DNA of 64,000 bases, from assembly GCF_019797845.1 (NCBI RefSeq), contig NZ_CP081864.1, positions 3,720,001 to 3,784,000 of the forward strand, given 5' to 3'. A program made the position numbers and the translations under genes. The notes beneath the pieces are model-generated. The model worked only from the letters and a program-made list of their open reading frames with translations, did no database searches and was not told the origin of the DNA. Source of the stretch: Symbiopectobacterium purcellii. GTDB taxonomy: Bacteria; Pseudomonadota; Gammaproteobacteria; Enterobacterales; Enterobacteriaceae. This document shows, in pieces, positions 1 through 64,000 of this stretch (position 1 is the stretch's first letter; each line of letters opens with the position of its first letter).

Positions 1-167
1 GCAAACACTGGCTTAATCGGCAAAAACAGCGCCAGCAGCACACCGTCTAAAAAGGATTGATGATTTGGCGTAATCAGCAGCTTTGATTGTTTAAATACCG
101 CACTATCGCCTTCAATCCGTATGCGATACAGGCGCTGGAACAACCAACGCAGCAGGGTGTATATCAT
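1..167 (-). CDS. aas: Aas, 2-acylglycerophosphoethanolamine acyltransferase/acyl-ACP synthetase (5' part only)
   Basis: Only the first 55 or so codons lie in the window; the gene runs off the left edge. The product begins [20 protein letters not shown] and carries the acyltransferase motif N-H-x4-D as NHQSFLD at about residues 35-41, followed by the hydrophobic LPIKPVFA stretch, closely matching E. coli Aas. The family re-acylates lysophosphatidylethanolamine at the inner membrane. The ATG at 167 is chosen because GGGAG lies five bases upstream; an in-frame ATG at 179 would add four residues. As in E. coli, an OmrA-type sRNA gene lies just upstream. The C-terminal synthetase domain cannot be checked. 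Confidence 0.85.
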
Positions 168-356
168 TCCTTCTCCCATAGTCAGGCCATCAGCGTGCCG
201 CAAGCAGGCTGGCCCTTCACAGTTAAACGACCACATAAAAACGGCGGGACATTCAAACTACTATAGCTATCAGACGAGTGTCAGGGCAACTGTGCCGCAT
301 GCATGATGCGGAAATAACGAGAAAAAATAGGAAAAGCGGGGAAGTGAACGGCAGGC

Positions 357-465
357 AAAAAAAAACCTAAGCATCCGCGTAGGTTGGTGCAATTTCATGG
401 TTCAATGTACTTCTGCGATTTACTCGACAGAGTCCATCGATTTACCACCAATCAATACCTCTGGG
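357..465 (-). ncRNA. omrA: OmrA/OmrB-family small regulatory RNA
   Basis: Read on the minus strand from 465, the sequence starts CCCAGAGGTATTGATTGGTG, the conserved 5' seed of enterobacterial OmrA/OmrB. It ends in a hairpin (AACCTA...TAGGTT, about 367-388) followed by a run of nine T, a Rho-independent terminator. A TAGAGT box at 478-473 sits at the right distance for a -10 element. Location beside aas matches E. coli. In that species the RNAs are Hfq-dependent, are activated by OmpR, and repress outer-membrane protein and curli genes by base pairing through the 5' end. Only one copy is seen here, with a longer middle (about 109 nt) than E. coli's tandem pair. A more distant upstream stretch with two TTTACA boxes (about 541-570) could bind OmpR, but that is a guess. 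Confidence 0.9.
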
Positions 466-855
466 ATGGTCTACTCTAGAGACTCGCCCTGGATGAGGCC
501 AGTGGACAATCGCAAGAGTTCTGCTCTAAGTGCAACCAACTGTAAATTTCTGCCGAGTCATGTAAAGTCGGCCGCCCACATTGTGATAAAAATCCCCTTC
601 CGGCCTAAAACGTGATCTACATCTCACGCTGTTCGGCCCAGTTTGCCGATAGCTATCAGGCGTTGCTCGGTGGATTTCTGGATGCAGTTGTCCTGGTAAG
701 GGAAAACAGCACTGCATTTTACAGGAACAAATAACCACACAAATAACGTGTATTTAGGCGCTTTTTTCAACGGAATTATTTCCCACTCACGCGCTACTAT
801 CAATCACGCTTGCATCGGGCAAGTTCATAAAATCGTATAAAGGTTATGGAAAATA
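466..855. other. Intergenic region upstream of chemoreceptor
   Basis: No credible coding sequence. It holds the promoter side of the OmrA-like RNA and the leader of the chemoreceptor gene. GCCGATAG at about 645 resembles a sigma-28 -10 box, but no TAAAG-like -35 lies 11 bases before it. Confidence 0.5.
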
Positions 856-2523
856 ATGAAGAATTATAAGATTGGCACCAGGCTCGCTGGGGGATTCGGC
901 TTGCTGATCCTTTTTTCTCTGGTCATGTTGGTCTCCGGGGTATACCAACTGAAACAAATCTCAAGCAGCACCGCCTGGATGATGCAGGCACCGTTGCAGA
1001 AAGAGCGTCTGGCGGCAGACTGGCACGGCGCGCTGGTGGCAGGCGTACAGCGTAGTATGGCCGTTGCGATGAGTGACGATCCGGCGTTGGCTAAATTGTT
1101 CGAAGCGGAGAATGTCGCCGCGAGCAAAGAGAGCACCAAACGTCAGGATGCCTTTGCCAGCCTAATCTCGACGCCCGAAGAGAAGGCCCTGTTCGATAAG
1201 CTCGGGGAATTCCGTCAACGCTATCTGGACAAGCGCAACGCGATCACTGCCGCCAAAAAAGCCGGTAATATGGAACAGGCCAAGCAACTGTTCGAAAATG
1301 AATTTATGTCCGCCTCGCGCGGCTATCTGGCCAGCGTAGAAGCGTTGAGCGAACACCAGCGCAGCGCCATCGATGAGATGGGCAAAGCCATCGACAACAG
1401 CGCACACAATGGCTATCTGTTTCTCGGGGTGATCGGTCTGCTGATCGCCGTGGCCGGCGTGCTGATTGCCTGGGTATTAACGCGCAGCATTGTGCATCCG
1501 TTAGCGCGCGCCGTACAGGCGACACAAGCGGTAGCCGATGGCGATTTAACCCATGACGTCCGGCCGGAAGGGCGCGATGAAGCCGCGCAACTGCTGCACG
1601 CCCTGCACAACATGACCCAGCGCCTGCGTAATATCGTGGGTGAAGTGCGTGAAGGCTCCGAATCCATTGCCGGAGCGTCAGGGCAACTGGCGGCAGGCAA
1701 TATTGATCTCTCCAGCCGCACCGAAGAACAAGCCAGCGCGCTGCAAGAAACCGCGGCCTCGATTGAACAACTGGCTTCGACCGTGCGTCAAAACGCCGAC
1801 AACGCCAAACAGGCGAATCACCTGGCGCAATCCACCGCCGGTCAGGCGCAAGCGGGTGGACAGTTGGTGACGGACGTGGTGAAAACCATGGGTGCTATCG
1901 ATGCATCGTCGAAAAAGATCGTTGATATCATTGGCGTGATTGACAGTATCGCCTTCCAGACCAACATTCTGGCGTTGAACGCCGCCGTAGAAGCCGCCCG
2001 TGCCGGTGAGCAAGGCCGCGGTTTCGCCGTGGTCGCCAGTGAAGTGCGTAATCTGGCACAGCGCAGTGCAGGTGCCGCCAAAGAGATCAAAGAACTTATC
2101 GACCATTCCGTGCAAACGGTGGAAGCCGGTAATCGTCTGGTTGAACAGGCCGGCGAATCGATTGTTGGGATCGTTAACGGTGTGCGTCAGGTGAGCGATC
2201 TGGTCGGTGAAATCAGCTCCGCCAGCCAGGAACAAACGCTGGGCATTGAGCAGGTTAACGTGGCTGTCAACCAGATGGAAACCACTACCCATCAGAACGC
2301 CGCATTGGTCAATGAGGCTTCGGCGGCAACGCAATCGCTGCAACAGCAGGCGGCACAGTTGGCGCGTACCGTCAGCATTTTCCGCCTTAGCAACCGGGAG
2401 ACCAACGCCGCATTAGCGACTAAACCGCTGCCTGCGGCGGCATCGAGTGCGCTTCTGCTCAAACCGGCTCTTGGTGTCAGCAAACCTGCCGCAGACAAAG
2501 AAGGGGATTGGACATCGTTCTGA
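856..2523 (+). CDS. Methyl-accepting chemotaxis protein (Tar/Tsr type)
   Basis: A 555-residue inner-membrane chemoreceptor. TM1 spans about residues 12-32, a periplasmic four-helix-bundle-like sensor follows, TM2 is about 186-208, then a HAMP linker and a long coiled-coil signalling domain. The highly conserved hairpin tip ([20 protein letters not shown]) is near residues 365-385. It should relay ligand binding to CheA/CheW. The C-terminus DWTSF fits the aromatic-x-x-aromatic pattern of the CheR/CheB docking pentapeptide (NWETF in Tar/Tsr), so it is probably a high-abundance-type receptor. The ligand cannot be predicted. It stands alone with no che genes nearby. The ATG at 856 begins a typical MCP N-terminus. 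Confidence 0.93.
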
Positions 2524-2569
2524 TGTGATGCCTGACTACGATCGCCTTCCGGGGCGAGCTTTCTTGGGT

Positions 2570-3025
2570 TTATACCAACGCCTGATGATAGAGCCGTACC
2601 GGTTTGGCTGGGTATTCCAGCCCGTCACCGATGTAGTGCCAGCCCATTTTTTCGTAGTAACCGCTAAAGGTGGCATACAGATAGAGTGATGAAAAACCGG
2701 CATGACGACTATAGGTCAACACGTGCTGTTGCAGCGTTTTACCTAATCCTTTATCCCGATAATTTTCATCGACATACAGAGCAGCCAACCAGGGAGAGAG
2801 ATCCTGGCGACTTTGCAGATCGCACAGCCACAGCCCTACCGTGCCCACCAGTTGCCCTTCATCCAGTGCTATAAAGGTCAGAGGCAGCCCCTCGTGCCGT
2901 ATACTGCTTTGTACAATGCTGGCGAAAAATTCACGCCCATTGTGGCGATCGAACGCCTGCCACAGCCAGTCCGTCACCTGCGCCTGATGGTGCGGATGGG
3001 AGGCTAAAGGAACAATCTCAACCAT
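2570..3025 (-). CDS. GNAT-family N-acetyltransferase
   Basis: A 151-residue protein of the Gcn5-related acetyltransferase fold. The acetyl-CoA-binding motif A is visible as YRDKGLGKTL (pattern R/Q-x-x-G-x-G/A), preceded by the beta-strand LAALYVDENY and followed by YLYATFSGYYEKMGW, typical of motif B. The reading frame extends upstream to 3145, but the ATG at 3025 gives the family-like start MVEIVPLASHPHHQ. The longer form would overlap the GntR gene by about 70 bases. Substrate is unknown. It lies just downstream of, and on the same strand as, the GntR regulator (49 bases), so the two may be co-transcribed. Confidence 0.8.
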   Translation of the reverse strand: MVEIVPLASHPHHQAQVTDWLWQAFDRHNGREFFASIVQSSIRHEGLPLTFIALDEGQLVGTVGLWLCDLQSRQDLSPWLAALYVDENYRDKGLGKTLQQHVLTYSRHAGFSSLYLYATFSGYYEKMGWHYIGDGLEYPAKPVRLYHQALV

Positions 3026-3074
3026 AACCCAGCAATCCTGATACGGGCGCAACGCGAGCGCCCAACATAAAGAT

Positions 3075-3842
3075 TCAGACCAGTTTTCCCTGAAAAATCG
3101 GTACCGAATCGAAAAGATAACCATCAAATTCTGGCGCATCCGCATCGGAAATCGCCATCAGCGTACTTTTGACGTTTTCCAGATGCTCCCACATCGCCTG
3201 ATAGGCACCCGGTACGTCGCGTCGGCGCAGCGCGGCCAGAATAGTCTGGTGGTCCGCCAGCCATTTCAGACGATAGCCGTGTTTGCCAACGTGCGCATAA
3301 AGCTGCTGCCACAGGGGATTATCGTCACGGCAGGTCCAGATATGGCTGACCGATTCCAGCAGCATCTGGTTTTGCGTCGCGCCGGCAATTTGCAGATGAA
3401 AAAGCTTGTCGTAATCGCTGCGGTAGTCGTTTGCCGCAATCGCCGCCTGCTCTTTTTCCAGCGTAACGCGCAGATTTTCAATATCGGCACGGGTCGCCAT
3501 ACGTGCGGCAAAGGCCGCAATGTTACTCTCCAACAGTTGGCGGGCCTGTAACATTTCAAAAGCACCAATGCGGTGATGCGCCTGACTCTCTTGCGTTTCT
3601 TCATCGGGGATGCAGAGCACGTAGACACCCGATCCCTGACGAATATCAACGGTGCCTTCCAGCTCCAGCATCAGCAGCGCTTCACGCACAATGGTGCGGC
3701 TAACGCCGTAGGTTTCGGCAATGTTTCTTTCCGGCGGCAGGCGCGACCCGACCGGGAATTTTCCCTGCTGGATTTTCACGCGCAGATCGCTGCCGATCTC
3801 CTGATACTGTTTCTTTTCTTGCAGAACCACATCTTTTGCCAC
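3075..3842 (-). CDS. GntR-family (FadR subfamily) transcriptional regulator
   Basis: A 255-residue regulator with an N-terminal winged helix-turn-helix (about residues 10-78; LPPERNIAETYGVSRTIVRE is the typical core) and a C-terminal FCD ligand-binding domain (about 95-225). It resembles the UxuR/ExuR group. Start is GTG at 3842, with AGGG seven bases upstream. It lies downstream of the PTS/beta-glucosidase genes, and the promoter region of those genes contains TTGGCATACCAA-type palindromes, close to the known UxuR/ExuR-class operator TTGGTATACCAA. The likely role is local repression of the beta-glucoside genes; this link is inferred. Confidence 0.85.
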   Translation of the reverse strand: MAKDVVLQEKKQYQEIGSDLRVKIQQGKFPVGSRLPPERNIAETYGVSRTIVREALLMLELEGTVDIRQGSGVYVLCIPDEETQESQAHHRIGAFEMLQARQLLESNIAAFAARMATRADIENLRVTLEKEQAAIAANDYRSDYDKLFHLQIAGATQNQMLLESVSHIWTCRDDNPLWQQLYAHVGKHGYRLKWLADHQTILAALRRRDVPGAYQAMWEHLENVKSTLMAISDADAPEFDGYLFDSVPIFQGKLV

Positions 3843-3934
3843 ACATTCACCCTAGCTACCGCAGCCCAACAAATAACGCGCACGTTGACCAGATGCCACC
3901 GTGTCAGAGTACGACGGCACACCGGTTAACAACA

Positions 3935-3954
3935 ACGCGCGGCATGCCGCGCGT
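3935..3954 (-). terminator. Perfect palindrome, probable terminator of the PTS operon
   Basis: ACGCGCGGCATGCCGCGCGT is a perfect 20-bp palindrome directly after the IIB gene on the minus strand, followed by TTGTTGTT. It separates the PTS operon from the GntR gene. Confidence 0.6.
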
Positions 3955-3967
3955 CAGGATATTGTGG

Positions 3968-4285
3968 CTAGTTTACCAAACTCAGCGCCTGATCGAGCAC
4001 TTTGGCACCATTTAATGTGCCATAAGCCACAGGGTCGATCACGGCAATCGGCACCTGATAGCTGTCAGTCAGCTTTTGATTTTCAGCCAGTTTGAAGCGA
4101 ACCTGCGGCCCCAGCAATACCGCGATGATATCCTGACCGTAATCTTGCAGCTCCTCACGCAGATTTTGTTCAGGAATGGCGTAAATTTTCAGTTCCAAGC
4201 CGCGCGCCGTGGCTTCTTTCTCCATTTTCGTCACCACCAGCGAGGTGGACATGCCCGCCGAGCAGGCCAACACAATGCGTTTCAT
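3968..4285 (-). CDS. PTS cellobiose/beta-glucoside-specific IIB component
   Basis: A 105-residue cytoplasmic phosphocarrier of the lactose/cellobiose PTS family (ChbB/CelA type). The phosphorylatable cysteine is in the N-terminal ACSAGMSTSLV loop (Cys8), right after the first beta-strand. It receives phosphate from IIA and passes it to sugar during transport by IIC. AGGAG lies upstream of the ATG. It is the last of three minus-strand genes (IIC, 6-phospho-beta-glucosidase, IIB) with short gaps, consistent with one operon. Length is typical for the family. Confidence 0.92.
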   Translation of the reverse strand: MKRIVLACSAGMSTSLVVTKMEKEATARGLELKIYAIPEQNLREELQDYGQDIIAVLLGPQVRFKLAENQKLTDSYQVPIAVIDPVAYGTLNGAKVLDQALSLVN

Positions 4286-4303
4286 GGCGAATCTCCTTGG
4301 GTG

Positions 4304-5740
4304 CTATTTGTCTTCATCATCCAACATAAGGTTGAGCGTACGCGTGTCGCGCAGTTGCCGGAACCAACCTGCCGAGGCCTTCGGTCGACGCGCCCGCTCC
4401 TGCTCAAGATCGATCTCAATCAGGCCATAGCGGTTTTTAAACGCATTCATGGGGGAGACGTTATCGGTAAAGGCCCACAGCATATAGCCCTGACAGTTTG
4501 CCCCCTCTTCGCGCGCTTTCAGCGTCCAGTAGAGGTGTTCGGCAATAAAATCGATACGGTAGTCATCCTGAATCACACCGTCGCTGTTTTTAAAGCGCGC
4601 CTCGTTCTCCACCCCCATGCCGTTTTCCGCCACAAACCAGGGAATATTGCCGTATTCCTGCGTCATACGTTGCGCCATGTCATAAATGATTTTGGGCTGA
4701 ATTTCCCAACCTCGGGAGGGATTCATGCGGCGTCCCGGCAAGGCAAAATGCTCATAGTAGTAGGCGGGGTGAAACGGCGTATCGGGATGCCATGTACGCT
4801 CCGGCGCTTTCACCCGGTGTGGGAAGTAAAGATTGATACCCAGTTCATCCACCCGATTATCACGGATGATCGCCAACTCATCATCGGTATAGGCCCATTT
4901 AACCTGATGTTTCTCCAGCAGTGTCAGCAGCTCTGCCGGGTATTCGCCCTTCACCGCCGGATCGAGAAACACACGATTGAAAAACAGGTCGTAGAGGCGC
5001 GCCGCCTCAACGTCGTGCGCGGCGTGGGAGCGCGGATAGGTCACCTCCGGATTGAGGATAGTGCCGATACGCCCACCGTCGCGATCGTGGCCATTGGCAC
5101 GAAAACAGGCGATAACTTTCGCTGTCGCCAAATTTTTGTGGTGATTCCACTGCATCCAGGTGCCGGTGTTCTGCTCATAGGGATAACGCTCAGCGTCCAG
5201 ATAGACACGGGTTTGCACTACAATCGGCTCATTGAACACAAACCAGCGCTTCACCTTGTGCGCATAACGGGCAAACACTGCCTGTGCGTAGGTGACAAAC
5301 CACTCCAGCACCTGCTTCGATGCCCAGCCCTGATATTTCTCCATCAGAATAGCGGGCAGCTCGTAGTGTTCCAGACACAGCATCGGGGTAACCCCCTGCC
5401 GCAGCAGCTCATCGATGACGCTATCCACATAGGCGGCATAGGTTTCATCGACGATACCCCGCTCATAATCGAGCATAAAGCGCGACCAGTTGATCGAGGT
5501 GCGGTAGTGCGTCAATCCGCACTGTTTCATCAACGCAATGTCTTCACGATAGCGGTGATAAAACTCGGTGGCGCGCGCCGGACCATAACCGTTATGCCAG
5601 ACCTGGCGATCCTGCTTGTACCACAGGTCCAGATAGGAATCCTGCCCTGCACGCTTTCCGCTCCACCCTTCGGTCTGCCAGGCGGATGCCGCAGCGCCCA
5701 GGATAAAATCCTCAGGGATGGTGACAGTGACCTTACTCAT
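4304..5740 (-). CDS. 6-phospho-beta-glucosidase, glycoside hydrolase family 1
   Basis: A 478-residue cytoplasmic enzyme that splits 6-phospho-beta-glucosides delivered by the PTS into glucose-6-phosphate and aglycone or glucose. The GH1 acid/base glutamate is in FNEP (Glu171) and the nucleophile in AENGMG (Glu372). The N-terminus FILGAAASAWQTEG is the usual GH1 signature. Start ATG at 5740 has GAGGAG upstream. It sits between the PTS IIC and IIB genes, which makes phosphorylated beta-glucosides (cellobiose, arbutin or salicin type) the likely substrates. All catalytic residues are present. Confidence 0.93.
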   Translation of the reverse strand: MSKVTVTIPEDFILGAAASAWQTEGWSGKRAGQDSYLDLWYKQDRQVWHNGYGPARATEFYHRYREDIALMKQCGLTHYRTSINWSRFMLDYERGIVDETYAAYVDSVIDELLRQGVTPMLCLEHYELPAILMEKYQGWASKQVLEWFVTYAQAVFARYAHKVKRWFVFNEPIVVQTRVYLDAERYPYEQNTGTWMQWNHHKNLATAKVIACFRANGHDRDGGRIGTILNPEVTYPRSHAAHDVEAARLYDLFFNRVFLDPAVKGEYPAELLTLLEKHQVKWAYTDDELAIIRDNRVDELGINLYFPHRVKAPERTWHPDTPFHPAYYYEHFALPGRRMNPSRGWEIQPKIIYDMAQRMTQEYGNIPWFVAENGMGVENEARFKNSDGVIQDDYRIDFIAEHLYWTLKAREEGANCQGYMLWAFTDNVSPMNAFKNRYGLIEIDLEQERARRPKASAGWFRQLRDTRTLNLMLDDEDK

Positions 5741-5760
5741 CGTTCAGCTCCTCACTCTGG

Positions 5761-7107
5761 TTATTTGCCCGCCGCGTTAGCCTGCTGCGCCGCCTGCTCC
5801 GCTTCCCGCTGCGCCAGATCAGCACGACGTGATGCCACCTGCACGAAAGGCAGATAGATCAGGGTGGCGGTCAGAATGCACACCAGCTGCGTCACTACCG
5901 CGCCCATGGAACCAGCGGTAGAGAGCCAGGCGTTGATGATGGGCGGCGTGGTCCAGGGCACCATCACCACCGCTTTACCGGCAAAGCCCATGCTGGTGGC
6001 AAAGTACCCGATAGTGCCGGTAACCAACGGCGTGATGATAAAGGGAATCGCCAGGATCGGGTTCAGCATGATAGGCATACCAAAAATCACCGGCTCATTG
6101 ATATTGAACACACAGGGGCCAAAGGAGATCTTGGCGATCTCTTTCATTTCCCGCCGTTTAGAGGCAATCATCACCGCCAGCAAAAGTCCGATGGTCAGCC
6201 CGGAACCCCCTATACTCATATAGACGTCCCAAAAGGGCATGGTGATGATATTGGGGATCTCTTGCCCCTGCTCAAACGCGGTCATGTTAACCGCGATCGC
6301 CCCCAGCAGCAGCGGTTCGCGGATCGGTTTGATCATCTGATTACCGTGGATACCGATAACCCAGAACAGTTGCGCAACGAACATCAACACTAGCAGCCCT
6401 GGCAGACTCTGAACCACCGACTCCAGCGGCTGTTGCACCACTTTGTAAATGGCGTCATACAGGTGCATACCGGTAACCGCGTGGAACGTGAAGCCGAGGG
6501 TGGCAATGAACGTCACGGTGATAATGCCGGGGAGCAACGCCGAAAACGATGCGGCGACGTTAGGTGGGACGCTGTCCGGCATTTTGATGCGCAAGCGGTC
6601 TACTTTTTCCAGCTTGCTGTAGATCTCCACCGAGAGGATGGCAATAAACATGCCGAGAAACAGGCTTTTGGTATCCGAGAACTGTCGCGCCAGCACGTCT
6701 TTGACCGGCACCGTTTGTCCGTTCACCACGATATCGATGGTGGTGGGCGTAATCGAAATCAGGCAGATCACCGCCAGCAGGCCGGGAAACAGGCTGCGTG
6801 AGCCGTTAATGCGCCCCAGTTCGATCCCAATCAGAAACACCGCACCAATGGTCAGAAAATTAAGCGTGGCATAATTGATACCGCTCATGATGGGTTTGAG
6901 CGGTGCCAAAAAAGAAAACATCGCGAAACTGGCCAAACCATTTTTCGGATCGAGCACCATGTTGGAGATCAACACGGAAAAGGCACCGACGATAATCACC
7001 GGCATCAGGGTAATAAACGAGGCCTTGATGGCCATAATATAACGCAGGCTATTGAACTTATTGGCAAAAGAACCCAATGCGTCAATCACTTGGTCCTTGA
7101 ATGACAT
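5761..7107 (-). CDS. PTS cellobiose/beta-glucoside-specific IIC permease
   Basis: A 448-residue polytopic membrane protein of the lactose/cellobiose IIC family (CelB/ChbC). It has about ten hydrophobic segments and the conserved regions GIHGNQMI, FNINEPVIFGMPI and PWTTPPI that line the substrate pocket. It imports the sugar and couples transport to phosphorylation by IIB. It is first in the minus-strand operon and reads from the divergent promoter region shared with the IIA gene. An unusually hydrophilic Ala/Gln/Glu-rich tail ends the protein (REAEQAAQQANAAGK), which does not affect the call. Confidence 0.92.
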   Translation of the reverse strand: MSFKDQVIDALGSFANKFNSLRYIMAIKASFITLMPVIIVGAFSVLISNMVLDPKNGLASFAMFSFLAPLKPIMSGINYATLNFLTIGAVFLIGIELGRINGSRSLFPGLLAVICLISITPTTIDIVVNGQTVPVKDVLARQFSDTKSLFLGMFIAILSVEIYSKLEKVDRLRIKMPDSVPPNVAASFSALLPGIITVTFIATLGFTFHAVTGMHLYDAIYKVVQQPLESVVQSLPGLLVLMFVAQLFWVIGIHGNQMIKPIREPLLLGAIAVNMTAFEQGQEIPNIITMPFWDVYMSIGGSGLTIGLLLAVMIASKRREMKEIAKISFGPCVFNINEPVIFGMPIMLNPILAIPFIITPLVTGTIGYFATSMGFAGKAVVMVPWTTPPIINAWLSTAGSMGAVVTQLVCILTATLIYLPFVQVASRRADLAQREAEQAAQQANAAGK

Positions 7108-7199
7108 AACAGCACCTCATCACAATGGTTGTGTCGTGCGGGACAGCGCCCCAGATAGCCGTTACGCGCAGAATGCATACCGCTCATCGCGCATGTGCG

Positions 7200-7214
7200 T
7201 TTGGCATACCAAAA
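7200..7214. promoter_or_regulatory. GntR-type operator palindrome 1
   Basis: TTTGGCATACCAAAA, an inverted repeat of the FadR-subfamily type (compare UxuR/ExuR TTGGTATACCAA), about 93 bp upstream of the IIC start. The probable ligand is the GntR regulator at 3075-3842. Confidence 0.65.
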
Positions 7215-7261
7215 TTCGACCAAGATGCGTTATTTTTCTGTGACAACACTCCCACAAACCA

Positions 7262-7279
7262 ATATTGGAATTCCAATAT
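7262..7279. promoter_or_regulatory. Perfect 18-bp palindrome in divergent PTS promoter
   Basis: ATATTGGAATTCCAATAT, fully symmetrical, midway between the two GntR-like sites. It keeps the TTGG...CCAA arms but with a different centre (AATT), so it may be a third site for the same regulator or a site for another protein. Confidence 0.55.
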
Positions 7280-7295
7280 GATGATCAACGCAAAA

Positions 7296-7310
7296 TTTGG
7301 CATACCATAA
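7296..7310. promoter_or_regulatory. GntR-type operator palindrome 2
   Basis: TTTGGCATACCATAA, a second copy of the site at 7200, overlapping the region just before the IIA ribosome-binding site (AGGGG). Binding here would block IIA expression directly. Confidence 0.65.
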
Positions 7311-7320
7311 GGGGCTAAAA

Positions 7321-7641
7321 ATGACGATCGAGATGGAAACCACCGTAATGGAGTTGATCATCAATGCCGGAGAAGCACGTTCTCAGGCCATGATGGCCAT
7401 TCAAGCAGCACGCCAACAGAAGTGGGAACTGGCCACCGCATCATTAGCGGCCGCTCAGGACGCAGTGCGAGCCGCGCATCTGATCCAGACGCAACTGATT
7501 GGGGAAGATGAAGGACAAGGAAAGATACCGGTCAACCTGATCCTGGTACATGCCCAGGATCATCTGATGACAGCGATGTTATGTCGCGATCTGGCTGAAG
7601 AAATTGTGATGCTGCGGCGGGAGTTCGCCGGTGCTGCCTGA
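7321..7641 (+). CDS. PTS cellobiose/beta-glucoside-specific IIA component
   Basis: A 106-residue all-helical IIA of the lactose/cellobiose family (ChbA/CelC type). The active-site histidine motif HAQDHLMTAM is at about residues 77-86. It takes phosphate from HPr and hands it to IIB. The ATG at 7321 follows AGGGG at a normal distance; the upstream in-frame TTG lies inside the operator and is not a good start. Unusually, the gene is divergent from its partners IIC, glucosidase and IIB. The two halves of one PTS are therefore held together by the shared operator region. Confidence 0.92.
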   Translation: MTIEMETTVMELIINAGEARSQAMMAIQAARQQKWELATASLAAAQDAVRAAHLIQTQLIGEDEGQGKIPVNLILVHAQDHLMTAMLCRDLAEEIVMLRREFAGAA

Positions 7642-7662
7642 GCTGCATACCGTTACGCGGCG

Positions 7663-8817
7663 CTAGTCTTGATCCAGCTGTGCCGCCACGTAGAGCAGAA
7701 ACCGATCCTCAAAACTCGCCAGATTCAGTCCGGTCAGTTCAGCAATGCGCCGCAAGCGGTATTCAAGCGTATTTTTGTGAATAAACAGCGCCTTGGCTGT
7801 CTCACCGGCCTGCTGATTATGGCGAAACCAGGTATGCAAGGTTTTTCGAAACACCCCGTTGCCGTCATTCGCTTTTAGCCGCTGCAACGGGCTTACCAGC
7901 TCTGCCGCTTGCCAGCCATCGCGCAGACTGTCGAGCAGCACCGGCAGTTTGATGTCCTGATAGCAGAAGCAGTGCACATCGGGCATCCGCTGTTTGCCTA
8001 CACTGATGGTGGTTTTCGCCGTGTGGTAAGAGCGCACCACGCCCCCTTCCTGCGGGAAAAAGTTACCCAGTGCCAGACGAACTTTAAGCGGGCTGCCCTG
8101 CTGCAAACGCTGATAAAGCTGTGCCATGCGGCGCTTGTGCTCTTCGGGCTCCCAGCGCTCCGCGTGCAGATAGGCGGGTTTCAACACCACCATTTCGGTG
8201 AGTGACACAATCGCCATCAGATCATCTTTACCGGTTTCCATCAGCAGAGACTGCAACTGCTGCAATTCGCTCATTGCCGTGCTGACACCGAGCTGGCCGC
8301 TGTCCAACTCCACCACCATGGCGACGCGCGGCAATGCCAGATCGACCCCCAAACGTTGCGCCCACTCCTGCATGGTGGCGGAGTAGTTATCATTGCGCAC
8401 CATGCTCAACACCAGCTCTTCACGCAAGCGGCTGTTTTGCGCCAGCAGTTGCAGCAAATGAGCCTGTTCCAGCATCATTTCCGCCGTCATGCACACCAAC
8501 TCGCCAAATTGCAGCAGCCCATCGGGATCGCCAGTCAGGCCAATCACACCGACGATTTGGTTATTTAACCGCAGCGGCAGGTTCAGACCGGGCCTGACAC
8601 CGTGCAGCGTATGCATGGAAGCATCATCAATCGATACCACCCGTTGCTGACTGAGCGCCAATAGCGCCCCTTCGTGAATTTCGCCAATACGTTCGCGATC
8701 GCCGCTGCCAATAATTCGGCCTCTGGCATCCATGACGTTGATATTACAGTCAATAATTTTCATGGTGCGTTCAACGATCGAATAAGCTAATTTCGCGTCG
8801 AAATCATAATCTGTCAT
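7663..8817 (-). CDS. cdaR: CdaR-family sugar diacid/glycerate regulator
   Basis: A 384-residue regulator of the CdaR (SdaR) family. The N-terminal putative sugar-diacid recognition domain covers about residues 1-135. The C-terminal PucR-type helix-turn-helix is at about 325-380 (HKNTLEYRLRRIAELTGL). E. coli CdaR activates glucarate, galactarate and glycerate genes and responds to glycerate. It lies downstream of pyruvate kinase, glycerate kinase and a GntP permease on the same strand, which fits a local activator of glycerate use. AGGGGA lies upstream of the ATG at 8817. Orthology to CdaR is likely, but the regulon here may be only this cluster. Confidence 0.85.
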   Translation of the reverse strand: MTDYDFDAKLAYSIVERTMKIIDCNINVMDARGRIIGSGDRERIGEIHEGALLALSQQRVVSIDDASMHTLHGVRPGLNLPLRLNNQIVGVIGLTGDPDGLLQFGELVCMTAEMMLEQAHLLQLLAQNSRLREELVLSMVRNDNYSATMQEWAQRLGVDLALPRVAMVVELDSGQLGVSTAMSELQQLQSLLMETGKDDLMAIVSLTEMVVLKPAYLHAERWEPEEHKRRMAQLYQRLQQGSPLKVRLALGNFFPQEGGVVRSYHTAKTTISVGKQRMPDVHCFCYQDIKLPVLLDSLRDGWQAAELVSPLQRLKANDGNGVFRKTLHTWFRHNQQAGETAKALFIHKNTLEYRLRRIAELTGLNLASFEDRFLLYVAAQLDQD

Positions 8818-9111
8818 TTACAATTCCCCTGGTGCAGCGCAAAAATATTTCACCAGCAGGAAATAACCCGCATGTAAATACGCCACATCAATAACCACTG
8901 CCTTTTGTAATTTAATAAAGTTATTTATACCAACCCGATTATTATAAAGGGAAAGGAAAATAACGTTATTTCATAACGTGCCTTGCCTTTTATTTCCGTT
9001 TAAAAATAAAGACTTCAACAGCGATAAAAAAATAAATCATGAATATAGACACAAGAAATTAATGCGATACATCGCCGCCATAGCCAACCGACGGCGATGA
9101 TCGTCACGCGC
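8818..9111. other. Promoter region of cdaR with 14-bp palindrome
   Basis: AT-rich gap between pyk and cdaR. It contains the perfect palindrome AAATAACGTTATTT at 8958-8971 and a GC-rich inverted repeat (CATCGCCG...CGGCGATG, about 9069-9099) at the 3' side of pyk that may act as a terminator. The gap size suggests cdaR has its own promoter. Confidence 0.45.
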
Positions 9112-10554
9112 TTATTCCACGATGCAAATACGACAGGTATTGGTACTGCCAATTTGTCCGACGCTGTCACCCTGCGTCAAAATGACGCGGTCACCGGTCA
9201 CAATCGCGCCGCGCGCTTTCAGCAGTGCGATGGCATCCTGCGCCGCGCCCAGCCCTTCGGCACGGCCGTTGAACGGCAAGGGCGTAACGCCGCGATACAG
9301 CGCAACCTGATTCAGCGTTTCGGCATGACGCGATAGCGCATAAATCGGCAAACGGGAGCTAATGCGAGACATCATGCGGGCAGTGCGACCTGACTCCGTC
9401 ATCGCGATCACGGCTTTAACCCCCTGCAAATGGTTAGCCGCATACATCGCAGACATCGATGCCATCTCTTCAACATTGGTAAACTGCACGTCGAGGCGGT
9501 GTTTCGAGGTGGTGATGCTCGGGCTACGCTCAGCCCCCAGGCACACGTTCGCCATCGCCGCTACCGCTTGCGCCGGATAGCTGCCTGCGGCAGTTTCCGC
9601 CGATAGCATGACCGCATCGGTGCCGTCCAACACCGCATTGGCAACGTCCATTACTTCAGCACGGGTCGGCATCGGGCTGGAAATCATCGATTCCATCATT
9701 TGCGTCGCAGTGATCACCACGCGATTCAACTGACGCGAGCGCTGAATCAGGCGCTTCTGGACGCCCACTAGCGCGGCATCACCAATTTCTACGCCCAAAT
9801 CGCCCCGTGCAACCATGATGACGTCCGCCGCCAGGATCATATCATCCATGTTTTCTGGCGTGGCAACGGTTTCTGCGCGCTCCACCTTGGCAACAATGGC
9901 CGCCTGACAGCCCGCTTCGCGCGCCAAACGACGCGCATAGCGTAAATCGTCCCCGGTGCGTGGAAACGAGACCGCCAGAAAATCTACCTTCATTCTGGCT
10001 GCCAGCAGAATATCTGCCTTGTCTTTTTCCGTCAGCGCTTCGGCTGAAAGCCCACCGCCGAGCTTGTTGACGCCTTTATTATTGGAAAGGATTCCGCCTA
10101 CGGTGACGGCGGTGATGATTTTTTCGCCCTCAATGCGCACGACACGCAGTTGAATACGGCCATCGTCCAGCAACAGAATATCGCCTGGCACCACATCACG
10201 CGGCAGCGCCTTATAATCGATGCCAACCTGAGTATTATCGCCCAGGCCTTTTTCCAACAAGGCATCAAGAATAAAGGTATCTCCAACATGCAGAAATACT
10301 TTACCTTCTTTAAAGGTTGATACCCGAATTTTCGGCCCTTGCAAATCGCCCAAAATAGCCACTGACTTACCCAAACGCTGGGCAATAGCACGAACCTGTT
10401 CCGCACGCGCAATATGATCGTCTGCCGCACCGTGCGAGAAATTAAAGCGGACTACGTTAGCACCCGCGCTAATTATTTTTTCCAGATTATTATCGCGATC
10501 GGTTGCCGGGCCGAGAGTAGCAACAATCTTGGTGCGCCGAAGTGTTTCAGTCAT
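9112..10554 (-). CDS. Pyruvate kinase (PykA-like, type II)
   Basis: A 480-residue glycolytic enzyme converting phosphoenolpyruvate and ADP to pyruvate and ATP. Length and sequence resemble E. coli PykA (480 residues): the start [19 protein letters not shown], the catalytic-lysine strand IVAKVERAE, the signature TATQMMESM and [10 protein letters not shown] are all present. It follows the glycerate kinase gene by 30 bases on the same strand. In this setting it probably drains the 2-phosphoglycerate made from glycerate (via enolase) to pyruvate, and is likely a second copy beside housekeeping pyk genes elsewhere. AGGGA lies before the ATG at 10554. All expected motifs are intact. Confidence 0.93.
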
Positions 10555-10584
10555 ATTTTTTCCCTTTTTATTACTGGCGCTTAA

Positions 10585-11737
10585 TTATGCCGCCGCTTTT
10601 TTCAACAGGCGGCCAATATTCTCGCACGCACGTTCCATATTAATCGGGCCATCTTTCAGCAGCGCTTCAATATTGTCTGCGCGCGGAATAATGCCGAAAA
10701 TGGTGTCGATGCCTTCGCCGTACAGCGCTTCAACACCTTCGCCAACGCAGCCGGATACTGCAATAACCGGTACGCCCTGTGCTTTGGCGGTTCTGGCAAC
10801 GCCGTAAGGGGTTTTACCGAACTTGGTTTGGTAATCGATACGCCCTTCGCCAGTAAAGCAGAAATCCGCACCGGCCAGTTTGTCACTCAGCCCGCTGAAT
10901 TCGACGACAATATCAATGCCTCTACGCAGTGTGCATTGGGTGAAAGCCATCAGCCCCGCGCCCAGACCGCCCGCCGCGCCGGCACCCGGCACAGTGGCAA
11001 TCTCTTTGCCCAACTGATTGCGGATCACCGCCGCGTAATGCGCCAGATTGTTATCCAACTGTGCGACCATCTCCGGCGTTGCCCCTTTCTGTGGGCCGAA
11101 AATCGCTGATGCCCCCTGCTCGCCGCACAGTGGGTTGGTGACATCACAGGCAACCTGAATATCCACCTGTGCCAGGCGGCTATCCAACCCGGAAAGATCG
11201 ATATGATGCAAACGATCCAGCGCGCCGCCGCCGCGCGGCAGCGTGTTGCCCGCTTCATCATAAAAACGCACGCCCAGCGCTTCTGCCATGCCTGCGCCAC
11301 CATCATTGGTTGCGCTGCCACCGATGCCCAGAATGATTTTCTTGATGCCTTTGTCCAGGCAGGCGCGGATCAGTTCACCGGTGCCGTAGGTGGTGGTCAC
11401 CAACGGGTTTTTGGTGTCGCGGTTAACAAATTGAATACCGCTGGCAGACGCCATTTCAATCACGGCAATCTCGCCGTTCCCCATGATGCCGTAGCTGGCC
11501 TCAATCGTTTCTCCCAACGGCCCGGTCGCGTTTAACGCATACAGCGTGCCTTCGGTCGCATCAATCAGCGACTGGGTGGTGCCTTCGCCGCCATCCGCCA
11601 TCCGCCATGGGAACGTGCACGAAATTCGCTTCGGGGAATACCTTACGCAACCCTTTTTCCATCGCGTTACACACTTCTTTCGCCGTCATGCTCTCTTTAA
11701 ATGAATCGGGCGCTAATACAAACGTTTCTTGTTTCAT
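10585..11737 (-). pseudogene. garK: Glycerate kinase (GarK/GlxK family), broken by a 7-bp repeat frameshift
   Basis: The 5' frame starts at the ATG at 11737 (MKQETFVLAPDSFKESMTAK...VPMADGG) and the 3' frame continues EGTTQSLIDATEG to the end at 10585. They join at three tandem copies of ATGGCGG (11588-11608, minus strand), where family members need two. Removing one 7-bp unit restores a 381-residue protein, exactly the length of E. coli GarK/GlxK. The enzyme phosphorylates glycerate to 2-phosphoglycerate. As read, translation stops about a dozen residues after the repeat. The rest of the protein looks fully conserved, so the lesion is recent, reversible by slippage, or a read error. It lies in the operon GntP permease - garK - pyk. 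Confidence 0.9.
11588..11608 (-). repeat. Three tandem 7-bp repeats (ATGGCGG) in garK
   Basis: The plus strand reads CCGCCAT three times without interruption. Two copies encode the family-conserved MADGG-E sequence; the third shifts the frame by one. Short tandem repeats of this kind expand and contract by slipped-strand mispairing. Confidence 0.9.
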
Positions 11738-11753
11738 TGTGGGTTGCCTCAAA

Positions 11754-13067
11754 CTAAAGAATAAAGCCGTACAGCACGGTAGCGACAAGGGTCATGGTGC
11801 CACCGACAATCGCTTCGTAGGGCAGCAGGCCCATACGCTGTCTGATGGTCATGTTCATGCTCTGCGCTGTGACGTGGAAATAGTTGCCCTGCGGCAAGGA
11901 GTCGATAACGGTCGCCCCGGTGTGTACCATGACCGCAGAGGCAATCGGCGCAATGCCGATAGTGGCGATAGCATTACCGAAGGTTCCGGTCGCCAGAATG
12001 GTCCCGGTGGAGGTGGACGCCGTGGCTGCCGCCATCAAAATACCGGAGATAGGTGCCAGGAAGGTGCCGGAAATACCCATGATGTCAATCAGTTGTACCA
12101 CCTGGGCAGACAGGTTGGAGGCAGCGATCAGGCCTGCAATTGCACCCGCACCAATCAGGATAAGCACGGTCGCAGTCATTTTTTCCAGACCGGAAGCGGT
12201 ATAGGCAATCACCTTGTGCTTTTGCCCCATGGCAATCAGACCGACGATACCGGCGATCGGCAATACATACAGGGCATCCAGCTTGAACGCGGTCAGCGCG
12301 CTGATGTGAAAAATGGAACCAATCGGGTTAATCATCAATAAGATAACGGCAACCGCTGGCGCGACGATGGCTTTACCCAACGTGGGGTAGGTTTTGTCAT
12401 TCTTCGCGCTCTGGGTGCCGTAGGCAGCGGCGGCTTCTTCACCACTTACCATGATCCCTTTATTTTTCAACATTGAGGCGACAACGACAGTAATAATCAA
12501 CCCGAATACGGCAGGAATAAAACCGGCGATCATCACATCGCTTAAATTCAGGTGAAAACCGTTTGCTGCGGCAATAGTATTGGGGTTCGGCGATATAATA
12601 TTCCCAGCTTTACCGCCGCCGGAAAGCGCCAGTAATAATGCCAGTTTGGAAATACCCATTTTATTACCCACCGATAACGCAATGGGTGCAACAATTAATA
12701 CGGCAACGGGGATAAATACGCCCACCGCAGTGATGATCATGGTGGCCAGTGCCAGCGCTAAAATCGCTTTGCTCTCCCCCATCTTCCTCACAATGGCCTG
12801 AGCGATGGTTTCTGCCGCGCCCGATTCCATCATCACGCCAGCCAGTACCCCCGCAGCCAGCACGCGGATCACCGTACCCATCACACTCTGCGTGCCAGAT
12901 GTCAGCAGGCCGATGGTCTGTTCAAGATTACCACCGCCGATCACCGCACCGAGAATGGCGCCGAGGAACAAGGAATACACCGGATTAATTTTTTTCAGGA
13001 TGAGCGCAATGGCAATGAAAAGACCAATCAACGCCCCGTACCATGCCAAGGGTTCTATGGTATGCAT
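11754..13067 (-). CDS. GntP-family permease, probable glycerate transporter
   Basis: A 437-residue inner-membrane transporter of the gluconate:H+ symporter family, with about twelve hydrophobic helices and the conserved stretches LALSGGGKAGNIISPNPNT and ATASTSTGTILATGTFG. First gene of the minus-strand operon, 16 bases before garK, followed by pyruvate kinase and the CdaR regulator. Family members carry gluconate, idonate, glycerate or related hydroxy acids; the neighbouring glycerate kinase makes D-glycerate the best guess. AGAGG lies before the ATG at 13067. Substrate assignment rests on context only. Confidence 0.85.
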   Translation of the reverse strand: MHTIEPLAWYGALIGLFIAIALILKKINPVYSLFLGAILGAVIGGGNLEQTIGLLTSGTQSVMGTVIRVLAAGVLAGVMMESGAAETIAQAIVRKMGESKAILALALATMIITAVGVFIPVAVLIVAPIALSVGNKMGISKLALLLALSGGGKAGNIISPNPNTIAAANGFHLNLSDVMIAGFIPAVFGLIITVVVASMLKNKGIMVSGEEAAAAYGTQSAKNDKTYPTLGKAIVAPAVAVILLMINPIGSIFHISALTAFKLDALYVLPIAGIVGLIAMGQKHKVIAYTASGLEKMTATVLILIGAGAIAGLIAASNLSAQVVQLIDIMGISGTFLAPISGILMAAATASTSTGTILATGTFGNAIATIGIAPIASAVMVHTGATVIDSLPQGNYFHVTAQSMNMTIRQRMGLLPYEAIVGGTMTLVATVLYGFIL

Positions 13068-13562
13068 AATGAGACCTCTTATATTTTATATGTCTTCGAC
13101 AATAGGGTGCTAATGCAAATACATTCCTGGTGGAATCTGCATTATTTAATGTGGTAATAAATTACGCCGTTCTAAATAGCTTTCTTTGGGAAGAAATCAG
13201 AACCGATAAATAATTCCTTATCACATGCTCTTATGGATTGAAAATTATTCTATGACTTGGCAATAAAATAACCTATGTGTCGCAACACGAAAAAACTGGG
13301 CATTTGTATAAATATTTTTGTGTCGCAGAACAAGAAAGCGAGAGGTTTATCACATTGCAGGGGAGAAGAGCCGCATTCCTGCGGCTGAAGTTCCTTTTCG
13401 GTATGTCCGGGTTTCCCGGCGAATCATGACGAGGGGCGCCCCGGCGGCTTACGCCGCTACGACCCCATCGCCGCACTTCACCTAACAACGCACTGCGTCA
13501 GCGGTCTGGGCCGCATCCCTGCGGCTTAGCGTGGCGTCATCCGAGACCTCAATACCACGCGG
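13068..13562. other. Intergenic region between gntP-type permease and lysA
   Basis: The half near 13068-13330 is AT-rich and must carry the permease promoter. The other half (13340-13560) is GC-rich and full of hairpins and holds the 3' side of lysA. No credible ORF is seen. Confidence 0.6.
13370..13525. repeat. Palindrome-rich intergenic element
   Basis: Two near-identical hairpins, GCCGCATTCCTGCGGC (13370-13385) and GCCGCATCCCTGCGGC (13510-13525), begin exactly 140 bp apart. They enclose further inverted repeats (CCGGGTTTCCCGG, GGGGCGCCCC, GCGGCTTACGCCGC). It resembles a REP/BIME-type or MITE-like intergenic repeat and may also terminate lysA transcription. Confidence 0.55.
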
Positions 13563-14825
13563 TTACAGCGCTTCAAGCGCCAGCAATTCTTCGATGGTTT
13601 GGCGGCGGCGAACCAGGCGTGCTTCACCGTTTTCGAACAACACTTCCGGCAGCAGGGGGCGGCTGTTGTAGTTGGAAGACATAGAGGCACCGTAAGCCCC
13701 GGTGTCGTGGAACACCAGATAATCGCCGACCTGAACCGCAGGTAACGCCACCGTTTCCACGCCGCCGCCAGCCTGTTGCGTAAACACATCACCGGATTCA
13801 CACAATGGCCCTGCCACTACCGTATCGCGCAACGTTGCGCCAGCGAGAGAACGCTCATCTGCCGGCAACAACGAAATGTGGTGATAGCTACCGTACATGG
13901 CGGGGCGCATCAAATCGTTAAACCCGGCATCCACCAACACGAAGTGACGGCTACCCATATTTTTGACGGCGCGCACCTGCGCCACTAAGACGCCAGATTC
14001 CGCCACCAGAAAACGTCCCGGTTCGATTTCCAGCGTTACGGGGTGACCAAGGTGCGTCTCAATACGCTGACGCGCTGCGTGCCACAGGCCAAAGTAGTGC
14101 TCAGTATCAATAACCGGTTCACCCACGCGATAAGGAATGGAAAGCCCGCCGCCTGCGGAAATGGCCTTAACATCCTGACCAAACTCAACCACCTGACGCA
14201 CCATGGCATCACACACTTGCTCCAGATGGCCGTAGTCCACGCCGGAACCGATATGCATATGAATGCCGACCAGCTTCAGGGAGTAGCGTTGGATTTGTGC
14301 CAACGCCAGCGGTAAATCGGCATACCAGATACCGTGTTTGCTGTTCTCACCGCCGGTGTTGGTTTTCTGGCTATGGCCGTGACCAAACCCCGGATTGACG
14401 CGTAACCACACCGGGTGACCCGGCTGGGCTGCCCCCAGTTGCGCCAGCATATCCACTGAACCGGCATTAACCGGAATATTCAGTTCCACCACACGTGCCA
14501 GCGTCGGCGTGTCCAGCATGTCAGCGGTGAACACAATCTCATGATCTGCCGTACCCGGCACAAACCCGGCCACCAGAGCACGCTCAATTTCCCCCAGCGA
14601 TACCGAATCCACTTTTACACCTTGTGCCCGCATCAGACGCAGAATATGGGTGTTGGAGCAGGCTTTTTGCGCAAAACGGATGGTGTCAAACTGACGGAGC
14701 TGTGCGATACGCGCCACAATGGTGTGCGCATCATACGCCCACACCGGGCATCCAAAACGAGCAGGTAATTCACGCAGGCTATGCGCGTTAAGCGCATGGG
14801 TAAGGTCATTCAGATCGTGCGGCAT
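13563..14825 (-). CDS. lysA: Diaminopimelate decarboxylase
   Basis: A 420-residue PLP enzyme catalysing the last step of lysine synthesis, meso-diaminopimelate to L-lysine plus CO2. The PLP lysine is in FAQKACSN (Lys54); HMHIGSGVDY, the SAGGGLS loop and the C-terminal GPLCESGDVF cysteine motif are present. The sequence is very close to E. coli LysA, also 420 residues, when the start is the ATG at 14825 (MPHDLNDLTH) rather than the upstream in-frame codon at 14861. In E. coli lysA is divergent from and activated by adjacent lysR. Here lysR is 4.3 kb away across an ABC importer operon, but a probable LysR-type site remains at 14910-14926. Confidence 0.96.
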   Translation of the reverse strand: MPHDLNDLTHALNAHSLRELPARFGCPVWAYDAHTIVARIAQLRQFDTIRFAQKACSNTHILRLMRAQGVKVDSVSLGEIERALVAGFVPGTADHEIVFTADMLDTPTLARVVELNIPVNAGSVDMLAQLGAAQPGHPVWLRVNPGFGHGHSQKTNTGGENSKHGIWYADLPLALAQIQRYSLKLVGIHMHIGSGVDYGHLEQVCDAMVRQVVEFGQDVKAISAGGGLSIPYRVGEPVIDTEHYFGLWHAARQRIETHLGHPVTLEIEPGRFLVAESGVLVAQVRAVKNMGSRHFVLVDAGFNDLMRPAMYGSYHHISLLPADERSLAGATLRDTVVAGPLCESGDVFTQQAGGGVETVALPAVQVGDYLVFHDTGAYGASMSSNYNSRPLLPEVLFENGEARLVRRRQTIEELLALEAL

Positions 14826-14909
14826 AGGGTTTCCGTGCAACAAAAAGGGAGCAATGACCACACGGTAACGGGCTACACCGATTTAAACAAATATCGTTTT
14901 TCGCATACT

Positions 14910-14926
14910 CTATTCATACATGATAT
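14910..14926. promoter_or_regulatory. Putative LysR-type site upstream of lysA (copy A)
   Basis: CTATTCATACATGATAT, with the palindromic core TCAT-N2-ATGA, about 85 bp upstream of the lysA ATG. It matches the sequence at 19137-19153 before lysR at 15 of 17 positions, suggesting both derive from one ancestral lysA-lysR intergenic operator. Confidence 0.5.
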
Positions 14927-14933
14927 GGATTGG

Positions 14934-15926
14934 CTAAGCCACTTCACGCAGCGCGTCAGCCGTAATATGCACGCCCACCATACTGCCCGCACGGTACAAA
15001 TCGCCCGGTGCACGATTCAGTACATCCACAGCCAGCTCTACGCCATTCACCACGATACGGTATCGCACCACGTTCCCTAACAGGCTGTGGTTAAGGATCT
15101 TCCCAGCAATGCCCTGTTCAGGCACACCCAGCGTGATGGATTCAGGGCGAAGTGCCACCTGACCGGTGAAGTGTTCTCCCGTTAACTGTTGTGCCTGCGC
15201 GGCACTTAGCAGGTTATAGCTGCCGATAAAACTGGCGGCAAACAGATTGGCAGGCTGGGTATACAGCGATACCGCATCGCCATCCTGTACAATTTCCCCG
15301 TTGTTCATCAGCACGATACGATCGGAGAGCGTCAGCGCCTCTTCCTGATCGTGGGTAACAAAGATGGCCGTCAGGTTCAGTTCACGCTGAATGCGACGGA
15401 TTTGTTCACGCAGGTGGCGACGAATACGGGCATCCAGCGCGGAAAGCGGCTCGTCCAGTAACAGCAAACGTGGGCGCGTCACCAACGAACGCGCCAGCGC
15501 CACACGCTGACACTGACCGCCAGAAAGCTGATGTGGATAACGGTGGGCAAATTCATTCAATTCCACCAGCGCCAGCACCTCGGCCACCCGCTGGCGAATC
15601 TCCCCTGCGCCGAGCTTCTGCATTTTTAACCCAAACGCCACGTTCCCTTCTGCCGTCATATTGGGGAACAGCGCATAGTTCTGGAACACCATGCCAATGC
15701 CGCGCTTTTGCGGAGATACCGGCACAATATCCTGCCCCTGTAATAAGATCTGTCCGCTGTCCACGGGCGTCAGACCAGCCAGACAGCGCAACAGCGTCGA
15801 TTTGCCGCAGCCACTCGGCCCCAGCAGGGTAACAAACTCCCCCTCTGCCGCTGAGAAATCGATATTGTGAAACACCTTGGTTGGACCATAGTGTTTATTA
15901 AGCTGTTTTACATCAAGATAGGGCAT
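14934..15926 (-). CDS. ABC transporter ATP-binding protein (spermidine/iron/thiamine-type importer)
   Basis: A 330-residue ATPase. Walker A is GPSGCGKST (36-44), the Q-loop lies in VFQNYALFPNMT, the signature motif is LSGGQCQRV, Walker B is LLLLDEPLSALD and the switch His is in VTHDQEEA. A C-terminal TOBE-like domain follows. It belongs to the PotA/FbpC/ThiQ-like group that powers uptake of polyamines, ferric iron, thiamine or phosphonates. Last gene of a minus-strand operon: binding protein, two permeases, ATPase. The ATG at 15926 is one base from the ancestral stop of the preceding permease, indicating coupling. Substrate unknown. Confidence 0.9.
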   Translation of the reverse strand: MPYLDVKQLNKHYGPTKVFHNIDFSAAEGEFVTLLGPSGCGKSTLLRCLAGLTPVDSGQILLQGQDIVPVSPQKRGIGMVFQNYALFPNMTAEGNVAFGLKMQKLGAGEIRQRVAEVLALVELNEFAHRYPHQLSGGQCQRVALARSLVTRPRLLLLDEPLSALDARIRRHLREQIRRIQRELNLTAIFVTHDQEEALTLSDRIVLMNNGEIVQDGDAVSLYTQPANLFAASFIGSYNLLSAAQAQQLTGEHFTGQVALRPESITLGVPEQGIAGKILNHSLLGNVVRYRIVVNGVELAVDVLNRAPGDLYRAGSMVGVHITADALREVA

Positions 15927-15960
15927 ATCAGGATTTCTCCCGGTTAAGGATATTGGCCAG

Positions 15961-16713
15961 TCAGGTCACCAGCAGCACGACGAGGAAATAGGAGATCACC
16001 AGCGCACTGGTAAAGTGCCCGCTGTCATTACGTTTGTTGTAGAGATACACCTGCAACGTTTCAAAGCGGGTGCCTACCAGCAGGTTGGCAAACACAAACT
16101 CGCCAATCAGGAAAGAGAACGAAAGCAATACCGCGATCATCACGCCTTTACGCAAATTAGGCAGCACCACCCACAGCGCCGCTTGCCAGGTACTGGCACC
16201 CAATAAATGCGCCGCATCGAGCAGCTCTTTGAGGTTAATCGCCTGAATGTTGTTGGAAATGGCGCGATAGATAAAAGGCAGCGCAATAGCAAAGTAGCAG
16301 CCGATCAAAATCCAGGGCGTGCCGGTAATCGCGAGTGGGCCTGAGGAATAGAGCTGCAACAATCCGACAGAAGAGACCACCGGTGGCACCGAGAACGGCA
16401 GCAAAATCAGCACGTTCATCACCCCATCCAAACGCGGAAACCACCAGGCGATGACAAACATCGCGGGCAACACCAGCAGCAGTGAAAACAGCAGTGCGCC
16501 AAAACAGATCAGCAGCGAATGGCCCAGTGCCACCAAAAACCGGCCGTCGCCCCACAGGGCAATAAACCACTTTAGCGTCACGCCGTTGGGCAGAATGGTG
16601 GCGCCCCACTCTGTCGCCAGCGCATAGCCCAAGGTGGCGAGCAGTGGCAACAGCAGAATCAGCAGCACCAGTAATACCACCGTCTGATGGTAGCGCCGTT
16701 CAAAGGATGACAT
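15961..16713 (-). CDS. ABC transporter inner-membrane permease 2 (C-terminus cut by a TGA)
   Basis: A 250-residue permease with about six membrane spans. The EAA-type cytoplasmic loop is at DAAHLLGASTWQAALWVVLP, as in PotC/FbpB-class permeases. The frame ends at TGA (15961-15963) after FLVVLLVT. Reading through gives LANILNREKS and a second TGA at 15928-15930, one base before the ATPase start, so the ancestral protein was probably 261 residues with Trp (TGG) at the stop position. The loss removes only the last 11 residues after the final helix and may be tolerated. GGAGG precedes the ATG at 16713. Confidence 0.85.
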   Translation of the reverse strand: MSSFERRYHQTVVLLVLLILLLPLLATLGYALATEWGATILPNGVTLKWFIALWGDGRFLVALGHSLLICFGALLFSLLLVLPAMFVIAWWFPRLDGVMNVLILLPFSVPPVVSSVGLLQLYSSGPLAITGTPWILIGCYFAIALPFIYRAISNNIQAINLKELLDAAHLLGASTWQAALWVVLPNLRKGVMIAVLLSFSFLIGEFVFANLLVGTRFETLQVYLYNKRNDSGHFTSALVISYFLVVLLVT

Positions 16714-16733
16714 GGCAGCCTCCGGTCAGGGGA

Positions 16734-17576
16734 TTACGGCGCAGCATGGAGATAACTCCGCCGCAGCAACCACTGGTGGACAACGGTAATCAGCGCCATC
16801 AGCAGTACCAGCAGCACGGAAAGCGCACTGCCAAGATTAGGATCCAGGGTGATATCCCCAGCAACCAGCGCGGCAATACGTATCGGCACCACGTTGAAGT
16901 TACCCGTTGTGAGCGCGTAAATAGTGGCGTAAGCCCCGAGCGCATTGGCAAGCAGAATAACAAAGGTGCCGAGCAGCGCGGGGGTCAACACTGGAATGCC
17001 GATGTGCAGCCAGAAGCGCCAGCGTGGTGCGCCCAGCAACGCCGCCGACTCTTGCCATTCCGTGCGCAGCCCGTCAAACGCGGGATAGAGCAACAATATC
17101 CCCAGAGGGATCTGAAAATAGGTGTATATCAGGATCAAGCCGTCGCGGGAGTAAATGTTGAACCCCTCGATCACGCCATATTTTTTCAGCAATAAGGTAA
17201 AAAAACCGTTCAGCCCCACCATAATCACGAAGGCAAAGGCCAGCGGAACACCCGCAAAGTTGCTGGTCATATTGGCAAAGGACAACACGAAGCGTTGCAA
17301 ACGCCCCGTCCCCAGTTGGCGCAACGAGTAGCCGCCAATCAGGGCGATAATGACGCCATAGAAGCTGGACCAAAACGAGATATACAGTGAAAAACGGATC
17401 GCCTGAAGATAAAACGGCGAAGAAAGGATATCGGTATAGTTCGCCAGCCCCCACGCCTCTTCCGTTTGGCTGTAAAAGCTGTTCACCAGGATCCAGATAA
17501 GTGGTGCTATCTGGAACGCAAAAAAGACGGCAAAAAACGGCAACAGGATCCCTGCAACCAGCCAGTTTTTTCTCAC
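16734..17576 (-). CDS. ABC transporter inner-membrane permease 1
   Basis: A 280-residue polytopic protein with six hydrophobic spans and the EAA-type loop ESAALLGAPRWRFWLHIGIP, characteristic of binding-protein-dependent permeases of the PotB/FbpB class. It pairs with the next gene to form the transmembrane channel. Start is GTG at 17576, with GGAGG seven bases upstream. It lies between the solute-binding protein gene (85-base gap) and permease 2 (20 bases). No lesion seen. Confidence 0.9.
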   Translation of the reverse strand: MRKNWLVAGILLPFFAVFFAFQIAPLIWILVNSFYSQTEEAWGLANYTDILSSPFYLQAIRFSLYISFWSSFYGVIIALIGGYSLRQLGTGRLQRFVLSFANMTSNFAGVPLAFAFVIMVGLNGFFTLLLKKYGVIEGFNIYSRDGLILIYTYFQIPLGILLLYPAFDGLRTEWQESAALLGAPRWRFWLHIGIPVLTPALLGTFVILLANALGAYATIYALTTGNFNVVPIRIAALVAGDITLDPNLGSALSVLLVLLMALITVVHQWLLRRSYLHAAP

Positions 17577-17661
17577 GCGTTATCCTCCCTCTGCGGCGTG
17601 GACCAATACGGCCTGTGCGCCTCCTCTCCGTATCCGGACAGGCTGCGCACAGGAACAGGCT

Positions 17662-18732
17662 TTACTGCTTCATATTGATAATCACGTGCTCTTGCCACTG
17701 ACGCGGCAACGTTTTCACCGTTTTATCCCAGGCCTCGCCGTCAGCAATCGGGCGCACGCTTTTGTACTGTTCTTCCGGCAACAGTTTAGCTTTCACATCA
17801 TCCGGCAACGTGATGTGCTGCGCACGAATCGGACGCGCATAGCCACATGCCAGATTGATCTGCCCGGCATCAGAGAAGATGTATTCACGAGCCAGCTTGG
17901 CCGCGTTGGGGTTTTTGGCGTATTTATTGATGATGGTGGTATAACCGGAGATCACCGAACCATCGGAAGGGATCAGCACTTCGAAGCGATCTTTGTTGAT
18001 TTTGTCGCGGTAGTTCAGGCCGTTGAAATCCCACACCACGCCAACCTGCACTTCCCCTTTTTCGATATTCGAGATCACCGGATCGGTAACGCCAAGACGC
18101 CCCGCTTTCGCCAGCTTGCCAAAGAACTCCAACGCCGGTTTCAGGTTTTTCTCGTCTCCCCCCAGCGCAAAGTTGGCAGCCAGTACGCCGCTTACCGCCT
18201 GCGAGGCGGAGTTAACGTCACCAATGGTCACGACGTAATTGCCTTTAAGCAAGTCAGCCCAGCTGTGCGGGATCTCTTTCACCTGCTGTTTATCGATAAT
18301 AAAGGCGATAGACCCGGTATAAGCCAGTGCCCAATGCCCGTCTTTATCTTTAGCCCAGTCAGGCACCTGTTCCCAAGTAGTCGGTTTATAGGGCTGGGTT
18401 ACCCCTTTTTGCGCCGCAATCGGCCCGAACGCGGCACCTACGTCACCGATGTCAGCACTGGCATTCTCTTTTTCAGCCGCAAACTTGGCGATTTCCTGCG
18501 CGGAAGACATATCAGTATCACTGTGCTTCAAACCGTATTGGGTAGAGAGATCCTGCCAGGTGTCTTTCCAGTTGGCCCAGCTGTCCGGCATCCCTACGCT
18601 GTTTACCGCGCCTTCAGCCCGCGCAGCTTTTTCCAGTGCTGCCAGATACTGCGCCAACACCGGGGCGGAAACAAAGGCGATTGAGGAGAACAGTGCGCTA
18701 CTGATTAACACGGAAGACAACAATTTCTTCAT
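17662..18732 (-). CDS. ABC transporter periplasmic solute-binding protein (family 1 type)
   Basis: A 356-residue precursor with a Sec signal peptide (about residues 1-27, cleavage after VLA). The mature part has the two-lobed binding-protein features seen in PotD/AfuA/ThiB-like proteins (ADIGDVGAAFG, ALAYTGSIAF, VGVVWDFNGLNYRD, LAREYIFSD). The ligand cannot be named; polyamines, iron, thiamine or aminoethylphosphonate are known for the group. The open frame runs upstream to 18891, but the signal peptide begins at MKKLLSS; AGGAG is seven bases before the ATG at 18732 (four before the adjacent ATG at 18735). First gene of the operon lying between lysA and lysR. Confidence 0.85.
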   Translation of the reverse strand: MKKLLSSVLISSALFSSIAFVSAPVLAQYLAALEKAARAEGAVNSVGMPDSWANWKDTWQDLSTQYGLKHSDTDMSSAQEIAKFAAEKENASADIGDVGAAFGPIAAQKGVTQPYKPTTWEQVPDWAKDKDGHWALAYTGSIAFIIDKQQVKEIPHSWADLLKGNYVVTIGDVNSASQAVSGVLAANFALGGDEKNLKPALEFFGKLAKAGRLGVTDPVISNIEKGEVQVGVVWDFNGLNYRDKINKDRFEVLIPSDGSVISGYTTIINKYAKNPNAAKLAREYIFSDAGQINLACGYARPIRAQHITLPDDVKAKLLPEEQYKSVRPIADGEAWDKTVKTLPRQWQEHVIINMKQ

Positions 18733-18735
18733 CAT

Positions 18736-19185
18736 GATGCTCCTGATTTTATAGGTTCGCGACGCTGGTGTTAGCCAGCAATAACTACGCCAATTCAGCA
18801 CAGCGGGATGAAAGTTATATGTCAGGTGTATGACAACCGCATGTCCGCGCAAGGTGGGACGAGAGCATACCCATCGGGCCAGGCTCGACATTCCCCGTCA
18901 TGGTGCACATTGCGCGATACCGGTGTTTGATTCTGGTGAAATACGCCTGCACGAAGTGCAGTAACCCGATGATAGTTCAGCCTCATGGCTTCATCCATCC
19001 AGAGGCCGTGAACCACAGTGATAACATTACCGTCATGTGACATTAACCGCAGAAAATGTGCCTCACGATTGATTGAACAGCCAGCAAGCGCGATTCCCTC
19101 CGCATTTGGTGAAAAAATAAATAAATCCCGGTTAAGCTATTCATTTATGATATCGGTTAGCAAGGCAACCACGACTGAGGCGATG
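18736..19185. other. Divergent promoter region of the ABC importer and lysR
   Basis: About 450 bp without a credible gene. It should hold the promoters of the binding-protein gene (minus) and lysR (plus). A putative LysR-type palindrome is at 19137-19153. Confidence 0.6.
19137..19153. promoter_or_regulatory. Putative LysR-type site upstream of lysR (copy B)
   Basis: CTATTCATTTATGATAT, core TCAT-N2-ATGA, 33 bp before the lysR ATG. It matches copy A near lysA (14910-14926) at 15 of 17 positions in the same orientation. Confidence 0.5.
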
Positions 19186-20109
19186 ATGCCGACCATTTCA
19201 CTGCGCCACATTGAAATTTTTCATGCCGTCATGACCACCGGTAACCTCACCGAGGCCGCCGCGTTGCTCAACACCTCGCAACCCACGGTCAGCCGTGAGC
19301 TGGCACGCTTCGAGCATCTGGTGCAAATGCCGTTGTTCGAGCGGGTGCGCGGACGTCTTCACCCTACGGCGCAAGGACTGCAACTGTTCGAAGAGGTGCA
19401 ACGTTCTTACTACGGGTTGGATCGCATCATCAATGCCGCGCGCGACATTCGGCGTTTTGAACAGGCACAGCTTTCTATCGCCTGCCTGCCAGTGTTTTCT
19501 CAATCCTTGCTCCCTAACGTATGCAAGCCGTTGCTGGACAGCTATCCCTCGCTCAGCCTGCACGTCATCCCTCAGGAATCGCCGCTGCTGGAAGAGTGGC
19601 TGTCAGCACAGCGCCACGATCTTGGTCTGACGGAGAACAGCGTGACGCCCGTAGGCACCGAGCGCCATACCCTGCTCACATTGAACGAAGTGTGCGTGCT
19701 TCCCGCACAGCACCGTTTAGCCGCGCGCCAGAAACTGACGCCGGAAGATTTTCGCCATGAGCGATTTATCAGCCTTTCAAGCAGCGATAGCTATCGCCAA
19801 CTGCTAGATAAACTGTTTGATAGCGCCGGGATAGCGCGTGATATGGTGCTGGAAACCCACAGCGCGGCATCGGTGTGCGCCATGGTGCGCGCTGGTGTTG
19901 GTATTTCTATCGTCAATCCGCTCACCGCGTTGGATTACGCCGCCTCCGGCGTGGTGGTGCGTCCGTTCAGCGTTGCGGTGCCTTTTACCGTCAGCCTGAT
20001 TCGCCCGCTGCACCGCCCAGCCTCCGCGCTGGTGGATACCGTGATCGCCCATCTAACGCGTTATACAGCAGGCATTGCCGCGCAACTGGACGCGGTGCTG
20101 GTGCGCTGA
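19186..20109 (+). CDS. lysR: LysR, activator of lysA
   Basis: A 307-residue LysR-type regulator, very similar throughout to E. coli LysR (LRHIEIFHAVMTTGNLTEAA, FERVRGRLHPT, QESPLLEEWLSAQRHDLGLT, ETHSAASVCAMVRAGVGISI). The helix-turn-helix covers about residues 5-65 and the diaminopimelate-sensing effector domain about 90-300. In E. coli it activates lysA when lysine is low and represses itself. The frame opens at 19018, but the ATG at 19186 (or the adjacent one at 19183) gives the E. coli-like N-terminus MPTISLRHIE. It is separated from lysA by the ABC importer, so activation of lysA must now act in trans over 4 kb. Confidence 0.94.
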   Translation: MPTISLRHIEIFHAVMTTGNLTEAAALLNTSQPTVSRELARFEHLVQMPLFERVRGRLHPTAQGLQLFEEVQRSYYGLDRIINAARDIRRFEQAQLSIACLPVFSQSLLPNVCKPLLDSYPSLSLHVIPQESPLLEEWLSAQRHDLGLTENSVTPVGTERHTLLTLNEVCVLPAQHRLAARQKLTPEDFRHERFISLSSSDSYRQLLDKLFDSAGIARDMVLETHSAASVCAMVRAGVGISIVNPLTALDYAASGVVVRPFSVAVPFTVSLIRPLHRPASALVDTVIAHLTRYTAGIAAQLDAVLVR

Positions 20110-20117
20110 GTGGCCCA

Positions 20118-21029
20118 CTATTCCGCTTGCAGCGCCAGCCAGCGCGGCTCATGAGCGAACCAGTGCACCAAGAAGTCCAGCAATGCGCGCAGCGCAGGCG
20201 GCATATGCTGACGAGACGCGTAGATGCCGTAAATGCCCATATCCTGCGGTCGATACTCTGTCAGCAGCGGCACCAGTGCGCCGCTGGCAAGATAGCGCTG
20301 AACCGAGTAGCGCGGTTGCAGAGTGATACCGGCCCCTTCCAGCGCGCCGGATAACAGCACCAGCGATTCGTTGCCGCTCAAGTTGCCGCTCACGGGTACG
20401 GTAACCGGCTCATTATCATGGGTAAAATTCCACAGACTTTTGCCAAAGTAGGTGTAGGTCAGGCAGTTGTGCAGCGAAAGATCGCTCAGTTGGCGCGGCA
20501 TCCCCTGTTTTGCCAGGTAAGTGGGCGCGGCGCACAGCACCGAGGCACATTGGCCGAGTGGACGAGCAATCAGGTTGGGATCGAGCGCATTGGTGATGCG
20601 CAGTGCCAAATCGATGCGATCTTCCACCAGATTGATCGCACGGTTATTCATCTGCATATCCACCGCTACGCGCGGGTGGCGCTGCAAAAATGCCGTAATT
20701 GCCACGCCCAGTGCTGTTTGCCCAAGCGATTGCGAGCAGCTGACGCGCAGCAGCCCACCGATAGACGCCACATCCGAGGCGTTTTCCACCCGCATATCTC
20801 CCGCCAACGCCAGCATCTCACGACAGCGTTGCAAGGTTTTTTCACCCGCATCGGTTAAACTCAATTTACGCGTGGTGCGATGCAGCAGACGTGCCTGCGC
20901 CCAGGTTTCCATCTCGTTCAGGTAGCGGCTCACCATCGCGCGCGACATATCCAATAGTTCGGCGGCAGCGCTCATGCTTCCCCGTTCAACAATAGCGACA
21001 AATACTTCAGCAGCAGTGATGCGATCCAT
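20118..21029 (-). CDS. LysR-family transcriptional regulator
   Basis: A 303-residue regulator with an N-terminal helix-turn-helix (MDRITAAEVFVAIVERGSMS, SAAAELLDMSRAMVSRYL) and a periplasmic-binding-protein-like effector domain. It is of the DmlR/AphB-like group that usually controls an adjacent divergent gene. It converges with lysR (stops 9 bases apart) and is divergent from the beta-lactamase-fold gene at 21169. That gene and its DsbA-like partner are its probable targets. No effector can be named. Confidence 0.88.
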   Translation of the reverse strand: MDRITAAEVFVAIVERGSMSAAAELLDMSRAMVSRYLNEMETWAQARLLHRTTRKLSLTDAGEKTLQRCREMLALAGDMRVENASDVASIGGLLRVSCSQSLGQTALGVAITAFLQRHPRVAVDMQMNNRAINLVEDRIDLALRITNALDPNLIARPLGQCASVLCAAPTYLAKQGMPRQLSDLSLHNCLTYTYFGKSLWNFTHDNEPVTVPVSGNLSGNESLVLLSGALEGAGITLQPRYSVQRYLASGALVPLLTEYRPQDMGIYGIYASRQHMPPALRALLDFLVHWFAHEPRWLALQAE

Positions 21030-21168
21030 GATTAGCTCGATTTATGCAACAGAGAAGCCACCATTTAGCCATTTTTATTACGATAATTGCAACTTAAGAT
21101 AGACCCCGTTGCGTACTTTTAAACGAATCTCACTTTTAACGAATAAAGACATGAATGGAGTTCTTGCT

Positions 21169-22047
21169 ATGAAAAAATCTACCTTAACGCTGGTTGCCGC
21201 CGCTGTACTGAGTATGACGACTGTGGCTCACGCCGCCTCGCCGTTGAAGCTTGAAGTCTTTAACCCCGGTGAAGCCAGTATTTTCCCGGTATCATCCGCG
21301 CTGATTGTTGGCGAACATGAAGTGGCACTGATTGACGCCCAGTTCCAGCGTAACGATGCACAAACGTTGGTGGGTCGCATTAAAGCCACCGGCAAGCCGT
21401 TGAAAACCATTTATATCAGCCATTCTGATCCGGATTATTACTTCGGTCTGGATGTGATCAAGGCCGCTTTCCCAGATGCGAAAGTGATTGCCACCCCGGC
21501 AACCATCGCCGCGATCGAAACCAGCCAGGCGGGTAAAGTGGCCTACTGGGGCCCGATCATGAAAGAAAACGCGCCGCAAAAAATTATCGTGCCAACGCCG
21601 TTGAAGGGCGACAGCTTCACCGTTGATGGTCAGAAACTGGAAGTGAAAGGTCTGACAGGGCCTACGCCGGATCGCACGTTCGTGTGGATCCCGTCGATGA
21701 GCACCGTGGTAGGAGGGATTCCGGTTTCCGCCAATATCCATCTGTGGATTGCCGATACCCAAACGCCGCAATCTCGCGCTGACTGGCGTCAGACGTTACA
21801 ACAGATTGAGCAGTTAAAACCGAAACAAGTGGTGCCGGGTCACTTCCTGCCGCCCATGGATTACAGCCTGAGCAGCGTCACGTTCAGCCTGCAATACCTG
21901 GACACGCTGGAAAAAGCGCTGGCGACCAGTAAAGATTCTGCTGCGCTGATCGATACCATGAAAAAGCAGTACCCCGACCTGCACGAAGAGTCCAGCTTGG
22001 AACTGAGTGCCAAAGTGCTTAAAGGTGAAATGAAATGGCCGCAGTAA
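21169..22047 (+). CDS. Exported metallo-beta-lactamase-fold protein with altered metal motif
   Basis: A 292-residue precursor with a clear Sec signal peptide (MKKSTLTLVAAAVLSMTTVA, cleavage after AHA) followed by an MBL-fold domain. The usual H-x-H-x-D-H zinc motif is replaced by HSDPDY in ISHSDPDYYFGLD, while PGHFLPP still offers a later histidine. Either the enzyme binds one metal or differently, or it is not a classical hydrolase. The frame opens at 21109, but the signal peptide starts at the ATG at 21169 with GGAG upstream. The last 13 bases overlap the DsbA-like gene, so the pair is translationally coupled. Substrate unknown. Confidence 0.82.
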   Translation: MKKSTLTLVAAAVLSMTTVAHAASPLKLEVFNPGEASIFPVSSALIVGEHEVALIDAQFQRNDAQTLVGRIKATGKPLKTIYISHSDPDYYFGLDVIKAAFPDAKVIATPATIAAIETSQAGKVAYWGPIMKENAPQKIIVPTPLKGDSFTVDGQKLEVKGLTGPTPDRTFVWIPSMSTVVGGIPVSANIHLWIADTQTPQSRADWRQTLQQIEQLKPKQVVPGHFLPPMDYSLSSVTFSLQYLDTLEKALATSKDSAALIDTMKKQYPDLHEESSLELSAKVLKGEMKWPQ

Positions 22048-22691
22048 CGCTGCACTATATTTATGACCCGCTGTGTGGCTGGTGCTACGGTGCCGCGCCG
22101 CTGGCGCAGGCCGCGCAAGCAATGCCAGGCGTCAATGTGGTGCTGCACGGTGGCGGCATGATGACAGGCAGCAACCGCCGTCAGGTCACCCCGCAGTGGC
22201 ATGACTACGTGTTACCGCATGACCAGCGTATCGCAGAACTGACCGGTCAGCCTTTTGGCCGGCCCTACTTCGATAAACTGCTGCGCGATACCAGCGTCGT
22301 GCTGGACTCCGCGCCGCCGACGGCAGCCGTTATCGCGGCAGAACGTATGGCTAACAAAGGCTATGAGATGCTGCACCATGTGCAACGAGCGCATTATGAA
22401 CAGGGTAGAAAAATCGCTGATGTCGATGTATTGACACAGTGCGCCAGTGAAATCGGGCTGGACCCCGTTGCTTTTGCCAATGAGTATGCCTTCGTTAACG
22501 CCGATGGCCTGGAGCACCATTTCAAGGAGAGCCGCGCATTATTGGCGAAAGTGGGCGGACACGGCTTCCCCACCTTTGTGCTGGAAACCGCCAACGGTAA
22601 TAGAGAGATCGTCCAGACGGTGGAATTTCTCGGCAATATCGATGCGTGGCGCGCCTTTTTGCAGGTTAAGATCGGCGGGTTCGCTGCCTAA
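22035..22691 (+). CDS. DsbA-family (FrnE-like) thiol oxidoreductase
   Basis: A 218-residue protein with a thioredoxin-like fold and helical insertion. The active-site CxxC is CGWC at residues 14-17 (YDPLCGWCYGAAPLAQA), and the cis-proline loop is GFPTF near residue 177. There is no signal peptide, so it is likely cytoplasmic, like FrnE/2-hydroxychromene-isomerase relatives. It overlaps the upstream MBL-fold gene by 13 bases. A hairpin terminator follows at 22711. The partner substrate is unknown. Confidence 0.85.
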   Translation: MAAVTLHYIYDPLCGWCYGAAPLAQAAQAMPGVNVVLHGGGMMTGSNRRQVTPQWHDYVLPHDQRIAELTGQPFGRPYFDKLLRDTSVVLDSAPPTAAVIAAERMANKGYEMLHHVQRAHYEQGRKIADVDVLTQCASEIGLDPVAFANEYAFVNADGLEHHFKESRALLAKVGGHGFPTFVLETANGNREIVQTVEFLGNIDAWRAFLQVKIGGFAA

Positions 22692-22710
22692 GCGCTATTC
22701 ACTCCCCGTA

Positions 22711-22738
22711 AGCCGGTGTCGATGACACCGGCTATTTT
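22711..22738 (+). terminator. Rho-independent terminator after the DsbA-like gene
   Basis: AGCCGGTGTC-GAT-GACACCGGCT hairpin followed by ATTTTTC, 20 bases after the stop codon. Confidence 0.85.
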
Positions 22739-22747
22739 TCAGACGAA

Positions 22748-23266
22748 CTACATCTTCAATTTTGATATATAGGGGATATTTCTATATTTATCCTGCCAGG
22801 GTAGGCCATAGCCGATGAGCAAATCATCATTTCCCATCTCATAGGCATAGTATTGTTTGGCGGGTATAACGACTCGGTTAGGTTTAACAAACAGCGTGGC
22901 GATCGATAAAGATTTTGGCATGAAGTGGTCACTCAGGTGAGTAACAAGCCGCTTCATGGTGCCGCCAGACTCGATGGCATCATCCATTAAAATAATATCT
23001 CTGCCCGACACGCCCACATTATCATGGAAAATAATATCAGAACCGTTATTTCTCTCCCCGGGTGTATGGGGACAAGAGATATAATCCATTGAAATATCGA
23101 AATTAAGCATCCTGACAACATCAGCGGTGAATAGCATTCCGCCAGGAACAACGGTTATAACGACAGCATCACTAAACACATGATTCAACTGTTGAGCAAC
23201 CTTTTCTACCCCTTGTTTTATCTCAGTTGCACTCAATATTGTTTCGCCGATATGTCTGTTTTGCAT
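22748..23266 (-). CDS. Hypoxanthine phosphoribosyltransferase-like protein
   Basis: A 172-residue type I phosphoribosyltransferase. The PRPP-binding motif is IILMDDAIESGGT (about residues 91-103), and the C-terminal IGYGLPWQDKYRNIPYISKL matches the base-recognition end of HPRTs (GYGLD...RNLPYIG). It would salvage hypoxanthine or guanine to the nucleotide. The ATG at 23266 is preferred because GGAG lies five bases upstream; GTG at 23272 is possible. It is more AT-rich than the flanking core genes and lies in a small group between dsbA-like and dusA with TetR and SDR genes, which suggests acquisition. It is probably not the housekeeping hpt. Confidence 0.8.
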   Translation of the reverse strand: MQNRHIGETILSATEIKQGVEKVAQQLNHVFSDAVVITVVPGGMLFTADVVRMLNFDISMDYISCPHTPGERNNGSDIIFHDNVGVSGRDIILMDDAIESGGTMKRLVTHLSDHFMPKSLSIATLFVKPNRVVIPAKQYYAYEMGNDDLLIGYGLPWQDKYRNIPYISKLKM

Positions 23267-23327
23267 ACCCACTCCATCTACAATAATTTCAATGTTAATG
23301 CCGTCCCTTATGGCGATTGAGCGTCCA

Positions 23328-23900
23328 TCAGGCTGCGGATGCCCCAGAAAGTACTACATCGACCAAGCGTTTCGCACTCTCTTCCCATTCACTCTCTTGA
23401 CCATAACTCGCGATCCCAGCAATGGCACACAAGATATCTAACGCCCGAATATCTTGCACAATACTCCCCTCTTGAAGGACATGAGCCAACAACGTGTCGA
23501 AGGCAGTAACAAGTACCTCACCCGATAAAGCACAAAACGCATCGCCGCCATTCGATCGACAGCTCAGTACCCCAGCCATAATTTGCTTGTTCTTTAATGT
23601 ATCAATGAACACCAGCAACCATCGACGAATGGCTTCCCGCGGGGGATAGTTTGTTGACAGCTTAAGCGCAGCTTGATGCAGCCGTATGCCTTGCTCACTG
23701 TAAATTTCATTAATGAGTATTTCCCGCGTAGGAAAATGACGATAAAGCGTCCCAATTCCAACGCCTGCACTACGTGCAATCTCCTCTAAACTGGCGGATA
23801 GCCCATGTTCAGCAAAAACTACTTTGGCGATATCCAATAAACGCTGTCGGTTACGTAGCGCATCGGCTCGTGGTTTGCGTATTTTGATTTCTTCTTGCAC
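23328..23900 (-). CDS. TetR-family transcriptional regulator
   Basis: A 190-residue regulator with a TetR helix-turn-helix at about residues 15-60 (ASLEEIARSAGVGIGTLYRH) and a variable helical ligand domain. Start is GTG at 23900. It is divergent from the SDR gene, and the space between them contains the perfect palindrome CGGAGGAATCCTCCG plus a partial copy, the likely operator. By analogy it represses itself and the SDR until an inducer binds. The C-terminal domain resembles the common TetR group with SDR partners; the inducer is unknown. Confidence 0.88.
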   Translation of the reverse strand: MQEEIKIRKPRADALRNRQRLLDIAKVVFAEHGLSASLEEIARSAGVGIGTLYRHFPTREILINEIYSEQGIRLHQAALKLSTNYPPREAIRRWLLVFIDTLKNKQIMAGVLSCRSNGGDAFCALSGEVLVTAFDTLLAHVLQEGSIVQDIRALDILCAIAGIASYGQESEWEESAKRLVDVVLSGASAA

Positions 23901-23923
23901 GGCTCATCGTCTCACTTGACATT

Positions 23924-23938
23924 CGGAGGAATCCTCCG
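23924..23938. promoter_or_regulatory. Probable TetR operator
   Basis: CGGAGGAATCCTCCG is a perfect 15-bp palindrome 24 bp upstream of the tetR start. A related half site CGGAGGATGCCTC follows at 23949-23961, between the regulator and the SDR gene. Confidence 0.65.
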
Positions 23939-24095
23939 CTTAAATAAACGGAGGATGCCTCATGTTATCTTTCCGCGCGATTCAACACAATCCTGCTGGA
24001 ATGGATTACACCAATATCCTCAGACACATGCAGAACAAGAAACGGCTCATCCCCCCAAGGGAAAAACAGATATTCACTGCTGCGAGAAAATTAAC

Positions 24096-25019
24096 ATGTC
24101 CACTCCATCCAAGGGCTTTACAGAAGCCGATGTACCCGACCAAACGGGAAAATGCATCATTGTCACAGGGGCAAACACGGGCATCGGGTTCGAGGTAGCG
24201 CGTGTTTTAACCTCGCGTGGGGCCAGAGTGCTGCTTGCTTGCCGTGATAAGGCGAAAGCAAATGAAGCCATTGCGCGCATAAAACACGATATCCCATCGG
24301 CAGATCTTGCCTTCCTGCCGTTAGATCTTGCCGATCTTTCCAGTATTCAAACAGCAGCCCAGCTAGCGGGTGATGAACCCAAAATCGATGTACTTATCAA
24401 TAATGCAGGCGTAATGACCCCACCGCTGATGCGTACCAAACAGGGTTTCGAACTTCAGTTTGGTGTTAATCATCTCGGCTGCTTCGCGCTGACCGCCCAC
24501 CTCCTCCCTAAACTCAGGGAGACTGCGGGGGCGAGGATCGTAACAACATCCAGTATTGCTCACCGAAATGCAGACATTGATTGGAACGACATCAATGCGG
24601 AAAATAGCTATGCTCGGATGAAACGTTATTCGGCGAGCAAGCTGGCTAATGCATTGTTCTTTTATGAACTTGATCGTCGTTTGCAGGCAATCAACGATAC
24701 CGTGATCTCCGTAGGTTGCCATCCGGGGATGGCTGCAACTGAGCTGGGTCGCTATATGGGCCCACTACAGATCCTTAATCCTCTGGTCAAATGCATACTC
24801 AATAGCGCCCAAAAAGGAGCATGGCCAACATTACAAGCTGCAACAGCGACTGTTCAACCTGGCGATTATTATGGCCCGATCGGTTTTGGTGGCGTAAGAG
24901 GGTGTTCTGGCAAGGCATTGATATCAGCGAAGGCACAGGATCCTGCGCTTGCAAGGCGACTTTGGGATCTCTCTATCCGTCTAACGGGCGTTGATCCACA
25001 ACTCGCCCCCGTGCAATAA
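24096..25019 (+). CDS. Short-chain dehydrogenase/reductase
   Basis: A 307-residue NAD(P)-dependent oxidoreductase of the retinol-dehydrogenase/protochlorophyllide-reductase-like SDR group. It has the cofactor motif TGANTGIG, the NNAG motif, a catalytic Ser in VTTSSIAHR and YSASK for the Tyr/Lys pair. The frame is open from 23895, but the ATG at 24096 (MSTPSKGFTEADVPDQTGK) gives the usual spacing to the Rossmann motif. It is divergent from the TetR gene and probably controlled by it. Substrate unknown. Confidence 0.87.
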   Translation: MSTPSKGFTEADVPDQTGKCIIVTGANTGIGFEVARVLTSRGARVLLACRDKAKANEAIARIKHDIPSADLAFLPLDLADLSSIQTAAQLAGDEPKIDVLINNAGVMTPPLMRTKQGFELQFGVNHLGCFALTAHLLPKLRETAGARIVTTSSIAHRNADIDWNDINAENSYARMKRYSASKLANALFFYELDRRLQAINDTVISVGCHPGMAATELGRYMGPLQILNPLVKCILNSAQKGAWPTLQAATATVQPGDYYGPIGFGGVRGCSGKALISAKAQDPALARRLWDLSIRLTGVDPQLAPVQ

Positions 25020-25259
25020 GCGCTCATTGCGATAGTCAGCATTAGGTTTTCTAACCTCTGCCCAAGGCGCGGGATTCTCGGTATACTACCCCCCGCCTTT
25101 ATGTTGCCTGACGGTGCAGCGATAGCGTAACTCGCCTTGCTGGTACTATGCTTTTCTATTATGCCACTGGCCATAGAGAGCTTGTGGTATTCATCTACCC
25201 AAAACAGTAGGGACAGATAGGAGGCTAGTTTCATCAACAATGTCTGGATACGTTCGAAA

Positions 25260-26300
25260 ATGATGCACAAACAACACTCAGAATCCCCATTAGAATCAAG
25301 CTTCGAAGTCAAACCTGACAGACCTGTTCATAAGCAAACATTTTCCATTGCGCCGATGCTCGATTGGACCGATCGTCATTGCCGCTATTTCCACCGCCAA
25401 TTGACCCGTCAAACGCTGCTGTACACCGAGATGGTCACGACCGGTGCCATTATTTACGGCAAAGGCGATTATCTGGCTTACAGTGATACCGAGCATCCGG
25501 TGTCGTTGCAGTTGGGCGGTAGCGATCCTGCCGCGTTGGCGCAGTGCGCGCAGTTGGCAGAGCAGCGCGGCTACGATGAGATCAATCTCAACGTTGGCTG
25601 CCCTTCGGACCGTGTGCAGAATGGACGCTTTGGCGCCTGCCTGATGGCAGAAGCAGAACTGGTGGCGGATTGCATTAAAGCGATGCGCGATCGGGTATCG
25701 ATCCCGGTTACGGTGAAAACCCGTATCGGCATCGACGATCAGGATAGCTACGCTTTCCTGTGCGACTTTGTTCACACCGTGGCCGAGCGCGGCCAGTGCG
25801 ATACCTTTATTATCCATGCGCGCAAAGCCTGGCTTTCGGGTCTCAGTCCAAAAGAGAATCGCGAGATCCCACCGCTGGATTATCCACGCGTCTATCAGCT
25901 CAAACGCGATTTCCCAGCATTGACCATCGCCATTAACGGCGGTGTAAAAACGCTGGAAGAGGCAAAAACCCATTTGGCACAGCTCGATGGGGTGATGATG
26001 GGGCGCGAAGCCTATCAGAATCCCGGCTTGCTGCTGGATGTCGATTCGCAACTGTTCGGTATTGATACCCCTGCCATCAGCCCGTTTAGCGTGGTGGAAG
26101 CGATGTATCCTTACATTGAGCATGAACTGACGAACGGAACCTATTTAGGCCATATCACCCGTCATATGCTGGGCTTGTTCCAAAGTATCCCCGGCGCGCG
26201 TCAATGGCGCCGTCACTTAAGCGAAAATGCTCATAAACCCGGCGCAGGCATCCCGGTGGTGGAAGCGGCACTGGCGCTGGTACGCGATCGTGTAGCATAA
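25260..26300 (+). CDS. dusA: tRNA-dihydrouridine synthase A
   Basis: A 346-residue flavoenzyme that reduces uridines 20/20a in the tRNA D-loop. It closely matches E. coli DusA (345 residues): [31 protein letters not shown], the catalytic cysteine in FGACLM, VKTRIG, HARKAWL and [10 protein letters not shown]. The start at 25260 is one of two adjacent ATGs. It begins the conserved block dusA-pspG-qorA-dnaB-alr. The 5' end of dusA is a known integration site for mobile elements; the gene is intact, and HPRT/TetR/SDR genes lie upstream where E. coli has the zur region. Confidence 0.95.
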
Positions 26301-26390
26301 AAAACACCAATAGTTAGTCAAAATAGCCACTATTTATTGCCCCCCCCACATCCCCTTCTGATAAATCAAAGCGTTATCAGAGGGGAAAGG

Positions 26391-26407
26391 TTGGCATGCT
26401 TCTTGTA
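26391..26407 (+). promoter_or_regulatory. Sigma-54 promoter of pspG
   Basis: TTGGCATGCTTCTTGTA fits the sigma-54 consensus TGGCACG-N4-TTGCT, with GG (26393-26394) and the -12 GT (26405-26406) spaced by exactly 10 bases. pspG of E. coli is also sigma-54/PspF dependent. An inverted repeat upstream (CCCCTTCTGATAA...TTATCAGAGGGG, 26352-26385) could be a protein site or the dusA terminator. Confidence 0.85.
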
Positions 26408-26462
26408 ATACCTCCCGCAGAGCACGTCTTTAGTACGGCACACCTGATTGAGGAGAGGAATC

Positions 26463-26726
26463 ATGCTGGAGTTTTTGTTCGTTGTGGGCTTTTTCGTGAT
26501 GTTAATGGTCACCGGGATTTCACTGATTGGCGTACTGGGCGCACTGGTCATTGCGGCGGTGGTGATGCTGGTGGGTGGGCTGATTGTTACCGCCATCAAA
26601 GTACTGCCCTGGCTGCTGCTGGCAGTGGCGTTACTGGCAGCAAAAACCGCTGCGCGATTACCGCTGATGCCATGCGTTGTGACGGCAGCTGCAAATACCG
26701 CTTCTGAGCACCACAATCCTCAGTAA
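26463..26726 (+). CDS. pspG: Phage shock protein G (possible C-terminal frameshift)
   Basis: An 87-residue inner-membrane protein. The first 56 residues match PspG very well (MLEFLFVVGFFVMLMVTGIS ... KVLPWLLLAVA), with two hydrophobic helices. It is an effector of the phage-shock response to membrane stress. The tail in this frame (LLAAKTAARLPLMPC...) lacks the basic, aromatic end of the family. The +1 frame over the same bases reads RYWQQKPLRDYR and stops at 26665-26667, much more PspG-like. A small indel near 26625 is therefore suspected. The start at 26463 matches the E. coli N-terminus; a sigma-54 promoter lies 56 bp upstream. Confidence 0.85.
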   Translation: MLEFLFVVGFFVMLMVTGISLIGVLGALVIAAVVMLVGGLIVTAIKVLPWLLLAVALLAAKTAARLPLMPCVVTAAANTASEHHNPQ

Positions 26727-27066
26727 TTTACGCGAATTTTGTGCGCCAGCAGATATTTTTTCCCCTAAGCCGCTGTTAGGATGGCGGCTCTTGGTCACTA
26801 TGACTGCCTCCATGTAGCAAGGCGGTTTGCGTAACCGGTAACACGCACAGGACACGCGGCCTGTGCGAATCAATAAAAAATGATTTCATCAGCGTCAGAG
26901 CATCATCATCCAAAAAAATTACGCCTCGATGCGCTGACGTTCGCCACGCTGTACCCTACATACAGCATGATGAAATATCAAAAATAATGCAGCAACAAGG
27001 GCCCCGTTTGGGGCCCTTACTTTTTTACGCTGACCTGCCCTTTTAGGACAGACTACCGCGCCTCAC
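26727..27066. other. Intergenic region pspG-qorA
   Basis: 340 bp with no credible ORF. It contains several inverted repeats, e.g. CAGCGTCAGAGCATC...GATGCGCTGACG (about 26889-26940), and a strong plus-strand terminator at 26997-27026 that lies 270 bp after pspG, so a small plus-strand RNA is possible. Confidence 0.5.
26997..27026 (+). terminator. Strong Rho-independent terminator
   Basis: AAGGGCCCC-GTTT-GGGGCCCTT hairpin followed by ACTTTTTT on the plus strand. The minus side has no T-run, so it does not serve qorA well. Confidence 0.9.
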
Positions 27067-28056
27067 TTATCGTCCTGGGATCAGCAGGCAGGAACCGTGC
27101 GTCTGACGACTCTCCAGTGCGCGATGCGCTTTTTGCGCTTCCGACAGCCCGAAGATCTGGTTGGCAGACACATCTACCTTGATGGCGCCACTGGCAATCA
27201 GCGAAAACAGCTCACTGCTTGCTTTATCCAGTTCAGCCCGGTTGGTCACGTAGCCAAACAGCGACGGACGCGTCACGTAAAGCGAGCCTTTCTGATTTAG
27301 AATGCCTAAATTCACGCCGGTCACCGGGCCTGAAGCGTTACCGAAGCTCACCATCAAACCGCGACGTTGCAGACTATCGAGCGAGGCTTCCCACGTGTCT
27401 TTACCCACCGAGTCGTACACCACCGGCACTTTCTGCCCATCGGTTAATTCCAGCACCCGCTGCGCGATGTTCTCACTGCGATAGTTGATGGTCGCCCAGG
27501 CCCCCGCCTGACGCGCCAGCGCCGCCTTGTCATCGGACCCGACGGTACCAATCAGTTTCGCGCCCAGCGCCTTGGCCCACTGGCAGGCGATCAGGCCAAC
27601 GCCACCGGCGGCCGCGTGGAACAGGAATGTCTCACCGGAGGTAATCTCATAGGTTTCACGCAGCAGGTAGTATACCGTCAGGTCTTTCAGGAACGACGCC
27701 GCGCCCTGCTCAAAGCTGATAGCCTCTGGTAGATGCGCTACGCGATCCGCCACCACGTTGTGCACCGCACTGTAAGCGCCCAGCCCCGCTTGCGCGTACA
27801 CCACGCGATCGCCGACCTGAAAACCACTTACCCCCGCACCCACTTTCGCCACCACCCCCGCCGCCTCAGTGCCCAGCCCAGACGGGAAGGTCTGCACGGG
27901 ATAAAGCCCACTGCGCACGTAGGTATCGATAAAGTTGATTCCGACAGCGCGGTTTTCAATTTGTACTTCACCCGCAGCCGGTTCACGCGGGGTAAAATCA
28001 ACGTACTCCAGCACCTCAGGGCCACCGTGGGCGCTGAATTGAATGCGTTTCGCCAT
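27067..28056 (-). CDS. qorA: NADPH quinone oxidoreductase (zeta-crystallin family)
   Basis: A 329-residue medium-chain dehydrogenase/reductase without the zinc ligands, matching E. coli QorA (327 residues). GroES-like N-domain (YVDFTPREPAAGEVQIENRA), Rossmann motif AAAGGVGLIACQWAKALGA. It reduces quinones by one electron with NADPH. The ATG at 28056 has AGGAG six bases upstream; a longer frame to 28092 is unlikely. It is divergent from dnaB, as in E. coli. Confidence 0.93.
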   Translation of the reverse strand: MAKRIQFSAHGGPEVLEYVDFTPREPAAGEVQIENRAVGINFIDTYVRSGLYPVQTFPSGLGTEAAGVVAKVGAGVSGFQVGDRVVYAQAGLGAYSAVHNVVADRVAHLPEAISFEQGAASFLKDLTVYYLLRETYEITSGETFLFHAAAGGVGLIACQWAKALGAKLIGTVGSDDKAALARQAGAWATINYRSENIAQRVLELTDGQKVPVVYDSVGKDTWEASLDSLQRRGLMVSFGNASGPVTGVNLGILNQKGSLYVTRPSLFGYVTNRAELDKASSELFSLIASGAIKVDVSANQIFGLSEAQKAHRALESRQTHGSCLLIPGR

Positions 28057-28172
28057 GTTTTCTCCTGATGCGGTCCGGTGCGATAAACACACGGGCGCGT
28101 TTTTATCACGTCAGTTTCGTATACAATGCCTCCTTCTGGAATGACAAATCAACCAACAAAGAACGTAATCCC

Positions 28173-29579
28173 ATGGCAGAAAAGCGCACCGCACCCCCAT
28201 CGAAACAGCCCCGCGACCGACAGGTGGAAGGGTTAAAGCTTCCGCCCCACTCGCTGGAAGCGGAACAGTCGGTTCTGGGCGGCTTGATGCTCGACAACGA
28301 GCGCTGGGATAACGTCGCAGAACGCGTCGTCGCCAACGATTTCTACAACCGCGCCCACCGTCTGATTTTCAGCGAAATGCAGCGCCTGTTGGAATTGAAC
28401 AAGCCCATCGATCTCATCACCCTGTCCGAATCGTTGGAGCAAAAAGGCGAGCTGGACACGGTCGGCGGTTTTGCCTATCTGGCTGAACTGGCGAAAAACA
28501 CCCCCAGCGCCGCCAACATCAGTGCCTATGCGGATATCGTGCGCGAACGAGCGGTGGTGCGTGAGATGATCGCTGTCGCCCATGAAATCGCCGATGCCGG
28601 TTACGATCCACAGGGCCGCAGCAGTGAAGATCTGCTGGATCTGGCGGAATCACGCGTGTTTCAGATAGCCGAAAACCGTGCCAGCAAGGATGAAGGTCCG
28701 AAAAGCATCGACCGCATTCTGGAAGATACCGTCTCTCGTATTGAGCAGTTGTATCAACGCCCACACGACGGGGTAACCGGCGTTTCCAGTGGTTATCAGG
28801 ATCTGGATAAAAAAACCGCCGGGCTGCAAAAGTCAGACTTGATTATCGTCGCGGCACGTCCCTCCATGGGGAAAACCACGTTCGCCATGAACCTGTGCGA
28901 AAACGCCGCGATGATGCAAGAGAAGCCGGTGCTGATCTTCAGTCTGGAAATGCCCGGCGAACAGATCATGATGCGTATGCTGGCATCGCTGTCGCGCGTG
29001 GATCAAACCCGTATCCGTACCGGGCAGTTGGATGACGAGGACTGGGCGCGTATCTCCAGCACCATGGGTATTCTGCTGGAGAAGAAGAACATGTATATCG
29101 ATGACTCTTCCGGCCTGACGCCCACGGAAGTGCGCTCCCGCGCGCGCCGCGTTTTCCGCGAACATGATGGTCTCAGCCTGATCATGATCGACTACCTGCA
29201 ACTGATGCGGGTGCCCGCCCTTTCGGATAACCGAACCCTTGAGATAGCCGAAATTTCCCGTTCTCTCAAAGCATTGGCAAAAGAATTGCAGGTGCCTGTG
29301 GTCGCACTCTCTCAGCTTAACCGTAGTCTGGAGCAGCGAGCGGATAAACGCCCGGTCAACTCCGACCTGCGTGAATCCGGCTCTATCGAGCAGGATGCCG
29401 ACCTGATTATGTTTATCTATCGTGATGAGGTTTATCATGAAAACAGCGATTTGAAAGGCATCGCTGAGATTATCTTGGGGAAACAGCGTAACGGCCCTAT
29501 CGGTACCGTTCGGTTGACCTTCAACGGGCAGTGGTCGCGTTTTGATAATTACGCCGGTCCACAATACGATGATGAATAA
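28173..29579 (+). CDS. dnaB: Replicative DNA helicase DnaB
   Basis: A 468-residue hexameric helicase that unwinds DNA at the replication fork. The N-terminal primase-interacting domain begins [20 protein letters not shown], then the linker and the RecA-like C-domain with Walker [10 protein letters not shown] and Walker [11 protein letters not shown]. Length is close to the E. coli protein (471). The frame opens at 28068, but the ATG at 28173 ([15 protein letters not shown]) corresponds to the known N-terminus. It lies divergent from qorA and 38 bases before alr. Intact. Confidence 0.97.
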
Positions 29580-29617
29580 ATAGCGCACCTAAGTGGGCAG
29601 CGTTAAGGACAGTAGAA

Positions 29618-30697
29618 ATGAAAACGGCAACCGCCGTCATCAGCCGCCGCGCATTGCGTCACAATATGCAGCGCGTGCGCCAGTTAACGCCTAACAGTCG
29701 GCTGGTCGCCGTCGTCAAGGCCAATGCATACGGCCACGGTGCCGTGGAATGCGCCACCACCCTTCAGGATGCCGATTGCTTCGGCGTCGCCCGACTTTCG
29801 GAAGCGTTGGCACTGCGCCACGCGGGCATCACCAAACCCATCCTGCTGCTGGAAGGGTTTTTCTCTGCCGACGACCTTCCCTTACTGGCGCAGCATCAAT
29901 TGGAAACCGCGGTGCACAGCGTCGAGCAGTTGGAAGCCTTGGAGCAGGCCGATTTGCCACATCAGCTTACCGTGTGGATGAAGCTGGATACGGGCATGCA
30001 CCGTTTGGGGGTGCGTCCCGATAAAGCGGAAGCGTTTTATCAACGGCTGACCCAGTGCCGCAATGTGGTGCAACCGGTGAATATCATGAGCCATTTTTGC
30101 CGCGCCGATGAGCCAGAGTTCAATACCACCCTGAAACAGCTCGCCTGCTTTGATGCTTTTGTCGAAGGGAAGCCCGGCGCGCAATCTATCGCGGCTTCCG
30201 GCGGCATTCTGCTGTGGCCACAGGCACACCGTAATCAGGTGCGGCCGGGGATTATTCTCTACGGCGTATCACCGTTGGCCACTGAAACCGCCACGCATTT
30301 TGGACTGCAACCCGCCATGACCCTCACCTCACACCTGATCGCGGTGCGTGAGCACAAAGCGGGTGAAACCGAAGGATATGGCTGTATCTGGACCAGCGAG
30401 CGCGATACCCTGCTCGGCGTGGTCGCTATGGGGTATGGCGATGGCTACCCGCGCACAGCGCCGTTGGGTACGCCAGTGCTGGTCAATGGCCGTGAAGTGC
30501 CGTTGGTTGGACGCGTATCGATGGATATGTTGACGGTCGATCTGGGACCCGATGCCCGGGAGCGGGTGGGCGATGAAGTGATCTTGTGGGGAGAGGCGCT
30601 GCCCGTCGAGCGGATCGCCGCACACAGCAAGATCAGCGCTTACGAACTGATTACCCGCGTGACACAGCGCCTGGCGCTGGTGTATCTCGACGATTAA
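29618..30697 (+). CDS. alr: Alanine racemase
   Basis: A 359-residue PLP enzyme interconverting L- and D-alanine for peptidoglycan, the same length as E. coli Alr. The PLP lysine is Lys34 in [10 protein letters not shown]; the second catalytic tyrosine region [13 protein letters not shown] and [13 protein letters not shown] are present. It is encoded directly after dnaB, as in E. coli, and ends at a bidirectional hairpin terminator. Confidence 0.96.
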
Positions 30698-30705
30698 TGC
30701 GTAAG

Positions 30706-30731
30706 AAAGGCGTACCGCAGGGTACGCCTTT
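30706..30731. terminator. Bidirectional terminator between alr and the AroP-like permease
   Basis: AAAGGCGTACC-GCAG-GGTACGCCTTT lies between converging genes, with A-rich and T-rich flanks on the two sides. Confidence 0.85.
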
Positions 30732-30739
30732 CCCATCAA

Positions 30740-32122
30740 TTACGCGTCACTGACCGCAACATCTGCCGGGGTGCGTTTACGGTTCTTCACCCGATAAGCC
30801 ACAGCCATTGCCACCAGCCACACGGGAATCAGCCATACCGAGATCTGGATACCGGGCGTCATCGCCATGATCACCAGAATACCCGCCAGAAACAGCAGGC
30901 AAATCACGTTGGTCACCGGATAGCCCCAGCTTTTAAAACGCGTTTCCTTTGCAGCCGCTTGCATCGCATGGCGGAACTTGAGGTGTGTAATGCAAATCAT
31001 CGCCCAGTTGATCACTAACGCGGACACCACCAGCGCCATCAGCAGCTCAAACGCTTTGCCCGGCATCAGGTAGTTCAACACCACGCACAGCCCGGTTGCC
31101 AACGCCGATACGCCAAGCGCGTTCAACGGAATGCCACGTTTGTTGACGCTTAACAGTGCCCGAGGGGCGTTGCCCTGTTTAGGCAGGCCAAACAGCATAC
31201 GGCTATTGCAATAGACGCAACTGTTATACACCGAGAGCGCCGCAGAGAGCACCACCAGATTCAACACGGTTGCCACCACGTTGCTATCCAGCGCGTGGAA
31301 AATCAACACAAACGGGCTGCCACCTTCCACCACTTTCTGCCAGGGGTACAGCGACAGCAACACCGCCAATGCCCCCACATAAAACAGCAGAATGCGATAA
31401 ATCACCTGATTGGTGGCGCGCGGAATACTTTTTTCTGGCTGATCGGCCTCAGCGGCAGTGATCCCGACCAATTCAAGGCCGCCAAAGGAGAACATGATGA
31501 CCGCCATTGCCATCACCATGCCACCAAAACCATTGGGGAAAAACCCGCCGTGTTGCCACAGGTTAGCCACGCTGGCCTCTGGCCCGCCACTCCCACTGAT
31601 CAGTAGGTAGCAACCGAACGCAATCATGCCGATAATCGCCGCCACTTTGATGATGGCAAACCAGAACTCCATTTCACCGTAAACCTTCACGTTAGTGAGG
31701 TTGATGGCGTTAATCAGCAGGAAGAAAACCGCTGCCGACACCCAGGTCGGCACATCGGGAAACCAGTATTGAATGTAAATCCCGACCGCAGAAAGCTCAG
31801 CCATGCTGACCAGCACATAGAGCACCCAGTAGTTCCAACCGGACATAAAACCGGCAAAGCTACCCCAGTATTTATTGGCGAAATGGCTAAAGGAACCGGC
31901 TACGGGCTCCTCCACCACCATTTCCCCTAACTGACGCATAATGAAAAAAGCAATAATCCCGGCAATCGCATAACCCAACAGAACCGATGGCCCGGCCATT
32001 TTGATGGTTTGCGCAATCCCCAAAAACAGCCCGGTACCTACCGCGCCCCCTAATGCAATCAACTGGATATGGCGGTTTTTTAACCCTCTTTTCAGTTGAT
32101 CCGCTGTCTGCGACGTATCCAT
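30740..32122 (-). CDS. Aromatic amino acid permease (AroP/PheP-like)
   Basis: A 460-residue amino acid-polyamine-organocation family transporter with twelve predicted helices. Very similar to E. coli AroP: LKRGLKNRHIQLIALGG, MRQLGEMVVEEPVAGSFSHF, SFGGLELVGITAAEAD, AALSVYNSCVYCNSRMLFGL. It imports Phe, Tyr or Trp with protons. The frame opens at 32305, but the ATG at 32122 gives the family N-terminus. It is divergent from a (now broken) Lrp/AsnC-type regulator and lies close to tyrB, forming an aromatic amino acid neighbourhood that E. coli lacks at this locus. Exact substrate range unknown. Confidence 0.88.
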   Translation of the reverse strand: MDTSQTADQLKRGLKNRHIQLIALGGAVGTGLFLGIAQTIKMAGPSVLLGYAIAGIIAFFIMRQLGEMVVEEPVAGSFSHFANKYWGSFAGFMSGWNYWVLYVLVSMAELSAVGIYIQYWFPDVPTWVSAAVFFLLINAINLTNVKVYGEMEFWFAIIKVAAIIGMIAFGCYLLISGSGGPEASVANLWQHGGFFPNGFGGMVMAMAVIMFSFGGLELVGITAAEADQPEKSIPRATNQVIYRILLFYVGALAVLLSLYPWQKVVEGGSPFVLIFHALDSNVVATVLNLVVLSAALSVYNSCVYCNSRMLFGLPKQGNAPRALLSVNKRGIPLNALGVSALATGLCVVLNYLMPGKAFELLMALVVSALVINWAMICITHLKFRHAMQAAAKETRFKSWGYPVTNVICLLFLAGILVIMAMTPGIQISVWLIPVWLVAMAVAYRVKNRKRTPADVAVSDA

Positions 32123-32482
32123 GACATTCCCCGAACAAGATGTTGTGTTGGCAATTTCATAGCAACAATCAGGCCAGCCTCGGCAATACCACGGCAAATT
32201 TCGGCCATAAAAGAAACTAATATCATGAATATATTCATTATTTTTATTATCACATTGCGGGATACTCCGGGGCAGCACAAAACAGACTGGTGCATAAACA
32301 GGCAATCACATGCACAAAATGCCCTTAATTGCATCACCGAACGCACGATATTGCGCCAACACGGTGCATGCCCATTGGTTGTGCAATCCCCCTGAGAACC
32401 GGGGTATGAAAAGAAGCGGCACGCAGTGATAAAAAGCTGCTAGTCTGTTTTATCTCCCGATACATCATGCGGATAAAGCACT
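32123..32482. other. Divergent promoter region, AroP-like permease / Lrp-type regulator
   Basis: 360 bp, no ORF of interest and no TyrR box (TGTAAA-N6-TTTACA) seen. Several TGCA-containing repeats (TTGCATCA, GGTGCATGCCC, TTGTGCAAT) could be Lrp-type sites. Confidence 0.4.
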
Positions 32483-32948
32483 ATGTACCAGATAGACGAT
32501 TATGATTTGAAAATGCTGACCTTACTGCAAACCAACGGCCGCTTGACCAATCAAGAGTTAAGCGAGCTAATCGGATTATCCGCATCGCAGTGCTCGCGCC
32601 GTCGCATTGCGCTTGAACAGGCTAAACAGATCCTGGGCTACCACGCCCGCCTGGCACCCAATGCCATCGGTCTGGATGTGTCTGGGTTTGATCGAAGTGC
32701 GCCTGATCAACCATACCCCCGACTACGTGGAGCGCTTTCACCAAATGCTAGGAGAGGTGGATGCGATCATTGATGCCTATAAAACCACCGGCGATGCCGA
32801 CTATTTACTGAAAGTTGCAGTAGCCGATCTGCAAGGGCTGAGCGATCTGATCAGTCGCATCTTGTCGCAGAATAAAAGCGTTTCTCATCTGAAGACCTCG
32901 GTGGTACTGAATCGCCTAAAAGAGAATGGGCTCATGTTGCCTAACTGA
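32483..32948 (+). pseudogene. Lrp/AsnC-family regulator with a 1-bp frameshift
   Basis: The first frame (MYQIDDYDLKMLTLLQTNGR ... APNAIGLDV) carries the complete helix-turn-helix (NQELSELIGLSASQCSRRR). The second frame resumes LGLIEVRLINHTPDYVERFH and runs through the ligand-binding RAM/AsnC domain to LKENGLMLPN. They join at GATGTG-T-CTGGGT (about 32681), where one extra T breaks the frame. Deleting it gives a normal 154-residue protein. As read, the product stops at 32773 without its oligomerisation domain. It is divergent from the aromatic permease, its likely target. The lesion looks recent because both halves remain well conserved. Confidence 0.88.
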
Positions 32949-33210
32949 AGGCTTGCACCCTAATAGGGCAAGACGCTTCCTTTTAGTGCATGAAAAGAAT
33001 AAGAACGCGCATTAACACCTTAAGCTACGCGTAGATCACGCAAAAAATTACGTTTTCTGCATTTTTTGTGCACACCGTAATGACAGCATTTCAATAACTT
33101 ATATTTATTATCACGGTAATACGTCATTTTCCCCGCGGTAAGCCCCATTTTTGGTGCATTTCTTGCTTTGCTTGCGTCACATTTTTATTTTTTCTGCCAT
33201 TGAGCACACC

Positions 33211-33825
33211 ATGGATAACGTTGTTGCAACTGAAAATCTAAAACACACGCTGCTGGAGGATGTTCTGGCGCTGTTGATTGGCTCATTGATGGTGTCTTTT
33301 GGGATCATCCTGTTACGCCAATCTGGCGCGCTCACCGGCGGCACGGCAGGGATGGCGTTCCTGCTGCACTACATCACGCACATTTCATTTGGCACCATTT
33401 TCTTTCTGATCAACCTGCCGTTTTATTATCTGGCCGTTCGCCGCATGGGCTGGCATTTCACCATCAAGACCTTCTGTGCCGTCGGGCTGGTTTCCCTGCT
33501 GTCAGACGTGCATCCGCTGTTTATTCACTTCGATAGACTTCAGCCGTTCTATGCCACGCTGTTTGGCAACATCATCATTGGGTTGGGCTTTATTGTGCTG
33601 TTTCGTCACAAGGCCAGTCTGGGTGGCGTGAATATTTTGGCGCTCTACCTTCAGGATCACTACGGCATACGCGCTGGCAAGTTACAAATGGCGGTTGATG
33701 TGGTGATTGTACTGGCTTCACTGTTTGTGGTAAGCATACCTATGCTGGTGGTTTCCGTATTAGGTGCCGTGATTCTTAACTTAATCATTGCGATGAATCA
33801 CCGCCCGGGGCGTTATACGGTCTAA
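33211..33825 (+). CDS. YitT-family inner-membrane protein
   Basis: A 204-residue protein with about five or six hydrophobic helices and the family pattern [20 protein letters not shown] and [15 protein letters not shown] (two G-G-T/V repeats). The function of YitT proteins is unknown; some are suspected transporters. The ATG at 33211 is chosen; the frame extends to 33151, but that stretch is hydrophobic and lacks a ribosome-binding site. It lies 64 bases before tyrB on the same strand, and so may be co-transcribed with it. Confidence 0.78.
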
Positions 33826-33889
33826 TTGGCGTCCAGGGGTTGCGCGCTACGCGTTAAGCGTGGCAGATAATTATTTCAGGAGAAAAACC

Positions 33890-35083
33890 GTGTTCCAACA
33901 TGTCGACGCCTATGCCGGAGATCCCATCCTGTCTCTGATGGAAAAATACAAGCAGGACCCGCGCGCAGATAAGATCAATCTCAGTATCGGGCTCTATTAC
34001 AACGAACAGAATATCATCCCGCAATTGCGCGCCGTGAGCAGTGCCGTTGAAGTACTTGAAGCGCAACCCAAAGCGGCTTCCTCCTATTTGCCGATGGAAG
34101 GTTTCCAGCCTTATCGCTCCGCTATTCAGACGCTGTTGTTTGGCAAAGAACACCCAGCGCTGGCGGCAAACCGTATTGCAACGATCCAAACGCTGGGCGG
34201 TTCCGGTGCGCTGAAAGTGGGTGCTGACTTCCTGAAACACTATTTCCCTGATTCCGAGGTGTGGGTCAGCGATCCGACCTGGGAAAACCACATCGCTATT
34301 TTTGCCGGCGCCGGGTTTAAGGTACACACTTACCCCTACTTTGATGCGCAGACGCTGGGTGTAAATTTCGATGGCATGGTTGCCACGCTGGAAAGCCTGC
34401 CAGCGCGCAGCATCGTGCTGCTGCACCCGTGCTGCCATAACCCGACGGGTTCCGATCTGACCCATGCGCAATGGGATCGCATTATTGAAACGGTGATCAA
34501 ACACGAACTGATTCCGTTTATGGATATTGCCTACCAAGGCTTTGGCGGCGGCATTGATGCCGATGCTTACGCACTGCACGCCATCGCCAGCGCGGGTGTT
34601 CCTGCCCTGATAGCCAACTCCTTCTCCAAGATTTTTTCTCTTTATAGTGAACGCGTGGGTGGGCTCTCCGTGGTGTGCGAAGATGCCGATAGCGCGCAGC
34701 GTGTATTGGGACAGTTGAAAGCCACGGTACGTCGTAACTACTCAACACCACCGAATTACGGCGCTCAAGTGGTTTCTAACGTGCTGAACGATGCGGCGCG
34801 CAACACGGAGTGGAAAGCGGAAGTCGAAGAAATGCGTTCCCGCATTCTCGCCATGCGTAAAGCGCTGGTAGATGCCCTGAAAGCAGAACTGCCAACGCGC
34901 AATTTTGACTACCTGCTGACACAGCGCGGCATGTTCAGCTACACCGGCTTCAGCCCGCTACAGGTTGATCGCCTGCGCGACGAATTTGGTGTTTATTTGA
35001 TCGCCAGTGGCAGAATGTGTGTTGCAGGCCTGAATTCGGGCAATGTGGTACGTGTTGCCAAAGCGTTCGCTGCGGTTCAATAA
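33890..35083 (+). CDS. tyrB: Tyrosine (aromatic amino acid) aminotransferase
   Basis: A 397-residue PLP aminotransferase of class I, the same length as E. coli TyrB and very similar ([55 protein letters not shown] lysine in [16 protein letters not shown]). It makes tyrosine, phenylalanine and leucine from the 2-oxo acids. Start is GTG at 33890 with AGGAG seven bases upstream, which aligns with the E. coli start; the frame continues to 33860. As in E. coli it follows alr, but with a permease, regulator and YitT gene inserted between. A terminator follows. Confidence 0.95.
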
Positions 35084-35090
35084 CCCATCA

Positions 35091-35122
35091 AAGGCTTAAC
35101 GCCCTGCGTTAAGCCTTTTCTT
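35091..35122 (+). terminator. Rho-independent terminator of tyrB
   Basis: AAGGCTTAAC-GCCCTGC-GTTAAGCCTT hairpin followed by TTCTTTTT, 7 bases after the stop. Confidence 0.92.
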
Positions 35123-35437
35123 TTTGCCATTCCACTTACCCAATCATTCCCCTTTCGCTGTGATTCATAAGAAATTTTTATATAGCGTGACATTGACACT
35201 CTGCTTGCTCTGAACTACTACTTAAGATATATCCCATAATTTATTACCCAACAGATTTTGATGGATAGGGCGCAGTCCTCAGCTGAGTCTGAGGTGTACG
35301 GGAGCCAGTCTCCCCCTACTGTGAAAAAGAAAGGGTACTTTCAACATTCACTTTCTTAATCATTAACTTACATCATGATGTTGAACAGCCGATCGCTCGC
35401 TGATTTGCGACAACAATAATAAGCAGAAAGATAATAA
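35123..35437. other. Promoter and leader region of the diguanylate cyclase gene
   Basis: No ORF. It holds an AT-rich promoter region (35150-35250) and a structured RNA leader (35264-35321, listed separately). Between them and the ATG lies a weak hairpin AAGAAAG...CTTTCTT (35328-35356). Confidence 0.55.
35264..35321 (+). promoter_or_regulatory. Structured 5' leader RNA, type unknown
   Basis: Two adjacent perfect hairpins, CCTCAG-CTGAGT-CTGAGG (35277-35294) and GGGAG-CCAGT-CTCCC (35300-35314), are enclosed by pairing of CAGT (35273-35276) with ACTG (35318-35321), giving a compact three-way junction. The loop CCAGT could instead pair with the 3' ACTG as a pseudoknot. It is GC-rich in an AT-rich leader. 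It does not show the conserved bases of GEMM c-di-GMP, TPP, lysine, yybP-ykoY or cobalamin riboswitches as far as I can tell by eye. Position before a c-di-GMP synthase suggests ligand- or protein-controlled expression. Confidence 0.5.
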
Positions 35438-37057
35438 ATGAAACCATTTCAGAAGCATTTTATTCTTCAAGTCAATTTACGACGTCTCATTCTTTTCATC
35501 GCACTATCGGGTATGTCAGTTATTTTTGTAAATAGCTATTTCGCCTTCTACGACACGCAAAAAAAGTTATTGACCGATCAGTTTTTTAAAATAAACCTCA
35601 ACTATTCATTAAAACTTGCAAATACCGTCGAGACTTTTTTTTCTTCTTCCCAATCACAACTCAGTTTTAGCGCCCAACTGCTCGCCGATAACATGAAAAA
35701 TGCCGACACGCTGCAAAAAGAGCTCGAGCGGATTCGGCAGATTGGTCATCGCTTCAACTCCGTCTCGGTTATTGACAAGCAGGGCTACATTCGCGCGTTC
35801 TCCCCATTACAACCTGGGGTGATTGATGCGCGACTGACTTCCCCTTCCCATGCGGCCACCGTTCAGGCCAACACCTTTTTTATCAGTCAGCCCTATGTTT
35901 CTCTAATTGGTAACCTGATTGTCTATATTTCTGTGCCTATCCACAATGCTGAAGGTGAACAGCTAGGGTACGTTGGCGGTTCTATTTATCTCAACAACCG
36001 CAATGCAACAAATGAATTTATGAATTCGCAGTTTGATGATGATAATTACGATACCTATGTCCTCAATAAAGATGGAACAATTATTTATCATCATGATAAA
36101 AGCCGCATTGGGCAAAAAATAGACGACAACTCATTAAAACAGATGGCGCTATTGGGGAACGAAGGCAATTTTCGTCTGACCGATTCACAAGGAGCAACAT
36201 TTTTAGCCGGGTTCGCCAAAGTTAAACGCGCGGATTGGATTATTCTTACGCTACAAACGGAACAAATTGTCACTCAGGCATTAAATAACGTAATGATTGA
36301 TGTGACAAAGAAAAGTGCGCCCGTGCTGCTCATCACCCTGTTCATGATTACCTTGCTGACGATCTACATCGCCAAACCGCTGCGCATGCTGGGACTGGCA
36401 GCCAGCCGTATGGACGATCCTGATGTCATCAGCAAAATTCGTGCGGTATCTTCCTGGTATTTCGAAGTCGAACACCTTAAGCGCGTCATCCTGTGGGGCA
36501 CTATTCTGCTGCATAAACGTATCGGAAAACTCAGTTCGCAGGCTCACACTGACCCGCTCACCGGCCTGCTCAACCGGCGTGGATTGCACGAAAACATTGA
36601 AATGTCGCTGCTCAACAACAGCGTCGTTTCAGTGATTGTTATCGATATTGATCACTTTAAGAATGTGAATGACACCTACGGGCACGATGTAGGCGATGAA
36701 GTGATTAAAATGCTGGGACGACATTTAAAAACCAACTCGTGCAAAACGGATCTGGTGTGCCGCACCGGCGGTGAAGAGTTCTTGATGCTGCTGCCCGGCA
36801 TTGATATCCACCTTGCCGTGGTGATTGCCGAGCGGCTACGCAAAAATGTCGCGGAAATGAGTTTCCCCATTTGCCAGCACATCACTATTTCGATTGGTGT
36901 AACCTCCTTCCTGCCGAAAGAAGTGCCTATCGATGCCGCGCTCAAAACCGCTGATAACGCGCTGTATCGCGCTAAAAAGGCGGGGCGCAATAAAGTGATT
37001 GTGCAGGATATTCCGGAGGACCTGGCGATGATGCTGCATAAGCAGCAAAATGATTAG
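35438..37057 (+). CDS. Membrane diguanylate cyclase with periplasmic Cache-type sensor
   Basis: A 539-residue protein. TM1 about 13-35, a large periplasmic domain with the dCACHE look (SVIDKQGYIRAFSPL, YVSLIGNLIVYISVPI, YVLNKDGTIIYHHD), TM2 about 285-307, then a linker and GGDEF domain (about 370-530). The active motif is GGEEF in CRTGGEEFLMLLPG near residue 446, and the Mg/GTP residues DIDHFKNVNDTYGHDVGD are present, so it should make c-di-GMP. The allosteric I-site RxxD is CKTD here, so product inhibition is probably lost. A structured RNA precedes the gene. The gene downstream is a convergent chemoreceptor. Confidence 0.92.
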   Translation: MKPFQKHFILQVNLRRLILFIALSGMSVIFVNSYFAFYDTQKKLLTDQFFKINLNYSLKLANTVETFFSSSQSQLSFSAQLLADNMKNADTLQKELERIRQIGHRFNSVSVIDKQGYIRAFSPLQPGVIDARLTSPSHAATVQANTFFISQPYVSLIGNLIVYISVPIHNAEGEQLGYVGGSIYLNNRNATNEFMNSQFDDDNYDTYVLNKDGTIIYHHDKSRIGQKIDDNSLKQMALLGNEGNFRLTDSQGATFLAGFAKVKRADWIILTLQTEQIVTQALNNVMIDVTKKSAPVLLITLFMITLLTIYIAKPLRMLGLAASRMDDPDVISKIRAVSSWYFEVEHLKRVILWGTILLHKRIGKLSSQAHTDPLTGLLNRRGLHENIEMSLLNNSVVSVIVIDIDHFKNVNDTYGHDVGDEVIKMLGRHLKTNSCKTDLVCRTGGEEFLMLLPGIDIHLAVVIAERLRKNVAEMSFPICQHITISIGVTSFLPKEVPIDAALKTADNALYRAKKAGRNKVIVQDIPEDLAMMLHKQQND

Positions 37058-37112
37058 CATCAGGGACTGAAAGAAAAATGGGGCGCGGCCAAGGCTGCGC
37101 CCAGAAGAGCAA

Positions 37113-38780
37113 TTAAAACGAGGTCCAGTCCTGATTATTCTGCGCGGCTGTGCCCGTTGCCAATGCCAACGCGGGCTTGGCTGGCCGAACAAGCGTTGAT
37201 TCCCGCGCGGCCAACGGTCTGGCAGTCGTCTCGCCCGCATTCAGTTTGAATGCACTCACCGTATGGGTTAATGCCGACGCCTGGGATTGCAGCGACATCG
37301 CCGCCGCCGCGGACTCTTCCACCAGTGCCGCATTCTGCTGAGTCGTGGTATCAATCTGCCCAACCGCAACGTTAATCTGGCTAACGCCATCGCTCTGCTC
37401 TTGGCTGGCTTGAGAAATCTCCGCAATGATAGCGTTAACGTCCTGCACATGGTTGGTCAAACGACCCAGCGTTTCATCGGCATTGTCGACCAAACTCATC
37501 CCGTCCTGAATGTTGCTGACGGAGTCATCGATCAACGTCTTAATTTCCTTGGCGGCCGTTGCGCTACGCTGTGCCAGTGAACGCACTTCGCTGGCGACCA
37601 TGGCAAAACCGCGCCCTTGCTCACCCGCGCGCGCCGCTTCCACGGCCGCATTGAGCGCCAGAATATTGGTTTGGAAGGCAATGCTGTCAATAACGCCGAT
37701 AATCTCAGCCATACGCTGCGATGACGATTGAATACCCCGCATTTTTTGCGTCACCGAGAGCATCACTTCACTGCTGTTTTTGGCTGCATCTGATGCCTGA
37801 TGCGAAACCGACGTGGCCTGACGGGTATTATCTGCGGTGTTTTTGATGGTTGAGGTCAGCTCTTCCATGGAAGAAGCGGTTTGTTCCAGCGAACTGGCCT
37901 GTTCTTCGGTGCGTGCAGAGAGATCCTGATTCCCTGAGGCAATCTGTGAAGCCGCAGTGGAAATTGCCTCCGCACCGTCGCGCACTTGACCCACTATCTG
38001 ACGCAAGCTGCTGTTCATGTTATCCAATGCCTTGAGCAGCAAGCCAGTTTCATCCTGATGAACAGCCTGTACGCGGTAAGTGAGATCGCCCTGTGCCACA
38101 CGATCGGCCAATGCCAGTGCCTGATGAATCGGGCGTGTCACGCTGCGCGTAATCAGCCAGGCGATCATACCACCCGCCGCCGCTGCGGCCAGGCAGATCA
38201 ACACCAGCAGCAGACGCGTCTGATTGTAGGTGGTCGTCATGGTATCGAGGGTTTTGGTCATCGTGCCGTTTTGAAAAGCGACCAACTTGCGCACCTGCTC
38301 GCGATAGTTGCGCTGTATATCATTCATGGCGGTGGTGAATTCCCGCACACCCGCCTCACGATCTCCGGCGTTCAGCGCCGCAATAATCTTATCGCCAGAG
38401 GCCAGGAACTGTGGACGAACCTGTTGGATATCCCGAATGATCTGTTGCGATGCCTCGGGGCTATTGCTGGCAACCAATTTATCCAGCAACTGGCCGCCAC
38501 GTTTGCGCAGATCGCCCAGCATGTCCAGTGTGCTTTTTACTTGAGCCGGATCGGTAACCAGCAGCAGTCGCTGATAGGCAACCAACGTGCTGTTCACCAC
38601 ATCGATAAGATCGGTGGTTGTCACAGTATCAGGATAAACCCGCGTGACAATCAGTTTCGCATCTTCATGAAACAACGACAGTTTCGAGATTGAGAACGCA
38701 TTGACCACAAACAGCATCAGCACCAGAAAAGCAAATCCACTGCCGAGGCGATAACCGATGCGCCAGTTAGCGATATTCAT
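37113..38780 (-). CDS. Methyl-accepting chemotaxis protein
   Basis: A 555-residue chemoreceptor with TM1 about 12-30, a periplasmic four-helix-bundle sensor, TM2 about 190-212, HAMP and the signalling hairpin ([20 protein letters not shown]). It differs from the receptor at 856 in the sensor part, so the ligand differs, but it ends with the same docking peptide DWTSF. AAGGAG precedes the ATG at 38780. A sigma-28 promoter about 300 bp upstream places it in the flagellar class III regulon. It converges with the diguanylate cyclase gene. Confidence 0.93.
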   Translation of the reverse strand: MNIANWRIGYRLGSGFAFLVLMLFVVNAFSISKLSLFHEDAKLIVTRVYPDTVTTTDLIDVVNSTLVAYQRLLLVTDPAQVKSTLDMLGDLRKRGGQLLDKLVASNSPEASQQIIRDIQQVRPQFLASGDKIIAALNAGDREAGVREFTTAMNDIQRNYREQVRKLVAFQNGTMTKTLDTMTTTYNQTRLLLVLICLAAAAAGGMIAWLITRSVTRPIHQALALADRVAQGDLTYRVQAVHQDETGLLLKALDNMNSSLRQIVGQVRDGAEAISTAASQIASGNQDLSARTEEQASSLEQTASSMEELTSTIKNTADNTRQATSVSHQASDAAKNSSEVMLSVTQKMRGIQSSSQRMAEIIGVIDSIAFQTNILALNAAVEAARAGEQGRGFAMVASEVRSLAQRSATAAKEIKTLIDDSVSNIQDGMSLVDNADETLGRLTNHVQDVNAIIAEISQASQEQSDGVSQINVAVGQIDTTTQQNAALVEESAAAAMSLQSQASALTHTVSAFKLNAGETTARPLAARESTLVRPAKPALALATGTAAQNNQDWTSF

Positions 38781-39434
38781 TCTTCACTCCTTTCCATATT
38801 GCGTATCACAGCCAGGTTATTCTTCCATTGTTCAATACCATCAAAATGAGTGATGACCTGTTGCTGACGAAGCCTGTCTCGCGTTAACACTAAGCAATAT
38901 AAATGGCTGTTTCGCCGATGTTAGGGAAATAGCATCCCCTCACCCATGATGCAGTGCTATCATCGAAAAAATAAAATCTGACGCTAAGAATTGCTGCTTA
39001 ATGTTACCCAGCAGTCGCCGTCATAATACGTTGCTGATGGTTGTTATCTGCTTCGTTCGCCCCAGATTACCCCTGATGTCTTTAGGTTTATCGGCAGTAA
39101 GCATATCATCTTTACCCTATTGATCGTTTTAATCACTTAAAAATTAACAAATAAAAGCCAAAACTTATCAATATAAGTGGATCGATCGACAGAATCATGC
39201 AATAAGTAAAAAATACCTCTACTGATATTATTTAATAGGGTAAGTGGCACGTCAGATGCAGAGATAATAGAAAAGATTTGTCGTGTGATTGTCGTAGAAA
39301 GGATATTTATCGCAGAGAGAAATAGCATGAAATAACAGTATGACAACGAAAGCGGGGCGTATCGAAATAAAAGGTTAACGTGGATCTCCTTATAATCACG
39401 ACGCCCGGCGCAATATCGGGCGTCGTGAACAGCA
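38781..39434. other. Intergenic region between chemoreceptor and uvrA 3' end
   Basis: About 650 bp, AT-rich. It contains the sigma-28 promoter of the chemoreceptor and no credible gene; a 69-codon minus frame at 39137-39346 lacks a start signal and codon bias. This is where E. coli has aphA, yjbQ and yjbR. Confidence 0.6.
39088..39114 (-). promoter_or_regulatory. Sigma-28 (FliA) promoter of chemoreceptor
   Basis: On the minus strand: TAAAGATG, 11 bases, GCCGATAA. The -10 box is a perfect match and the -35 matches TAAAG of the FliA consensus TAAAGTTT-N11-GCCGATAA. The gene starts about 300 bp downstream at 38780. Confidence 0.88.
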
Positions 39435-42266
39435 TTACCTGCGTGCCAATATCGGCTTGAGGAAACGGGCAGTGTGCGATGCGTCGCAATTGGCTACCGT
39501 CTCTGGGGTGCCGGACACCAGTATTTGACCGCCACCGCTGCCCCCTTCCGGACCAAGGTCTACAATCCAGTCTGCGGTTTTAATCACATCCAGATTATGC
39601 TCAATCACCACAATGGTGTTCCCCTGATCGCGCAGTTGGTGCAATACGTCCAACAATTGCTGAATATCGGCGAAATGCAGCCCGGTGGTCGGCTCATCAA
39701 GAATATACAGGGTTTGACCGGTTCCTCGCTTGGACAGCTCACGAGACAGTTTTACACGCTGTGCTTCACCGCCGGAGAGCGTGGTTGCCGACTGGCCAAG
39801 ACGAATATAGGAAAGCCCCACGTCGATAAGGGTTTGCAGCTTGCGCGCCAACGCAGGAATGGCATCAAAGAAGTCACGCGCCTCCTCAATGGTCATTTCC
39901 AACACTTCGTGGATGCTTTTACCCTTATATTTGATTTCCAGCGTTTCACGGTTGTAGCGTTTGCCTTTGCACTGATCGCACGGTACATAGATATCCGGCA
40001 AGAAGTGCATCTCCACTTTGATGACGCCATCGCCCTGACAGGCCTCACAGCGCCCGCCGCGCACGTTGAAACTAAAGCGCCCCGGGTTGTATCCGCGGCT
40101 TCTCGCTTCTGGTACGCCAGCAAACAGTTCACGGATAGGGGTAAATACGCCCGTATAAGTCGCCGGGTTGGAACGCGGTGTGCGCCCAATCGGGCTTTGA
40201 TCGATATCGATCACCTTATCAAAATGCTCAAGACCATGAATTTCACGGTACGGTGCCGGTTCCGCCAGCGTTGCACCATTGAGTTGACGTTGCGCCAGCG
40301 GAAACAGCGTATCGTTAATCAGCGTCGATTTGCCGGAACCAGAGACACCGGTGATGCAGGTGAACAACCCGACAGGCAGCGTCAGCGTGACATCTTTCAG
40401 GTTGTTGCCCTTCGCGCCCACCAGCTTTAGCACTTTGGTAGGATCGGCAGGCACCCGTTGCGACGGCACTGAGATTTTTCGCTCACCGCTCAGGTACTGT
40501 CCGGTCAGCGATTCAGGCACCGCCATAATCTTTTCTACCGTACCTTCCCCTACCACCTGGCCGCCGTGCACCCCAGCACCCGGACCGATATCAATCACAT
40601 GATCCGCCGCGCGAATGGCGTCTTCATCGTGTTCCACCACAATCACCGTGTTACCCAGATTGCGCAGGTGGATCAAGGTTTCCAGCAGGCGTTCATTGTC
40701 CCGCTGGTGCAAGCCAATGGAGGGTTCATCCAATACGTACATCACCCCCACCAACCCGGCACCAATTTGGCTCGCCAGTCGGATACGCTGCGCTTCACCG
40801 CCAGAAAGAGTTTCGGCAGAACGCGACAGCGACAGGTAGTTCAATCCTACGTTCACCAGGAACTTCAGACGATCGCCTATCTCCTTCAACACCTTTTCAG
40901 CAATCTGCGCGCGCTGACCACTTAGCTTCATGTTTTGGAAGAATGTCATCGCATGGCCGATACTCATGTCGGAAATCTGCGGCAGCGTAGTCTGTTCGAC
41001 AAACACATGGCGCGCTTCCTTACGCAGGCGCGTGCCGCTGCAACTGGCACAGGGACGATTGCTGATGAACTTGGCCAGCTCTTCGCGCACCGCGCTTGAT
41101 TCGGTTTCCTTGTAACGCCGCTCCATGTTGTTCAACACGCCCTCGAAAGGATGGCGTCGCACCGACGTATCGCCACGATCGTTGATGTATTTGAACTCGA
41201 TAGTGTCTTTACCGGAGCCGTAAAGAATGACGTGACGAATTTTTTCACTCAGGCTGTCGTAGGGGGCCTCGACATCAAAACGGTAATGCTCCGCCAGTGA
41301 ACGCAGCATCTGAAAATAGTAAAAGTTGCGTCGATCCCAGCCGCGAATAGCCCCCCCCGCCAGCGACAGCTCACCGTTTTGCACCACACGCGCTGGATCG
41401 AAGAACTGTTGCACGCCCAATCCATCACAGCTCGGACAGGCACCTGCCGGGTTGTTAAAGGAGAACATGCGCGGTTCCAGCTCATGCATGCTGTAGCCAC
41501 ACTGCGGACAAGCAAAGTTGGCGGAGAACAGCAGTTCGGGCAACTTGCTGTCATCCATATCCGCCACGATGGCGCTACCGCCGGAAAGCTCCAGCGCAGT
41601 TTCAAACGATTCCGCCAGACGCTGTGCCAAATCTTCACGCACCTTGAAACGATCGACCACCACTTCAATGGTGTGTTTTTTCTGTAATTCCAGCTTGGGC
41701 GGATCGGAAAGATCGCACACTTCGCCGTCGATACGGGCGCGGATATAGCCTTGTGTCGCCAGGTTTTCCAGCGTTTTGGTGTGCTCCCCTTTGCGATCTT
41801 TAACAATGGGGGCGAGCAGCATCAGGCGAGTCCCTTCCGGCTGCGCCAGCACGTTATCCACCATCTGACTGACAGTCTGTGCTGCCAGTGGTACGTCGTG
41901 ATCCGGACAGCGTGGCTCACCCACGCGGGCAAAGAGCAGGCGCAAATAGTCGTGAATCTCGGTGATGGTACCCACGGTTGAGCGCGGGTTATGAGATGTG
42001 GATTTTTGCTCGATGGAAATCGCCGGTGACAACCCTTCGATATGATCGACGTCCGGCTTCTCCATTAACGAGAGAAACTGGCGCGCGTAGGCAGACAACG
42101 ATTCAACGTAGCGCCGCTGCCCTTCCGCATACAGGGTATCAAACGCCAGCGACGATTTACCGGATCCCGACAACCCGGTGACCACAATCAGTTTATCGCG
42201 GGGAATTACCAGATTGATATTTTTGAGGTTATGAGTACGGGCACCACGAACTTCGATCTTATCCAT
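39435..42266 (-). CDS. uvrA: Excinuclease ABC subunit A
   Basis: A 943-residue DNA-damage recognition ATPase of nucleotide excision repair (E. coli 940). It has two ABC modules: Walker [10 protein letters not shown] near residue 31 and GVSGSGKST near 640; signatures LSGGEAQRI and LSGGEAQRV. Zinc-binding cysteines are in [10 protein letters not shown]...CPSCDGLG and CEACQGDGV...CDQCKGKRY. It is divergent from ssb, with a LexA box in the shared region. Intact. Confidence 0.97.
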
Positions 42267-42571
42267 TCACATACATCCCGGAGTTAACGCTATTTTCATC
42301 ATCCCGCAGGCGGAGATAACCGGTACGAAACGTGCAATTATGACACAAAAATACACCCGCTGCGTTTTCTAGCACCGCAGATGGCGGCTCAGTGGGGGGA
42401 CATGCAGAAGAAATACGCTAACAAAAAACTGAATAAACATCCAGTACTCTGATGCAACAATGTAACCAATAAAAAAAGTGTGGATGCAACATCGCGGGTA
42501 CTCAGCACAGTGCTGGCATGTTATGATTTCTGGCTTAGACTTTACGTATTGACTCATCAGGAGACACAAGC
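42267..42571. other. Divergent uvrA-ssb promoter region
   Basis: 305 bp; holds the SOS box at 42427-42446 and the promoters of uvrA and ssb. No ORF of interest. Confidence 0.7.
42427..42446. promoter_or_regulatory. LexA (SOS) box
   Basis: AACTGAATAAACATCCAGTA has the CTG-N10-CAG core of LexA operators and lies in the uvrA-ssb divergent region, as in E. coli, where uvrA and ssb are SOS-regulated. Confidence 0.75.
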
Positions 42572-43114
42572 ATGGCCAGCAGAGGCGTTAATAAAGTGAT
42601 TCTTGTCGGGAATCTGGGGCAAGACCCGGAAGTCCGTTATCTGCCGAACGGTGGTGCCGTTGCTAACCTGACTCTGGCCACGTCGGATACCTGGCGCGAC
42701 AAGCAGACCGGCGAGCAGAAAGAGCGCACAGAATGGCACCGCGTCACGCTGTACGGCAAGCTGGCTGAAGTGGCTGGAGAATACCTGCGTAAAGGCTCGC
42801 AGGTGTATGTCGAAGGTCAACTGCGCACGCGTAAATGGCAGGATCAGGGTGGGCAGGATCGTTACACCACGGAAGTGGTAGTCGACATTTCCGGCTCCAT
42901 GCAGATGCTGGGCGGCCGTCAAGGCGGTAGCGCACCAGCAGGCGGCAACGCAGGCAACAGCGCACCGCAGGGTGGCTGGGGACAACCACAGCAGCCTCAG
43001 GGCGGTCAGGCTTTCAGCGGTGGTGCACAGCAAGCGCCGCGCCAGCAGAACAATGCCCCGATGCCTGGCGGCAATGAGCCGCCGATGGACTTTGACGACG
43101 ATATTCCGTTCTAA
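42572..43114 (+). CDS. ssb: Single-stranded DNA-binding protein
   Basis: A 180-residue tetrameric SSB (E. coli 178). The OB-fold covers about residues 1-112 ([20 protein letters not shown]). A Gly/Gln-rich linker follows, then the acidic protein-docking tip MDFDDDIPF that recruits replication and repair partners. AGGAG precedes the ATG. It is divergent from uvrA across the SOS box. A strong hairpin follows the stop. Confidence 0.97.
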
Positions 43115-43130
43115 GTTTTTGGTTCAGCAA

Positions 43131-43166
43131 AAACATAACGTCCTGCTAAAGCAGGACGTTATGTTT
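43131..43166 (+). terminator. Hairpin after ssb
   Basis: AAACATAACGTCCTGC-TAAA-GCAGGACGTTATGTTT, a perfect 16-bp stem 16 bases after the ssb stop codon. The A-run before and T-run after suggest bidirectional termination. Confidence 0.85.
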
Positions 43167-43215
43167 GAAGGATTCATGTTGAAATTCATAATGCCACAAC
43201 ACCGCGCCCCCTCCA

Positions 43216-43824
43216 CTATTTCACCATTCCCCCGTTATACAGCTCATCACCTCTTCCCGAATTAATCATTTCGTTAACATGCTGCCGACGCTCAGAACGC
43301 GCTCTCGCACTGTTCACTCGATCTTCCTGATATCGATCTTCTCGTTCACGCATAACTTGCATGTTTTTTTGTGAGCGATTAAAGCTGGTATTGACGTTTT
43401 TATTCAACGTATCAATGGTTGCCTTGATCTCTCCCAGGTTGGCCATTTTGGATGCATGATGCGGGTAAGAAGAGCTTTCTATTTTAGCTGTCAGTTGATT
43501 TGCACGCGCGCTTACCACGTTTATATCGGCTAACAGCTGTCTGAGGCTGTTTACATTAGGACGTTGCCAGTGTGTCGGATTTTGCAAATCGCGATTAAAC
43601 GTTGTCACCAGATTCTCAACGTATTTCACGGCCTTTCTCAATCCAAGGATATCCTTCATTCGGACCGTTTTGGCACTGGTTGTGATTTCTCTATTGGCCG
43701 CACTGGTTTGATTACTGTTTGCTGTCGAGATACTTATCATTACCGCTGATACCCTTTCATTATTAAATTCAGCGGAAATGCTATAGGGTGATCGATTGAT
43801 AATCTTCCATTTACAGTTCGCCAT
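43216..43824 (-). CDS. Hypothetical protein, unrecognised
   Basis: A 202-residue hydrophilic frame that I cannot assign. The N-terminus (MANCKWKIINRSPYSISAEF) is followed by a Ser/Thr/Asn-rich stretch (MISISTANSNQTSAANREIT), a helical middle, and a strongly charged, Arg/Glu-rich C-terminal helix (REREDRYQEDRVNSARARSE). No signal peptide or membrane span. It is more AT-rich than its neighbours. No good ribosome-binding site stands before the ATG at 43824; the ATG at 43740 would give a polar Ser-rich start, as in some secreted effectors, but that is speculation. It follows the broken Rieske oxygenase gene by 26 bases on the same strand. Confidence 0.5.
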   Translation of the reverse strand: MANCKWKIINRSPYSISAEFNNERVSAVMISISTANSNQTSAANREITTSAKTVRMKDILGLRKAVKYVENLVTTFNRDLQNPTHWQRPNVNSLRQLLADINVVSARANQLTAKIESSSYPHHASKMANLGEIKATIDTLNKNVNTSFNRSQKNMQVMREREDRYQEDRVNSARARSERRQHVNEMINSGRGDELYNGGMVK

Positions 43825-43850
43825 CAGGGCCCGTCCGGCGTCTGAATCGA

Positions 43851-44873
43851 TTATCGCAACGCGTGCTGTGTTTCCCGCTCTGCCACCTGTGCTTTTGCCG
43901 TTTTCTGCATCATTCGACGCAAGCGAGAGAGCCCAACATCATGTTGATAGAGGTATTCGTAAGCGTTCGCGTCCGGTGCCAAGTTTTCCAGCAAGCGCCT
44001 ATCCTGTTCCAGTACGGCCCAATGCAATTTCTCTAAACGATTTCGGTACATAAAACGCCACATATCCCGCTGCCAGCCCGAGACACGACGAATACGCCAG
44101 AAAAAAACGCGGCAGTTATCGTTATCTTCCGGCCCCACCATGCTGACAATCCAGAAAGGGCCACCGGGCCCGAAACGTTGCTGATAGGGAATGGAAAGTC
44201 GCATCCAGTAAGCACCGCTGATGCCTAATTCCACCCAATCAAAATTAACGCCAGATTGATGTTTTTTCCTGAAGATGAAACCGCTTGATGTCGGATCGAG
44301 CACCATCTCCGCTTTACGCGCCCCCTGCGCCATGGAATGAGACGCGGAATGCAGATACGTCCCGTGCATCGGGTCCATCACATTTTCCAGCGCATACTAA
44401 TAGTTACACCGCCAGGCGGCAGTGCAGAGAAAATGACTGTAACTTTCGCCGTCGGCCAGCTCTTCAGGGAACACCAACGGCTCCGCTGCCTGGTTGGCGG
44501 TAACACCGAACCAGAGAAAAATGGCACCATAGGCTTCTTTCACCGGATAGCTAACCACCATACGTTGCCCCACTAACGGGCAGCGTTCAACGGCGGGCAC
44601 ATCCTTGACCACCCCATCCCCTGCCACCTCGACACCGTGATACCAGCAGGCGATGCGATCGCCAAGGTTCCAGCCAAGCGACAGACGAGCCCCCCGGTGC
44701 GGACAGCGGTCTTCCAGTGCCTGAACCTGTCCGTCGCTGTCGCGCCACACGACAATCTGCTCACCCAAACGGGTGATGCCAACAGGATTGGCTTGCACTT
44801 CCCAACTGGCCAGTACGGGATACCACAAGCCACGTAATCCGCGATCGAGGTATTGTTGCACCGTCGACTCCAT
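43851..44873 (-). pseudogene. Rieske oxygenase alpha subunit, interrupted by an in-frame TAG
   Basis: A single frame of 340 codons encodes an aromatic ring-hydroxylating oxygenase large subunit: N-terminal Rieske domain with CPHRGARLSLG...CWYHG (C-x-H-x16-C-x2-H), then a catalytic domain. It is split at 44397-44399 by TAG between TAAWRCNY and YALENVMDPMHG. Homologues of this group have Gln (CAG) in WRCNYQYALEN, so one C-to-T change explains it. AAAGGAGG precedes the ATG at 44873. Only amber suppression would give the full enzyme. It belongs to a three-gene operon with a Rieske ferredoxin and a small helix-turn-helix-like protein, both also damaged. Substrate unknown. Confidence 0.88.
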
Positions 44874-44884
44874 GGCGTCCTCCT

Positions 44885-45193
44885 TTACTTGCCGTTTTGT
44901 TGCAAAAAGGCCCGTAGCGTTGCTTCCTGCCAGGGCTGACCTTGCTGATCGTAGCTTGCTGTTGAATTCAACCCTTCCACCAATCCGGGCAGGGTGTCGA
45001 TACCGTTATCAAACAGGATTTCCAGCCCGGCGATAAAGGCCAGCGTCCAAGACGTCGGCGCACGGCTTCAGCTCTGCCAGACCCGATTGTGATATCCCCC
45101 GGGAGAATGGATACAACCATTGCCACCGCCAATGGACGAAATGGTAGGCTGCGGCGCTACTCGCGCCGGATTGAATTCCTGCTCGGTCTTCAT
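44885..45193 (-). pseudogene. Small Rieske-operon protein (recombinase-like HTH type), interrupted by TGA
   Basis: A 102-codon frame: MKTEQEFNPARVAPQPTISS...GGYHNRVWQS, stop TGA (45068-45070), then SRAPTSWTLAFIAGLEILFD...LRAFLQQNGK to the TAA at 44885. The whole stretch stays in one frame, so a single nonsense change (for example CGA to TGA) is the lesion. The intact form resembles short proteins, often annotated as recombinase-like helix-turn-helix domain proteins, found beside Rieske oxygenases; this recollection is of moderate certainty. The start ATG overlaps the stop of the upstream ferredoxin (ATGA), and the oxygenase follows by 11 bases. Confidence 0.75.
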
Positions 45194-45502
45194 GCGAGGG
45201 TGTTCTCCGTTAACCTGATTTGAATGTGATTTTCGACGCATCGTACCCGGTAGCAATGCAGGTCACGCTCACCCGGCCCACCGAGACATTGCCCGGTTTT
45301 GATATCAAACACCGCGCCGTGTAAGGGGCACTCAACGCTGCCATCTTCAATAAATCCCTGACTCAGCAGGGCATACGCGTGCGGACAAATATCCTCAAGG
45401 GCGTAGTACTTGCCATCGAGCAGGTAAACGCCGACGGCGTTATTTTCCACGCTGCCACTAAACGGCCTGTTCTCTTGTATCTGATACACGAATCCAGCAC
45501 AT
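45190..45502 (-). pseudogene. Rieske [2Fe-2S] ferredoxin with a 5' frameshift
   Basis: The main frame encodes a Rieske ferredoxin (ALEDICPHAYALLSQGFIED...CPLHGAVFDIKTG: C-x-H and C-x2-H cluster ligands present) that would pass electrons to the oxygenase. This frame has no good start: the first codon is GTG at 45489 without a ribosome-binding site. A strong GGAGG five bases before the ATG at 45502 points to MCWIRVSD in another frame; joining to IQENRPFSG needs two extra bases (TA) near 45484. A 2-bp deletion is therefore the likely lesion. First gene of the Rieske operon; its TGA overlaps the next ATG. Confidence 0.75.
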
Positions 45503-45682
45503 CGCGCCCTCCGATATCGGTTTCATTAGTGAAATAGACGCTATCGTCTTCGAACAACAATAAAATTGATGCTTAAATCGTCAAGGCAGGAGGCAAATCA
45601 AGAGTGGAATTTGTTAAAAGGTGAGTTTAAGACACAGGCGAGATGTGTTGATAAGAAAGGCAAGCAATGCAGAGACGGCAAA

Positions 45683-45708
45683 GGCAACGTCAGAGCATTG
45701 ACGTTGCC
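45683..45708 (-). terminator. Terminator-like hairpin after the SDR gene
   Basis: GGCAACGTCA-GAGCAT-TGACGTTGCC, a 10-bp perfect stem just past the SDR stop (minus strand), followed by TTTGCC. Confidence 0.6.
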
Positions 45709-45713
45709 CATGC

Positions 45714-46424
45714 TTAACGCAATGTATATCCCCCATCGCAATAGAGCGTGTTGCCCGTCATGTGCGTATTGTCGAGCAGGAACAGCGCCGCGTCGGCCTG
45801 CTCCTCCACCGTTGCAGGGCGTTGCAACACAGTGAGTTTGCACCACTGTTGATAAGCAGCCTCGCGCACCTGCGCCGGGCGTTGCTGCCACAATGTGCTG
45901 TCGGTGGTGCCCGGTGACAAGCAGTTCACCCTGCGTGGCGCCAGTTCAACCGCCAGCCCGCGCGCCAAGCCCTCCAGGGCGGCATTGCACGCGGCATAAG
46001 CGGGCGCGCCAAGGGGACGCGCAGAAGCGGCCCCTGACATCAATACCACCGCCGCATCCGGCAACAACGCGGGCAACGCGGCATAAACCGCCCAATATTG
46101 CCCCCAAAATTTTGCCTGAAACAGCGCTTCGCTGGTCTCCAGGCTTCCCTCCTGAAATGCGCCCGTGGTGTAGGATGCGGCAGGCGTAAACAGTCCGGCA
46201 AGCGAGGCGGTTTGCGCGAAGAAGGCGGCCAAAGATGCGCGATCGGTAACGTCAACAACATAGCCAGATGCCCGATCGCCGAGTGTTCTGAGCGCAGTAG
46301 CCCGCTTTTCTGCCGAACGACCGCCGATCACCACGCGATCGCCGCGCGCTACCAGTCGCTGAGCCAGAGCGAATCCAATGCCTGAAGTGCCACCAAGAAT
46401 GGCGTAAGTCTGTGTCTTTTTCAT
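45714..46424 (-). CDS. SDR-family protein lacking the catalytic lysine
   Basis: A 236-residue short-chain dehydrogenase/reductase fold. The cofactor motif GGTSGIG is near residue 11 and the Arg of GGRSAEKR suggests NADP. The active-site Tyr is in APAYAACNAALEGL, where the fourth position after Tyr is Asn, not the usual Lys (YxxxK), and the NNAG motif is TPAAS. The rest (LAVELAPRRVNCLSPG, GNTLYCDGGYTL) is normal. It may be a redox enzyme with altered chemistry or a binding protein. It is divergent from the LysR gene at 46509, which probably controls it. Confidence 0.8.
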   Translation of the reverse strand: MKKTQTYAILGGTSGIGFALAQRLVARGDRVVIGGRSAEKRATALRTLGDRASGYVVDVTDRASLAAFFAQTASLAGLFTPAASYTTGAFQEGSLETSEALFQAKFWGQYWAVYAALPALLPDAAVVLMSGAASARPLGAPAYAACNAALEGLARGLAVELAPRRVNCLSPGTTDSTLWQQRPAQVREAAYQQWCKLTVLQRPATVEEQADAALFLLDNTHMTGNTLYCDGGYTLR

Positions 46425-46508
46425 AACACAGAGCTTATTGACGAATATTATTCCGGTAAAATGAAATAAACTATCAAAATTTATTCCTGATATTCAGCAA
46501 TAGGCGCT

Positions 46509-47411
46509 ATGCGACATTACCCAGGAGATGACATCGGCGTATTTCTGGCCGTATGTGACAGCGGCAACTTCACCGCAGCAGCAAACCTGCTTGGGCTCAC
46601 CCCTTCAGCGGTCACCAAAGCCATTCAGCGATTGGAAAACCGCCTGAAAACGCCATTGTTTACCCGCACCACCCGGCAGCAGACCATAACGGCAGAGGGT
46701 GTGATTTATCGGGATGCCTGCCGAGCTGCAAGACTCGAGGTTGATCGCGTCGAAATGCTGCTTGCCAGTATCACAGCAGAACCCGCAGGACAGCTAGCGG
46801 TAAGCGTACCGCCGCTGCTCGGCGCACAGGTCATCACACCCGCTCTGTTGGCACTGTGTCAACAGTGGCCGCAATTGAGTATCAGTATCTCGGCCTCTGT
46901 CGAAATGGCTGACCTGTTCGATGGGTCTGTCGATCTTGCCGTACGTGTAGGAGAATTGCCGGATGCGGCAGGGATTGTCGCCAAAAGATTGGGCACGCAA
47001 CGCATCGTCCTGTGCGGTACGCCGGGTTACTTTGCTCAGTCGCCACCGCTTCACGGCATCGACGATCTTCAGCGCCACACCCTGATTGGCACGCTGAAAG
47101 AGGGCTACGCCGCCCCCTGGCACTTTCAGTTGGCAGACAAAACACATCGGGTGATGACGCCCGATACCCGCTTATTACTGGATGGCGCACTGCTGACCGT
47201 CAACGCCATCAAAGAGGGATACGGTCTCGGCAGGGTGCCCTACTGGTTAGTCAAGGAGGAACTCGAGCGCGGCTTGCTGGTTAGCGTGCTGGACGAGGTT
47301 ATTACCGGACATTTGCCCATTCATGCCTTATGGCGGGCAACGCCAGTAATGTTGCCCCGCTTACGTCTGGCAATAGATGCGCTGATCGCGGCCACCGCTG
47401 CACAATTTTAG
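46509..47411 (+). CDS. LysR-family transcriptional regulator
   Basis: A 300-residue LysR-type regulator with an N-terminal helix-turn-helix (FLAVCDSGNFTAAANLLGLT, TPSAVTKAIQRLE) and an effector-binding domain. It is divergent from the SDR at 45714 with 84 bases between the starts, the classic layout for a LysR regulator and its target. It belongs to the group with HTH ending LFTRTTRQQTITAEG. Effector unknown. It converges with the LacI-family gene, 6 bases between the stops. Confidence 0.88.
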   Translation: MRHYPGDDIGVFLAVCDSGNFTAAANLLGLTPSAVTKAIQRLENRLKTPLFTRTTRQQTITAEGVIYRDACRAARLEVDRVEMLLASITAEPAGQLAVSVPPLLGAQVITPALLALCQQWPQLSISISASVEMADLFDGSVDLAVRVGELPDAAGIVAKRLGTQRIVLCGTPGYFAQSPPLHGIDDLQRHTLIGTLKEGYAAPWHFQLADKTHRVMTPDTRLLLDGALLTVNAIKEGYGLGRVPYWLVKEELERGLLVSVLDEVITGHLPIHALWRATPVMLPRLRLAIDALIAATAAQF

Positions 47412-47417
47412 CGAGCA

Positions 47418-48464
47418 TCAGGCGAGAGTGTTAAGACATTTCACCGACTCTCTCACCACCAAATGCCCAGCCAACTCAACATGTTGCGTCACCCCCAGCG
47501 ACTGTGCGGGAACCAACTGCTGGGTTAATAGTTGCAGTGCGGCTCTGGCAACCGCATCAAGCGGCATGTGCACCGTGGTCAGTGACACCGGCAGCATATC
47601 CAATGGCAAGATATTATCCATTCCCACCAACGACATATCATTCGGAACGCGAATGCCACGCTGCGCCAACGCATCCACTACCCCCACCGCCTGATTGTCC
47701 GCCGCGCAAAAAATCGCGGTCACACCAAGGCGGTCAGCATGTGCGGAAAGCCAGCGCAGCATGGCATCGCGTGCAGTAAGGGGGTGAAAATCAGGCAAAG
47801 CAAGAATCAATGACTCATCGACAGCAATCCCTGCCTCCAGCAAAGCATCACGGTATCCGCGCTCCCGCTGCTTAATGGTGATGCAAGACGACCAGGTTAA
47901 ATGCAGAATTCGCCGGTGCCCGTGTTCTATCAGATGACGAACGGCACAAGCAGCGGCGGAATAATTAGCCGGTGTGACGCGGTTTAAACACATGGCGGGA
48001 TCTTCACCGTTGATCAATACGGCAGGTATTCCGCTTTTCACCACCGCCTGCAATAAGGGGATATGCGCATCATTGACGATCACGATGCCACTCTGCCGCA
48101 CACCTTGCAGCGATGCAATCATTTGATCTTCCGTCATGGCGTCATGCTCCGAGAGAAATGGGCGCATTCGGATATTACGCTGTACGCACAAGGTTTTGAG
48201 CGCATTGATCAATGACAGGGAAACCAGATTGTAATCACTCTCCAGCATCAGGTTACGCGGTGCTGCCAGCAAAACATGGCGCAAGGGATCCAAGGCTTCC
48301 GCCACCGGTTTCGCCAATTTATGCAGCGGATAACCCTGTTCTGTGGCAATCGCCAGGATCTGCTGTTTGACTTTGGCACTGATCGGCGCAGTGCCATTTA
48401 ATACACGAGAAACCGTACTGATAGAGACGCCTGCACACTCCGCAATATCCTTTAATGTTGCCAT
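47418..48464 (-). CDS. LacI-family transcriptional regulator
   Basis: A 348-residue repressor with the LacI helix-turn-helix (TLKDIAECAGVSISTVSRVL) and hinge (residues 1-60) and a periplasmic-binding-protein-like sugar domain (GIVIVNDAHIPLL, GVTAIFCAADNQAVGVVDAL, MSLVGMDNI). It somewhat recalls CytR-type regulators. No sugar operon lies beside it: the next gene on its upstream side is a metal ABC importer with a Zur box. Its targets are probably elsewhere. AAGGA precedes the ATG at 48464. Confidence 0.88.
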   Translation of the reverse strand: MATLKDIAECAGVSISTVSRVLNGTAPISAKVKQQILAIATEQGYPLHKLAKPVAEALDPLRHVLLAAPRNLMLESDYNLVSLSLINALKTLCVQRNIRMRPFLSEHDAMTEDQMIASLQGVRQSGIVIVNDAHIPLLQAVVKSGIPAVLINGEDPAMCLNRVTPANYSAAACAVRHLIEHGHRRILHLTWSSCITIKQRERGYRDALLEAGIAVDESLILALPDFHPLTARDAMLRWLSAHADRLGVTAIFCAADNQAVGVVDALAQRGIRVPNDMSLVGMDNILPLDMLPVSLTTVHMPLDAVARAALQLLTQQLVPAQSLGVTQHVELAGHLVVRESVKCLNTLA

Positions 48465-48665
48465 TATTCCTTCATCCCTGTGTTTGCGAGGCTCACAATA
48501 GACGGTTTTAGCAAGACATCACTCAACGCATCAGCCCCCTTTCCTACCGCTTATCTCTACACTGTCGAGGGTTAACGCAATAACAACCACGAGAACATTT
48601 GCATACAGACAGGCGCTAAAGCCGGCATGTCACATTCTCTTACGCCTTTCTGCTAGCACTTTTTT

Positions 48666-48680
48666 TGTTATATTATAACA
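48666..48680. promoter_or_regulatory. Zur box of the metal ABC importer
   Basis: TGTTATATTATAACA is a perfect palindrome matching the core of the enterobacterial Zur operator (GAAATGTTATAWTATAACATTTC). It lies between the LacI gene and the ABC operon and contains a TATAAC -10-like element, so zinc-loaded Zur would block the promoter. Confidence 0.88.
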
Positions 48681-48713
48681 TAACAATACATTCCCTCTGT
48701 ATGGCACTTGCGA

Positions 48714-48815
48714 GTGAGCTTCTATTCTCTTTCCGCCTGGATGCGCATCAGCATTGCGCTGGCGCTGTTGGCATTGTTATGGGCGCTGGTCGCCTGGGCG
48801 GTAGCGCTGCCATGA
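48714..48815 (+). CDS. Small membrane ORF coupled to the metal ABC ATPase gene
   Basis: A 33-codon frame starting GTG at 48714 (or 24 codons from the ATG at 48741). The product MSFYSLSAWMRISIALALLA...VAWAVALP is one hydrophobic helix. Its TGA overlaps the ATPase ATG as ATGA, the usual mark of translational coupling. It lies between the Zur box and the ATPase, so it is the first frame on the mRNA. It could be a small transporter subunit or a leader whose translation opens the ATPase start. No strong ribosome-binding site is seen, which lowers confidence. Confidence 0.5.
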   Translation: MSFYSLSAWMRISIALALLALLWALVAWAVALP

Positions 48816-49519
48816 TCGCACTGCATAACGTCACATTTGGCTACACGTCATCTTCGCCGCTGGGCACGCTGAGTGGCAGCTTCAGCGCAGGTTCGTTGAC
48901 AGCCATCGTCGGTGAAAACGGCAGTGGTAAATCGACGCTGTTAAAAACCCTTGCCGGACTGCTCCCCCCCTTGGCAGGCTCGCTGACGCACGATGGCAAC
49001 ACAGTGCCGCGCATTGGCTATTTGCCACAGCTGTCGGAGTTCGATCGCCAGTTTCCGTTGAGCGTCATGGATTTGGTGTTAATGGGCAGCCTGCCGCAAC
49101 GCGGTCTGTTCGGTGGTCTCAATAGTCTCTGGCGGCGCAGTGCGTATGCCGCGCTGGAGGCGGTCGCAATGACTGCGTTCGCCACCCGCCCTATCGGCCA
49201 TCTATCGGGAGGCCAGCTACAGCGCGTCCTGTTTGCCCGCCTGCTGTTGATGGATGCGCCGGTACTGCTGCTGGACGAGCCGTTTACCGGCGTAGATGCC
49301 GAAACAACGCAGGCTCTGCTGGCGTTGATCCACCAACGTCATCAGCAAGGATGCACCATTCTGGCGGTGCTGCACGATCGTGACATTGTCGAGCGCCATT
49401 TTCCGCTGGTGCTACAGCTCAGCGCCGCAGGACATCGCTGGGGCGCAACTCACGATATATTAACCGCGGCACGCTCCGCATCCCACGGCGCGCAGGCGCG
49501 AGTCAGGGCGGTAATATGA
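48812..49519 (+). CDS. Zinc/manganese-type ABC transporter ATPase
   Basis: A 235-residue ATPase of the ZnuC/AztA class with Walker A GENGSGKST, signature LSGGQLQRV, Walker B VLLLDEPF and switch His in VLHDRD. It powers uptake of a divalent metal. The frame extends to 48665 through the Zur box, but MIALHNVTFGY at 48812 is the family-like N-terminus. The stop overlaps the permease start (ATGATGA). The Zur box upstream makes zinc the likely substrate. Confidence 0.9.
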   Translation: MIALHNVTFGYTSSSPLGTLSGSFSAGSLTAIVGENGSGKSTLLKTLAGLLPPLAGSLTHDGNTVPRIGYLPQLSEFDRQFPLSVMDLVLMGSLPQRGLFGGLNSLWRRSAYAALEAVAMTAFATRPIGHLSGGQLQRVLFARLLLMDAPVLLLDEPFTGVDAETTQALLALIHQRHQQGCTILAVLHDRDIVERHFPLVLQLSAAGHRWGATHDILTAARSASHGAQARVRAVI

Positions 49520-50367
49520 TGACAATAAGTCTCCTTTCACCGCTGGTGGAATTCGGGTTTATGCGGCGCGCGCTGGTGGGATGTATCGCACTTACGCTCA
49601 GTGCCACACCGTTGGGTTGCTTTTTGTTGCTACGCCGCATGAGTTTGATCGGCGATGCGCTGTCGCACGCGGTATTGCCCGGCGTCGCCATCGGTTATCT
49701 GCTCTCTGGCATGTCGCTGTTGGCAATGGGAACCGGCGGGTTTATCGCTGGGCTGACCGTGGCGCTACTTTCCGGTTTTGTCAGCCGCAACACGACATTA
49801 AAAGAGGACGCCAGCTTCGCCGGACTCTATCTGGGGTCGCTGGCGCTCGGCGTCACGTTAGTGTCACTGCGCGGCTCCAGCGTCGATCTGTTGCACCTGC
49901 TGTTTGGATCGATTTTGGCGGTCGATCGCGGCGCACTGATCGATATCGGCCTGATCTGTTCGGCCTCGATACTGCTGTTGGCGTGGCTCTATCGTGCGCT
50001 GGTGATCGAATCGTTTGATGCCACCTTTATGCAACTCGCCTCACCGCGAGGCCGCACGCTGATCCACGCGTTATTTCTCGCACTGGTGGTGCTCAATCTG
50101 GTGGCTGGGTTTCAACTACTTGGCACGCTGATGACGGTCGGCATGATGATGCTACCCGCGACCTGCGCCCGCTTCTGGACAGCCCGTTTGCCGGTCATGC
50201 TGGCAGTCTCGGTACTGGTGGGCATCGCATCCAGCCTTATCGGCCTACTGTGGTCCTACTATGCCTCGCTGCCCGCCGGGCCCGCCATCATCCTGACCGC
50301 CACGCTATTTTTTGCGTTCTCGGCCGCTTTCGGCGCTGAGGGCGGCATGTTTCGCCTGCGCCGCTAA
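49516..50367 (+). CDS. Zinc/manganese-type ABC transporter permease
   Basis: A 283-residue polytopic inner-membrane protein of the ZnuB/AztB class with about eight helices. The family patterns RRMSLIGDALSHAVLPGVAI and MTVGMMMLPATCARFW are present. It overlaps the ATPase gene by 4 bases; a second ATG three bases on is equally possible. It forms the membrane channel for the metal importer. Confidence 0.9.
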   Translation: MMTISLLSPLVEFGFMRRALVGCIALTLSATPLGCFLLLRRMSLIGDALSHAVLPGVAIGYLLSGMSLLAMGTGGFIAGLTVALLSGFVSRNTTLKEDASFAGLYLGSLALGVTLVSLRGSSVDLLHLLFGSILAVDRGALIDIGLICSASILLLAWLYRALVIESFDATFMQLASPRGRTLIHALFLALVVLNLVAGFQLLGTLMTVGMMMLPATCARFWTARLPVMLAVSVLVGIASSLIGLLWSYYASLPAGPAIILTATLFFAFSAAFGAEGGMFRLRR

Positions 50368-50397
50368 TATCATCCACATATCATCAATGAGGACATC

Positions 50398-51276
50398 ATG
50401 AAACACCCTGTTATCGCACTGGCACTTTCCAGCCTGTTATTCAGCACGTTTGCGATGGCGAAGCCGTTGCAGGTTGTCGCGAGCTTTTCCGTTTTAGGCG
50501 ATATGGTCAGCAATATTGGCGGCGATCGCATCATCGTTACCGATTTGGTCAAGCCCAACGGCGATCCCCATGAATTCGAACCCTCACCGCAAGACAGCAA
50601 AACGCTGGCGAGCGCAGATCTGGTTTTCGTTAACGGGCTGGGTCTGGAGGGCTGGCTAACGCGTCTGGTATCCGCTTCCGGTTATCAAGGGAAAGTGGTG
50701 ACCGCTTCGCAAGGCATCCACACGTTGGCGATGGAAGAAGAGGGAAAAACCCAGACCGATCCGCACGCCTGGAACAGCGCGGCGAATGGGGTTATCTACG
50801 CACAGAATATCATCGATGCGTTAGCCAGTGCGGCACCGCAGGATGCTGACTATTTTCGCCAGCAGGGAAAAGCCTATATTCAACAACTTCAGGCGTTGGA
50901 TGCGTATGCCAAGAAAACCTTCGCCGCCATTGCGCCCGAAAAACGCAAAGTGCTCACCAGCCACGATGCGTTTGGCTATTTCAGCCAGGCCTATGGCGTA
51001 ACCTTCCTGGCACCGCTGGGTTTTTCAACGGAAGCGGAAGCCAGCAGCAAACAGGTTGCCACGCTCATCCGCCAGATCAAACAAGAGAAGGTCGCCAGCT
51101 ACTTTATCGAGAACCAGACCGATGCTCGTTTGGTGAAACAGATAGCTAACGCCAGCGGCGCACAGCCGGGCGGTGAACTCTACCCGGAAGCGTTAACTGA
51201 CAGCACGGGCCCGGCCGCCAGCTACACCGCCGCGTTCAAACACAATGTGGACACCCTTGCCGCCAGCATGAAGTAA
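50398..51276 (+). CDS. Zinc/manganese-type ABC transporter metal-binding protein
   Basis: A 292-residue periplasmic precursor with a signal peptide (MKHPVIALALSSLLFSTFAM, cleavage after AMA). Cluster A-I metal ligands are visible: His in GDPHEFEPS, His in DPHAWNS, His in TSHDAFGYF, and the acidic residue in FIENQTDAR. The His-rich loop of ZnuA is missing, so it resembles the second-type (AztC/YfeA-like) binding proteins. GAGGA precedes the ATG. The last gene of the Zur-box operon. Zinc is favoured over manganese because of the Zur box. Confidence 0.9.
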   Translation: MKHPVIALALSSLLFSTFAMAKPLQVVASFSVLGDMVSNIGGDRIIVTDLVKPNGDPHEFEPSPQDSKTLASADLVFVNGLGLEGWLTRLVSASGYQGKVVTASQGIHTLAMEEEGKTQTDPHAWNSAANGVIYAQNIIDALASAAPQDADYFRQQGKAYIQQLQALDAYAKKTFAAIAPEKRKVLTSHDAFGYFSQAYGVTFLAPLGFSTEAEASSKQVATLIRQIKQEKVASYFIENQTDARLVKQIANASGAQPGGELYPEALTDSTGPAASYTAAFKHNVDTLAASMK

Positions 51277-51297
51277 ACAAGGCATCTGGCGCGCGGG

Positions 51298-52629
51298 CTA
51301 TTTTGCCCCTTGCGCCAGATATTTCTGCATCTCTGCATCTGGCACCATGCCACCGCCCGTCGCCCACACCAGATGCGTTGTCTGTTGCATCGCTGACGCG
51401 GATAACGACAAGCGCGACAGGTATTCCGCGTTGCCCGCTACGCGCCACGGCCCGGCCATTCCGGCCAACGCAGAGGGTTCCAGACAGAGCGTTTCGGTGT
51501 GCGCCAACATCGCCAGCAAGCGATACATTTCGTCGTCGCTCAAGGTGTAATAACCGTCAATCAGCCGCGCCATGGCACGTCCAACAAAACCGGATGGACG
51601 CCCCACCGCCAGCCCATCGGCAGCGGTCAGGTTGTCGATACCCAAATCCTGCACCGCAATGCCGTCGTGCAGACCGGTGTACACGCCCAGCAGCATACAG
51701 GGCGAGTGCGTCGGCTCCGCAAAAATACAGTGTACGTGATCGCCAAACGCCAGCTTCAGACCGAACGCCACCCCGCCTGGCCCACCGCCCACGCCGCACG
51801 GCAGGTAGACAAACAGGGGATGATCCGCATCGACCACCATGCCACGTTCAGCAAACTGGGCTTTGAGCCGGTCACCGGCAACCGCATAGCCAAGAAACAG
51901 CGAGTGGGAATTCTCGTCATCAATAAAAAAGCAGTAGGGATCGTCCTGCGCGGCTTTGCGCCCTTGTGCGACGGCAACGCCGTAATCCTGTTGATATTCC
52001 ACGACGTCAACGCCGTGTGCGCGCAATCTGTCCTTTTTCCATTGGCGCGCATCCGCCGACATGTGTACCGAGACGTTGAAGCCCAGGGTCGCCCCCATAA
52101 TCCCGATCGACATACCGAGATTACCGGTCGATCCCACGGCAATACGGTATTGGCTAAAGAAGTGCCGCGCGGCTTCGCTTGCCAGTTGACGATAGTCATC
52201 GGTGGGAGCAATCAATCCCGCCTGTAACGCCAATTGCTCCGCGTGTACCAGCACTTCATAGATACCGCCGCGCGCTTTGATCGAACGGGAAATCGGCAGG
52301 TGGCTGTCTTTTTTCAGCCACAATTTGCCGGGTAATACCTTGCCATAACGCGCATCCAGCGCGGTTTGCATCGCGGCGATGTCAACCATATCGGACTCAA
52401 TGATGCCTTCACTCGCCGCCAACGCGGGAAAAACCTCGCGGAGATAGGGCGCAAAACGGCGTAAGCGCGCATCCGCCGCCTGCACATCCGCATGCCCAAG
52501 CCCGACATAGGGCAATCCCTCGGCAAGCGTGGTGCTCTCCGGGTTAAACCAGGTCACGTCACGCAGCGCAACCAGGCTTGCCATGAGCGGATCGCGTTCT
52601 ATCAGCGTTTTGATGTGAATATCAACCAT
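51298..52629 (-). CDS. dsdA: D-serine ammonia-lyase (dehydratase)
   Basis: A 443-residue PLP enzyme that converts D-serine to pyruvate and ammonia, detoxifying D-serine. It matches E. coli DsdA (442 residues): PLP lysine Lys118 in [14 protein letters not shown], phosphate loop CGVGGGPGG, and SVTGNLG-like region [11 protein letters not shown]. The dsdX transporter and dsdC regulator that adjoin it in E. coli are absent. The gene converges with the metal importer operon, with 21 bases between the stops. Confidence 0.95.
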
Positions 52630-53084
52630 TGTGTCCCTGTCTCCCTGTCGCCCAATGCTTCACCAACCATACGCCGAATCCCAACCGGGATCACCTGCGG
52701 CAGCATCACCTGCGTTGCCAACAAAACCTACCGATGCACGATGTCGATACGGATATCTGTATAAAAAACCTAACACTTCAAGTAAGTTATATTAATTAAA
52801 AAATTACCCTGATTGATAATCGGCATTTATAATTATCATTCTCAGCAACGTCGATAGCATGGCAGGGTACAGAGACGGTATTCAGTGGCTTATCGCATTT
52901 ACCCACTGCGTTATCGAGCAACCGGTTCAACACATACAGGTTAAACATTGCGTCATGCGGCAAACTGAAACGCCTTTTCTCAAGCCACGGTAGACATGGC
53001 CGATAACTTCACCAGATTGGCAAGGATGCGATATCTGAATCCACATGCCGAGTTATGTTCATCACCACTGATTGGATAATAACG
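52630..53084. other. Intergenic region dsdA / CSS-EAL gene
   Basis: About 450 bp with no credible ORF. It contains the dsdA promoter, an AT-rich part with a weak Fur-like sequence at 52824-52843, and the sigma-28 promoter at 52980-53006. Confidence 0.6.
52980..53006 (+). promoter_or_regulatory. Sigma-28 (FliA) promoter of the CSS-EAL gene
   Basis: TCAAGCCA, 11 bases, GCCGATAA: perfect -10 and four of five positions of the TAAAG core in the -35. Start codons at 53055 and 53085 follow at normal distances. Confidence 0.8.
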
Positions 53085-54659
53085 ATGCTATCCTCCAACA
53101 ATGCCGGATTATGGTTCAGATTACTCATTTTCATGCTGCTCAGCGCGCTATTGGCGCTGTTTATTGGCCAAACCTTTATTGCGCAGTCAGAACAAAAGCG
53201 TTTGGAGAGCTACGCACACGATGTGCTGGCGCAAGGGGTTGCCGTCGCACAAGAGAGCCGGGATACGGTGCAGCGCATACTGTTACTGGGCAATATCCCC
53301 TGCTCCGATGCCGATCTGCGCGAGTTACGCCTGCTGTCCTTTTACGCGCTTAATCTGCGCGACGTGGGGCGCATCCAAAACGATCGCCTGATTTGCTCTG
53401 CGGGATGGGGAAGGCTGAATCCCCCTATCGCGCTGTTGCCGCCCGACCTGACGACCTCGACGGGCACACAACTATGGACCGCGATGGAAAGGCTGGTTGA
53501 CCCCAGGATCACCGCCGATATCGCCAGCAGCGGAGGCGTAGCGACGATCACCGCTTCGGCTGCTTTTCGCCGCTATTCACAACCTCCACAGGGATACAGC
53601 GCCACCTTAATCAATAAGAATCTCGACCACCCCTATCAAACCTTCGGTTCTCTGACACTCCCCCATAAAGAAGACTTAAGCAGATTGAAAAACGGCTGGC
53701 TCACCTTGGGTACACGCCATTTTTTCACCTGCTCAAACAGCTTTGATATCTGCGTGCTGGCGCAGTTTGAGGATGCGGGTGTGATATATCGTCCGTGGTA
53801 TGTGATAGCGGGCATCATTCTGATGGGGGCGGCGTTGGGCGGCAGCTTTACACTGTGCTACTCACTTTACCGTGAAAAACGGCGCTCCCTGCCTTGCCAG
53901 CTGGAACGTGCGCTGAAGAACGATCAACTGCGCGCCCACTACCAGCCACTGGTCAGCCTTGCCACGCGCTCGCTGATTGGCGTTGAAGCGTTGGCGCGCT
54001 GGCGTAACGGCGCCGGTGAGGAAATTTCGCCAGAAGTGTTCGTGCGTATCGCCGAAGAAAACGGCATGATCGATGAGTTAACCCGAGCCATCACCCGCTG
54101 TGCCATTCGGGATATGCGGCCTTATCTTACGCAGCCATCATCCTTTACGCTCAGCATCAACCTTGCGGTTAGCGACATCATCTCTCCCGACTACCACCGC
54201 TTTTTACAGCGCGAGTGTGAGCGCAACGGCGTCATGCGCGAGCGTGTGATTTTAGAACTGACAGAACGCTCAACCGCATCGCCGCAGGTACTTGAGATTG
54301 CGCTGCAATCATTGCAGCAGCAAGGGCATAAAATCGCGCTGGATGACTTCGGCACCGGCTATTCAAATCTGGATTACCTGAGCCGCTTCTCATTCAATCT
54401 GGTGAAGATAGATAAGATTTTTGTAGGTGCCATCGGCACAGATTCCGTCAACGCCGCCTTCACCGATGTGCTGTTCTCACTGGTACAAAAACTGGATGCC
54501 AGCATCGTGGTAGAAGGGGTGGAAACCCAGGAACAGGCCGCTTATGTGGCACAACACTGCCCGAATGCGATTGTACAAGGGTGGTATTTTGGCCGACCGG
54601 CGAGTATTGATCAGTTTGTCGAACCCGAACGTTACCGCTGCCCGCCGATTGAATCATAA
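53085..54659 (+). CDS. CSS-motif EAL c-di-GMP phosphodiesterase
   Basis: A 524-residue inner-membrane protein (534 if the in-frame ATG at 53055 is used). TM1 about 10-30, then a periplasmic CSS domain with cysteines in NIPCSDADL and LICSAGWG, TM2 about 245-267, then an EAL domain (about 285-515). All catalytic motifs are present: EALARW, NLAVSD, ELTER, DDFGTGYSN, KIDK, EGVETQEQ. It should hydrolyse c-di-GMP; in E. coli relatives the periplasmic thiols tie activity to Dsb redox state. The sigma-28 promoter upstream puts it in the flagellar regulon, consistent with lowering c-di-GMP in motile cells. Confidence 0.92.
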   Translation: MLSSNNAGLWFRLLIFMLLSALLALFIGQTFIAQSEQKRLESYAHDVLAQGVAVAQESRDTVQRILLLGNIPCSDADLRELRLLSFYALNLRDVGRIQNDRLICSAGWGRLNPPIALLPPDLTTSTGTQLWTAMERLVDPRITADIASSGGVATITASAAFRRYSQPPQGYSATLINKNLDHPYQTFGSLTLPHKEDLSRLKNGWLTLGTRHFFTCSNSFDICVLAQFEDAGVIYRPWYVIAGIILMGAALGGSFTLCYSLYREKRRSLPCQLERALKNDQLRAHYQPLVSLATRSLIGVEALARWRNGAGEEISPEVFVRIAEENGMIDELTRAITRCAIRDMRPYLTQPSSFTLSINLAVSDIISPDYHRFLQRECERNGVMRERVILELTERSTASPQVLEIALQSLQQQGHKIALDDFGTGYSNLDYLSRFSFNLVKIDKIFVGAIGTDSVNAAFTDVLFSLVQKLDASIVVEGVETQEQAAYVAQHCPNAIVQGWYFGRPASIDQFVEPERYRCPPIES

Positions 54660-54692
54660 CCTGAGCCGCATGATGCCAAGCGGCAAAAGACG

Positions 54693-55508
54693 TTATACCA
54701 AATGCAGTTGCACTGGCTGTGCGTGCAGCAGTTGTTGCGTCTCCGGCGCCAGCGCACTGTCGGTGACGATGTCGGTCAGTGCCGTGAGCGGCGTAACGCA
54801 AAACAGCGAATAGGCACCGTACTTGCTGCTGTCGGCCAGCAACACACGGCGGCTGGCATTCATGCCCAGATCCTGTTTCACCCCCGCTTTCTCTTCGGTT
54901 GGCGTGGTGATGCCTTTTTCCATACTCCATGAGTTGCAGCTGATAAAGGCAATATCCGGGTAAATGCTGCGTAACAGGCGGCGACCGTGCTCGCCAATAC
55001 AGGACTGGCTGCTGTCATCAATGCGGCCACCGATAATGGTCACTTCGATCTGCTTGAATTCCGACAAGAACAGCGCAATCTGCAAATCCGCCGTGATCAC
55101 TCGCAGCGGCAGGTGCGTCAGGTTACGCGCCAGTTCGAGCATGGTGGTGCCCGCATCCAGCACCACGGCATCACCCGGTTGCACCAGTGACGCCGCGTAG
55201 CGGGCAATCGCCTGCTTTTCTGCCAGATTGCGATGCAGCTTCTCGTTGGTGGTCGGCTGCAAGGGAATAAAACGGTTGAGCGTGACGCCGCCATGGCTGC
55301 GGCTGATCACGCCCTGTTCATCAAGCTTGATGAGATCGCGGCGGATCGTCGCTGGCGAGGCGTCGATCACGGCAACCAGTTCGTCTACCGTCACCAGATT
55401 ATGGCTTTTCAAATAATCCATAATCTGATCGAGACGGCTCTGCCCTTTTACTCTATCTCCGCTAACGCGGAAAGCATCACTCACTGTTTGCCCCACAACG
55501 ATGTCCAT
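54693..55508 (-). CDS. DeoR-family transcriptional regulator
   Basis: A 271-residue regulator with a DeoR helix-turn-helix (about residues 25-80; [20 protein letters not shown]) and a sugar-phosphate-sensing DeoR C-domain ([19 protein letters not shown]). It is the last gene of the minus operon kinase - PdxA2 - regulator, 20 bases after PdxA2. Similar regulators (YgbI type) control four-carbon acid-sugar clusters. Its likely operator is the set of three 10-bp repeats at 57877-57906. Effector is probably a phosphorylated acid sugar; inferred. Confidence 0.88.
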
Positions 55509-55528
55509 GAGTTGAATCCCCTCCCCTG

Positions 55529-56509
55529 TCAGGCAAGCTGCATGGCGAGTTGAATCGAGATAGCCATGCTCTCAGACTTCGCTTTACCTGTCCAGGCGAT
55601 ATCAAATGCCGTACCGTGATCGGCCGAGGTGCGAATAAACGGCAAGCCTGCGGTTAAATTCACCCCATCGTAAAAGCCCAGCAGCTTGAGCGGAATATGG
55701 CCCTGATCGTGATACATCGCCACCACCATGTCATATTGCCCTTCATAGGCTTGCAGATAGACGGTATCCGGCGCGCAAGGCCCGTAAACGTCCAACCCTT
55801 TTGCCTTCATCGCTTCAACGGAAGGGCCGACAATGGTGATTTCTTCATCACCGAACAAGCCGTTCTCCCCTGCATGCGGGTTAACCCCAGCGACAGCGAT
55901 ACGCGGTGTAGTGTAACCCACACGTTTCAGGAACGTATCCGCCATACCGATGACGGTTTCTACACGGTCGCGGTTTAGGGTATCCAGGAATTTGCGCAAT
56001 GCAATGTGCGTTGTCACATGAATGACTTTTAGTTTTTCGGTATACAGCACCATGGCGTAATCCCGGCTGTTGGTCAGCTTCGCCAGCAGTTCGGTATGCC
56101 CAGGGTAAATGTGCCCCGCAGAGTGCATCGCTTCCTTGTTCAGCGGCGCAGTGGCAATCGCCTGAACCTCCCCCGCCATCGCCAACGCCGTGGCTTTTTT
56201 AATGCAGCGATAGGCCAGATCCCCTGCCTGCGCCTGCACCACGCCCGGGATGAGCCCCTGCGGGTCAGCCAGCGGCTCATCGATGATATTAATAATGCCG
56301 GGGGCAAAGCGCGCCTGAGCTGGCTCATCAATAACATTCAGCTCAACCTGCGGCACAATGTTCAGCGCAAGGATGCGACGCAGCGTTTGTACGCAGCCTA
56401 CCACCACGGCAGATGCGCCAGACAATTCTCCTTCATCCAGGGATTTAATAATAATCTCAGGACCGATACCCGCCGGATCACCCATGGTTATTGCAATAAT
56501 TTTACTCAC
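55529..56509 (-). CDS. pdxA2: PdxA2-family 4-phospho-threonate/erythronate dehydrogenase
   Basis: A 326-residue NAD-dependent metalloenzyme of the PdxA family (start [20 protein letters not shown]; metal ligands in [22 protein letters not shown] and the HATATA-like HGTAFDIAW). Its setting beside a DUF1537 kinase marks it as PdxA2 rather than the vitamin B6 enzyme. The known reaction oxidises 4-phospho-D-threonate or D-erythronate, and decarboxylation then yields dihydroxyacetone phosphate. It overlaps the kinase stop by 8 bases, so the two are coupled. Confidence 0.88.
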
Positions 56510-57812
56510 TCACTCTCTCCTCAATAAAGCGTAAAACGTGATGCAAGGTGGCTTCATCACCGAAGCCGCCTGCTTTAGTCATGACAGGGATATCGCCGAC
56601 GATGCTGTCGATGAAGCGTCCCCAAGGTACACAGGACGCAAGCTGTCCTTTGATATGAAACCCGGTAGCACCGAGCGCAGCGGCCACGGCAATCGCCACG
56701 TCGCCACCGGAGAGATAGAGTCCAGCTGGACGGCACAATGTCACCGTACAACGGGCCATCTCTCCCAGAAAATCACTGATCCGTTCACCCAATTGCTGGC
56801 GACTGAGGCCGTGCTGTTGGCATAGCTGCGCAATCTCGTGCCGCTGTTGCTCATCACGGCAGGTGCGAATCAAACAATGTCGGCCTGCCAGCAGCGCTGC
56901 GGCAGCGGTGCGCGCGGTGTCTTGCGCCAATGTGGTTCCCGCAGGCGTAAGCAAAGGCCGAATATCCACATCAAGCAGCATCACCTGCGATAGCGCGCTC
57001 ACCGCAGCGATCTGCTTTTGCGTCATTTCGCTCATCGACCCCACCACTGCCAGCAACGCGGGCCGTGGTGGCGGCGTGAAACGCAGAGCCTGAGCCAGCG
57101 CCTCACTCAAGCCAGCTGCACCAACCAATAACGGTTTCACCGGCAACGTCTGCGCTGCCGCCACGATCAGTGCCAACGTCTGCGGCGTCTCAGCGTAAAT
57201 AATCACGCCCTTGATACCCGCCTCGCGCAGATGCAGCAGCGTTTCAGCGAGCGCAAAATGATTATTTTCACTCACGGTTAATGTGGCCGTGGTCAAGGCA
57301 CTTTGTTCGGCGATACGTTCGGCAATCTCTGCGCTGCGTACCGGCGTTTTCGGATCGCTGGCAAATTCGGTTTCGGTCAGCAATGTTCCGTTGACCCACA
57401 CGTTGCCATCACGCGTGATGCGTCCGAGCGCAGGGACAGCGGGTGAAATCAACGCCATTTCAGCGCCGCTGGCAGTCAAGGCCGCCGCGATCTCTGCGCC
57501 GAGGTTGCCGCGCAGCGTGGAGTCGATCTTCTTGAATACCCACCCGTTGCCGCCCGCTTCACGCCAGCGTGTCACGGCGTGCACCACGCGCAGTGCGGCG
57601 TCTTGCGCTGCCTGCGCACGGCTGTCGGTATTGATGACCGTCACCTCATGCAACGCTCCCGTCGTCAATGCGTCCAACTCCAGAATCACATTGACCTGTG
57701 CCTGCTGAAGCGCCAGTCCAACCCCAGCATCGTTAGCGCCAGTAAAATCATCCGCGACGACCAACACCTGGGGAGCTGTAAATTCCAGGCTGACATCTTG
57801 CCGCTGTGGCAT
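56502..57812 (-). CDS. Four-carbon acid sugar kinase (DUF1537)
   Basis: A 436-residue kinase of the DUF1537 (DtnK/OtnK/YgbK) family with the N-terminal substrate domain (VLVVADDFTGANDAGVGLAL, FKKIDSTLRGNLGAE) and the C-terminal nucleotide domain (LYLSGGDVAIAVAAALGATG). Known members phosphorylate D-threonate, D-erythronate, L-threonate or 3-oxo-tetronate at C4. Paired with PdxA2, D-threonate or D-erythronate is the best guess. The ATG at 57812 has AAGGGG five bases upstream and is preferred over GTG at 57818. First gene of its operon, divergent from the alcohol dehydrogenase. Confidence 0.88.
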   Translation of the reverse strand: MPQRQDVSLEFTAPQVLVVADDFTGANDAGVGLALQQAQVNVILELDALTTGALHEVTVINTDSRAQAAQDAALRVVHAVTRWREAGGNGWVFKKIDSTLRGNLGAEIAAALTASGAEMALISPAVPALGRITRDGNVWVNGTLLTETEFASDPKTPVRSAEIAERIAEQSALTTATLTVSENNHFALAETLLHLREAGIKGVIIYAETPQTLALIVAAAQTLPVKPLLVGAAGLSEALAQALRFTPPPRPALLAVVGSMSEMTQKQIAAVSALSQVMLLDVDIRPLLTPAGTTLAQDTARTAAAALLAGRHCLIRTCRDEQQRHEIAQLCQQHGLSRQQLGERISDFLGEMARCTVTLCRPAGLYLSGGDVAIAVAAALGATGFHIKGQLASCVPWGRFIDSIVGDIPVMTKAGGFGDEATLHHVLRFIEERVSE

Positions 57813-57876
57813 ACCCACCCCTTATTTATCGATAACGGTATAGCGACGCGTATGTGTCGATTACCTGATAATGATT

Positions 57877-57906
57877 ATATTGAATCATATTTGATTATAT
57901 TTGATC
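57877..57906. repeat. Three tandem 10-bp direct repeats, probable DeoR-family operator
   Basis: ATATTGAATC, ATATTTGATT, ATATTTGATC lie head to tail with exactly one helical turn per unit, 65 bp upstream of the kinase start and midway in the divergent promoter region. DeoR-family proteins often bind such direct repeats. Confidence 0.6.
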
Positions 57907-58012
57907 AAAATAAAATTATTTAAAAGCAATATAGCCTATAAATTACGCTACAAAATGACGTTATTACGTCAAAACACGATCGCATAGCACGTATTGATTG
58001 AGAAAAATCACT

Positions 58013-58025
58013 TTCACTGCGTGAA
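58013..58025. promoter_or_regulatory. Palindrome before the Fe-alcohol dehydrogenase gene
   Basis: TTCAC-TGC-GTGAA, a perfect inverted repeat 17 bases before the ATG at 58043, in the leader. It may be an operator for the dehydrogenase-aldolase operon. Confidence 0.4.
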
Positions 58026-58042
58026 CACTGTAAAGGAACGCC

Positions 58043-59179
58043 ATGAACATCAATAGCACTATCATCAGCGGCAGCCAGGCCATTAACGATATCCGCTACC
58101 TATTAACCTCATGCCAGCACGTTCTGTTCGTGACTGACCGCAATATCGTGCAGCAACCCGGTGTGCAGGCGCTGCTCAACCAGGTTAAAGCGTGCGTGCC
58201 GGCCATCACCCTGATTGATAATGTGCCGCCGGAGCCGAGCCAGCACGATGTTGCCCGTATTCTGGAAGCGCTGCCCAACGCTCGCACGGAACTGGTGATT
58301 GGCGTAGGCGGCGGCAGCGTATTGGACGTGGCCAAACTGCTGTGTCTGCTGTGCGTCGGTGATGACGCCGTCTCTCTTGATACCTTGCTGGCCGGTGAAA
58401 AACCGACGCGCCGCACCGCCTCCTTATTGATCCCGACGACGGCAGGCACCGGTTCTGAAGCCACGCCGAACGCCATTCTGGCGATCCCTGAGAAAGCCAC
58501 CAAGGTGGGCATCATCACACCGGTAATGCTGCCAGACTATGTTGCCCTGGTGCCGGAACTGACCACCAGCATGCCGTCGCATATTGCGGCGTCCACCGGT
58601 ATCGATGCGCTGTGTCATCTGATCGAATGCTTCACCGCGACCATCGCCAACCCGGTGGGTGATAACTACGCGCTGATCGGTTTGAAAAAGCTGTTTGCCA
58701 ATATCGAGCTATCCATCCGTGAACCCGAGAATCTGGAAGCACGACTGAACATGCTGTGGGCTTCCTACTACGGCGGTGCCGCTATTGCTCACGCAGGCAC
58801 ACATCTGGTGCACGCCATGTCTTACCCGCTCGGCGGCAAGTATCACATTCCCCACGGCGTGGCGAATGCCATTTTGCTGGCCCCCTGCATGCGCTTTGTG
58901 CGCCCGGCGGCGGAAGCGAAATTCGCGCAAGCTTATGACCTGCTGCCCGACGCCAACCTGTCGCTCTCCGTCACGGAGAAATCGCACGCACTGGTCACCT
59001 ATTTCACCGATCTGGTACAGCGCCTGGCGCTGCCCAGCTCACTGCAACAATTAGGTATCGAAAAAACGCATTTGCCCGATCTGGTCGAAGGGGCTTTGCA
59101 GGTTCAGCGTCTTATGAAAAACGTGCCCGCCACGGTGAAGGCGGACGACGTGCGCGATATTTATCTGACGCTGTTCTGA
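58043..59179 (+). CDS. Iron-containing (group III) alcohol dehydrogenase
   Basis: A 378-residue NAD(P)-dependent dehydrogenase of the Fe-ADH family. The cofactor loop GVGGGSVLDVAK is near residues 92-103, TTAGTGSEAT is conserved, and the metal ligands are Asp and His in GIDALCHLIE and His in AHAGTHLVHAMSYPLGGKYH and IPHG. It would interconvert an aldehyde and an alcohol. First gene of a plus-strand operon with an aldolase, Na+ symporter, sialidase-fold protein, YhcH protein and SDR. It could handle an aldehyde released by the aldolase. AAGGA precedes the ATG. Confidence 0.9.
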   Translation: MNINSTIISGSQAINDIRYLLTSCQHVLFVTDRNIVQQPGVQALLNQVKACVPAITLIDNVPPEPSQHDVARILEALPNARTELVIGVGGGSVLDVAKLLCLLCVGDDAVSLDTLLAGEKPTRRTASLLIPTTAGTGSEATPNAILAIPEKATKVGIITPVMLPDYVALVPELTTSMPSHIAASTGIDALCHLIECFTATIANPVGDNYALIGLKKLFANIELSIREPENLEARLNMLWASYYGGAAIAHAGTHLVHAMSYPLGGKYHIPHGVANAILLAPCMRFVRPAAEAKFAQAYDLLPDANLSLSVTEKSHALVTYFTDLVQRLALPSSLQQLGIEKTHLPDLVEGALQVQRLMKNVPATVKADDVRDIYLTLF

Positions 59180-59228
59180 TTCACAGACTTGGTGTTCTTT
59201 TTTGATTACGCAGTAACGAGGAAAAACA

Positions 59229-60109
59229 ATGAGCAAACGTATTACCGGCGTGTTGACCGCAATCGTCACGCCCTTTGACGGTCAGGGTGAATTCAATCCA
59301 ACAGCATTGCGCGCACAGATTCAGCGCCAGATGCGGTATGGCAACGGTATCTTCTGCAACGGTACCAACGGCGAATTCTTCGTACTACATACCGATGAAA
59401 AAGTCGCGGTGACTGAAACCTGCGTGGATGAAGTGGCAGGCAAAGCACCGGTGGTAGGCCATATCGGTGAAATATCTACGCGTGAAACCATCAAGCTCGG
59501 CAAGCGTATCGCCGCACTCGGTGTCGACGCCGTTTCGGTTATCACTCCCTATTTCATTCCGCTGAAACAAGAAGAACTGATCGCCCACTACCGCGCGGTA
59601 GCGGATGCGTTAACCGTTCCGATCTTCCTCTACAACATTCCTGCACGTACCGGCAATACGCTTACGCCGGAAACCGTGCGCATTCTCGCCGATCATCCCA
59701 ACATCATCGGCATCAAGGACAGTGCAGGTAGCTATGAAAGCCTGAACGGCTTCCTGCAAGCCGCTAAAGATATGCCGAACTTTGACGTGCTCACGGGCCG
59801 GACTCCTTGATTCATCAGGGCTTCGTCGAAGGCTGCTCCGCCTGTATTTCCGGGCTGGCTAACGTGGCACCAGAGCCTATCAGCCAAATCTGGCACCGTT
59901 TCCATGCCGGTGATATCGACGGCTCCCGTCAGGTGCAGGAACAGGTCAGCGAGCTGAGAAAAACGCTGTACGCCATTGCGTTCTCGCCTGCCGCAGTGAA
60001 AAAGGCACTGACGTTAATGGGCCATGACGTTGGCGTAAGTCGCTACCCTATCCAGTTCTCCGAACAGGATGAAGCAGCTATCCGTCGTATCGTCAGCGCC
60101 TTTGCATAG
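59229..60109 (+). pseudogene. DapA/NanA-family aldolase with a 1-bp deletion
   Basis: The first frame (MSKRITGVLTAIVTPFDGQG ... NFDVLTG) has the class I aldolase features: FCNGTNGEFF substrate loop, Tyr in YNIPARTGNTL and the Schiff-base Lys in IIGIKDSAG. It then runs into RTP-stop at 59810. The second frame continues PDSLIHQGFVEGCSACISGL to 60109. They join at ACGGGCCGGAC (59794-59804): one C is missing from a GGGCCC run. Restoring it gives 293 residues, normal for the family, which splits 2-keto-3-deoxy acids into pyruvate and an aldehyde. As read, the last third of the barrel is lost. Either a recent mutation or a homopolymer read error. Confidence 0.88.
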
Positions 60110-60176
60110 CGACGTTTATTACTCTGTTTGACAACAACCACCCTGCGACAACAACGACAACGATAGGTCGAAAGAT

Positions 60177-61595
60177 ATGAACCATTTTGATCTGACAGAT
60201 ACCCTCATCATCATCGGGATGATAGTGTTTTATATCGCGTTCACTTCCTGGCTGACGCTGAAATTACGCAGTAAATACAGCTCCGAATTTATGGAAGGGT
60301 CGCGTGCGCTGCCCGCATTTATCGTCGGTATTTTGCTGATGACCGAGTTTATCGGTGCAAAATCCACGGTAGGTACCGCACAAGCGGCGTTCGAAAGTGG
60401 CATCGCCGCCTCTTGGTCAGTGATCGGTGCTGCCATCGGCTTTCTGCTGTTCGGCATGATCCTGGTGAAGAAGATCTACAACACCGGTAAAGTTACCATT
60501 TCCGGTGCGATCGCCGAGAAGTACGGCACTTCCACCAAAAACATCATTTCGATCATCATGATCTATGCCCTGTTGCTGGTAAACGTGGGTAACTACGTCA
60601 GCGGCGCAGCAGCCATCTCCACCGTATTGAAAATCTCGCTGCCAGTAGCGGCCTTGATCACCGCAATCGTCAGTACCTTCTACTTCTACTTCGGTGGGTT
60701 GAAAGGTGTGGCCTATGTCACGCTGATCCACAGCGGCGTGAAATATGTCGGCGTGATGATCATTCTGTACGTGGCCTTGAAAATGACCGGCGGGATCACC
60801 CCGATGGTTCAACAGATGCCAGAGTTCTACTGGACCTGGGACGGTAACATTGGCGCGAGCACCATCTTTGCCTGGTTGATCGGTACTATCGGCTCGATTT
60901 TCTGTACCCAGTTCGTGATTCAGGCGATTTCCGCGACCAAAGATGCGACCTCCGCCAAACGCGCCACCTGGATTGCCTTCCTGTTCTGTATGCCGATTGC
61001 CCTGGCCATCGCCGTGATCGGTGTGGCAGCGAAGTTCGTCCATCCGGAAATCAAGAGCCTGTACGCACTGCCGGTGTTCCTGCAAGACATGAACCCGTGG
61101 GTGGCAGGTCTGGTTACCACCTCGCTGGTGGCATCCATCTTTATCAGCGTAAGTACCGTGGCGCTGGCAATTGCGTCTCTGATCGTGAAAGACTTCTACG
61201 TACCGTACTACAACCCGACGCCGGAAAAAGAGATGAAGATGACGCGCGTATTCTCGCTCATCATCGGTTTCCTGCCCCTGGTCTTTGTGCTGCTGGTGCC
61301 TGAAGTGCTGAAGCTGTCGTTCTTTACCCGTGCCATCCGTCTGTCCATCTCGGTGGTCGCGATGATTGCGTTCTACCTGCCGTTCTTCAACAGCACTCGC
61401 GGTGCGAACGCCAGCCTGATTGCTGCCTGCGTAGTCACCTCGGTATGGTATGTGATGGGTAATCCGTTCGGCATTGATAACATGTATGTGGCTTTAGTCA
61501 CCCCTGCGGTTGTGATGTTCCTGGATCGTCTGATTCCGAACAAAAACGCACCACGGTCAGAAAAGAAAACATCCGTCTCTCAAACAGGAGCCTAA
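60177..61595 (+). CDS. Sodium:solute symporter (SSS family)
   Basis: A 472-residue inner-membrane protein with about 13 helices and the SSS pattern (FMEGSRALPAFIVGILLMTE, AKSTVGTAQAAFESGIAASW, TLIHSGVKYVGVMI). It is similar in type to sialate, pantothenate or sugar-acid Na+ symporters. It lies between the aldolase and the cytoplasmic sialidase-fold protein, so it probably imports the operon's substrate intact. Substrate unknown. Confidence 0.88.
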   Translation: MNHFDLTDTLIIIGMIVFYIAFTSWLTLKLRSKYSSEFMEGSRALPAFIVGILLMTEFIGAKSTVGTAQAAFESGIAASWSVIGAAIGFLLFGMILVKKIYNTGKVTISGAIAEKYGTSTKNIISIIMIYALLLVNVGNYVSGAAAISTVLKISLPVAALITAIVSTFYFYFGGLKGVAYVTLIHSGVKYVGVMIILYVALKMTGGITPMVQQMPEFYWTWDGNIGASTIFAWLIGTIGSIFCTQFVIQAISATKDATSAKRATWIAFLFCMPIALAIAVIGVAAKFVHPEIKSLYALPVFLQDMNPWVAGLVTTSLVASIFISVSTVALAIASLIVKDFYVPYYNPTPEKEMKMTRVFSLIIGFLPLVFVLLVPEVLKLSFFTRAIRLSISVVAMIAFYLPFFNSTRGANASLIAACVVTSVWYVMGNPFGIDNMYVALVTPAVVMFLDRLIPNKNAPRSEKKTSVSQTGA

Positions 61596-61600
61596 TCGTC

Positions 61601-62779
61601 ATGACGACTGAAACCATCACCGTAGAACGTACCGGCGTGATTCATCAGGCCGAAGGAGATGCGCAGCGCATTGATGCCTATCTACCTTCCGTTTGCCCGC
61701 AAAACCACGCCGCTAACCTGCTCCACTTGCCGAATGGCGATGTGCTGTGTGTCTGGTTTGGCGGCACACAAGAAGGGATTGCGGATATCTCGATTTACCA
61801 GTCGCGCCTGGCTAACGGCAGCACGCAATGGTCAGACGCCGTGAAGTTATCGGAAGATGCCACGCGCTCTGAGCAGAACCCGGTACTGTTTCTGGCACCA
61901 GACGGCGTACTGTGGTTGCTGTATACCGCGCAGAAATCCGGTAATCAGGACACCGCCATTGTGCGTTACCGTCAATCGACCGACCAGGGTCACACCTGGG
62001 GGGAAATCGGCACACTGCTCGATCAGCCGGGCACCTTTATCCGCCAACCGATCACCGTGCTGCCGAACGGCGACTGGCTGCTGCCGGTGTTCTATTGCCG
62101 CGTTGAGCCGGGCGAGAAATGGTTGGGTAACAACGATGATAGCGCAGTTAAAATCTCCAGCGACCAGGGTAAAACCTGGCAGGAATACCCGGTGCCGAAC
62201 AGCACGGGCTGTGTCCACATGAACATCACGCCGCTGGCGGACGGTTCACTGCTGGCGCTGTTCCGCAGCCGCTGGGCTGACTTTATCTATCGTAGCCACT
62301 CTACGGATGGCGGCAAAACCTGGTCGGTGCCCGTGCCCACCACGTTGCCAAACAACAACTCGTCCATTCAGGTGACGACGCTGCAAAACGGCCATCTGGC
62401 GCTGGTGTTCAACCACATGAGCGCCGCCGATGCCACCGAGCGCCGCGTGTCGTTGTATGACGAAATCGAAGATGAAGACGGCGGCAATGACGCCAAAATG
62501 CCGGAAATCACCGAAGGGCGCAGCGCCTTCTGGGGCGCACCGCGCGCGCCCATGACGCTGGCCATTTCGGAAGATGGTGGCAAGACCTGGCCGTGGCAGC
62601 GCAATATCGAAGTGGGCGATGGCTATTGCATGACCAACAACTCGCAACAGAAGCTGAACCGCGAGTTCTCCTATCCCAGCATCAAGCAGGGACCGGAAGG
62701 GAAATTGCATGTGGCCTTCACCTATTTCCGTCAGGCTATCAAATACGTTTGTGTCGATGAGGCATGGGTAAAAGGGTGA
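61601..62779 (+). CDS. Cytoplasmic sialidase-fold (BNR repeat) protein
   Basis: A 392-residue beta-propeller protein with four clear Asp-box motifs (S-x-D-x-G-x-T-W): STDQGHTWGE, SSDQGKTWQE, STDGGKTWSV and SEDGGKTWPW. Motifs FIRQPITVLPNG and FRSRW supply arginines that could be part of a sialidase-like pocket. There is no signal peptide, so it acts in the cytoplasm on imported material, unlike secreted sialidases. With the Na+ symporter, aldolase, dehydrogenases and YhcH protein it may open an acidic sugar or oligosaccharide. True sialic acid use is unlikely, since nanE/nanK are not here. AGGAG lies upstream, and the gene is 5 bases from the symporter stop. Confidence 0.85.
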   Translation: MTTETITVERTGVIHQAEGDAQRIDAYLPSVCPQNHAANLLHLPNGDVLCVWFGGTQEGIADISIYQSRLANGSTQWSDAVKLSEDATRSEQNPVLFLAPDGVLWLLYTAQKSGNQDTAIVRYRQSTDQGHTWGEIGTLLDQPGTFIRQPITVLPNGDWLLPVFYCRVEPGEKWLGNNDDSAVKISSDQGKTWQEYPVPNSTGCVHMNITPLADGSLLALFRSRWADFIYRSHSTDGGKTWSVPVPTTLPNNNSSIQVTTLQNGHLALVFNHMSAADATERRVSLYDEIEDEDGGNDAKMPEITEGRSAFWGAPRAPMTLAISEDGGKTWPWQRNIEVGDGYCMTNNSQQKLNREFSYPSIKQGPEGKLHVAFTYFRQAIKYVCVDEAWVKG

Positions 62780-62786
62780 TACACCA

Positions 62787-62816
62787 AGAGGCACCGCGTT
62801 TGCGGTGTCTCTTTTT
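62787..62816 (+). terminator. Hairpin with T-run inside the operon
   Basis: AGAGGCACCGC-GTTT-GCGGTGTCTCT then TTTT, between the sialidase-fold gene and yhcH-like gene. The ribosome-binding site AGGAG follows within 6 bases. It may reduce expression of the last genes or be an attenuator. Confidence 0.75.
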
Positions 62817-62831
62817 ATCAGGAGCTACACC

Positions 62832-63308
62832 ATGATTGCAGGCAATTTACAGCATCTGCCGTTGGCAACGCTGCCCGCGCCGCTGTTAGCGATTCTCTCT
62901 TCACCCGGCATGACGCTGGATGAACTGAACGCCAAGCCGGAAGGAAAATATCAACCGGAAGGGGCAGACTGGTTTTACAGTATTGGCACAGTATCTACCG
63001 CCCCGCAGGCAGAACGTCACACCGAGTTCCACCACAACTTTCTGGATATTCAGCTGATTCTGTCCGGGGAAGAGATCATCGGTTATGGGCTGAACAGCGT
63101 GATTGGGCAACCCGCGACCGAACGTAAGCCCGATCTCTATATTTTAGACAACCCGCAGGTGCCGCATCAGATCCACTTGCGCGCCGGAGATTTCGTCACG
63201 TTCTACCCCGGAGAACCGCATCAGGCGCTGTGCGCGATAGGCGATATTCCCGCACCGGTAAAAAAAGCGGTGTTTAAAGTGCCCGTCAGCGATGTTACCC
63301 CGTTGTAA
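62832..63308 (+). CDS. YhcH/YjgK/YiaL family protein (DUF386)
   Basis: A 158-residue cupin-like protein of the YhcH family (EFHHNFLDIQLILSGEEIIG, FVTFYPGEPHQAL with metal-binding His and Glu). Members accompany sialic acid, rhamnose and other sugar-acid genes and are thought to act as sugar or sugar-acid isomerases/anomerases; the role is not settled. The ATG at 62832 has AGGAG seven bases upstream; the frame to 62805 lies in the hairpin. It follows a terminator-like hairpin. Confidence 0.88.
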   Translation: MIAGNLQHLPLATLPAPLLAILSSPGMTLDELNAKPEGKYQPEGADWFYSIGTVSTAPQAERHTEFHHNFLDIQLILSGEEIIGYGLNSVIGQPATERKPDLYILDNPQVPHQIHLRAGDFVTFYPGEPHQALCAIGDIPAPVKKAVFKVPVSDVTPL

Positions 63309-63340
63309 CCCTGACGAACCTTGATACAGGAGAGCACCTT

Positions 63341-64000
63341 ATGGCTGTCAGCGAACGCAAACATGCGCTGATCACCGGAACCAGCTCCGGCATTGGCGCC
63401 GCCATTGCCCAAACGCTGTTGGCGCAGGGATGGAAAGTGACGGGGCTGTCGCGTCAACCCGGCGCGCTCACGCATCCACAATTTACCCATCAGACGCTGG
63501 ACGTTACCGATCTCGATGCGCTGCAAGGTTATCTTGCGCACATCACCCGGGTCGATGCGGTGATTCACGCCGCAGGCATGATGAAAGCGGCCCCATTGGG
63601 TCAACTCAATGTGGCCGACAGCGAAAAGCTGTGGCGCTTGCATGTACAGGTTGCTGAAGTGCTGGCCGATAGGCTGGTCGATAAATTGCCAAGCGGTGGA
63701 CGCATCATTCTGTTGGGCAGTCGAACCTCCAGCGGTGCGGCGGGACGCAGCCAGTATGTCACCACCAAATCAGCCATGATCGGTATGGTAAGAAGTTGGG
63801 CCGCAGAGTTGGCACCGCGCGGCATCACGGTGAATATCGTGGCGCCGGGAGCCACGGAAACCCCGATGCTAAACCAACCAGGTAGACAGAGTTCGCCGCC
63901 AAAATTGCCTCCAATCGGGCGATTTATCCAGCCACAGGAAGTGGCCGATTTGGTGTGTTATCTGCTCTCGCCGTCTGCCGCCGCCATCACCGGCCAGCAG
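63341..64000 (+). CDS. SDR-family oxidoreductase (3' end outside window)
   Basis: The first 220 codons of a short-chain dehydrogenase: cofactor motif TGTSSGIG near residue 13, HAAG in place of NNAG, Ser in LLGSRTSSG and YVTTK for the catalytic Tyr/Lys. The end ITGQQ shows that little of the C-terminus is missing. It probably oxidises or reduces an intermediate of the acid-sugar pathway coded by the same operon. AGGAG lies upstream of the ATG at 63341, 32 bases after the YhcH gene. Confidence 0.9.
   Translation, partial: MAVSERKHALITGTSSGIGAAIAQTLLAQGWKVTGLSRQPGALTHPQFTHQTLDVTDLDALQGYLAHITRVDAVIHAAGMMKAAPLGQLNVADSEKLWRLHVQVAEVLADRLVDKLPSGGRIILLGSRTSSGAAGRSQYVTTKSAMIGMVRSWAAELAPRGITVNIVAPGATETPMLNQPGRQSSPPKLPPIGRFIQPQEVADLVCYLLSPSAAAITGQQ

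Follow-up and report, generated by a model that had tools for sequence, protein, structure and literature searches.

A third copy of a codon-made heptamer repeat splits a glycerate kinase gene, probably a young pseudogene, in a Symbiopectobacterium genome

A glycerate kinase gene (PF02595) in the Symbiopectobacterium genome studied here is split by three exact tandem copies of the heptamer ATGGCGG. We consider it most probably a young pseudogene, produced by one slipped-strand duplication that was tolerated under relaxed selection on the pathway, and give this reading a probability of about 0.83. The gene lies in a window of 64,000 nucleotides, the whole stretch of DNA that was analysed, which covers positions 3,720,001-3,784,000 of a genome (G000) assembled as one contig of 4,942,431 bases. 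Features of the window are collected in Table 1.

Results

The native frame of the kinase opens with an ATG at 11737, runs for 43 codons into the repeat and reaches a stop at 11561. No single open frame crosses the PF02595 domain; in a profile search the gene is matched as two pieces (profile positions 36-371 and 1-43 of 372), with the break at positions 36-43. Both pieces score above the Pfam cut-off for PF02595 (466.9 and 51.7 bits), and the long piece also scores 466.1 bits against TIGR00045, for which the cut-off is 168.45. The initial annotation had described three ATGGCGG units where the intact form has two, a frame broken by the 7-bp expansion, an intact length of 381 residues and a remainder that is pristine, and the comparisons bear out each of these points. 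The three copies are exact, and they cut the gene in two, leaving 58 residues at the start and 338 in the remainder. The orthologue in G004 has two units and is a single open frame of 381 codons, the same length as E. coli garK (381 residues, one genome read). The 338-codon frame is open, and codon changes in the kinase on the window genome's branch comprise 21 synonymous and only 1 nonsynonymous, which indicates that the gene was under selection until recently.

Table 1. Coordinates of the repeat tract, the kinase pieces, their neighbours and other broken genes in the window.
Feature	Position	Strand	Remarks
ATGGCGG x3 tract	11588..11608	-	exact tandem units; two-unit length in relatives
Kinase fragment 1	11561..11737	-	43 native codons, repeat and frame-shifted tail; 58 residues in all
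Kinase fragment 2	10585..11601	-	338-codon frame; PF02595 profile 36-371 of 372; TIGR00045
GntP-like permease	11754..13067	-	intact, 437 aa; directly upstream of kinase
Pyruvate kinase	9112..10554	-	intact, 480 aa; directly downstream of kinase
CdaR/SdaR-like sugar-diacid regulator	7663..8817	-	Diacid_rec and PucR HTH domains; intact, 384 aa
DHDPS-family protein, broken	59229-60106		frameshift
Lrp/AsnC-type regulator, broken	32483-32945		frameshift
ABC transporter permease, broken	15931-16713		nonsense codon
Fifth broken call	3183-3890		spurious open frame possible

The closest named match of the long piece, at 99% protein identity, is in 'Candidatus Symbiopectobacterium' sp. NZEC151 (G004), an isolate from New Zealand potato (PMC10019282). 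The third unit is a recent gain private to the window genome's lineage, because all four of the other Symbiopectobacterium genomes compared have the two-unit length and the G004 gene is open. In two of the four (G001 and G003) the units are not perfect copies of each other. Unless the assembly is in error, the difference is thus a real tandem gain. An open orthologue in a close relative, together with a lesion private to the window genome, is what would be expected of a pseudogene in an eroding symbiont genome. With one genome per species, the comparison of repeat number yields no copy-number series, only the two-unit length in four relatives and three units here. This kinase is also present, at 96% protein identity, in a record titled Serratia marcescens 1001295B_180824_A7; G002, which matches that record, was placed in the window's genus, and the record name is probably wrong.

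The repeat arises from the coding of the protein itself. The conserved motif [M/V]-A-D-G-G, coded RTGGCGGATGGCGG, forms a ready-made 7-bp repeat, and the coding of Pro-Met-Ala-Asp-Gly-Gly-Glu-Gly places ATGGCGG twice in tandem as a perfect 7-bp direct repeat. Of 392 family genomes, 38 contain this perfect two-unit form, at 42 places in all. Thirty of these places were read by eye, and all lie in glycerate kinase, 29 with the native frame running through the motif and one, in G029, with the frame broken. The expanded pattern occurs in just two of the 392 genomes, the window genome and G029, the latter almost certainly 'Ca. Sodalis pierantonius'. In a class-wide draw of 369 genomes, only three others of which belong to its order, the window genome alone had the pattern. 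When 198 family genomes were searched for three plain units, two places in G107 matched too; they were rejected, as the frames there hold no kinase. E. coli was dropped as a strain-level comparison; its garK codes the motif without a perfect repeat (one genome read), and a megablast of the kinase region against E. coli genomes gave no match.

Three-copy heptamers are rare in the window genome. The kinase tract is the sole exact heptamer tract with at least three copies in the 464 kb around the site; a simulated first-order Markov sequence of 464 kb (n=1) contained none. Among the 72 heptamer tracts with at least two copies in 1.264 Mb of the genome, the kinase tract alone reaches three. When periods of 5-12 that are not multiples of 3 are taken together, the same 1.264 Mb holds three tracts with at least three copies (the kinase heptamer, a 10-mer and a 5-mer), the 10-mer lying outside long open frames, and no enrichment in frame-shifting repeat tracts of these periods was detected. 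Three-copy tracts of a four-base unit are as frequent in the 464 kb as in the simulation. The 5-mer, GCGTT in 3.2 copies at contig position 1965333, lies in or at the edge of a 339-codon frame and is a possible frame-shifting tract; arrays of 9 bp at contig positions 42162 (6.4 copies) and 197417 (4.0 copies) are likewise placed within long open frames or at their edges.

Across genomes, at least three copies are reached by 4 of 32 heptamer tracts in G029 (415 kb), 2 of 28 in S. endolongispinus (400 kb), 1 of 30 in the window genome (464 kb), 0 of 33 in G004 and 0 of 20 in G002. On these small numbers, heptamer expansion seems to go with genome erosion. Frame-shifting arrays of period at least 5 are present in the eroding symbionts G029 and G001 (heptamers to about 7 copies, an 8-mer x9, a 5-mer x13 and a 10-mer x3.9), and 780 kb of G004 and G002 contained no such tandem arrays of period 5-12 that is not a multiple of 3.

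The permease, the split kinase and the pyruvate kinase are probably members of the same operon, judging from their spacing. The GntP-like permease is a distant member of its family, since it falls below the curated cut-off of all five models that it matched. Outside the repeat the kinase is open, as are the permease, the pyruvate kinase and the regulator that lies beyond it, so operon decay in the window genome rests on one lesion. The kinase, permease, pyruvate kinase and regulator are all open as well in NZEC151 and in the Serratia marcescens 1001295B record. In S. endolongispinus the kinase orthologue has two other frame breaks (the first deduced from a frame that does not open until well past the gene's normal start), with a broken permease and a split regulator. 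'North America' has an open kinase but a split pyruvate kinase and a split regulator. Both sister symbionts show decay of the same operon via other lesions. The permease of S. endolongispinus, which adjoins the broken kinase, also carries a hexamer array of 9.8 copies (locus L027, about 2700-2765) that reads as repeated Glu-His in one frame.

A second PF02595 gene, a garK paralogue that spans profile positions 1-371 in one open frame, is located at contig positions 3,636,346-3,637,458. Three genes adjoining it are broken here and intact in both G004 and G002. Their Pfam folds (an enolase-superfamily protein, an HpcH/HpaI aldolase and a 3-hydroxyisobutyrate-dehydrogenase-like reductase) and their position beside garK suggest that they are gudD-, garL- and garR-like.

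The comparison set 464 kb of the window genome against 400 kb from G004 and 380 kb from G002; alignments longer than 2 kb average 92.3% (G004) and 87.5% (G002) identity to the window genome. Of 253 G004 genes that are intact in G002, 206 are intact in the window genome and 15 are broken; a further 2 are partial and 11 weak, and 19 have no match. Among 219 window-genome genes intact in G002, two are broken in G004. Starting from G002's genes gives an even-handed count, with both genomes treated alike, and here 14 of 259 are broken in the window genome versus 6 of 220 in G004. Both counts thus show a real rise in the load of broken genes in the window genome; it is modest, only about twofold by the even-handed count, and comes from one 464-kb stretch. 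Among the 15 broken genes are the gudD-, garL- and garR-like neighbours of the intact garK; two of the 15 (g4_47 and g4_206) may be spurious open frames, and nonsynonymous changes outnumber synonymous ones in g4_206.

The lesions in the window genome are of many kinds: 1-bp indels, deletions of 4, 11, 17 and 34 bp, one larger deletion and nonsense codons. We found 23 private indels in 221 aligned genes, of which 11 are frame-shifting and lie in broken genes, and only one of these 11, that in the kinase, is a multi-base tandem gain. Of the six private 1-bp events in aligned genes, four are in runs of at most 2 bases, one is in a run of five A and one is beside a run of eight G.

Discussion

The best account of the split kinase starts from the two tandem ATGGCGG copies set by the codons of the motif: within this Symbiopectobacterium lineage a single slipped-strand event during replication probably inserted one more unit, which put the gene out of frame, and the mutation probably persisted because selection on glycerate/glucarate catabolism was relaxed. 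The intact GarK paralogue and the already broken glucarate genes beside it are the reason to suppose such relaxation. If this account is correct, the kinase would have lost its enzyme activity and the third unit would persist by drift rather than by switching. Several considerations weigh against decay: the operon is otherwise open in the window genome, the broken-gene load in the count based on G002 is only about twice that of G004, two of the 15 broken genes may be spurious, and a three-unit heptamer can contract again.

A broader reading of the same events is that the invariant [M/V]-A-D-G-G-E-G motif builds a heptamer repeat into many enterobacterial glycerate kinases, and that in insect symbionts this tract has slipped again and again in separate lineages, and so forms a recurrent and in principle reversible site for inactivating glycerate/glucarate use during the move to host-restricted life. 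The expansions at this motif in the window genome and in G029 are what suggest it. Given the rates at which heptamer tracts reach three copies in eroding genomes, two kinase expansions are no great coincidence, which tempers a hotspot reading, and we regard it as unlikely.

Assembly or polishing error, with two units in the true gene, might seem to fit an otherwise open kinase whose protein is nearly unchanged, and yet we judge it improbable. Sequencing errors do not typically take the form of an exact 7-bp gain. The private 1-bp events (n=6, few) lack the pattern of a poorly polished long-read assembly, as four of the six are in runs of at most 2 bases, and nonsense codons and larger deletions occur in the same region.

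It had also been proposed that the slippage-prone tract makes glycerate use phase-variable, i.e. that a contingency locus flips it reversibly on and off by alternating between two and three copies. A unit length not divisible by 3, a position near the start of the gene and a conserved remainder would all suit such a switch. Heptamer switching also exists elsewhere: neuO, a known phase-variable gene, has 3 to 53 repeats among 64 genomes, with 20 the commonest number, according to the available part of PMC13001214, and the available part of a Haemophilus survey sets its heptamer threshold at three units (PMC2651432). The kinase tract, with three units, is thus at that threshold (PMC2651432) and equals the shortest neuO tract reported in the accessible portion of its source (PMC13001214), so that three units alone does not exclude switching, since neuO goes down to that number. 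Nevertheless, relatives uniformly have the two-unit length, of the 42 heptamer-pair sites in the 392 family genomes only those in G000 and G029 match the expanded pattern, and 1 of 72 heptamer tracts in 1.264 Mb stands at three copies. In addition, the paralogue is intact, its catabolic neighbours have been lost to lesions of different types and the S. endolongispinus orthologue is broken by other frameshifts. Within open-licence PMC articles we found no paper that links glycerate kinase, a tandem repeat and phase variation. The proposal of a switch is therefore unsupported, we think it highly improbable, and the tract carries little weight as evidence for a metabolic on/off switch.

A working short kinase, made from the 338-codon fragment by translation that starts at an ATG within the repeat, is barely credible: the second unit's ATG, which is the first of the fragment, is in frame with the remainder, but the product would lack the first 43 residues, which are present in both solved relatives (the fragment's alignment begins at chain residue 44 in 3cwc and at residue 42 in 1to6), and by eye this ATG has no spaced Shine-Dalgarno sequence and no good ribosome site, because GGCGG abuts it without a spacer.

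Read as a young pseudogene, the kinase offers a clean view of pathway decay at an early stage, in a bacterium closely related to insect symbionts: an enzyme gene lost to one tandem duplication in an operon whose other genes look intact. It also illustrates how a conserved protein motif can, through its codons, give rise to a slippage site, and the same site has been struck in a second symbiont. This expansion of the same codon-made repeat in a second symbiont is the new element, and a modest one; otherwise the case is ordinary gene decay.

Among known systems, the tract resembles those of E. coli K1 neuO and the Haemophilus hmw promoters in being a 7-bp tandem repeat, and that of neuO in lying in the 5' part of the coding sequence, where it sets the frame, as far as the available parts of the sources describe them (PMC13001214, PMC2651432). 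Unlike neuO, whose repeats in the accessible text vary widely among genomes (PMC13001214), the kinase has three units in one genome of its species. The gene is closer to the young 'near-complete' pseudogenes of early-stage insect symbionts (S. endolongispinus, Sodalis): it is nearly full length, was recently functional and has one small indel, other genes are broken, and the same pathway has been lost by related symbionts through different lesions. The window genome, with 15 of 253 compared genes broken, is nonetheless far less eroded than S. endolongispinus, for which the available part of PMC13345370 gives 2,679 pseudogenes versus 2,559 intact genes. The garK pseudogene of 'Ca. Sodalis pierantonius' (G029) shares the same heptamer in the same conserved motif, likewise expanded and frame-shifted, but it has seven units (GTGGCGG and six ATGGCGG) rather than three and, by eye, further damage, and it adjoins garL and garR, whereas the window kinase is the permease-linked copy.
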